A stretch of 31,263 nucleotides of DNA, taken from the IMG/VR virus record IMGVR_UViG_3300031629_001761, positions 1 to 31,263 of that record; one strand, 5' to 3'. Made by a program: the position numbers and the translations under genes. Below are positions 1 through 31,263 of this stretch, one piece after another; position 1 is the first letter of the stretch; every line of letters starts with the position of its first letter. Origin of the DNA: a virus. Below the pieces are notes generated by a model that saw only the letters and a list, made by a program, of their open reading frames with translations, was not told the DNA's origin and searched no databases.

Positions 1-18
1 TCTAGGCAACTAATACAC

Positions 19-46
19 AAAAAAAAAGCCCAACCTAAGTTGAGCT
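19..46 (-). terminator. Intrinsic terminator after the tail tube gene
   Basis: Read on the minus strand, an 8-bp stem (AGCTCAAC / GTTGGGCT, one G-U pair) closes a TTAG loop and is followed by nine T residues. It begins 22 nt after the tail tube stop codon. This is the clearest rho-independent terminator in the window and marks the end of the sheath-tube transcription unit. Confidence 0.85.
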
Positions 47-67
47 CTCTTGTATATAAAAAGATCC

Positions 68-553
68 TTAGAAGTTTAGTACACAGTAATCCATGTTAAT
101 AGTGATTCCTAAATCAACTACTGCATCAGAAGACCAGTCAAATTGACCGAAATCTCCATTGGTTACAAATGCGCCTTTAATTAACCACTCTCCTACAATA
201 TCACCTACTGGTCCTAAGACGTTAAGAGTAATATCTTTTTTGTAGAAGTCTGAATAACCAGCTCTTCCTGTTACTGATTCGTATCCTAGTCTTGCCCATT
301 CCATTACGGCTTGTGCTCCACTTGGAGTTATTGGGTCATATAGAGTCATAGTCATTTCTGCCCATTCTCTTTTCCCTCTAATCTTACGATAAGAGTTCAT
401 ATGATCTAATTTTACTACATTGTCTGTAAAAGTAGGTGCTTTTACATTTTTTATCATGAATGATGGAATACCATCTATAAGCATGATGAATCTGTTTTGG
501 ACTTTCGGTTCGAAAGCTCTGAACATTATTTCGTTAGGATCTAATACTGCCAT
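68..553 (-). CDS. Tail tube protein, T4 gp19-like
   Basis: This 161-aa protein should be the subunit that polymerises into the inner tube of the contractile tail, through which DNA passes. Length and sequence fit the T4 gp19 family: an N-terminal segment with FEPKVQNRFIM, then IDGIPSFMIKNVKAPT, and the family-typical WAEMTMTLYDPI around residues 64-75. The C-terminal half is beta-rich, with GDFGQFDWSSDAVVDLGITI near the end. It follows the tail sheath gene after 39 nt, the usual sheath-then-tube order. The leader holds no Shine-Dalgarno sequence, but has the ATATTTATA motif with its 5' end 25 nt before the ATG. A strong terminator follows the stop. I am confident of the family; the gp number is by analogy to T4. 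Confidence 0.93.
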   Translation of the reverse strand: MAVLDPNEIMFRAFEPKVQNRFIMLIDGIPSFMIKNVKAPTFTDNVVKLDHMNSYRKIRGKREWAEMTMTLYDPITPSGAQAVMEWARLGYESVTGRAGYSDFYKKDITLNVLGPVGDIVGEWLIKGAFVTNGDFGQFDWSSDAVVDLGITINMDYCVLNF

Positions 554-569
554 GTTTGTTTATCTTTTA

Positions 570-578
570 TATAAATAT
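570..578 (-). promoter_or_regulatory. ATATTTATA leader motif before tail tube
   Basis: The sense-strand sequence ATATTTATA is preceded by TAACAGA in the 39-bp gap between sheath and tube genes. Its 5' end is 25 nt before the tube ATG, closer than in the other leaders. It may be a promoter giving extra tube transcription, or AT-rich chance. Its recurrence in all the longer gaps is the only support. Confidence 0.4.
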
Positions 579-592
579 TCTGTTATTATAAA

Positions 593-2335
593 TTATGCTC
601 CAAAAGTTGCTCCAGTAGGCATAATTACGAAATCTAGAGAAATAAATTCTGCTGTTTTAGCTGGTTGGATGAAAATCTGACCAATTAATTGATTTCTGTC
701 AATTACGTCTGCTGTGTTGTTAGTGTCGTCCATTACTACTCTAAAAGCATAAAGACCTTGTCTTTGTACTACTGATTCTAAGTAAGGATTCACTGAGCTC
801 AAGAAGCTATTTCTTGTTGCTATAGTATTTTGTTCGAATACTATATTTTTCGCTGCATCTCCTAAGAATTTCTTAAGATCAATTAGCAATCGTCTAACAT
901 TTACTCTATCAAGAGCTGATTTCTTTTTCTGCAATGTTTTTTGACCGAATACTGATATTCCACTTCCAGGGAATGTAGCGATTGGGTTAACGTTAGCTGC
1001 ATATAAAGTATCTCTTTGAGATCTAGTTAATTTTCTTTCTGCTTGGATTACATTAGGAATACCTCCTCTAGTAAGACCTGCTGGTGCAAACCATGGAGCT
1101 GCTGCATTGTCTGTAAATACATATACACCTGGTATAACAACACCTGCTGGTACAAATTCGTTTCTTCCTGTAGCTGAACCTACTTGCAACCAAGGCCAGT
1201 AAGTAGCTGCATAAGAACTGTTAACTGTTCCTGCATTTCCTGCTGCATTAGAGACCATTGATCCGTAAGGACTTAAATCTACTACTGCGATATTGTCTCC
1301 TCTATTAGAAGATAAAGACATCATTGAATCTAACTGTACTTTGTGATCTCCGTAGCTATAAATAAGACCTGGAGCTGATACGATGTTAAATACGTACTCA
1401 TCTTCGTTAGATAAGATTGAAATAGCATCTGCGTAATCTGCTGCATCTAATCCTTGAATGTTAGTAGCGTTTATTTCGCTAAACATTTTGTTAGGTCCGC
1501 TAGACTTCCATAAGTTTCCTGTTGCACCGTGGAAAGATCCAGATGATACAGCTGGAAGTGATCCAGAATAAGCTGCTGTTCTAATATTGATACCATCATT
1601 AGATAAATAATCTAAAGTTGCTCTGTCTACAGATGATACTCTAATGTATCTAGATCTGTTAACATAAGAACCAACTGATGCTAAGTATACTGAAGAACCA
1701 TCGCTTGCTTTAGTCTTATATTGATCACCAATTACTTTAGCAATATATCCTTCTGAGTTAGGATCTAAACTTAAGTCATTAAATGATTCTAATATTGTTT
1801 TTTCTTTTGTACTATCATCTCCTCTACGAACTAGTAAAGAGAAAGTTCCGTTAGCCTTGCTTACGTTTCCGATTTCCCATCTTACATTGTCTGATGTTCC
1901 AGATACTAAAGATCCATCACTGTTTTGTGATCCTGCATCTCCTGCTCCTGTAGAGTTATTGAATAAAGCTCCTTTTCCTAAAGTTGTTAGTGTAAAAGGG
2001 GCTGCTCCTGCATCCGCTGCAGCTATTGTACTGTTACTAGCGCCAGAAAAACTTCCGTCTACTACTCTAGTAATTAATGCCGATGAACCACCTTGTTCAA
2101 AGTAGGATTTAACAGCTATTGAAGTCAAAAATTCTGACTTAGCTGATCCTGATTGAAAAGTTGTTCCAAAAAGTCGTTGGTAAGCACCATATGAGGTTAC
2201 TACAGTTGGTTCTTCAACTGGTCCTAATACTGTTGGTCCTATAAAGGCTGCTCCAGCCGCTAAAGGTGATGGTGCAATAAATGATTTATCCTGCTCGCGT
2301 GATAAAACACCTGGTGAGATTAAAGTTTCTGCCAT
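593..2335 (-). CDS. Tail sheath protein, T4 gp18-like
   Basis: This 580-aa protein is the contractile tail sheath subunit, which surrounds the tube and shortens on infection. The start (ISPGVLSREQDKSFIA, then AAFIGPTVLGPVEEPTVVTS) is the typical sheath N-terminus. The middle is variable and rich in Ser, Gly and Ala (about residues 90-330), as expected for surface-exposed domains. The C-terminal 150 residues hold the conserved sheath core: RRLLIDLKKFLGDAAKNIVF, the FEQN segment and a final FIQPAKTAEFISLDFVIMPT. The length is slightly below T4 gp18 (659 aa). It is the first gene after a 146-bp gap that contains a weak terminator for the preceding operon and a candidate promoter, so it probably heads a two-gene sheath-tube unit. 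No Shine-Dalgarno sequence precedes the ATG (AAGATAAC is closest). Confidence 0.94.
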   Translation of the reverse strand: MAETLISPGVLSREQDKSFIAPSPLAAGAAFIGPTVLGPVEEPTVVTSYGAYQRLFGTTFQSGSAKSEFLTSIAVKSYFEQGGSSALITRVVDGSFSGASNSTIAAADAGAAPFTLTTLGKGALFNNSTGAGDAGSQNSDGSLVSGTSDNVRWEIGNVSKANGTFSLLVRRGDDSTKEKTILESFNDLSLDPNSEGYIAKVIGDQYKTKASDGSSVYLASVGSYVNRSRYIRVSSVDRATLDYLSNDGINIRTAAYSGSLPAVSSGSFHGATGNLWKSSGPNKMFSEINATNIQGLDAADYADAISILSNEDEYVFNIVSAPGLIYSYGDHKVQLDSMMSLSSNRGDNIAVVDLSPYGSMVSNAAGNAGTVNSSYAATYWPWLQVGSATGRNEFVPAGVVIPGVYVFTDNAAAPWFAPAGLTRGGIPNVIQAERKLTRSQRDTLYAANVNPIATFPGSGISVFGQKTLQKKKSALDRVNVRRLLIDLKKFLGDAAKNIVFEQNTIATRNSFLSSVNPYLESVVQRQGLYAFRVVMDDTNNTADVIDRNQLIGQIFIQPAKTAEFISLDFVIMPTGATFGA

Positions 2336-2365
2336 GTTATCTTAAAATTAGATTATTCGTTCTAT

Positions 2366-2374
2366 AATAAATAT
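2366..2374 (-). promoter_or_regulatory. Candidate late promoter of the sheath gene
   Basis: The sense sequence ATATTTATT (8 of 9 matches to ATATTTATA) is preceded by TAACG. Its 5' base lies exactly 39 nt upstream of the first base of the sheath ATG. The same spacing is seen before the nucleotide-sugar dehydrogenase and the tail fibre. A second AT-rich match, with sense TATAAATG resembling the T4 late -10 box TATAAATA, lies at 2419-2426. Confidence 0.5.
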
Positions 2375-2432
2375 CGTTAGTAAATCGAAACAGTTTGATA
2401 TAGTTGCTGTTCTATTAACATTTATAAATAGG

Positions 2433-2452
2433 AAAAGAGGTCCTAAAACCTC
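2433..2452 (-). terminator. Probable weak intrinsic terminator ending the cargo operon
   Basis: On the minus strand a 5-bp stem GAGGT / ACCTC with a TTTAGG loop is followed by TTTTCC. It lies 30 nt after the stop of the 91-aa gene and before the candidate sheath promoter. The short stem and short T run make it weaker than the one at 19-46, but its position fits the end of the long cargo operon. Confidence 0.5.
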
Positions 2453-2481
2453 CCTTCTTTAAATAATATATAAGATCTTTT

Positions 2482-2757
2482 TTATTTTACGGCTGTAAAC
2501 TCTCCGGTTGTAGTATTAACTGTACCTTTACCGTACTTTTCTTCAAGGGCTTTTGCTAATGTAACTTCGCTCTCTTTTAATTGAACTAAGTAATTCTGTG
2601 CTCTTTCTTTACGTTCAGATAAACTTAACTCTGATAAGCTAATTTTACCGAACTCTACTATTACGGCTTCATTGTTACTTTGAATGCTCTTAAGTTGTTT
2701 TATTTCTACATCACTTAATTTTGTTGTAGTTACTTTTGTTGTTTCTTTTTTTGCCAT
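2482..2757 (-). CDS. Small charged helical protein, unknown function
   Basis: This 91-aa protein is one I do not recognise. It begins MAKKETTKVTTTKLSDVEIK, with a Lys/Thr-rich start. A long, highly charged region (about residues 15-75) follows that should be helical and probably coiled-coil, including SLSERKERAQNYLVQLKESE. It ends in a short YGKGTVNTTTGEFTAVK tail. There is no membrane segment or signal peptide. It starts one base after the stop of the upstream glycosyltransferase-like gene, so it is the last gene of the cargo operon, yet it sits next to the tail sheath. A small structural, chaperone or regulatory protein are all possible. It is credible as a gene because of its tight packing and the terminator just downstream. 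Confidence 0.7.
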   Translation of the reverse strand: MAKKETTKVTTTKLSDVEIKQLKSIQSNNEAVIVEFGKISLSELSLSERKERAQNYLVQLKESEVTLAKALEEKYGKGTVNTTTGEFTAVK

Positions 2758-2758
2758 T

Positions 2759-3391
2759 TTATATACAATTAGGAATTTTTAATGTTAAATCTTGAATAAG
2801 TTTAATTTCTTGTTGTTTAATTAATTCTGTCCATAGAATACTTCCTTCATATTGATCTCCATACTTTTTAATTAGTACTTTATCTAGAGAGTAGATATTA
2901 TCTATATACTTATTATACAATATACGAAAAAGTTTCTTAAAAACCAACGGATGTGCAGAAAAAAATCTTTCGTCTATAGTTTCATGCAGAATCCTACCAA
3001 ATATACAGTCACTATATTTAACTCCTTTCAATAAAGGGTAAGTATGTTTGTATGCTTCTTTATAGTATTGTTTGACATTACTATCGAACGCTATACTGTC
3101 TATATCTAAATCTGGTTTACCTTTAATAATTAAATCATATTCTTCTAAGTCTTTGATTAAGTTAACTGCTCTGTATGTAGAATGTAGTATTGAAAATTTT
3201 TTAGGTAGCTCTGAAAGATCTTGTACCTCTATGTTAGTATCCACTCCTCTAAGTTTACCTAGCCATCTTTTATTCTCTTCTGTGTTCCAAGTATGTATAT
3301 ATACGTCACAGTCATTATTATGTATAAACTCTACAATGTTATCTTGTAATTTTTCAATATGGCCTGGTAAGATCAGGGCTATTTTACTCAT
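2759..3391 (-). CDS. Putative glycosyltransferase, 'HTW' family
   Basis: This 210-aa protein has the start typical of a family of short polysaccharide-type glycosyltransferase-like proteins. A beta strand (KIALILPGHIEKL) is followed by a segment ending CDVYIHTWNTE at about residues 28-38. The DVYIHTW signature is the main evidence. A later IKGKPDLDID (about 88-98) has the D-x-D type arrangement that could bind a metal-nucleotide sugar. The C-terminal half is helical and has KIPNCI at its end. Its ATG overlaps the stop of the SGNH gene by 4 nt, indicating translational coupling. Donor and acceptor are unknown, and the family assignment rests on short motifs only. Confidence 0.55.
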   Translation of the reverse strand: MSKIALILPGHIEKLQDNIVEFIHNNDCDVYIHTWNTEENKRWLGKLRGVDTNIEVQDLSELPKKFSILHSTYRAVNLIKDLEEYDLIIKGKPDLDIDSIAFDSNVKQYYKEAYKHTYPLLKGVKYSDCIFGRILHETIDERFFSAHPLVFKKLFRILYNKYIDNIYSLDKVLIKKYGDQYEGSILWTELIKQQEIKLIQDLTLKIPNCI

Positions 3392-4476
3392 AATAGTGTT
3401 CTGGTACTTTTTATACGGAATCTATCTAATACGAAATTATTAAATTTCTTAAGTAGTAAGGTCTTGATATTAAACTCTTCTACACCGTGCTTAGTCCAAG
3501 GAGAATCTAAATGGAATTTTTCGATATAGCTATTATCAAAATAATGTTCTTTGTTTAGTAGATTAGCTGGTTTAATAGCAGTGATATGTTTAGTACACAT
3601 AGGATGATGCTCAAAGTGGATTTCAGCTGGTTTACAATCATCAGAAGATAAGTACATATACGGTTCATGTAGCAGGTTAGGAAGATTGGTAAACCAATTT
3701 TCTATCTGTTCTACATAGTTAATAATTAGAGGTACCTTTATTTCCGTTGTATCTATATTCCATTCTATACCTATCTGTAAACTAATTTCATAATGCTCAA
3801 GGGGGTGTGGATGGTTATCCAAATTTGGTTCCGGTAAAGATCCGTCTCGATTAGGGTAACTACAGTAGACTGAAGGCCATCTTCTTTTGTCTTCTATTCT
3901 TCTCATTTCAATACTCTTATCTAGAAAATAGGGACTGTTGTAAAAGTTTTTTAGTTGAAAAAAAAGATTTGTCTCTTTTACAATAGGATCAAAATTACTA
4001 ATACCAAAATTATGATCTACTGGTTCACCTAAAAAGGTTCCTATCCATGGTTCAAACATATGAATCATTTTCAGGTTAATCTTTTTTTGTTCTGATAATG
4101 CGATTGCACTCTTGATATAGCTTACTAATTCTAATGCAGATTGAAGGGGAGAATGCCCTTTAATTATTTCATCTGGTATTTCTTCTTGACTAGACATAAG
4201 TCCATGTACTGAGTAGTCGCCTGCACTCTCTACTATTCTATCAAATCTACATAGGCTGCTCCATTGAATAATAACTGAATCTCCTTCTTTAATATCATGT
4301 TTTGTGATAGCATGTACAAACGTATTAAAAATAAATTGATTACCTCCGCCACATTTAGCGTAGTTATAACTCTCATCAAAAGTGGCTGCTAAGTAGTCTG
4401 CATATGTCGGCCATAGGTAATTTGTATAGCTACATCCGAATGCAAAAAATCTACTGTTTGAATCTTGTGTTTCCAT
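3388..4476 (-). CDS. SGNH-type hydrolase-like protein with C-terminal extension
   Basis: This 362-aa protein shows SGNH blocks. FAFGCSYTNY at residues 11-20 places Ser16 where the GDS(L) nucleophile sits (GCS instead of GDS). GGGN at 43-46 supplies the oxyanion Gly and Asn. LDNHPHPLEHY has Asp220 and a His (222 or 224) for the catalytic dyad. Such enzymes are often carbohydrate or lipid esterases; here O-deacylation of a glycan is an inference. About 110 residues follow the last block and match nothing I know. I chose the ATG at 4476. A TTG 51 nt upstream (4527) is in frame, but it would add a segment overlapping the dehydrogenase gene and lying before the first beta strand. Even so, 26 nt overlap that gene. 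Confidence 0.7.
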   Translation of the reverse strand: METQDSNSRFFAFGCSYTNYLWPTYADYLAATFDESYNYAKCGGGNQFIFNTFVHAITKHDIKEGDSVIIQWSSLCRFDRIVESAGDYSVHGLMSSQEEIPDEIIKGHSPLQSALELVSYIKSAIALSEQKKINLKMIHMFEPWIGTFLGEPVDHNFGISNFDPIVKETNLFFQLKNFYNSPYFLDKSIEMRRIEDKRRWPSVYCSYPNRDGSLPEPNLDNHPHPLEHYEISLQIGIEWNIDTTEIKVPLIINYVEQIENWFTNLPNLLHEPYMYLSSDDCKPAEIHFEHHPMCTKHITAIKPANLLNKEHYFDNSYIEKFHLDSPWTKHGVEEFNIKTLLLKKFNNFVLDRFRIKSTRTLL

Positions 4477-5629
4477 AATGTATAACTTTGATATCTTTAT
4501 TAGTAGAATAGGATCTCCATGGGTCAACTATAACAGATCCTTCCGGAAAGTCGTAATCATGGTGTTTCCCCATATGTCCTAAAAGGTATACTGCTTTGTA
4601 AGGTTTTGTAGGGTCGTACTCTACTTTATATTTCGAACCATAAGAAGATTCACAGAAATGTCCTGTAAGTATTGATGTTGATCCATCCTCGTAGTTTACA
4701 TCTGGTTTATATGCTTTACCTAATATAACGATAGGTAAGTTTACTTTATTAGATTCTATTACTAATCGTTGTGCTAAGTTCTTAGCTTGTTTCTCTCTAG
4801 CATTCATTATAGCATCAAATAGATCGTAACCTACATCTAACTTTTCAGCCATATACCGTAAAGCAATATTATCTCTTGGATGACATCCTCCACCGTCTCC
4901 CATTCCTGCTTTCATATAAGTCGGACCTAGTATCCTTTGAGTTGATCTTTCTAATGCTCCTGTAATAACGTCTACATTAATATTACCTGATTTCTCAGCA
5001 ACGTCCTGTATCATATTAACTAAGGCTACTTTAGTAGAGATAAAGGTATTGTAGAATATCTTTATACCTTCTGCTTCGTCCCAAGTACCTAATTCATATC
5101 TAGTGCCTTCAGTAATAAACGTTTCGTAAAATTCCAATAGTAATTTAGCATCTCCTGTTGTAGAACCGTCTTCTGTTCCTATAATAATCATTTCCGGATT
5201 AACCATGTCCCATTTTACTGTTCCCATTGCTATTAAGTAGGGGTTATAAATAAACCTTCCATTAGGTATTAAGTCAATAAATTCTCTACGGATTGTACCT
5301 GGTAGAACTGTTGATATTAATACTATGAGTTGGTCTTTAGAGACGTATTTGTTTGTTTCTTCGAGTACCTCTTTAACTATATTATAATTAAAATCTTTAT
5401 TAGGTAAATGAGCAGTAGGGTATCTACCGTCATAGTCTGGGTGATGAGGTGTTGGAACAGCGATAAAAATTATTTCTCTTCCTTTGCAGGCTTCTTCTAT
5501 TGAAGCTACCATTTTAAAATTTTCTGGCTCTATGTTGCTAACGTCGTAACCAACTATATCATGCTTTTCAGCCATAACTTCAGCTGCCTCTTTTCCGAGC
5601 TTGCCTACTCCTATAAATCCTATTTTCAT
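4451..5629 (-). CDS. UDP-glucose/GDP-mannose dehydrogenase family protein
   Basis: This 392-aa enzyme should oxidise a nucleotide sugar at C6 to the uronic acid with two NAD+. The N-terminal Rossmann fold shows GFIGVGKLG (residues 4-12) and the acidic end of strand 2 at GYDVS. The NAD domain continues with IAVPTPHH (56-63) and STVLPGTIRR (106-115). The central domain has IKIFYNTFISTKVALVNM (189-206), matching the family's catalytic Asn and Lys stretch. The nucleophile is Cys249 in GMGDGGGCHPRD (242-253); the family form is G-G-S-C-F-P-K-D, so Cys and Asp are kept with variant neighbours. The C-terminal domain keeps ILGKAYKPDVNYEDGS. It is somewhat shorter than bacterial Ugd (about 390-450 aa). 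A 59-bp gap with a candidate promoter precedes it, so it may start its own transcript. The substrate is not certain. Confidence 0.88.
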   Translation of the reverse strand: MKIGFIGVGKLGKEAAEVMAEKHDIVGYDVSNIEPENFKMVASIEEACKGREIIFIAVPTPHHPDYDGRYPTAHLPNKDFNYNIVKEVLEETNKYVSKDQLIVLISTVLPGTIRREFIDLIPNGRFIYNPYLIAMGTVKWDMVNPEMIIIGTEDGSTTGDAKLLLEFYETFITEGTRYELGTWDEAEGIKIFYNTFISTKVALVNMIQDVAEKSGNINVDVITGALERSTQRILGPTYMKAGMGDGGGCHPRDNIALRYMAEKLDVGYDLFDAIMNAREKQAKNLAQRLVIESNKVNLPIVILGKAYKPDVNYEDGSTSILTGHFCESSYGSKYKVEYDPTKPYKAVYLLGHMGKHHDYDFPEGSVIVDPWRSYSTNKDIKVIHYGNTRFKQ

Positions 5630-5659
5630 AAACTTCTTTTATCTATTAGTAATATATGA

Positions 5660-5668
5660 TATAAATAT
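5660..5668 (-). promoter_or_regulatory. Candidate promoter of the dehydrogenase gene
   Basis: Sense ATATTTATA is preceded by TAACTG in the 59-bp gap between the 381-aa gene and the dehydrogenase. Its 5' base is exactly 39 nt before the ATG. It sits in the inverted repeat TGATAT-TT-ATATCA. This is the only gap over 20 bp inside the cargo block. Confidence 0.5.
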
Positions 5669-5688
5669 CAGTTATACAACTTTAGTTA

Positions 5689-6834
5689 TTATTCTTTTAT
5701 TATTGCGTTATCGATTGTCTCAAACTTTAAATCTAACATATCCCAATCATTATCATGTTTACCGTACTGTTTTACTAATCGTTTAAGAATTTCAGGAATG
5801 AATTTATGTTCTTTTAAAATTCTTTGGTAATTTTTTCTATTTCTTATTACCTTTTCTTCTGTAAGCTTTTTAATTTCATTAAAGTTATTAAAGTTATCTG
5901 AGTACAGGTATTTATCGTTAAGTTTTTTTAGTTGAGCAGAGATTCCGTTTATCCTTCGTGAATATGGAGAATAAGCATCAAAAGTGTAATCAAATAATTC
6001 GTCATAAAGTTCAAAACCGTATGTTGTTAACATTTTATTAATATGTCTTCCTCCTGCTATAACAAAAGGAACTGCCCAATTAATAGCATTAAAAGTTTTT
6101 TCTGTCCAAAAAATTCCATCTGGTTGGGATTCACTTATAATATGAATAGCCCCTTTCCATATCTCTTCTGGTGGAGAAGTTGAATATTGATTTGCACTAC
6201 CTTTAAATTTATCTCCAGGAAATGAATATACCTTATTGTTATCTTCCCAGTGTTTAAAGTTATATTTTCCTTCTGTAGTATCTCTATCGTTATGCCAGGT
6301 GTAGTGTAGAGCATTATCCAGTAAAGAATCTTTAGCAAAAGTATCCATAAGTTCCATTCTATGATTATGTGCTCTGTTTATCATACAGGTACCTATCTTG
6401 TTTGGAACTATATTAGTACCTAATCTTGGGTTCAAAATATTACTTTCCTTATCTCTATGGTATAGTAAACTGCCGTATAACCAGAACATAGGCCAGTAAT
6501 GTGTAGTTGTATTTTCAACAGGTATAGGATTAGATACTATTTGTCCTCTACTTCCGTATACAATGTGAAGCTGTATATCTCTATCAATCAAAAGTTTTTC
6601 CATCTCCCTAATTGAATTTAAATCTGCATTATCTGCAAATCTAGGTTGGCTAGGATCTGTTTTGATATCGCTCCAGTTAAACTCCCATTCTTCAGCATTA
6701 AAAAATAGTATTTCTTTAACAGAGCTCCTATTGTGTTTAATTGAATTATAAATAGTGTCAAACAACGTACCTGATGTATATAACTTATTGTCTTGCCATT
6801 GTCTGAGTATTAAGAGTCCATTAATGTTTTTCAT
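5689..6834 (-). CDS. Glycosyltransferase-like protein, EK-x-x-x-I/PF-x-x-x-G family
   Basis: This 381-aa protein is one of three in the window (with those at 7403-8701 and 9598-10926) that share a C-terminal pattern. Here it is a SES segment, then WTEKTFNAINWAVPFVIAGG (about 243-262), then YGFELYDELFDYTFD. Upstream is an Asn-Arg-...-His-Arg motif, CMINRAHNHRM (about 150-160). The T-E-K-x-(F/W) plus P-F/V-x-x-x-G arrangement resembles the donor-binding part of GT-B fucosyltransferase-type enzymes, so a nucleotide-sugar transferase is my inference. The first 110 residues differ from the other two members. Its ATG overlaps the upstream 190-aa gene's stop by 4 nt. The last 60 residues are highly charged and helical. 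Confidence 0.6.
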   Translation of the reverse strand: MKNINGLLILRQWQDNKLYTSGTLFDTIYNSIKHNRSSVKEILFFNAEEWEFNWSDIKTDPSQPRFADNADLNSIREMEKLLIDRDIQLHIVYGSRGQIVSNPIPVENTTTHYWPMFWLYGSLLYHRDKESNILNPRLGTNIVPNKIGTCMINRAHNHRMELMDTFAKDSLLDNALHYTWHNDRDTTEGKYNFKHWEDNNKVYSFPGDKFKGSANQYSTSPPEEIWKGAIHIISESQPDGIFWTEKTFNAINWAVPFVIAGGRHINKMLTTYGFELYDELFDYTFDAYSPYSRRINGISAQLKKLNDKYLYSDNFNNFNEIKKLTEEKVIRNRKNYQRILKEHKFIPEILKRLVKQYGKHDNDWDMLDLKFETIDNAIIKE

Positions 6835-7403
6835 AAAGTGGCGTATAAAGAATTTAGTATTTCTGTTGATGCACTATAGTCTTTAATCTCATAGTAAAGA
6901 GAAGTATATTCTTTGCTTTGTAGGTATTGTCTATCTACTCTACCTCCAAATAGTACTGCTACTCTATTATTATGTATATTAACTTCATTACTCCATTTGT
7001 TAATTAAATCATACATTAAATGGTTATTTTTCACATAAGATACTTCTTTAGTTAAATCTAGTACTAATTTACATCTTCCGTCTCTGATGTCTTGTAGTAC
7101 TTTCTCGGATATAACTTTAAATCCGCTATTAATATTATTATAGAAGTAGGTGGGAGTTAGTACTTTTATTACATATAAATGTTTACTATCTACTATGTCC
7201 TTTATTTCTATATACTCTTGTGACTTTAAATCCGTAAGTAAATCAGAAGAACGGGTTCCATATCTAAAATAATCTTTCGGCAAAGTATGAAGCATAGTCA
7301 TTTTATTGGATTCTTTTAGATTCCAGGTTTCAGATGTACCATTAGGCCTATTGAAGCCTAAAAGTGTATCGTACGATTCTATACTAAATTTAATTTTATC
7401 CAT
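6831..7403 (-). CDS. Stand-alone homologue of the N-terminal half of the 432-aa transferase-like protein
   Basis: This 190-aa protein aligns by eye with residues 5-190 of the next protein upstream (7403-8701). SYDTLLGFNRPN matches NYDSIYKGPRPN, HLYVIKVLTPTYFY matches HIYLVNVFNPDFFK, and RDGRCKLVLDL matches IEKRCKVVIWY. It ends before the region that would hold the transferase motifs, so it is a half-length paralogue rather than a full enzyme. Both ends overlap neighbours (TAATG upstream, a 4-nt overlap downstream), so it is an intact, translationally coupled gene and not debris. It could be a partner subunit for the 381-aa protein that follows. Function unknown. Confidence 0.65.
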   Translation of the reverse strand: MDKIKFSIESYDTLLGFNRPNGTSETWNLKESNKMTMLHTLPKDYFRYGTRSSDLLTDLKSQEYIEIKDIVDSKHLYVIKVLTPTYFYNNINSGFKVISEKVLQDIRDGRCKLVLDLTKEVSYVKNNHLMYDLINKWSNEVNIHNNRVAVLFGGRVDRQYLQSKEYTSLYYEIKDYSASTEILNSLYATL

Positions 7404-8701
7404 TATAACATAGGAGTATTAACTGCTTTTAACTGGTTTATAAGGCAATGCTGCGGTTCATTGTCTTCTCCATGTCCCCAGTTTAGTCTAATTTTGTATT
7501 CAAAATGACTTCTATTATGTGCAAGTATTTCTTGCATGTCTTTTCTCATCTCATGTAACTCAAGAGTCGACAGTAGTGAGAGTTTTTTTAATTCTTTAGC
7601 AATATGTTCTGATCTATTAGTCCAATCTCCAAACTGATCATATTCTTCATTAAACCATTTACTAAACGTTTTATACCCTTCACATTTTAAGTATTGAAGA
7701 GTACCTACAGAACCTAACACAAAAAATGGATGTCCCATAATAATAGGTTTCCATATTTTTTCAGATACAAATAATGTCCCTTTACTAACTAATGTTTCTG
7801 TTATTACTGAGCAAAATGTAGACTCGTAATCTTGTATTTCTATATTACATGCTAAGTTAAAAAAAGTAGTTTTATTATCTATTTGCAAAGGTAGTTGTTT
7901 TGCTACTTCTCTCCAATCTCTATCATAGACTCCATGTTGCCTTATAGGATTAGAGTGGTGTGCATCTACAGGTTTACCTAAACTTGCTCTTCCTCTATCT
8001 AAAATACCGTACTCTTGTAGTTTAGTTATGAAATGTAAACGTGCAGGTCTAGGTGCTCTATTATAGGTAAGAAAAAGTTGTTTATTATCTACAGGTTTAA
8101 ACTTACTTACGGGGTTTATTACTTCATTTTTATTCCAAGCACTAAATGCTTCATAGTGGTGTACTCTAATGCCGTTGTTTCTAACTTTAATGTGGTCACT
8201 AGCAATAGCATTACCTGTAATAAAATGAACACTGTTTTTAGGAAAACCTGCTTTTATTCTCCAATTTTCTACTATTTCAATATCGTTATTACCCTCCATT
8301 TGAGAATACCCTTCAAATACATACCAGATAACAACTTTGCATCTCTTTTCTATGACATCCTTCTTAAACCTTTCATGCATTAAATCGAAACCTATATCAA
8401 TATTAAGTTTGAAGAAGTCTGGGTTGAATACGTTAACTAGGTATATGTGTTTTTCGTTATGCTCTAATGTTTCGCTATCTTTCCAAATAATCTCTTCTGA
8501 ATAAAATGTATGAGGGTAAGCATCGTTGTTAAGCTTACCGTGATCAAAAAATTCTCCTGTTTCACCAAATATGTTCCATGTACCTAAAGTATAAGGTATG
8601 TGAAATTTACCTGTTTCTTTCATATACCATGAAGGAGACGATAGATTTGGTCTAGGTCCTTTATATATAGAATCGTAATTTTCTCTAGATAATGTTATCA
8701 T
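7403..8701 (-). CDS. Two-domain glycosyltransferase-like protein
   Basis: This 432-aa protein has an N-terminal domain (about 1-190) duplicated in the next gene downstream. A second domain starts at the strand KQLFLTYNRAPRPARLHF (about 207-224). The C-terminal domain carries SVITETLVSKGTLFVSEKIW (298-317), then KPIIMGHPFFVLGS and YKTFSKWFNEEYDQ. The Y-N-R-x-P-R-x-x-R motif and the S-E-K-x-W-K-P-I / H-P-F-F-x-x-G block are shared with the 442-aa protein at 9598-10926. These resemble donor-site motifs of GT-B type transferases, so sugar transfer is an inference. The ATG overlaps the upstream SGNH stop as ATGA. No signal peptide or membrane segment is visible, so it should act in the cytoplasm. 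Confidence 0.62.
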   Translation of the reverse strand: MITLSRENYDSIYKGPRPNLSSPSWYMKETGKFHIPYTLGTWNIFGETGEFFDHGKLNNDAYPHTFYSEEIIWKDSETLEHNEKHIYLVNVFNPDFFKLNIDIGFDLMHERFKKDVIEKRCKVVIWYVFEGYSQMEGNNDIEIVENWRIKAGFPKNSVHFITGNAIASDHIKVRNNGIRVHHYEAFSAWNKNEVINPVSKFKPVDNKQLFLTYNRAPRPARLHFITKLQEYGILDRGRASLGKPVDAHHSNPIRQHGVYDRDWREVAKQLPLQIDNKTTFFNLACNIEIQDYESTFCSVITETLVSKGTLFVSEKIWKPIIMGHPFFVLGSVGTLQYLKCEGYKTFSKWFNEEYDQFGDWTNRSEHIAKELKKLSLLSTLELHEMRKDMQEILAHNRSHFEYKIRLNWGHGEDNEPQHCLINQLKAVNTPML

Positions 8702-9591
8702 ACGTACTCTTTCTTTACTAAGTATTCGTATACTATTTTTGCGAGTGCTTTGTGTCCGTATTTAGTCGGATGAGAACAAGGAGTCCAGTATTTATTTTCT
8801 TTACCTATATATTGTCCATACCAAGCATAATTACCTTTCTTTCTTAACTTTGGTTGTTTATTAAGGATAAGGAGTTGATCTATTAACTGTATGTCTTCTT
8901 CTCCGTACATCCAATTATTAAAATCTATCTGATCTATAATCTTGCTTTGTCTATTTTGGTCGTCCTCAGTTGTATCGGACATAATATTTTTAATCATTAA
9001 GCTTTTATAGCCCAGGTCTTCCATTTGATTAATAACTACTAAGTTTGCGTTATTGAGCTTACACCAGTTCTGCAGTTCAACTAAAGTAGAAATGAATTCT
9101 AAAGTAGTAGATTTATCATTAAATATTGCTGTTCCATATCCTATCCATAAGTCTTTATGCCCTAATCTATCTTTGTCATCGAAATCCGGATCATGAGGCC
9201 AAATAGTTTCAAATAGATTACCCGGTCCTAGGTCTGTATCTGGAGCTATAAATTCAAATCTACAAAACTGAGTAAAGGAAAATACAATGGTTATCTCAGA
9301 AGCTAAAGTAGCATCAAATTGAGGAGAAAATGTAGTTAGTTTTTTCACAGCATTACGGTTACCTTTGCCTCTATTACCTAGATTTATTATATTGTAATCT
9401 TTTAAATGATTTTTCTTTAGTTGACTGGGCCATGAGTTGTTTCTCTCCATTTCAGTAAAGGTATTAATTACGCTTTGCTTAGTAGGTTCCATCCAATCTA
9501 ATGTTTCCCAGATACCGTCATCATAGGCACCTTGTCCTTCAGTAAATGAATCTCCTATTGTTATAATAACTTTATCTCCTCTCTTAATCAT
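8698..9591 (-). CDS. SGNH/GDSL-type hydrolase-like protein
   Basis: This 297-aa protein begins with a strand and a textbook block I, ITIGDSFTEGQG (residues 10-21), with Ser15 as the expected nucleophile. LGNRGKGNRNAV (71-82) provides Gly and Asn of the oxyanion hole. Near the C-terminus PCSHPTKYGHKALA (271-284) matches the final block, with His274 as the likely base. The usual acidic residue three positions before that His is replaced by Pro271, so catalysis may be altered or the acid supplied from elsewhere. Likely roles are deacetylation or another ester hydrolysis on a glycan, inferred from the neighbouring transferases. The gap to the upstream gene is 6 nt. It differs from the other SGNH protein at 3388-4476 outside the motifs, so it is not a recent duplicate. 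Confidence 0.72.
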   Translation of the reverse strand: MIKRGDKVIITIGDSFTEGQGAYDDGIWETLDWMEPTKQSVINTFTEMERNNSWPSQLKKNHLKDYNIINLGNRGKGNRNAVKKLTTFSPQFDATLASEITIVFSFTQFCRFEFIAPDTDLGPGNLFETIWPHDPDFDDKDRLGHKDLWIGYGTAIFNDKSTTLEFISTLVELQNWCKLNNANLVVINQMEDLGYKSLMIKNIMSDTTEDDQNRQSKIIDQIDFNNWMYGEEDIQLIDQLLILNKQPKLRKKGNYAWYGQYIGKENKYWTPCSHPTKYGHKALAKIVYEYLVKKEYV

Positions 9592-9597
9592 CTTTAT

Positions 9598-10926
9598 TTA
9601 TTTACAGTAATTGCAAAATGAATCAAAATTAGATGGCTTTTGAAATCTTACGTTATTCTCCATCACTAACTTATTATATTCTACAACTCCTCTTAATTGA
9701 CTAAACCATTCTAACTTATCTTCAATACTTCTTGTACTAAATGCTTTTATCCATTCTATGATAGCATTCGTTCTTTGTACATCATTTAATTTATCATACT
9801 CTTCTGGGATCATAGCATCAAAGGTTTGGTACCCGTATTTAGTATGTAAATACTCTAAGCTATCTCTACCTCCAAATACAATAAATGGATGATTTGCAGC
9901 TATTGGTTTAAATACTTTTTCACTTAAGAAAACTGCTTTATTTTTATCCTCAAATTGTGCTTCACTTACAATAGTAACAAAAGAATCTAACATAGGTTGT
10001 TCATTTAACCTGTTTATAAACTCTCCAGCGTCAATATTATCATTTTCTCCGAATGTAGGTACATTATCATAGTATAAAGGAAGAGTTTTTGCTGCAGGAC
10101 CTAAATCAACTGTTGTAAGAACTTCTTCTCCCATATTGCATCTTTGGTCTAATTCATAACTAAACTTATTCATGCTAACTATTCCTTCTTTAAGTAAATC
10201 TTTCTTATGAAGCATAGTGTACATCCATATCCTATGTTGTCTAGGTCTTCGGTTTAAGAAATTGTATACTTTTATTTTTTCTTTATTAGCATGTTTATAT
10301 TTTAAATGATCATCAAATGTAGGTGCATAAACGTCTGGCTGTTTACTGTTAAGGTATATATCTGCTTCAAAATGACTATACCCTAGAACCTTAATAGTTT
10401 TAGTTTTATTGTCTCTCTCGTACTCTTCTTTATGTTTATGTATATTTAGATCACCTGTAATAAACATTATGCTCTCCACAGGGATATTAAGTCTATCACA
10501 CTCCTCTTTGAAGAAGTCAAACAGAGTATCGTCGTAGTATCCCTCTAAAGAATTATCAAACACAATTAAAGCTTCTTTCTTTTGAGCTTTAAGTATATGT
10601 TTCATATTAATTGCTGAGAATATTGATGCTCCATTTTTTTTCATCCAATGCTCTGGTGCTGCATGAACACCTATTGGGTATATGTACTTAATGTTCTGTA
10701 TTTTAGAGTCAGTACCTAAGTACTTATTAATCCTATAACTATTATTTAAACCAAAACAAATGTTATCCCGAGTATCTCTATCATCATACATTTCTGGTTT
10801 AAGAATAGGTGTGCTAAAGTTTTTTAGTACATCCAAGTGTATGAAGTAAGGGGAAGATGTTAAATGCGTGCCTTTCCACGATCTATCTCCATTAAATCCG
10901 TCATGTGTATCAGTAACTATGTTCAT
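9598..10926 (-). CDS. Glycosyltransferase-like protein, NRRPRxHR family
   Basis: This 442-aa protein has an N-terminal region of about 200 residues with ALIVFDNSLEGYYDD (119-133) and IMFITGDLNIHKH, suggesting a Rossmann-like half. NFLNRRPRQHRIWMYTML follows at 222-239. The C-terminal half holds TIVSEAQFEDKN (318-329), FLSEKVFKPIAANHPFIVFG (333-352) and YGYQTFDAMIPEEYDKL. The last two blocks align with the 432-aa and 381-aa proteins, so these three form one paralogous group. A GT-B type transferase is the best guess. The gene starts one base after the epimerase stop. GGAAAAAATAAG before its ATG is one of the few leaders with a purine-rich GGA. Confidence 0.62.
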   Translation of the reverse strand: MNIVTDTHDGFNGDRSWKGTHLTSSPYFIHLDVLKNFSTPILKPEMYDDRDTRDNICFGLNNSYRINKYLGTDSKIQNIKYIYPIGVHAAPEHWMKKNGASIFSAINMKHILKAQKKEALIVFDNSLEGYYDDTLFDFFKEECDRLNIPVESIMFITGDLNIHKHKEEYERDNKTKTIKVLGYSHFEADIYLNSKQPDVYAPTFDDHLKYKHANKEKIKVYNFLNRRPRQHRIWMYTMLHKKDLLKEGIVSMNKFSYELDQRCNMGEEVLTTVDLGPAAKTLPLYYDNVPTFGENDNIDAGEFINRLNEQPMLDSFVTIVSEAQFEDKNKAVFLSEKVFKPIAANHPFIVFGGRDSLEYLHTKYGYQTFDAMIPEEYDKLNDVQRTNAIIEWIKAFSTRSIEDKLEWFSQLRGVVEYNKLVMENNVRFQKPSNFDSFCNYCK

Positions 10927-10927
10927 C

Positions 10928-11932
10928 TTATTTTTTCCAAAAACTATACAATCCTTTATCTATTTCGTAACTATCCCAAACAAATCTTTCTCTATTTGGT
11001 TGCTTCTTAGCCCAATTCCACATTTTTTCTAAACCTTCATATAAGTCTGTCTTATATTCATATCCAAGAATATCAATAGATTTTTGATATGAGGGGTAAG
11101 CGTCTTTAACTTCATGTCTACCTTCTAAGTACTCAACTGTACCGTTTTTAATAACGTCTCTCAGAATTGCGTTTGCTTCATTTATAGAGTGAAACTTTGT
11201 ACCGCCGAGGTTAATTGTTTCGCAACAAGCTTCTTTTAGTGTTGCGGCTTTCCATAATGGTTCCAAACAGTCATCTATAAAAGAGAAAGCTCTAGTCTGG
11301 GTTCCGTCACCAAATATTGTCATTGGTAAATCATTAATGTATTGGTACATCCAAATTCCTAATACATTTCTATATTTATCCCATATGTTTTGCCCTGTAC
11401 CGAATACATTATGTGGTCTGATAATGCAGTACTCTAATCCATGTTGATCGTGAGCTACTTTTATATCCATTTCACAAGCGTATTTAGCAATACCGTAAGG
11501 GTCTATTGGTGAAGGTATATCAGACTCTTCAAAGGGTCTTTTTCCTTCCCATCCGTGTCCATATACAGCCATAGATGAAGTAAAGACTAATCTTTTTACA
11601 TCGTGAATTATACATTCATTTACTATTGCAGCTGTTGCTATAGTATTATTAGTATAGTTGTATTTTCTTATAAAAGGAGATAAACCTTCTGCTGCATAGG
11701 CTGCAAAATGAAATACATATTCTGGTTTATGGTATTCAAATATACCTGTTAGGTCTTCTTTTGCTATATCAGTTTCATAGAAAATGATTCTCTTGTCTAT
11801 ATTTTCTCTATAACCTCCTGAAAGGTTATCGATTCCAACTACTGTGTATTCTGGTTTATTATCTAAAATCCATTTAGCTAACCTACTACCTAATAGCCCT
11901 GCAACACCAGTTATTACTATTTTTTTGTCCAT
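10928..11932 (-). CDS. NAD-dependent sugar epimerase/dehydratase, GalE-like
   Basis: This 334-aa member of the extended short-chain dehydrogenase family has a Rossmann motif TGVAGLLG with Gly9, Gly12 and Gly15. An acidic strand end at GIDNLSGG (33-40) indicates NAD(H). FHFAAYA is at 74-80, and the catalytic set is TSSMAVYG (118-125) with Tyr146 and Lys150 in DPYGIAKYACE. Sequence and length fit UDP-glucose 4-epimerase and related nucleotide-sugar epimerases or dehydratases; the exact substrate cannot be read off. GDGTQTRAFSFIDDC (about 208-222) is the conserved C-terminal domain feature of this family. Its start overlaps the upstream oxygenase-like gene by 16 nt. It would supply a donor for the neighbouring transferases. 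Confidence 0.88.
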   Translation of the reverse strand: MDKKIVITGVAGLLGSRLAKWILDNKPEYTVVGIDNLSGGYRENIDKRIIFYETDIAKEDLTGIFEYHKPEYVFHFAAYAAEGLSPFIRKYNYTNNTIATAAIVNECIIHDVKRLVFTSSMAVYGHGWEGKRPFEESDIPSPIDPYGIAKYACEMDIKVAHDQHGLEYCIIRPHNVFGTGQNIWDKYRNVLGIWMYQYINDLPMTIFGDGTQTRAFSFIDDCLEPLWKAATLKEACCETINLGGTKFHSINEANAILRDVIKNGTVEYLEGRHEVKDAYPSYQKSIDILGYEYKTDLYEGLEKMWNWAKKQPNRERFVWDSYEIDKGLYSFWKK

Positions 11933-12435
11933 AATCCTGTTATTTGTAGAGTATATCTTGGTTCAATACCAATATTACTAGCAGCATGCTCTACATCTGT
12001 GCTATAAATTACATAATCTCCTCTTTTCCAATTTACTATAGCCTTTCCTTCTGCTTCAAAATAATGTCCAGGCTTCCAGTCTTCTATAAATATGATGGCT
12101 CTACATACTCTATCAATACTTCTTTCTAATTTAAACCTTTTACAGTATGTCTGAAAGTGGTCAATATGTGGAGGCATAATTTCAAGCTGTACCATTTTAT
12201 AGAAGGTATAACCACAATGTGTTAATCCTAATTCATTTGATACATCTTCTACCCATTCTGGCATTGGGTTTTTACTATTATAAAGAGCTCCTAGAAAAGT
12301 ATCATGAGTGTATCCTTGATTTCTCCAGTTATTTAGTTCTTTTTTGTTTGTAAGATTCTGTTTTGTATAAGGAAAATGCAAATATTCATTTCCCATTACT
12401 GTGTTAATCTTACCTTGTTTAACCCAATTATCCAT
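11917..12435 (-). CDS. 2OG-Fe(II) oxygenase-like / aspartyl hydroxylase-like cupin
   Basis: This 172-aa protein carries the facial triad of a non-haem iron dioxygenase: His90 and Asp92 in MPPHIDHFQTY and His150 in STDVEHAASNIG, with Arg160 in EPRYTLQITG placed to bind 2-oxoglutarate. The residues between (AIIFIEDWKPGHYFEAEG, WKRGDYVIYS) fit a double-stranded beta-helix. Its size is normal for the phage members of this fold. It would hydroxylate or otherwise oxidise a small molecule, sugar or protein; the substrate is unknown. It lies between the amidinotransferase (2-nt gap) and the epimerase (16-nt overlap), which suggests a role in the same pathway. Confidence 0.75.
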   Translation of the reverse strand: MDNWVKQGKINTVMGNEYLHFPYTKQNLTNKKELNNWRNQGYTHDTFLGALYNSKNPMPEWVEDVSNELGLTHCGYTFYKMVQLEIMPPHIDHFQTYCKRFKLERSIDRVCRAIIFIEDWKPGHYFEAEGKAIVNWKRGDYVIYSTDVEHAASNIGIEPRYTLQITGLWTKK

Positions 12436-12437
12436 AT

Positions 12438-13448
12438 TTAATCTCTTACCATATCAGCAGTGCAGCAATGAAAAGAACCTCCTAATGTTCTGGAGTGTCT
12501 TATATTTAAGTCCAAAGCTTCAATCTTATATTTTTTAAGTTGCTTAATTAATTCTGTTTGTCTATTATCTACACATACTGTATTTTCGTCTAACGAAATA
12601 AGATTTATTCCTACCCATTCTGATGCTCTTAGTACTCCTTTGTATCCTATATCTACCATTGGTGCTGCATATATAATATCCCACCCTTTAAAGAGTTTTG
12701 GCATATTCTTTTCGTTAATTCTAGATGGATTAACTAATGCTAGTCCGTCTCTTAGAATGGCAATTGTAGAATCTATATGAGAATAGGAATACATATTTTC
12801 TAAGTAGTGTACATTGTATTTATCTCCTAATATATTTTTTAACCAGGTATGTCCTTTTTTATTACCTGTATTAGAGTTTAAATACAGAATGTCGTCGTTA
12901 TGTCTTAGTATATTTGCTGCATCAAAGACAGGTTCAACATTAGTTAATGTTAAATCCTTTAAATTAGTTCTTTGGTAAGAATCATCTGTTAATCTTGGTT
13001 TAGGTGCACATATCCATTTAGATCCTTTGTCATTATATTTTATAAAAAGGTCCCTATAAGCATCCGTTTCAAACTGTCTGGATCTTAACGTCATAGGTGA
13101 TTCTATAAGGGTATCTCCTATTACTGTCATAGTATCTCTAGGACAAAAGGTATAGTATTGATCTGTCTCCCAATATCCGTTAGATACGGTCTTAGTAGTA
13201 TCTATTATATCAGGTCTGTGTACTATAGCTCCAAAATCCTGCAAAGCTTTTGTTAATAGGTCAAGATCTTCTATAGACTCTTCATAAACTTTAGGATCAA
13301 AGAATCCTAATTCCTTAGAAGGTATATTATCTTTGTCCGCATAGTTAATAGCATGGAGATCAAAACCATGTCTAGGCATATTTGCATTGTCGACTCTTCC
13401 GACAATTACTTCTCTTAATTTACCGTATTCATTTTTTACATTAACCAT
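12438..13448 (-). CDS. Amidinotransferase, glycine/inosamine-phosphate amidinotransferase-like
   Basis: This 336-aa enzyme should move an amidino group from arginine to an amine, giving a guanidino product and ornithine. It matches the glycine amidinotransferase/StrB family. The start is NEYGKLREVIVG. CPRDTMTVIGDTLIESPMTL (102-121) is followed by RSRQFETDAYRDLF. EPVFDAANILR has Asp176, SHIDSTIAILRDGLALVNP has His224 and Asp226, and GGSFHCCTAD at the end has Cys328 (or 329). These correspond to the Asp-His-Cys catalytic set. Length is in the normal range (340-420 aa in cellular enzymes). Its start overlaps the short DegT-type aminotransferase gene by 8 nt. That pairing, an amine made and then amidinated, resembles streptidine biosynthesis. 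Arginine deiminase is a less likely alternative because the PRD...ESPM...RSRxFE block is amidinotransferase-like. Confidence 0.85.
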   Translation of the reverse strand: MVNVKNEYGKLREVIVGRVDNANMPRHGFDLHAINYADKDNIPSKELGFFDPKVYEESIEDLDLLTKALQDFGAIVHRPDIIDTTKTVSNGYWETDQYYTFCPRDTMTVIGDTLIESPMTLRSRQFETDAYRDLFIKYNDKGSKWICAPKPRLTDDSYQRTNLKDLTLTNVEPVFDAANILRHNDDILYLNSNTGNKKGHTWLKNILGDKYNVHYLENMYSYSHIDSTIAILRDGLALVNPSRINEKNMPKLFKGWDIIYAAPMVDIGYKGVLRASEWVGINLISLDENTVCVDNRQTELIKQLKKYKIEALDLNIRHSRTLGGSFHCCTADMVRD

Positions 13449-14040
13449 TTGAAAATACTTTATAGTTTGTTAAATCTGGGTAGTTCTTATATGACCACTC
13501 TTTAGGTTTAGTTGCTACTGCATCAGGTATTTTATGAATACCCATTAGAGCAGTTTCAGGAGTCATATAATAATGATACCCTGCTGTATTAATTTCTTGT
13601 TTATCCCAAGGTAGTGGAGATTTAATATCTCTACCATCGTAAGACATTCTCCTTAGTTCATCTGCTGCTTCTTCATTATCAGTTAAGATCATCCCTCCTC
13701 TTCCTAAGTTCAAATGCTTCTTAAATTGAAAACTTAGTACCATAAAGGTCCTATCAATATACGAACTTTCTTTCCAATACACTGCTGAATCTATAATATT
13801 TTCAGTTATATAGTAATAATCGTACCAATTTTCATCTTTCCAGGTTAGTTCTAAGGTTAATTTACTAGCTAACATAGGAATAGATAGATACGTATGTTTT
13901 GGTACCTCAATTTTTTTAGCTTTTGTGTATCTGAGAGCTAATTCTAAACCATGAGTACAACAGTCTACTGCTACTGCAAATGGAGCTCCATAATGACGAG
14001 CTATTTGTGATTCGAATATGTTTACAGTTGCAAATCCCAT
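13441..14040 (-). CDS. Short DegT/DnrJ/EryC1-type PLP aminotransferase
   Basis: This 199-aa protein matches the large PLP-binding domain of sugar aminotransferases of the DegT family. FAVAVDCCTHGLELALRY (21-38) corresponds to the phosphate-binding GT-(S/H)-A-L region, and VPKHTYLSIPMLASKL is the next strand and helix. IIDSAVYW has Asp84 for the pyridine nitrogen. LSFQFKKHLNLGRGGMILTD has Lys108 at the Schiff-base position. YHYYMTPETALMGIHKIP is the N-Y-R-M-like motif. Cellular members have about 370 residues, so the C-terminal small domain is missing. The gene is not broken: it ends cleanly 8 nt into the next gene and starts immediately after the fucosyltransferase-like gene. It may be a minimal, possibly dimer-complemented enzyme making an amino sugar, or a non-catalytic PLP protein. 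Confidence 0.75.
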   Translation of the reverse strand: MGFATVNIFESQIARHYGAPFAVAVDCCTHGLELALRYTKAKKIEVPKHTYLSIPMLASKLTLELTWKDENWYDYYYITENIIDSAVYWKESSYIDRTFMVLSFQFKKHLNLGRGGMILTDNEEAADELRRMSYDGRDIKSPLPWDKQEINTAGYHYYMTPETALMGIHKIPDAVATKPKEWSYKNYPDLTNYKVFSNG

Positions 14041-15080
14041 TAGTTAAGTTTTGATATACAATTAAATGCATGTTTTATGTTAACGAGTATTTTGTCTATA
14101 GGGTCAGTAATGTGGTAAGTTAGTAGGTCTGTGCTATATGCTGCTACCAAAGTCCAAGTTGATACCGGATGTCCTAATATAATTTTACAAGTTCTTAATG
14201 CTGATTGATCTATTACTGTTTCTAGACCTGTTCTTTCTAAGTTAGTAGATTCGTATAAGTGAGTACTGTGTATGTATTTAGGTATATGCTTATAAAAATC
14301 ATCTCTAGTAAATACTTTAGTGCCTTCAGGTAATAGATCTGTAATCTTCTTAAGTTCTATAGTAGGTAGATCAGTAGAGATATAAAACTGTGCTTTTGGT
14401 CTTTCTGCTATGATGTCCTGAAGCAACCTAGTAACTTTTCTATCATTTACATACTTGTATATAGAATCTTTTGATCTGGGATTATTCTGGTTTAATAAAT
14501 CATTATCCTGTAATGTTTCACTAAACTCTAACATTTCTTTTTTAGATTTAAATACTCCTGATCCTCTTCTCAAATGCACTCCTATAGTGTTAGTTCCAAG
14601 TACTTTCAAAAAACTTTTTCTAAATGTTGGATCTATAACTTTTATTTCTCTACTTCCTTTACGTGTTTTATATTTAGTGTCTTCGAGTACTAAATCTACT
14701 TTGCTCCAATCGAATGCTGTATAGTAGTCAATATTATTTTTAAGCGTATCAGTTTTTCCGTCTAATATGTCATCAACCATTTTATTTGTAATAGGTAGAA
14801 GTTTTGTCCACTTCTCTTTATGGTGATCAAAATCCCATTTAGCTATTTTGCTTTGAATTTCAGAATCAGTATGCCATATCTGCCAGGTCTTCATACCCGG
14901 AAAGTCTAGAAATTTCTTTTCATGCCAAAAGTGCTGTTCTACTTCTGTATCATGGTCTGTACCGCAAATCATTTGTAATTTATATACTGTTTCCCAATGT
15001 TGTATTCTATTTCCATATCCTGTATCAAACTCATGGTGCCCACCTCCCCATGGTTCTAGTACTCTTATTTTATAATGCAA
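14040..15080 (-). CDS. Fucosyltransferase-like glycosyltransferase (NodZ/POFUT-type)
   Basis: This 346-aa protein has three blocks of the alpha-1,6/O-fucosyltransferase-like superfamily. GYGNRIQHW (21-29) resembles the N-terminal G-x-G-N-x motif. IGVHLRRGSGVF (166-177) has the GDP-binding H-x-R-R-G core. FYISTD (232-237) is followed by IILGHPVSTWTLVAAYS (300-316), matching the family's final S-(T/S)-(W/F) segment. A GDP-sugar transferase is therefore likely; fucose itself is not proven. The start codon is TTG at 15078-15080: the first in-frame ATG (residue 37) lies beyond the GYGNR block, and TTG follows the upstream stop by 2 nt. Its stop overlaps the aminotransferase ATG by one base. Confidence 0.72.
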   Translation of the reverse strand: MHYKIRVLEPWGGGHHEFDTGYGNRIQHWETVYKLQMICGTDHDTEVEQHFWHEKKFLDFPGMKTWQIWHTDSEIQSKIAKWDFDHHKEKWTKLLPITNKMVDDILDGKTDTLKNNIDYYTAFDWSKVDLVLEDTKYKTRKGSREIKVIDPTFRKSFLKVLGTNTIGVHLRRGSGVFKSKKEMLEFSETLQDNDLLNQNNPRSKDSIYKYVNDRKVTRLLQDIIAERPKAQFYISTDLPTIELKKITDLLPEGTKVFTRDDFYKHIPKYIHSTHLYESTNLERTGLETVIDQSALRTCKIILGHPVSTWTLVAAYSTDLLTYHITDPIDKILVNIKHAFNCISKLN

Positions 15081-15082
15081 GT

Positions 15083-16648
15083 CTATATAATTTTAGTCCA
15101 TTTAGATTTTTTCTTCTCCACATCCGGTGCATATTCGCCTGCCGGGTCAGCCTTCTTCTTCTTAATGTTTACACTTTTCCATTTAGTTTTAATTTCATGT
15201 TTAGGTTTATCTATATCTGGTTGGTACTCGCCTGATTCAAAATGAGTAATTGCTCCGTTATTAACTTTTACCTGTGGTATATTTTTATCTACTTCGATAG
15301 AGTCGTACCATTCTACCAGTTCTGGGAATGTTTCTCTAAAGTTAAGGTTTTTTCTTACATCGTATTGTTCATAGAAACTTTTAAAGTCATGATAATGTTT
15401 AGTTTTATCTTCTTCTGTACTTGTATGTCCTTGCTCTACTACGTCTACATATTTAATCAACCTTTCGATTTGAGCTTTTTCATGATCCATCATTAATGGA
15501 TGGTCTTTTTTACCCTCATACCATGTTGATAACTTCTTATATACCTTAACTTTTTCAGAATCAACTAGATTTAATGGTGATTGAAATGCTGGCCATCTTA
15601 ATATATTTAAGTCAATACCAGGTGAGTTCATTCCATATTTTTCTTTAAGAGAAAACATATCATCCATAAATTCAGTAATAGAATAGAGACATAGACTGTT
15701 AATAGTCATCATACATATAACTTGATTGTAATCTGCTTCTTCTATAAACTTAACTAAATTAGCTCTCCATTGATCGTAATCTAATCCTGATCTAATATAG
15801 TTTGCTGCTGGTCCATAAGCTTCACAACTGGTATATAAATCAAAACCTTTAATATCTATGTCCTTTGTAGTGTCTATAAGCTTTTGTATAAGCTTAGGAT
15901 GTACCATAAGGTTAGAATTTACTGCTAAAGTTAAGTCTGGAGCTGGGTGCTCTTTAACTGTCTCTAAGAATTTCCAAAAGTTATGAGATGCAGATGGCTC
16001 TCCTCCTGTAACTCTTAATTCTTGTAGGTGTTTTGATAATTCTGGCCACCATTCAACAAAAGCTTGAACGTATGGATTATTGTCATTATATTTACCAAAT
16101 AAGTCTGCCCATGACCCATCGGCATGATATGCTCCTGCAGAGGTAGTTTTAAAATCTTGGTAAGGTCCGTTTGTTTCAATATCTTTAGCCCAAGTTGTTG
16201 AGTACCCAGCATTACAGTATGAACAAGCTAAATTACAGGTCCTATCAAAAGATACTTCTACTGTTTTTAACATAATATCAGCATCCCAAGGTGCATTAGC
16301 TGCATCTTCTATTTCTTGGTCTGTATATATTCTACTTTTGAAGATTCTATCTCCTGCTGTATTAGGGTCAATGTCTTCTACTTTCCAGCAATAAGAACAT
16401 TCTGCTGGTCGAACACCTTCAAGCATCATTTTTCTTATCTTCTTTTTAAACTGAGTATTATGAAGTGCTGATGGATTTTTTTTAATCTCTTCTAAGTCAA
16501 TCGGGTGCGGTAAAGGTAAGTGACATGAATTAGTGTACCCGTGACCTAAGTGGAGACTGGCATTGTACCATTTAGCTGCACAAAAACTTTTACTTACTGA
16601 GTCTAGGTGATCAGCTTTCCACTTTATTAATTTATCTGTATCTGACAT
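15083..16648 (-). CDS. Radical SAM protein with N-terminal cysteine cluster (twitch type)
   Basis: This 521-aa protein has the radical SAM iron-sulphur motif CNLACSYCNAGYSTTW with Cys138, Cys142 and Cys145. That is followed by RVTGGEPSASHNFW, the G-G-E-P SAM-binding motif. The 90 residues before it hold Cys23 (SFCAAKW), Cys42 (NSCHLPLPH), Cys84 and Cys87 (ECSYCWKVED). These four could ligate an auxiliary cluster, as in radical SAM families with a twitch-like extension placed N-terminally. The last 70 residues are Lys-rich and look unstructured (KKKKADPAGEY). The reaction is unknown; peptide or sugar modification are both plausible. It starts one nt after the LamG-like gene and is a paralogue of the protein at 17214-18593. 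Confidence 0.85.
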   Translation of the reverse strand: MSDTDKLIKWKADHLDSVSKSFCAAKWYNASLHLGHGYTNSCHLPLPHPIDLEEIKKNPSALHNTQFKKKIRKMMLEGVRPAECSYCWKVEDIDPNTAGDRIFKSRIYTDQEIEDAANAPWDADIMLKTVEVSFDRTCNLACSYCNAGYSTTWAKDIETNGPYQDFKTTSAGAYHADGSWADLFGKYNDNNPYVQAFVEWWPELSKHLQELRVTGGEPSASHNFWKFLETVKEHPAPDLTLAVNSNLMVHPKLIQKLIDTTKDIDIKGFDLYTSCEAYGPAANYIRSGLDYDQWRANLVKFIEEADYNQVICMMTINSLCLYSITEFMDDMFSLKEKYGMNSPGIDLNILRWPAFQSPLNLVDSEKVKVYKKLSTWYEGKKDHPLMMDHEKAQIERLIKYVDVVEQGHTSTEEDKTKHYHDFKSFYEQYDVRKNLNFRETFPELVEWYDSIEVDKNIPQVKVNNGAITHFESGEYQPDIDKPKHEIKTKWKSVNIKKKKADPAGEYAPDVEKKKSKWTKII

Positions 16649-17236
16649 TTATATTTTATTTATGAAATTACAATTACCTGTTATGTCTACTGATTTATCG
16701 AATATAAATTCTTCGAATAAATGATGACAAAGCAGATTACCGTCTTGCTCTATTTTAAATTCTTGTAACGAAATGTCAGTGTAGTTGAGATTAAAACCGT
16801 TTTTAGGAAAATTACCTGCTCCAAAAATAATATGAGGATTATCTTCGATTGCAAAACCTTTTTCAGTTAGATCCAGACTAAGAACTAATCGTTGACTTAT
16901 AAATATTTCAATTTTCTCTTTTGCTACGTGTTCTATACGAACTTTTAATTGAACTCCATCAAATATCGGATGAGGTAGTTCATCGTAGTTCGTTTCTCCT
17001 AGTTTATTCATTAAAGTAAACAGTAGTCTACCTTCGTATATGTCTAATGCTGTATAGTGTGGTAGAAGGGTAAACAGCGTACCTATCACACCTTCTACTT
17101 TATTAACTATCATATTAATAGACAGTACAAAGTTGTTCTCTCCTGTTAATTGTTTTGTTGCTGGATTCTCAGGAAATGTATCACATATATGGTTTGGCCA
17201 TAAGACCCATGGATTACCCTCTTTTATGTTTAGCAT
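16649..17236 (-). CDS. LamG/concanavalin-like beta-sandwich protein
   Basis: This 195-aa protein is mostly predicted beta strand. From about residue 32 it follows the pattern of LamG-type lectin-like domains: NNFVLSINMIVNKVEGVIGT, then TALDIYEGRLLFTLMNK, then LKVRIEHVAKEKIEIFISQR, then a FGAGNFPKNGFNLNYTDISL segment. That last part resembles the closing strands of LamG domains that describe an element of the sandwich. No catalytic residues can be named. It sits between two radical SAM genes, overlapping the upstream one by 23 nt. LamG modules are also fused to the two galactosyltransferase-like proteins upstream, so a glycan-binding or scaffold role in this pathway is likely but inferred. Confidence 0.6.
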   Translation of the reverse strand: MLNIKEGNPWVLWPNHICDTFPENPATKQLTGENNFVLSINMIVNKVEGVIGTLFTLLPHYTALDIYEGRLLFTLMNKLGETNYDELPHPIFDGVQLKVRIEHVAKEKIEIFISQRLVLSLDLTEKGFAIEDNPHIIFGAGNFPKNGFNLNYTDISLQEFKIEQDGNLLCHHLFEEFIFDKSVDITGNCNFINKI

Positions 17237-18593
17237 AGAATTCTTTTAGTTCTGGAAATGTTTCTTGAAAGTTTGTACCTCGTCTTTCGTCTAATTGGTC
17301 TACAAAGGTTACAAATTCCTTCCTAAATTTATCTACGCTAAACATACTCTTGCCAATTGCGTAGTCATAGATTCTTTTTATCTTTTGTATTTCAACATTT
17401 GAAAAGCCGTAATTATCTTGATGATACTCTTTCATACCATAATATAGTGCTTTTTTGGCAGAATTCAAAATTAATTCCTTATCTTTATCCTCTAATATTT
17501 TAACAGATAAATGTGATGGCCACCTAAGGTAGGAAGTATCTAATGATACTGCTGATATTTTATATCTTTTACCGTTATGATGTTTCTTTTTCATCTCAAA
17601 TATTCTATCTAGTAAGTGATCGTATGAAAATACTGATAGGGCATTAAAGGTAGCCATAATATTGATCGTAACTTTAGGTAACTCTGTAAGTATCTTGTCT
17701 ACATTTTCCCAAAACTTCTCATAATCTAAACCGAATCTTGTATATTCTGCTTGTGCTCCTTTTGCTTCTACAGATGTATATACTACAAACTCTTTAACCT
17801 TGTCTTGGTCAGTAATTATCTTAGCTTTAGCAATAAACTTATCTATTAATGCGTCAGGTACTCCTAAGTTGGTGTTTATACCAATCGAAAGTTTAGTATT
17901 AGGATTTTCTTCTTCTATAATATAATCTAGTACTTTAAAGGTATCTTTTGATAATAAAGGTTCTCCTCCTGTAATACGGAACGTATGTAGATCTCTATAT
18001 AATGAAGGCCACCATTTCCACCATGCTTCAACATAGGGATTATACTCTGATTGTAGCAATGGCATTTCATTTTTCTTTCGTAATGTTTCGATCTCATTAA
18101 ATTGTCCGTCTGCTGCTTTGTATGGTCCGTGTTTTTCTATTTCTTGTACCCAAGTAGATGAGTACTGAGGTCCGCAGTAAGCACATTTAAAATTGCATGT
18201 ATTAGAAAAAGACACTTCTACATACTTTGGATTAATATCATCTCTCCAATTGGATTTTGCAATTTGATCGAATTGACCTATTGACCACTCTTCAGAAGAC
18301 TTAAATACTCTATCAGAAAATGAGTTAGAATTATCTTCTACACTCCAACAGTAGTTGCATTCATCAGGTTTACCTCCCTCTAACATTTCCTTACGTTTTA
18401 ATTTCTTAAAACGGGTATTATGTAGTGCAGATGGATTCCTTTTAATCTCTGCTATAGAAATTTTATGAGGAGTAGGGTGGTGACATGAATGTGTCATCCC
18501 GAGTCCTAGATGTATAGTAACTTGTGTCCATTTTGCTAAACAAAATCCACATCCTACTTTATCTAATTTATCTTTTACTTGTTGTGAATTCAT
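17214..18593 (-). CDS. Radical SAM protein with N-terminal cysteine cluster (twitch type), paralogue
   Basis: This 459-aa protein has radical SAM cysteines 133, 137 and 140 in CNFKCAYCGPQYSSTW and the SAM motif RITGGEPLLS. The N-terminal region repeats the arrangement of its neighbour: CGFCLAKW (Cys15, Cys18), HSCHHPTPH (Cys37), and ECNYCWSVED (Cys79, Cys82). NPSALHNTRFKKLKRKEMLE is shared almost word for word with the 521-aa protein. It ends in the same FQETFPELKEFY segment but lacks the Lys-rich tail. The pair is therefore an old duplication that has kept every cysteine, which argues for two active enzymes, perhaps acting in sequence or as a heterodimer. Substrate unknown. It overlaps the galactosyltransferase-LamG gene by 4 nt. 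Confidence 0.85.
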   Translation of the reverse strand: MNSQQVKDKLDKVGCGFCLAKWTQVTIHLGLGMTHSCHHPTPHKISIAEIKRNPSALHNTRFKKLKRKEMLEGGKPDECNYCWSVEDNSNSFSDRVFKSSEEWSIGQFDQIAKSNWRDDINPKYVEVSFSNTCNFKCAYCGPQYSSTWVQEIEKHGPYKAADGQFNEIETLRKKNEMPLLQSEYNPYVEAWWKWWPSLYRDLHTFRITGGEPLLSKDTFKVLDYIIEEENPNTKLSIGINTNLGVPDALIDKFIAKAKIITDQDKVKEFVVYTSVEAKGAQAEYTRFGLDYEKFWENVDKILTELPKVTINIMATFNALSVFSYDHLLDRIFEMKKKHHNGKRYKISAVSLDTSYLRWPSHLSVKILEDKDKELILNSAKKALYYGMKEYHQDNYGFSNVEIQKIKRIYDYAIGKSMFSVDKFRKEFVTFVDQLDERRGTNFQETFPELKEFYAKHKRG

Positions 18594-20002
18594 AGTTTAA
18601 TGTTTATCATCTTCGCCCAAGGAGTAAGTACGTCTTCTCCTAATAATTCATAATTCACTTGTTTTATTCCGTCTTGCTTATAATCTATTTTACCGTTTTG
18701 CATTTGTAATACATAACGTTTTTCATTCTCTGCTGTCGTTTCTCCTTTAACAAATTTACCTCCTATTATGCCTTCATCTTCATGTGGTAAACATCTAAAT
18801 CTACCTTCCCTTCTAAAAGGTAAAATTGAGTTTGGAATTTCTATATCTTCTATTATAGTTTCGGTAGCATAATCATCAACCTTATCATGGTCTGGGTTAT
18901 TAAAGTCTAAATTTATTTTAAGTTCATCTTGAGGTATATTGTTATGTAGGTCTGCAACCTCTTCTGGTCTTAAGTCTCTTCCCCAAGCAAATACTTTTGC
19001 TATATCTCCTTTGAAGTACTTAATAGTGCTTTCATCTTTTTCAGAAGGAGTAGTACCTAAGTACCAATCTGCTGATCCATACCCTTTCAATTTACCTTGC
19101 CATTTATAAGGCGATGGACTTCCAATTCCACCTCTAGAATCTACTTCACTGCCGTTTAAGTACATATGAGAGAGTTGCTCTCTATTAGAGAATACCATTG
19201 TTACCCAACTCCATTGTTCATCGTACCTCTTTACCCACATATAGTTATGTTGGTTAAACGAGTTCCAATATGTAGCTGATATAGCTCTAGAATTATTAAA
19301 TCCTATACCGTAATCATACCCTGGTATTCTTAGAACTGGGTATTCTACATATTTTCTGTCTTTCTGACCGATTAAGAATATAGGGTTCTTTTCAGGTTGC
19401 TGACGGGGTCTCATCAATACTGATATAGTGTGACTTTTAGAAGTTAGCCCTCTTAATTTTCTTTCAAAAGGAATTTTAATGAAAGAATTATTTCCGTTAA
19501 ATCTCCTATAAGTTTGTTCTTGAGGAGTTTTAGTTATAAAAGTATTATTAGTAAGCCCTTCTTCATGGCATCGCCAAAATAAATCATCATCTTCCATACC
19601 CCAATCCCAATAATTATTAGAATATCCGTTTGTTTTCTCTAAATGCTCTTTAGTAAATACAACTGCACCTCCAAAATATTCATGATATTTAAGTTGGTAA
19701 TTCATTTGTGATATCTTAGTAGCAATATGTCTTGGTCCTTCTGTAGGGTAAGAGTAATCTGCTCCTTGTTCTGGTATCATGTCTATATCATGAAACACTA
19801 CATAGTCGCATCCTTCTTCAAAAGCTACTTTAGCTGCAATATTCTTAGTAGCTCCTCTATTAAAAAGCTTATCGTCAGCTTGATGACAAAAGTACATATG
19901 AAATTCTATGCCCTGTTCTTTTAAGTACTTACCTGTTTTAGGTATGAACTCATTTAGATGTTCTTCTCTATTACGGTAAGGTACACATACTCCTAGTTTC
20001 AT
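18590..20002 (-). CDS. Beta-1,4-galactosyltransferase-like (GT7) fused to LamG
   Basis: This 470-aa protein starts with a GT-A domain carrying all signatures of the beta-1,4-galactosyltransferase family. These are VPYRNREEHL (7-16), FNRGATKNIA (47-56), FHDIDMIPE with the D-x-D at 72-74, YFGGAVVFTKEHL (109-121) and NGYSNNYWDWGMEDDDLFWR (125-144). From about residue 168 a LamG-like sandwich begins (RFNGNNSFIKIPF) and ends with VFAWGRDLRPEEVADLHNN near 360. A further C-terminal domain (FRREGRFRCLPHEDEGIIGG to the end) is shared with its neighbour. The N-terminal half should transfer a hexose such as galactose to a glycan, and the LamG part may hold the acceptor. Gene order and 4-nt overlaps on both sides place it in the same operon. 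Confidence 0.85.
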   Translation of the reverse strand: MKLGVCVPYRNREEHLNEFIPKTGKYLKEQGIEFHMYFCHQADDKLFNRGATKNIAAKVAFEEGCDYVVFHDIDMIPEQGADYSYPTEGPRHIATKISQMNYQLKYHEYFGGAVVFTKEHLEKTNGYSNNYWDWGMEDDDLFWRCHEEGLTNNTFITKTPQEQTYRRFNGNNSFIKIPFERKLRGLTSKSHTISVLMRPRQQPEKNPIFLIGQKDRKYVEYPVLRIPGYDYGIGFNNSRAISATYWNSFNQHNYMWVKRYDEQWSWVTMVFSNREQLSHMYLNGSEVDSRGGIGSPSPYKWQGKLKGYGSADWYLGTTPSEKDESTIKYFKGDIAKVFAWGRDLRPEEVADLHNNIPQDELKINLDFNNPDHDKVDDYATETIIEDIEIPNSILPFRREGRFRCLPHEDEGIIGGKFVKGETTAENEKRYVLQMQNGKIDYKQDGIKQVNYELLGEDVLTPWAKMINIKL

Positions 20003-21399
20003 AATTTTACTGTTAAGTGGTGAAAATTAGCTACATCAATTATACTGTGTACCTTGTATTTTAAAGTGTTGATTCCATCTTCTGTTGTATCTCTATACCC
20101 TCGTTTAACTTCATTCATAAACCTAAGTTGATTATACCTTGTTGTAATATCTTTCCAACCGGTGTTTAGAAACCCATTTTCACCATGTTCTAGTTGTCTA
20201 TATTTTGATGTTCTTCTAAATGGAATAGATATAAAGTCTGTTATATCCTCCTTGTATGGCACTATTTCAACGTCATTTAATTCTCCTAAAATATGATCTT
20301 TACCTAAGTCTACTACTTTGTAATCTTTTATAGTTAAAGGTACAAAGTTATGTTGTAAATTTTGTTGGCTCTTGTACGAACCAAATTGCATACCCAATGG
20401 AACTCCTTTATTAGTAGCAACAGAATGTACTTCTTTCTGTGAAAGAGGTGAATTCCATATAGCTACTTGCTGTATTCTACCTTTAAAGAAATGTTCTTCT
20501 CCTTTACGTGCAGGGAATGAAGCTCCAATATACGAGTGTTTTTGAGACTGGTAATTTCTTAAACCTGTAGGAATAATCTTAGAGCATTCTTTTATTCCAT
20601 TAAAGTACAAAGTAAGTTCTTTTAACTCAGTATCCCAGGTTACTGTTATATTAGACTGTAATGGTGGTTTAACTTTCGTATTTAAGTAGTGATGGTTTCT
20701 TTCTGAGTCAAATAATTCAACGGTAAATCTACCAAAACTAGTGTACATTATATTGAAATCATATCCAGGTATACCAAATATAGTAAAATTATCTTTGTCT
20801 TTTAGGTGGTCATACGTTATCTCTTCTGGTTGAGCTGTTACTGTAATCGAAAAATCACCTCTAGTCCTAAGCTTATTAGGAACTTTAATATATGCTGAAT
20901 TACCGTTAAACTTAAAAGCTGAGGTATTACCGGAAGCTGCTTTGTAAGGTATTGTATCTAATTTAAGTCCGTTTAGTCTTGCTCTAAAAAGTAGATCATC
21001 ATCTTCGAAACCCCATCCCCAGTATTCATTAGAAAACCCATTAATACTTATAAAATCATTAATAGGAAATAATGTAATACCTCCGAAGTATTCAGGGAAC
21101 GGTAAATTCTGTGTAGCTAAATGTATAGGGTATTTTGAATATTTATAATCTACGTCAGTAGGGAGCATATCAATATCATGCAATACTATGTATTCACATT
21201 CTAACTCTTTAGCTTTAAGTACACCTATATTTAATAACTTCCCTCTATTGAAAATCTTTTCATTGTCTTGTTCTACAATAACTAGTTCGTAAGGTATCTC
21301 TTGTTGAGATAATGCATAATGTATAGCTGTCTTAAACTTAAAGAGCTGTTCGTACCTATCTCTATATGGTACAATAACTCCTAGTTTAGGTTTACTCAT
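19999..21399 (-). CDS. Beta-1,4-galactosyltransferase-like (GT7) fused to LamG, paralogue
   Basis: This 466-aa protein has the same architecture as the 470-aa neighbour. The GT7-type domain has IVPYRDRYEQL, FNRGKLLNIG (50-59), LHDIDMLP (D-x-D at 75-77), YFGGITLFP (104-112) and GFSNEYWGWGFEDDDLLFR (121-139). It keeps W-G-W-G, which is even closer to the animal beta-1,4-galactosyltransferase motif than the neighbour's W-D-W-G. The LamG-like part runs from KFNGNSAYIKVPN (about 163) to VAIWNSPLSQKEVHSVA (about 330). The C-terminal domain starts at FRRTSKYRQLEHGENGFL. Sequences differ throughout, so the duplication is old and the two may add different sugars. Its start overlaps the 70-aa gene by 8 nt. 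Confidence 0.84.
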   Translation of the reverse strand: MSKPKLGVIVPYRDRYEQLFKFKTAIHYALSQQEIPYELVIVEQDNEKIFNRGKLLNIGVLKAKELECEYIVLHDIDMLPTDVDYKYSKYPIHLATQNLPFPEYFGGITLFPINDFISINGFSNEYWGWGFEDDDLLFRARLNGLKLDTIPYKAASGNTSAFKFNGNSAYIKVPNKLRTRGDFSITVTAQPEEITYDHLKDKDNFTIFGIPGYDFNIMYTSFGRFTVELFDSERNHHYLNTKVKPPLQSNITVTWDTELKELTLYFNGIKECSKIIPTGLRNYQSQKHSYIGASFPARKGEEHFFKGRIQQVAIWNSPLSQKEVHSVATNKGVPLGMQFGSYKSQQNLQHNFVPLTIKDYKVVDLGKDHILGELNDVEIVPYKEDITDFISIPFRRTSKYRQLEHGENGFLNTGWKDITTRYNQLRFMNEVKRGYRDTTEDGINTLKYKVHSIIDVANFHHLTVKL

Positions 21400-21604
21400 C
21401 TACATTCTCTGCTTTAGTTAGGTTAGTATGCCATTCAGCTAAATAGAATTGAAGTCTATCTCCCCATTCGTCTTTATCTATTTCTTCAAACCACACAGTA
21501 AGTGCATCTAAACTCATTGCGATTTTTTCTAAGGCTTTAACTTTTCTTTCTTCTTGTATAACTTTTTCTTGAGCTATAACTTGTTCTTGTGTTTCCTTAC
21601 TCAT
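21392..21604 (-). CDS. Small acidic helical protein, unknown function
   Basis: This 70-aa protein is one I do not recognise. Residues 1-40 are charged and Glu/Lys/Gln-rich (MSKETQEQVIAQEKVIQEER), so they are likely a helix or coiled coil. The second half has LTVWFEEIDKDEWGDRLQFY, an acidic amphipathic region with several tryptophans. No signal peptide or membrane segment is present. It overlaps the galactosyltransferase-like gene by 8 nt and the upstream GT2-like gene by 4 nt, so it is translated as part of the operon. A helper or dimerisation factor for one of the flanking transferases is a reasonable guess, not more. Confidence 0.6.
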   Translation of the reverse strand: MSKETQEQVIAQEKVIQEERKVKALEKIAMSLDALTVWFEEIDKDEWGDRLQFYLAEWHTNLTKAENVDE

Positions 21605-22443
21605 ATCTTAACTATTAATTTACGTAATTTATCCCAGTGTTTATAATCTATATAATCAATATACGAACTTTCAGTTAAATTATCAACTAAAAATTCAGGT
21701 TTTTCAATGTCAATTTTCCAATCACTGCGTGCTATTGCTCTATACATTTTACTGTATTCTTTAGAAAATGCATATTCTTGTTTAATATCTGCTACTTCTT
21801 GTATTCTACTTAGACACGTACTATCCCACTTAAAGTGGTGTACCTGAGTGAATACTTCTTCTATAGGCATTCTCTTAGGATGTGAATCTCCCCAGCTATT
21901 AGTACCGTCTTTAAATTGAGCATAATGCTGTCCAGATGTAACATCTTGATATCCTTTCATTAATGTACATTTATTGGGACATGCTCCAGACATCGGATAT
22001 CTAAAGAAACCTGCTAAAGGAAAAGCTTCGTTAATATTAGTATCTCTCGTAACTAAGGGGAAAGTACCATTAGTACCTACTCTATCTATGAACCCACCTG
22101 TGACAAAGTCATAACCATGTCTCTCACACTTCTCTATGATGTCTTCAATCGGTTCTGGGTATACTTGTAATTCATCATCATCTGATACTATCCACCAGTC
22201 GTTTGGGCGTTGGTTTTTTACATAATTATAGAGCTCTGTTACTCTTTCCCAGTTGTACTTATCTTCTGTTACAACTAAATAAGGTTTTATCCCTAGTTCT
22301 TGTATTTCCTCTAAAATACCGTCATCTTCTGATGATCTATAAACTACTATATATGCTTTTTCAATATCGCGTTCATAGTGCTTTAACATATGGGGTAACA
22401 TATGTGTATTTTTGCCGACTACTGTAACTAAGTTAGGTTTCAT
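21601..22443 (-). CDS. GT-A glycosyltransferase, family 2/92-like
   Basis: This 280-aa protein opens with a strand-helix pair, NLVTVVGKNTHMLPHMLKHY, typical of GT2/GT92-like enzymes. It continues with AYIVVYRSSEDDGILEEI and has the metal-binding acidic motif WWIVSDDDELQVYP (83-96, DDDE at 88-91). A later VHHFKWDSTCLSRI (about 217-230) matches the W/H-containing acceptor-side motif often seen in GT92-like proteins. A nucleotide-sugar transferase is therefore likely; donor and acceptor are not known. It overlaps the methyltransferase gene by 4 nt and the 70-aa gene by 4 nt. Confidence 0.75.
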   Translation of the reverse strand: MKPNLVTVVGKNTHMLPHMLKHYERDIEKAYIVVYRSSEDDGILEEIQELGIKPYLVVTEDKYNWERVTELYNYVKNQRPNDWWIVSDDDELQVYPEPIEDIIEKCERHGYDFVTGGFIDRVGTNGTFPLVTRDTNINEAFPLAGFFRYPMSGACPNKCTLMKGYQDVTSGQHYAQFKDGTNSWGDSHPKRMPIEEVFTQVHHFKWDSTCLSRIQEVADIKQEYAFSKEYSKMYRAIARSDWKIDIEKPEFLVDNLTESSYIDYIDYKHWDKLRKLIVKI

Positions 22444-23210
22444 TTTTTACGTAATATAGTTAATCCTGTTGAACTTGGTTTAGTAGGTAAGTTTCCTTCA
22501 TTAAAAAAGTCGAATCTTTGCCATTCATCTGATATCTCTTGTATAAATTTAGCTGGTCCGTTAGCGAACTCTTCGTGATGGTGTTGATCTGATACATCTT
22601 TGGTTACTATATGGTTGTTAGCATAAGTGATGTCTGTATCGTGTATTGATATAATAGCGTTAGGGTTAAGAATTTGACTATATAGTTCAAAATCTTCTTT
22701 TACGTTTTCGTATGAATGTCCTGCATCAATATGTAAGTAGTCCACCTTTATATCTTCTTTTACGAAAAAGTTATGAAATGCTTTTACTGTTGTTGTATTA
22801 ATTACTCTAGGATGAAAAGTTTTCCGTAGAAATGAGTCTTTATCTAACCAATCTACATTACCTCCTATTCCGTTTGCTGCGTCTACTAAGTAAGTAGCTC
22901 CTATATCTCCCCAGTTAAAGTCTTTATTGCCAGTAAAAATTTCTTGGTCATAAAGATCTATTCTAGCTTGAGTCATAATTCGGGGTATAAATCCAGCTCC
23001 TGAACCTAAACATACGCATACCTTAGCTCTCATATATTGAATAAAAGAGTATATAAGCATTCCATCTCCTAAATGGTACTTAGTAGCTCCATGAGTCCAT
23101 CTGTAGTCTACAGGTTCATGCTTAACCTTAACGTTACCATCCTTATCTAAACTGTAAGTCTGGTTGTTAGTTATCTTGTCAAATATAAAACCTTTGTCAA
23201 CTATGCTCAT
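22440..23210 (-). CDS. Class I SAM-dependent methyltransferase
   Basis: This 256-aa protein has the glycine-rich SAM motif I at VCVCLGSGAGFIPRIM (64-79), an acidic residue at the end of strand 2 (ARIDLYDQ), and the motif IV/V region DYLHIDAGHSYENVKEDFEL (157-176), followed by NPNAIISIHDTD. The H-I-D-A-x-H-x-Y-E-x-V-x-x-D signature is typical of the Methyltransf_24 / cephalosporin-hydroxylase-like group found in glycan clusters. It is probably an O-methyltransferase acting on a sugar or other small molecule. It lies one base from the upstream transferase gene, and its stop overlaps the GT2-like gene's ATG. Confidence 0.82.
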   Translation of the reverse strand: MSIVDKGFIFDKITNNQTYSLDKDGNVKVKHEPVDYRWTHGATKYHLGDGMLIYSFIQYMRAKVCVCLGSGAGFIPRIMTQARIDLYDQEIFTGNKDFNWGDIGATYLVDAANGIGGNVDWLDKDSFLRKTFHPRVINTTTVKAFHNFFVKEDIKVDYLHIDAGHSYENVKEDFELYSQILNPNAIISIHDTDITYANNHIVTKDVSDQHHHEEFANGPAKFIQEISDEWQRFDFFNEGNLPTKPSSTGLTILRKK

Positions 23211-24068
23211 TTATTGTCTTTTTATGCTACTTAGATCTATTAATTTATGAAAATTAATGCAATTAAGCAACATTTCTGTCTCTTCTTTATATGGATGGTC
23301 TGGGTCATCTTTTTTATACCATGCTTTTAGTGGCCCATAATGTCTAAAAGTATCCCAACTATCTTCAATAGATATAATACCTTCCCCAGGTTTTGATTCC
23401 CATTGCCATTTATCACAGTCCCAAGGAGTTGATATAACAGGAAGATAGTCTACTTTATTTTTGTCAAGTAAGTGTCTAAGAAGTAATTGTTCAGCAAATA
23501 TAAGGTACTTGGAATGTGGAGCTTTGAGAAGAGTAAGTTCTTCCATTAATTTAATACTTAAATTTGCATATTTCTGAGTAAATATAGGATCTGGTAAATA
23601 AAGAAAGGATACGTTACATGATTCTGTTTGCCATCTTGCTCTATAAGATAATTTTCTTACGTATGGATCTAAGTTAGTAGGATAGTATCCTCTACCGTTT
23701 TCGTAGTTAGCTACTAAAACTCTGCCTTCTTTAAAGTTATGTTTGAAGGGCTTAAATACTAAAGTATCTCCGTCCATTATAACACATGGTTCAGTTTGAA
23801 GTGCTAAAACTTGAAGTTTAGTTCCGGCCCAAAATACTTCTTTATTGAAATTATGTTCAAAGTCAATAGATATGACTTCATCCCATAGTGAAAGAACCTC
23901 TAGTTTATTAAGGAGTTCATACGTCATAGGGTCGACGTATATTACAGTATGATCTTCTGGATGGTTCCGTTTCCATAAAGAAACAGAGGCAAACATAACG
24001 AGTAAATTAAATTTACTATAAGCTTGAGTATCTCTTTTTAGATTCTCGTGTACCCAAATTATTTTCAA
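23211..24068 (-). CDS. GT-A glycosyltransferase-like protein with DGD motif
   Basis: This 285-aa protein fits a GT8-like fold. An N-terminal strand KIIWVHENLK is followed by HTVIYVDPMTYELL. The D-x-D motif lies in PCVIMDGDTLVFKPF (94-108, Asp99 and Asp101), and the later part has WQTESCNVSFLYLPDP and a helical YLIFAEQLLLRHLL segment. The H-Y-G-P-L-K-A-W motif near residue 247 may correspond to the H-x-x-G-x-x-K-P-W motif of GT8. The start codon is TTG at 24066-24068. No in-frame ATG lies upstream, and the first internal ATG (residue 25) would remove the first strand. AAAGG precedes the TTG by 2 nt, an odd spacing. It heads the cargo block, 17 nt after the 162-aa gene. Confidence 0.72.
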   Translation of the reverse strand: MKIIWVHENLKRDTQAYSKFNLLVMFASVSLWKRNHPEDHTVIYVDPMTYELLNKLEVLSLWDEVISIDFEHNFNKEVFWAGTKLQVLALQTEPCVIMDGDTLVFKPFKHNFKEGRVLVANYENGRGYYPTNLDPYVRKLSYRARWQTESCNVSFLYLPDPIFTQKYANLSIKLMEELTLLKAPHSKYLIFAEQLLLRHLLDKNKVDYLPVISTPWDCDKWQWESKPGEGIISIEDSWDTFRHYGPLKAWYKKDDPDHPYKEETEMLLNCINFHKLIDLSSIKRQ

Positions 24069-24085
24069 AACCTTTCATTTTTAAA

Positions 24086-24574
24086 TTATGTTGTAGGATC
24101 AGAATGCGAGGAGTCAAAATACGCATAGAAATTAGGGACTCCTACATGAGTTGACGAAGTCAAGGTTATAGTACCAGTTGTAGTACCTGCTCCTGATGTA
24201 CTTTGTGCACTACCTGCTCCTCCTGCAGTATCTCTAAATGAGTGGAATACGTAGGGGTATGTTGCGGTTGCTGTAATAGTAATAGAAGCTAAAGATCCAA
24301 AGTTAACATTTTTGAGAGAATGTACAGTTGTTTGAGCAGCTAAAGTATATCCTGAAGTAACAGAAATACTTCCTCCTGTTTCTGGTGTAACAGTTCCGTA
24401 TAAGAAATCATTCCCTCTAAGTTCTGATAAACTATGTGGTTGTGAATCGGCTGGCTCTAATGTGGTAAATATACCATTCATACTCAAATTAGAGTTAGAA
24501 GAAAAATGATTATGCCAAGCATCTATTGTTGCCATTGAGACTGCTGCATTCGATGCGTATGAATATACTGCCAT
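24086..24574 (-). CDS. Probable virion-associated beta-rich protein
   Basis: This 162-aa protein is one I do not recognise. It is rich in Ser, Thr, Ala and Gly, with VYSYASNAAVSMATIDAW at the start, then LEPADSQPHSLSELRG. A long beta-type stretch follows (GSISVTSGYTLAAQTTVHSL, SITITATATYPYVFHSFRD). A Gly/Ser/Thr tract (TAGGAGSAQSTSGAGTTTGT) precedes a short FYAYFD end. The composition is like phage fibre-tip, decoration or baseplate-attached proteins. It lies 4 nt after the 182-aa gene in the fibre module, which supports a structural role. The low-complexity tract could be a site for sugar attachment, but that is speculation. Confidence 0.55.
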   Translation of the reverse strand: MAVYSYASNAAVSMATIDAWHNHFSSNSNLSMNGIFTTLEPADSQPHSLSELRGNDFLYGTVTPETGGSISVTSGYTLAAQTTVHSLKNVNFGSLASITITATATYPYVFHSFRDTAGGAGSAQSTSGAGTTTGTITLTSSTHVGVPNFYAYFDSSHSDPTT

Positions 24575-24578
24575 GTTA

Positions 24579-25127
24579 TTACTTTTTAATTATTTTATTA
24601 ATAGGAAACATTTTACCTAACTCTACTTTTAAAGCTCCGTATGTAAATTCAAATAAATTACTAATTAATTCGTTATTTATTTTATTCTTAGTCTCCGTAC
24701 TTTCACTTATTATTACTTTTTCGTTTTCAATTACATCTTTATATTTAGTAATTTCATCTCCATTATCGTCAAAGCTAATATAGGGTTTAGACTTTATTAC
24801 TTCTCTATCTTCGTATTTTGGAATTGAAACTTCCTGTAATTCTGCAACTTTGATTCTGAATTGGTTAGGAATATTGATTTCTTGTCCTTCATCGTCTTTA
24901 TCTTTATAGTAAATAATTTTAGATCCTATAAGACCTTCAGCATTCTTTAAGTCGTCTTCCAGGTACTCCCTGTTAAACTCTTGTGCTCTCTTATAATCTA
25001 ACCACGTTGTAGTAGTTATCAATACTTCAGATGTTACCTTATTGAAACGATAATTATCTATCCTAACATAAGCTTGCTCTGTAGGGCCACTACTTGTTTC
25101 TAAATCTATATTTAATATAAAACCCAT
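24579..25127 (-). CDS. Phage protein of the fibre module, unknown function
   Basis: This 182-aa protein begins MGFILNIDLETSSGPTEQAY and VRIDNYRFNKVTSEVLITTT, a beta-rich segment of a kind often found in small proteins encoded beside phage tail fibres. The middle is charged and helical (about 45-75), and EDREVIKSKPYISFDDNGDE suggests a beta hairpin. The end is helical (ELISNLFEFTYGALKVELGK). No enzyme motif is visible. It starts 8 nt after the giant fibre gene and has AAAGGA 5 nt before its ATG, one of the few Shine-Dalgarno-like leaders. A fibre-assembly or baseplate-connector role is possible. Confidence 0.55.
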   Translation of the reverse strand: MGFILNIDLETSSGPTEQAYVRIDNYRFNKVTSEVLITTTTWLDYKRAQEFNREYLEDDLKNAEGLIGSKIIYYKDKDDEGQEINIPNQFRIKVAELQEVSIPKYEDREVIKSKPYISFDDNGDEITKYKDVIENEKVIISESTETKNKINNELISNLFEFTYGALKVELGKMFPINKIIKK

Positions 25128-25135
25128 TCTATCCT

Positions 25136-28100
25136 TTATTTGTTTTCTAATTTTTCTACTTTAGCAGATAATTCTTTTACTGCTTCAATTAATAAACCTG
25201 TAATTTGTGCATAGTTAACAGACTTCATACCTTCGTCGTCAGTTAATACTAATTCTGGAAGTATTGCTTCTAATTCTTGTGCTACAACTCCAATTGATCT
25301 GCTGTTATCAGCTATCCTAGTAAATTCTACACCTCTAAGAGCTTTTGTTTTGTCTAATGCTCCATCGATCGTTACGATATCTTTTTTAAGTCTTTCATCA
25401 GAGTAAGCAGTAATGTCACTATCAGCTACTATTCTACCACTAACGTCTATACCTGAAGTATCTACTCTTAGTCTCTCAGTACCGTTTACTACTGTTCTAG
25501 TCCAAGCATTGTTAGAAAACTGAATATAGTCGCCTGAATTTAATCCTACGTGCGTAAGACCGTCTCTTAAATCTGCTTCAATACTAAATGCACCAGCACC
25601 AGATAAATCAAGTCCTGCTCCAGCAGAATAAGTTGTGTTCGTATCTGTATTAGTTGTATAAGAAGGTATTCCAAATGTACCATCATGCTTTAAGAAGTGT
25701 CCTGCTGTTCCTGTAGTTGGAACATGGCCGTTATTACCACTTCCAATTTTAGTTCTTATTTGGGCTGCAGTATTCTGAGTGTTTGTATTTGTATTAGTTG
25801 TATAAGAAGGTATTCCAAATGTACCATCATGCTTTAAGAAGTGTCCTGCTGTTCCTATTGATGGTACAACTCCGCTGTTACCAGTCCCTACTTTAGTTCT
25901 TATTTGGGCTGCAGTATTCTGAGTGTTTGTATTTGTATTAGTTGTATAAGAAGGTAATCCAAAAGTACCGTCATGCTTTAAGAAATGTCCTGCTGTACCT
26001 ACAGTTGGTACGTGACCGTTATTACCACTTCCAATTTTAGTTCTTATTGCTGCTGCATCATTCTGAGTGTTTGTATTAGTTGAAGTAATAACACCTGTTG
26101 AACTATTGTATGATGAATTGCCGCTAGCTGATATCTTGCCTCTAACATCTGCTGTAGATAATTGAGTGTTAGTATCAGTATACGATGTTATGTATCCTGC
26201 ACTATTTGCAATTTGATTGTTATCAGTTATAATGTCACTTGTTAAAGCAACAGTTCCAGTTGCATTTGGTAATGTTATCGTTCTATCGGCAGTTACGGTT
26301 CCTGCGAGTAATGTTACTTCGTTTGCATCAGCGGCATTACCTTCGAAAATTACACCGTTAGATGTTGATACAGTTGCTACATTATTTGTAGTTGTTGTTC
26401 CTGTTACAGTTAAGTTACCAGGAATTGAAACCGTATCACTTGAATCACCAACTGTTAGTGTTCCTAAGTTAGCGTTTAATGCAGTTTTAACATCAGCTGT
26501 AGTTGTTGTGTTTGTATCTGTATTGGTATCTGTTGAACTAATTGTTCCATCTGCCGCTATTGATACGTTAGTACCTCCAGTAAATAAACCTATAACATAG
26601 TTATCAGATAATTGAGTGTTTGTATTAGTTGAAGTAATAACACCTGTTGAACTATTGTATGATGAATTACCACTTGCAGATATCTTGCCTCTAACATCTG
26701 CTGTAGATAATTGAGTGTTAGTATCAGTATTGGTATCAACAGAATTAATTTTAATAGTATTAGCTGCGTCATCAAATACTACAGTAGTGTTCGTTCCATC
26801 TATCCATTGTCCAGCTGCTACGTCTCTAATTTCTTCATCAGAACGTTGAGTGTTAGTATCTGTGTTAGTATCTGTTGAAGTAATTACTCCATTAGTAATA
26901 CTTACATTAGTTCCTGCTGTGAATTTACCTCTTACATCTGCTGTAGATAATTGAGTGTTAGTATCGGTAGAGCTTATTGTTCCATCTGATCCTAGGGTTA
27001 CATTAGTACCTCCAGTAAATAAACCTATAACATAGTTATCAGATAATTGAGTGTTTGTATTAGTTGAAGTAATAACACCTGTTGAACTATTGTATGATGA
27101 ATTACCTGAAGCTGATATTTTACCTCTAACTTGTGCTGTAGATAATTGAGTGTTGGTATCAGTTTTAATGTACCCCATCGCTGCAATTTGTGCATCACTT
27201 AACTGTGTATTCGTATTGGTTACTGTATTAGTAATAACACCTGTTGAATTGTTATAAGATATTCCAGTTCCAGCTGATACTTTACCTCTAACTTGTGCTG
27301 TAGATAATTGAGTGTTGGTATCAGTTTTAATATATCCAAATGCTGCAATCTGAGCATCACTTAGCTGGGTGTTGGTATTTGTAACTGTATTAGTAATTAC
27401 CCCTGTCGTACTATTATAAGATATACCTGTACCAGCTGATACTTTCCCTCTTACATCTCCTGTAGATAGTTGAGTGTTTGTATCGGTAGAGCTTATTGTT
27501 CCATCTGATGCTAGAGATACGTTAGTACCACCAGTAAATAAACCTATAACATAGTTATCAGATAATTGAGTGTTTGTATCTGTAGACGTAATAACCCCTG
27601 TTGAAGAGTTATACTGAGCGTTACCAGAAGCTGATATTTTACCTCTAACTTGTGCTGTAGATAATTGAGTGTTAGTAAAAGATGTTATATATCCTGAACT
27701 GTTAGCAATTTGATTGTTATCAGTTATAATGTCACTTGTTAAAGCAAGTGTTCCGCTTGCATTTGGTAATTTAATTGATCTATCAGCTGTTGGATTTTGT
27801 GCTATTAAAGTAGTTTCATTAGCATCTGCTGTTGTTCCTTCAAATACTACTCCATTAGAAGTTTCGATTACAGCTACATTATTAGTAGTTGTTGTTCCTG
27901 CTATTGTTAAGTTACCAGGTATGCTAATAGTATCGTTTGCATCTCCAAATGTAGCACTCCCTAATGATGCAGCTAAAGCTGATTTAACATTAGTTGTGTC
28001 TGTAACATCAGCCGAAGCTTCAATTGCATTTAATTTAGAATGATCTGTATCTGTAAATACATTTGAGTCAGTTGCCGCTTCAACAGCTGCTCTAATTTCT

Positions 28101-30385
28101 GCATTTGATTGGTCAGCAGTTGCTGATGCTTCGATTGCATTTAATTTAGAATGGTCTGTATCTGTAAATACATTTGAGTCAGTTGCCGCTTCAACTGCAC
28201 TTCTTACTTGTGCATTATTTAGTTGTGTATTAGTATTCGTTACTGTATTAGTTATAGCTCCTGTTGTACTATTATAAGATATACCGGTACCTGCAGATAG
28301 TTTAGATCTTACTTGTGAATCACTTAATTGAGTGTTCGTATCTGTTGATGTAATAACCCCTGTTGAAGAGTTATACTGAGCGTTACCTGAAGCTGATATT
28401 TTACCTCTAACGTCTGAAGTTGATAGTTGTGTGTTAGTGTTAGTATCGGTAGAACTTATTGTTCCGTCAGCAGCAATTTGTACGTTAGTTCCTGCTGTTA
28501 ATGCACTTACTACGTTTACAGTATCTGTTACGTCTGCTGAAGCTTCTATTGCGTTTAATTTAGAATGATCTGCATCAGTGAATGTATTTGAATCAGTTGC
28601 TGCTTCTACAGCTGCTTTGATTTCAGCATTTGTTTGATCTGCAGTAGCACTTGCTTCGATTGCATTTAATTTACTATGATCAGCATTAGTAAAGTTGTTC
28701 TGTGACAGCTCACCATCTTGAATTGAATATGTTGTATTATTATCAGTTTGAGTTAGTGCTCCTCCTACGAAAGATAAACCTCCTGCAAGTGTAATTTCAT
28801 CTCCATTGTCTATATCTGTTCCTGCTAAAGTAAATGAATAGTTATTAGCACTATCTTCAATTGCATTTAATTTACTGTGATCAGCATTAGTAAAGCTATT
28901 TTGAGATAACTGTCCATCTTGTACTGAGTATGTTGTATTGGTATCAGTAGAAGATATAGCTCCTCCTGCTGAAATAGCTATGTTAGTTCCTGCTGTTAAT
29001 GCACTTACTACATTGGCTGTGTCTGTTACATCAGCTGAAGCTTCTATTGCATTTAATTTAGAATGGTCAGCATTAGTAAAGTTGTTTTGTGACAACTCTC
29101 CATCTTGTATTGAATATGTTGTGTTAGTAAAGGATGTTATGTATCCTGCACTATTTGCAATTTGATTATTATCAGTTATAATGTCACTTGTTAAAGCAAT
29201 TGTACCACTTGCATTTGGTAAATTAATTGATCTATCAGCAGTTGGGTTTATAGCAACTAAGGTAGTTTCATTAGCATCTGCCGTTGTTCCTTCAAATACA
29301 ACTCCATTAGATGTCTCTATTACTGCTACATTGTTAGTAGTTGTAGTTCCTGCTACTGTTATACTTCCTGGGAAAGTAATTGTATCTGATGAATCACCAA
29401 ATGTAGCACTTCCTCCTAAAGAGGCATTTAAAGAGCTTTTTACATTAGCTGTGTCTGTTACATCAGCTGAAGCTTCAATTGCATCTAATTTAGAATGATC
29501 TGTATCTGTAAAGTTGTTTTGTGACAACTCACCATCTTGTACTGAATATGTTGTATTGGTGTCTGTTCCTGTTATTACCCCTGTTGTACTGTTGTACGAT
29601 ACAGCTCCTGCTCCACTTAATTTGGACCTTACTTGTGCTGTTGATAGTTGTGTGTTAGTAGTAGTATCGGTAGAACTTACTGTTCCGTCAGCAGCAATTT
29701 GTACATTAGTACCAGCTGTTAGAGCTCCAACTACGTTTGCAGTATCTGTTACGTCTGCTGAAGCTTCAATACCTGTTAGTTTAGTATTTAGTGCTGTTGT
29801 AAAGTTTTTCTGTGTTAATCCACCATCTCCAACAGTATATGTTGTATTTGTATCTGTGTAGTTACCTGCATGAATATTTGTTCCTCCTTGGTCTGCTGTC
29901 CAATCTATATGTTCGTTAGCTTCAAAGTTTAAAAGAGCATCGTGATTAATCTCTGTGTCTTCCGTTGTTAGTGCATCTCCTGTAAGAGCTAGTCCAGTTC
30001 CAGCAGTTAAGTTAGTATCGGATGAGATGTCGATACTATTTTTGATTGCCATTGAACCAAGTCCTAATGAAGTTCTAGCTGTTGCACCAGATTCAAGTAC
30101 AAAGTCGTTTCCGTCACCTATCATAAAAGCGCCATCTGTAGCAGTCAGTGCTGCTATAGTATCTAGTGTATTATCATGTGCTTGTACGTCTGTACCAATC
30201 ACCACCCCTAATTGATTTCTAGCTGCAGATGCAGATCCGGATATAATACCTGTAGGTATGTTTAGGACGTTTGCATACTCTACTGAATCGGCTGTTAAAC
30301 CTGTAAAATTACCAATACCGTGAAAAGACCCGGAAAAGGAACCTGTTATGGATGCGTTGTTTGAAATTGGACTATCTATTCTCAT
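25136..30385 (-). CDS. Giant repetitive tail fibre with C-terminal S74 chaperone
   Basis: This 1749-aa protein has a tail-fibre N-terminus (ASITGSFSGSFHGIGNFTGL, then LGVVIGTDVQAHDNTLDTIA, a common phage fibre segment). About 1500 residues of imperfect repeats follow. They include eight K-L-x-x-I-E-x-S-A elements, three D-N-Y-V-I-G-L-F-T-G-G-T-N-V elements, three 90-aa modules (TSDIITDNNQIAN) and three tandem 48-aa units (AGHFLKHDGTFG). The shaft is very rich in Asn, Thr, Ser and Asp and should form a long trimeric fibre. The last 88 residues are an intramolecular chaperone: SDERLKKDI at 1662-1670 with Ser1662 and Lys1667, five residues apart as in the endosialidase self-cleavage dyad, then SIGVVAQELEAILPELV. 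Folding followed by release of the chaperone is therefore expected. No enzymatic receptor-binding domain is evident. Confidence 0.92.
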   Translation of the reverse strand: MRIDSPISNNASITGSFSGSFHGIGNFTGLTADSVEYANVLNIPTGIISGSASAARNQLGVVIGTDVQAHDNTLDTIAALTATDGAFMIGDGNDFVLESGATARTSLGLGSMAIKNSIDISSDTNLTAGTGLALTGDALTTEDTEINHDALLNFEANEHIDWTADQGGTNIHAGNYTDTNTTYTVGDGGLTQKNFTTALNTKLTGIEASADVTDTANVVGALTAGTNVQIAADGTVSSTDTTTNTQLSTAQVRSKLSGAGAVSYNSTTGVITGTDTNTTYSVQDGELSQNNFTDTDHSKLDAIEASADVTDTANVKSSLNASLGGSATFGDSSDTITFPGSITVAGTTTTNNVAVIETSNGVVFEGTTADANETTLVAINPTADRSINLPNASGTIALTSDIITDNNQIANSAGYITSFTNTTYSIQDGELSQNNFTNADHSKLNAIEASADVTDTANVVSALTAGTNIAISAGGAISSTDTNTTYSVQDGQLSQNSFTNADHSKLNAIEDSANNYSFTLAGTDIDNGDEITLAGGLSFVGGALTQTDNNTTYSIQDGELSQNNFTNADHSKLNAIEASATADQTNAEIKAAVEAATDSNTFTDADHSKLNAIEASADVTDTVNVVSALTAGTNVQIAADGTISSTDTNTNTQLSTSDVRGKISASGNAQYNSSTGVITSTDTNTQLSDSQVRSKLSAGTGISYNSTTGAITNTVTNTNTQLNNAQVRSAVEAATDSNVFTDTDHSKLNAIEASATADQSNAEIRAAVEAATDSNVFTDTDHSKLNAIEASADVTDTTNVKSALAASLGSATFGDANDTISIPGNLTIAGTTTTNNVAVIETSNGVVFEGTTADANETTLIAQNPTADRSIKLPNASGTLALTSDIITDNNQIANSSGYITSFTNTQLSTAQVRGKISASGNAQYNSSTGVITSTDTNTQLSDNYVIGLFTGGTNVSLASDGTISSTDTNTQLSTGDVRGKVSAGTGISYNSTTGVITNTVTNTNTQLSDAQIAAFGYIKTDTNTQLSTAQVRGKVSAGTGISYNNSTGVITNTVTNTNTQLSDAQIAAMGYIKTDTNTQLSTAQVRGKISASGNSSYNSSTGVITSTNTNTQLSDNYVIGLFTGGTNVTLGSDGTISSTDTNTQLSTADVRGKFTAGTNVSITNGVITSTDTNTDTNTQRSDEEIRDVAAGQWIDGTNTTVVFDDAANTIKINSVDTNTDTNTQLSTADVRGKISASGNSSYNSSTGVITSTNTNTQLSDNYVIGLFTGGTNVSIAADGTISSTDTNTDTNTTTTADVKTALNANLGTLTVGDSSDTVSIPGNLTVTGTTTTNNVATVSTSNGVIFEGNAADANEVTLLAGTVTADRTITLPNATGTVALTSDIITDNNQIANSAGYITSYTDTNTQLSTADVRGKISASGNSSYNSSTGVITSTNTNTQNDAAAIRTKIGSGNNGHVPTVGTAGHFLKHDGTFGLPSYTTNTNTNTQNTAAQIRTKVGTGNSGVVPSIGTAGHFLKHDGTFGIPSYTTNTNTNTQNTAAQIRTKIGSGNNGHVPTTGTAGHFLKHDGTFGIPSYTTNTDTNTTYSAGAGLDLSGAGAFSIEADLRDGLTHVGLNSGDYIQFSNNAWTRTVVNGTERLRVDTSGIDVSGRIVADSDITAYSDERLKKDIVTIDGALDKTKALRGVEFTRIADNSRSIGVVAQELEAILPELVLTDDEGMKSVNYAQITGLLIEAVKELSAKVEKLENK
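25647..26078 (-). repeat. Three tandem 144-bp repeats in the fibre gene
   Basis: Starts at 25647, 25791 and 25935 are exactly 144 bp apart. Each encodes a 48-aa unit with I-R-T-K-(I/V)-G-(S/T)-G-N, AGHFLKHDGTFG(I/L)PSYTT and a T-N-T linker. The third copy diverges near its high-coordinate end. In-frame, nearly identical DNA copies suggest recent duplication or ongoing recombination that changes fibre length next to the chaperone domain. Confidence 0.85.
26184..26452 (-). repeat. Fibre 90-aa module, copy 3
   Basis: This is a 269-bp unit encoding GDSSDTVSIPGNLTVTGTTT, then a FEGNAADANEVTL segment, ITLPNATGTVALTSDIITDN and an ANSAGYITS end. It is one of three units of identical length in the fibre gene and is the most diverged of them. 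The L-P-x-A-x-G-T-x-A-L-T-S-D motif is common in repetitive phage fibres. Confidence 0.85.
27681..27949 (-). repeat. Fibre 90-aa module, copy 2
   Basis: This 269-bp unit is closely similar to the unit at 29133-29401 (both encode NNVAVIETSNGVVFEGTTAD) and less so to the one at 26184-26452. Equal length in all three shows they are duplications kept in frame. Confidence 0.85.
29133..29401 (-). repeat. Fibre 90-aa module, copy 1
   Basis: This 269-bp unit encodes GDSSDTITFPGSITVAGTTT through SDIITDNNQIANSAGYITS. It is the first of the three modules in reading order and lies among the K-L-x-A-I-E-A-S-A-D-V-T-D-T linkers. Confidence 0.85.
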
Positions 30386-30415
30386 CTGTTATTATTGTAT
30401 GAAATTATTGTTATG

Positions 30416-30424
30416 TATAAATAT
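30416..30424 (-). promoter_or_regulatory. Candidate late promoter of the tail fibre gene
   Basis: Sense ATATTTATA is directly preceded by TAAC in the 40-bp gap before the fibre gene. Its 5' base is exactly 39 nt before the ATG, as in the sheath and dehydrogenase leaders. There is no Shine-Dalgarno sequence between motif and start. No comparable gap occurs again until 5688. Confidence 0.5.
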
Positions 30425-30425
30425 G

Positions 30426-30992
30426 TTACTTTTTAACTACCACGGTACCATTTAGTGGAGAATTAAAAGTGATTACTACTCTATTATTTGTTGTAGATTC
30501 TACGTCTTTAGGTATAACTTGTTTTTTATTAGTATCGTATACCTGTACTACAGGAAACTCTTCTGATAAGTTATGGTTTATTGTATATTGAGATGCACCA
30601 GAAATGGATTCTCTATGAGTGTATAATTCTGCAGAGCCAGAAACTATATGACCTCCTTTAGCTACTATTGCTCGTCCTGAGGTAGGATAGTTAAATGTTA
30701 CATCTACAGTGTTAAGGGTTGTTGTTGTGATTGTTGAAGGAATAATCACTTGATCGCTAGTATCGTATATTGATACTAAAACGTTTTTGCTATTAAAGTT
30801 GTGAGTTACGGTTTTAGATGTTACGTTAGTAAACGTATCTAGTTTTGTAGCAGTTTCTGCTATCTCCGCTGTTATACCGGTTAACTGTGACCCATTACCT
30901 ACAAAGCTTGTAGCGGTCAAAGTATTATCTACATTAAGATTTGATAGGTTTGCAGACGAGCCGCTTACTATCAGTTTTTTCCAATTTGGCAT
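30426..30992 (-). CDS. Fibre-like virion protein with duplicated beta domain
   Basis: This 188-aa protein starts with a phage-fibre-type N-terminus, MPNWKKLIVSGSSANLSNLN followed by LTATSFVGNGSQLTG, as found in proteins attached to tail fibres or baseplates. Two related domains follow at about 59-113 and 133-187. VTHNFNSKNVLVSIYDTSDQ aligns with INHNLSEEFPVVQVYDTNKK. VIIPSTITTTTLNTVDVTFN aligns with VIPKDVESTTNNRVVITFN, and each ends with a (G/N)-(R/T)-x-(I/V)-V-x-K strand. The duplicated fold is beta-sandwich-like; I cannot name the family. It precedes the giant fibre gene by 40 bp and probably belongs to the same adhesin complex. It could be a hinge, connector or short fibre. Confidence 0.7.
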   Translation of the reverse strand: MPNWKKLIVSGSSANLSNLNVDNTLTATSFVGNGSQLTGITAEIAETATKLDTFTNVTSKTVTHNFNSKNVLVSIYDTSDQVIIPSTITTTTLNTVDVTFNYPTSGRAIVAKGGHIVSGSAELYTHRESISGASQYTINHNLSEEFPVVQVYDTNKKQVIPKDVESTTNNRVVITFNSPLNGTVVVKK

Positions 30993-31099
30993 TTTCTTAC
31001 TTACATTATGGTTGGTTACTCAAATGAGCCCACTTCCCTGTTAAAGGCCTATAATAGCTTTAATATAAATATACGGTAAATATGTTTACAATGCAACTT
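30993..31099 (-). other. 107-bp intergenic leader with imperfect hairpin
   Basis: This gap holds the sense motif TACCGT-ATATTTATA at 31064-31072, 80 nt before the next ATG. At 31041-31063 there is an imperfect hairpin TTAAAG-CTA / TAG-GC-CTTTAA. A 5-bp GTAAA/TTTAC pair lies just after the preceding stop. No hairpin is followed by a T run, so I do not call a terminator. A promoter for the 188-aa gene is plausible. Confidence 0.4.
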
Positions 31100-31263
31100 T
31101 TATTGCTTAATAAGTGCAGAAAGTTTAGAGAAAATAATAAATGAAGTTTCTAGTTCGACTCCCTTGTAGTCTGCTTGACGCATTTTACTAATAATGAATT
31201 GAACTTCCTCAGGAGAAAATATAGTAGGAGGGGCTTTCAGAGCCGATGTTTTAACAGCTTCTG
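31100..31263 (-). CDS. C-terminal end of an unknown protein (partial)
   Basis: Only the last 53 codons are in the window; the gene continues past 31263. The translated end is EAVKTSALKAPPTIFSPEEV, then QFIISKMRQADYKGVELETS and FIIFSKLSALIKQ before TAA. The F-S-P-E-E-V-x-F-I-x-x-x-(I/M)-(R/K) pattern with a later Y-K-G-x-E-L is of a kind seen in short helical proteins of phages that sit among structural genes, but I cannot name it. The reading frame is open from the window edge to the stop and agrees in strand with all neighbours. Confidence 0.6.
   Translation of the reverse strand, partial: EAVKTSALKAPPTIFSPEEVQFIISKMRQADYKGVELETSFIIFSKLSALIKQ

Follow-up and report, generated by a model that had tools for sequence, protein, structure and literature searches.

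We found that a 31,263-bp virus record, analysed over its whole length (hereafter the window), carries a StrB-type L-arginine amidinotransferase (AT) paired with a minimal, half-size DegT-type protein (hDegT) in a phage glycan operon. We put at roughly 60% the probability that these two genes form the core of a glycan-modification operon that makes and attaches a guanidino sugar. In the proposed pathway a ketone would be formed on a sugar or cyclitol, hDegT would exchange that ketone for an amine in a PLP-dependent reaction, and AT would transfer an amidino group from L-arginine to the amine, producing the guanidino sugar and ornithine; neighbouring glycosyltransferases would then join the guanidino sugar to a glycan that is either made by the phage or present on the host. 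The first-pass annotation of this DNA had proposed that a guanidinylated sugar is made, and this remains the best reading because the aminotransferase and the amidinotransferase recur together as an operon set among sugar genes. The enzyme families, intact active sites and operon linkage can be read directly from alignments and loci, and from them we infer that AT acts on the product of hDegT, that this acceptor is a sugar and that the guanidino sugar is attached. The place of attachment could with equal likelihood be the virion or the host envelope.

Every gene of at least 150 aa in the window lies on the minus strand. Tail tube and sheath genes occupy one end, the sheath being closest among cultured phages to that of Flavobacterium phage immuto (59% identity), and the other end carries a tail fibre of 1749 aa that includes an S74 chaperone domain. 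Between the sheath and tail-fibre ends lies a run of sugar genes (Table 1) comprising GT7, GT2, two radical SAM and fucosyltransferase-like genes, and continuing through hDegT, AT, a 2OG oxygenase and an epimerase to several unassigned proteins, a GDSL protein and a nucleotide-sugar dehydrogenase. The 8-nt overlap between hDegT and AT given in the first-pass annotation is exact, and the oxygenase and epimerase that it placed next do follow directly after AT. In close relatives the fucosyltransferase-like gene keeps its position upstream of hDegT. The two radical SAM genes and the 195-aa protein encoded between them (15083-18593) are likewise kept as a trio in close relatives, and the GT7/laminin-G-like fusions stand in tandem as two copies (18590-21399).

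Table 1. Features of the window, with coordinates, strand and the evidence for each assignment.
Feature	Coordinates	Strand	Evidence
hDegT, half-size DegT/DnrJ/EryC1/StrS-type PLP protein, 199 aa	13441..14040	-	Pfam, AF2, Foldseek, invariant Asp84/Ser103/Lys108
AT, StrB-type L-arginine amidinotransferase, 336 aa	12438..13448	-	StrB1 1bwd match, trees, Asp176/His224/Cys328
hDegT stop / AT start overlap, 8 nt	13441..13448	-	AT ATG = 13448-13446
Small 2OG-Fe(II) oxygenase, 172 aa	11917..12435	-	HxD...H...R motif, AF2, Foldseek
NAD-dependent sugar epimerase/dehydratase (GalE-like SDR)	10928..11932	-	PF01370 E 1.4e-42; GalE 6.5e-32
Probable fucosyltransferase-like glycosyltransferase	14040..15080	-	HLRRG motif read directly; without Pfam match
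Twitch-domain radical SAM protein	15083..16648	-	NF033640 302 bits
Second twitch-domain radical SAM protein	17214..18593	-	NF033640 334 bits
GT7-type galactosyltransferase + fused laminin-G-like domain	18590..20002	-	
GT7-type galactosyltransferase + fused laminin-G-like domain	19999..21399	-	
Family-2 glycosyltransferase	21601..22443	-	PF13704 5.6e-07
Nucleotide-sugar dehydrogenase, UDP-glucose/GDP-mannose DH family	4451..5629	-	TIGR03026 7.4e-41; PF00984

AT is an intact amidinotransferase of the StrB1 type. Its nearest solved relative is StrB1 (1bwd; 303 bits, E 1.8e-89, 44% identity over the full length), compared to 171-179 bits each for AGAT, HsvA and SxtG. The catalytic residues named in the first-pass annotation (Asp176, His224 and Cys328) align with AGAT Asp254, His303 and Cys407 in a GGxFHCxTxD context, and the triad is present in 84/84 viral rows. 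The arginine-binding residues D170, D305, R322 and S355 of AGAT correspond to D105, D226, R243 and S276 in AT, and Asp105, Asp176, His224, Asp226, Arg243 and Cys328 are invariant across the 84 viral rows. In trees rooted on one AGAT sequence (human), phage ATs cluster with StrB-type enzymes from bacteria, outside the Streptomyces group containing StrB1; SxtG, HsvA and CyrA are absent from the tree, SxtG and HsvA being compared by score only. An arginine deiminase or DDAH identity, the former named at first pass as one that would refute the proposal, was rejected: there was no Pfam match at E<0.1, all PDB matches were amidinotransferases, and the dimethylargininase score was weak (18.6 versus a cut-off of 300). 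Phage ATs form two lineages, and an AU test of one single phage clade (p=0.33) neither rejected nor proved it. Two segments shared with StrB1, WETD and APKPRLTDDSY, are kept in the lineage of the window AT and shortened in other phage ATs.

More distant amidinotransferase-like genes occur in other phages. The cultured Synechococcus phage S-SCSM2R encodes a second, divergent copy (L001:8354-9247, GGLHCMT) beside KdsA, KdsB and 2OG oxygenases, and copies of 24-29% identity are found in Campylobacter phage CP220 (L002:11995-13056) and an Enterococcus phage record (L005:4310-5269). The CP220 copy keeps the triad and the Enterococcus phage copy has Glu in place of Asp; the conserved arginine-site Arg and Ser are both absent from these two copies in the alignment used.

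The DegT-type assignment made at first pass, with Asp84 and Lys108, was borne out, Lys108 aligning with ArnB Lys188, and to it we add the half size of the protein. hDegT passes the Pfam DegT model (59.2 bits versus a cut-off of 19.8) at about 199 aa, compared to 360-390 aa for enzymes such as GDP-perosamine synthase, ArnB and AHBA synthase, and the half-size genes of AT-bearing phages cover only positions ~11-109 and 163-244 of the 360-position profile. hDegT therefore lacks two parts of the DegT fold, its C-terminal third and a piece of the middle. The AF2 model is a confident compact fold consisting of the PLP domain only (pLDDT 92, pTM 0.90), and in Foldseek searches, at a query TM of about 0.6-0.76, it superimposes on the PLP domains found in GDP-perosamine synthase, ArnB and AHBA synthase. 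Asp84, Ser103 and Lys108 are invariant across 146 aligned hDegT sequences, all of similar length, IMG/VR holds at least 561 viral relatives, and all but one of 16 AT-bearing phage records contain no DegT other than the half-size protein. A plasmid search returned partial matches only, to genes annotated as DegT-family aminotransferases.

By these comparisons hDegT is a stable phage family and not a broken gene. The number of relatives and the invariant residues rule out a pseudogene, and a split DegT with its C-terminal half next door was rejected on two grounds: the adjoining gene is most often AT, 2OG or GDP-mannose 4,6-dehydratase (gmd), and length is similar across the 146 sequences. With part of the fold absent, hDegT might instead be a remnant or a regulatory PLP-binding protein and not an aminotransferase, leaving AT to act on a host amine, but the size of the viral family, the invariant residues, the confident predicted fold and the pairing with gmd described below make this improbable. 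The data rather suggest a sugar aminotransferase able to work without the C-terminal domain, which would, to our knowledge, be the smallest sugar aminotransferase.

We then analysed the best 80 of 225 viral AT loci, a sample of best matches that includes many near-identical loci on fragmentary contigs, and found hDegT at 73 of the 80, in every case within 3 kb upstream of AT and in the same orientation. An arrangement this regular is not chance, and in six of the seven loci without hDegT no more than 3.3 kb separates the AT start from the end of the contig. By a recount of gene calls, hDegT and AT are direct neighbours in 21 loci and are separated by one gene, often 2OG, in 34. A small 2OG gene lies within 4 kb of 65/80 AT-linked hDegT genes compared to 1/69 other hDegT genes, and close relatives of the window without this 2OG have an SDR of ~290-303 aa in its place, directly after AT. 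The HxD...H...R motif is found in 74/74 relatives of the window 2OG, whose AF2 model (pLDDT 92) matches 2OG dioxygenases in Foldseek. Other neighbours of AT include GT25 proteins, a 16-member NodU-like carbamoyltransferase cluster and phrog_2835 glucosyltransferases, the last in two clusters of 35 and 17 members. Because AT association switches only ~3 times across the hDegT tree, these locus counts are not independent events, and independent AT-2OG and AT-gmd pairs were too few for a test. At one locus (L124) the AT is of the window type but the hDegT belongs to the gmd clade. Among bacterial StrB-type ATs, a full-length DegT lies within 10 kb in 20/80 loci, mostly from Actinomycetota; in one Lentisphaerota sequence (L239:9719 onward) the StrB-type amidinotransferase overlaps or closely precedes a full-length DegT.

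A flap beside the catalytic His reads YSYS in the window AT, YSYM in most viral relatives, PNPM in AGAT and YAST in StrB1, and this flap influences acceptor choice in AGAT and CyrA (PMC4887976, PMC3684758). Because YSY[M/S]H is invariant among viral ATs and variable among bacterial ATs, the acceptor side suggests a single dedicated acceptor. Alternatively, AT could supply the virocell with a free small guanidino metabolite (for example guanidinoacetate or a guanidino-polyamine), the hDegT of the operon serving a sugar pathway of its own. Use of more than one amine is common among AGAT-family enzymes (PMC4887976, PMC3684758), and the creatine-pathway gene GAMT is virus-enriched in a marine virus survey (PMC11360552). 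However, AT is far closer to StrB1 than to AGAT, the same-strand hDegT genes at those 73 loci are accompanied by glycosyltransferases, and at the glycine-site positions of AGAT Asn300 and Met302 viral ATs have Ser and Ser/Met (S221 and S223 in the window), so that we consider a free metabolite unlikely. The loss of Asn300 and Met302 is not decisive against glycine use, since CyrA is without both and uses glycine (PMC4887976, PMC3684758).

Copies of hDegT without AT point to the kind of substrate. Around these genes gmd lies within 4 kb in 54/69 loci, immediately downstream in 50, together with formyltransferase, hexapeptide acyltransferase and glycosyltransferase genes. The combination of gmd, aminotransferase and acyltransferase genes follows the logic of GDP-perosamine formation and subsequent N-acylation, and this neighbourhood points to a GDP-perosamine-like role; because AT-less copies adjoin gmd so often, hDegT probably makes amino sugars. 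In contrast, gmd was found within 4 kb of 0/80 AT-linked hDegT genes, and elsewhere in the 16 AT-phage records searches for it gave only weak SDR matches (23-43% identity). The two groups also differ at residue 187 (Tyr in AT-linked versus Trp in gmd-linked copies) and residue 146 (mostly Ala in AT-linked copies, Asp in the window, versus Arg in gmd-linked copies), consistent with different substrates. Since AT-linked hDegT genes have 2OG or SDR where others have gmd, we speculate that the ketone in AT operons comes from 2OG, or from SDR in some relatives. At a single AT locus (L087) the gene directly upstream is gmd; this fragment, without hDegT, carries a sporadic-carbohydrate-cluster 2OG protein, a cupin, gmd and AT in a run (787-4218). 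A UDP-Ara4N route (ugd, ArnA-like decarboxylase, ArnB) is not favoured: by score the window epimerase is a GalE, and its SSMAVYG stands in place of the STSEVYG of ArnA.

The first-pass annotation had drawn a parallel with streptidine biosynthesis, of which the pairing of a StrB-type AT with a DegT-family protein stands; the DegT is half-size and not full-length and StsC-like, and Gfo/Idh/MocA dehydrogenases were found in 0/16 AT-bearing phage records, many of them incomplete, compared to 14/14 positive controls. An inositol route was set aside on this count, although the host could possibly provide the inositol dehydrogenase. It is accordingly improbable that AT yields a streptidine- or bluensidine-like guanidino cyclitol as in aminoglycoside clusters, even with StrB1 as its nearest solved relative and the 16-member carbamoyltransferase cluster flanking it (carbamoyl cyclitols are found in bluensomycin); the gmd pairing of hDegT relatives also points to hexoses, and phage ATs fall outside the Streptomyces StrB group. 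The earlier interpretation is thus partly supported and plausible in its core.

Against the guanidino-sugar reading we counted the phylogenetic clustering of the linkage, the third of the usual fold missing from hDegT, and the examined AT-linked phages being without a close gmd or Gfo/Idh/MocA gene. As a tentative and more specific proposal, 2OG or SDR, hDegT and AT might together convert a sugar hydroxyl to a guanidino group, placing cationic sugars on virions or phage-remodelled host envelopes, with hDegT as a separate phage family.

Aminoglycosides, streptomycin among them, are a known source of guanidino sugars, and we found no paper on phage-made guanidino sugars in the open-access literature. 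The hDegT-AT gene set, linked to sugar-attaching enzymes, is carried by many aquatic phages; judging from their genes, these viruses probably produce an unusual sugar with a positive charge and attach it. If so, this sugar could alter receptor binding, superinfection, grazing or phage adhesion. The viral hDegT family offers a directly testable putative sugar aminotransferase free of the C-terminal domain, and with S-SCSM2R cultured on Synechococcus WH7803, both the guanidino-sugar and the hDegT questions can be tested now.

Compared to StrB1, the L-arginine:inosamine-phosphate amidinotransferase of streptomycin biosynthesis, the window AT has the same catalytic triad and arginine site but a different flap and a place in the tree outside the Streptomyces group, and the phage pathway pairs it with a half-size DegT, with inositol dehydrogenase not found in 16 records. 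GDP-perosamine synthase, ArnB and AHBA synthase have the PLP domain fold and the catalytic Lys and Asp in common with hDegT, whereas hDegT is without their C-terminal domain and its AT-linked copies are without a gmd partner. The LPS gene clusters of cyanophages P-SSM2, S-SSM7 and S-SM2, whose function is debated, are phage-borne surface-sugar genes as in the window, and the passages describing them name no amidinotransferase (PMC3037559, PMC2984593). S-SCSM2R carries, in genes 305-310, an hDegT and an AT that are 53% and 44% identical to those of the window, their annotations going no further than AHBA synthase and inosamine amidinotransferase, in a run of hDegT, radical SAM, glycosyltransferase, 2OG, AT and glycosyltransferase genes whose order differs from that of the window.
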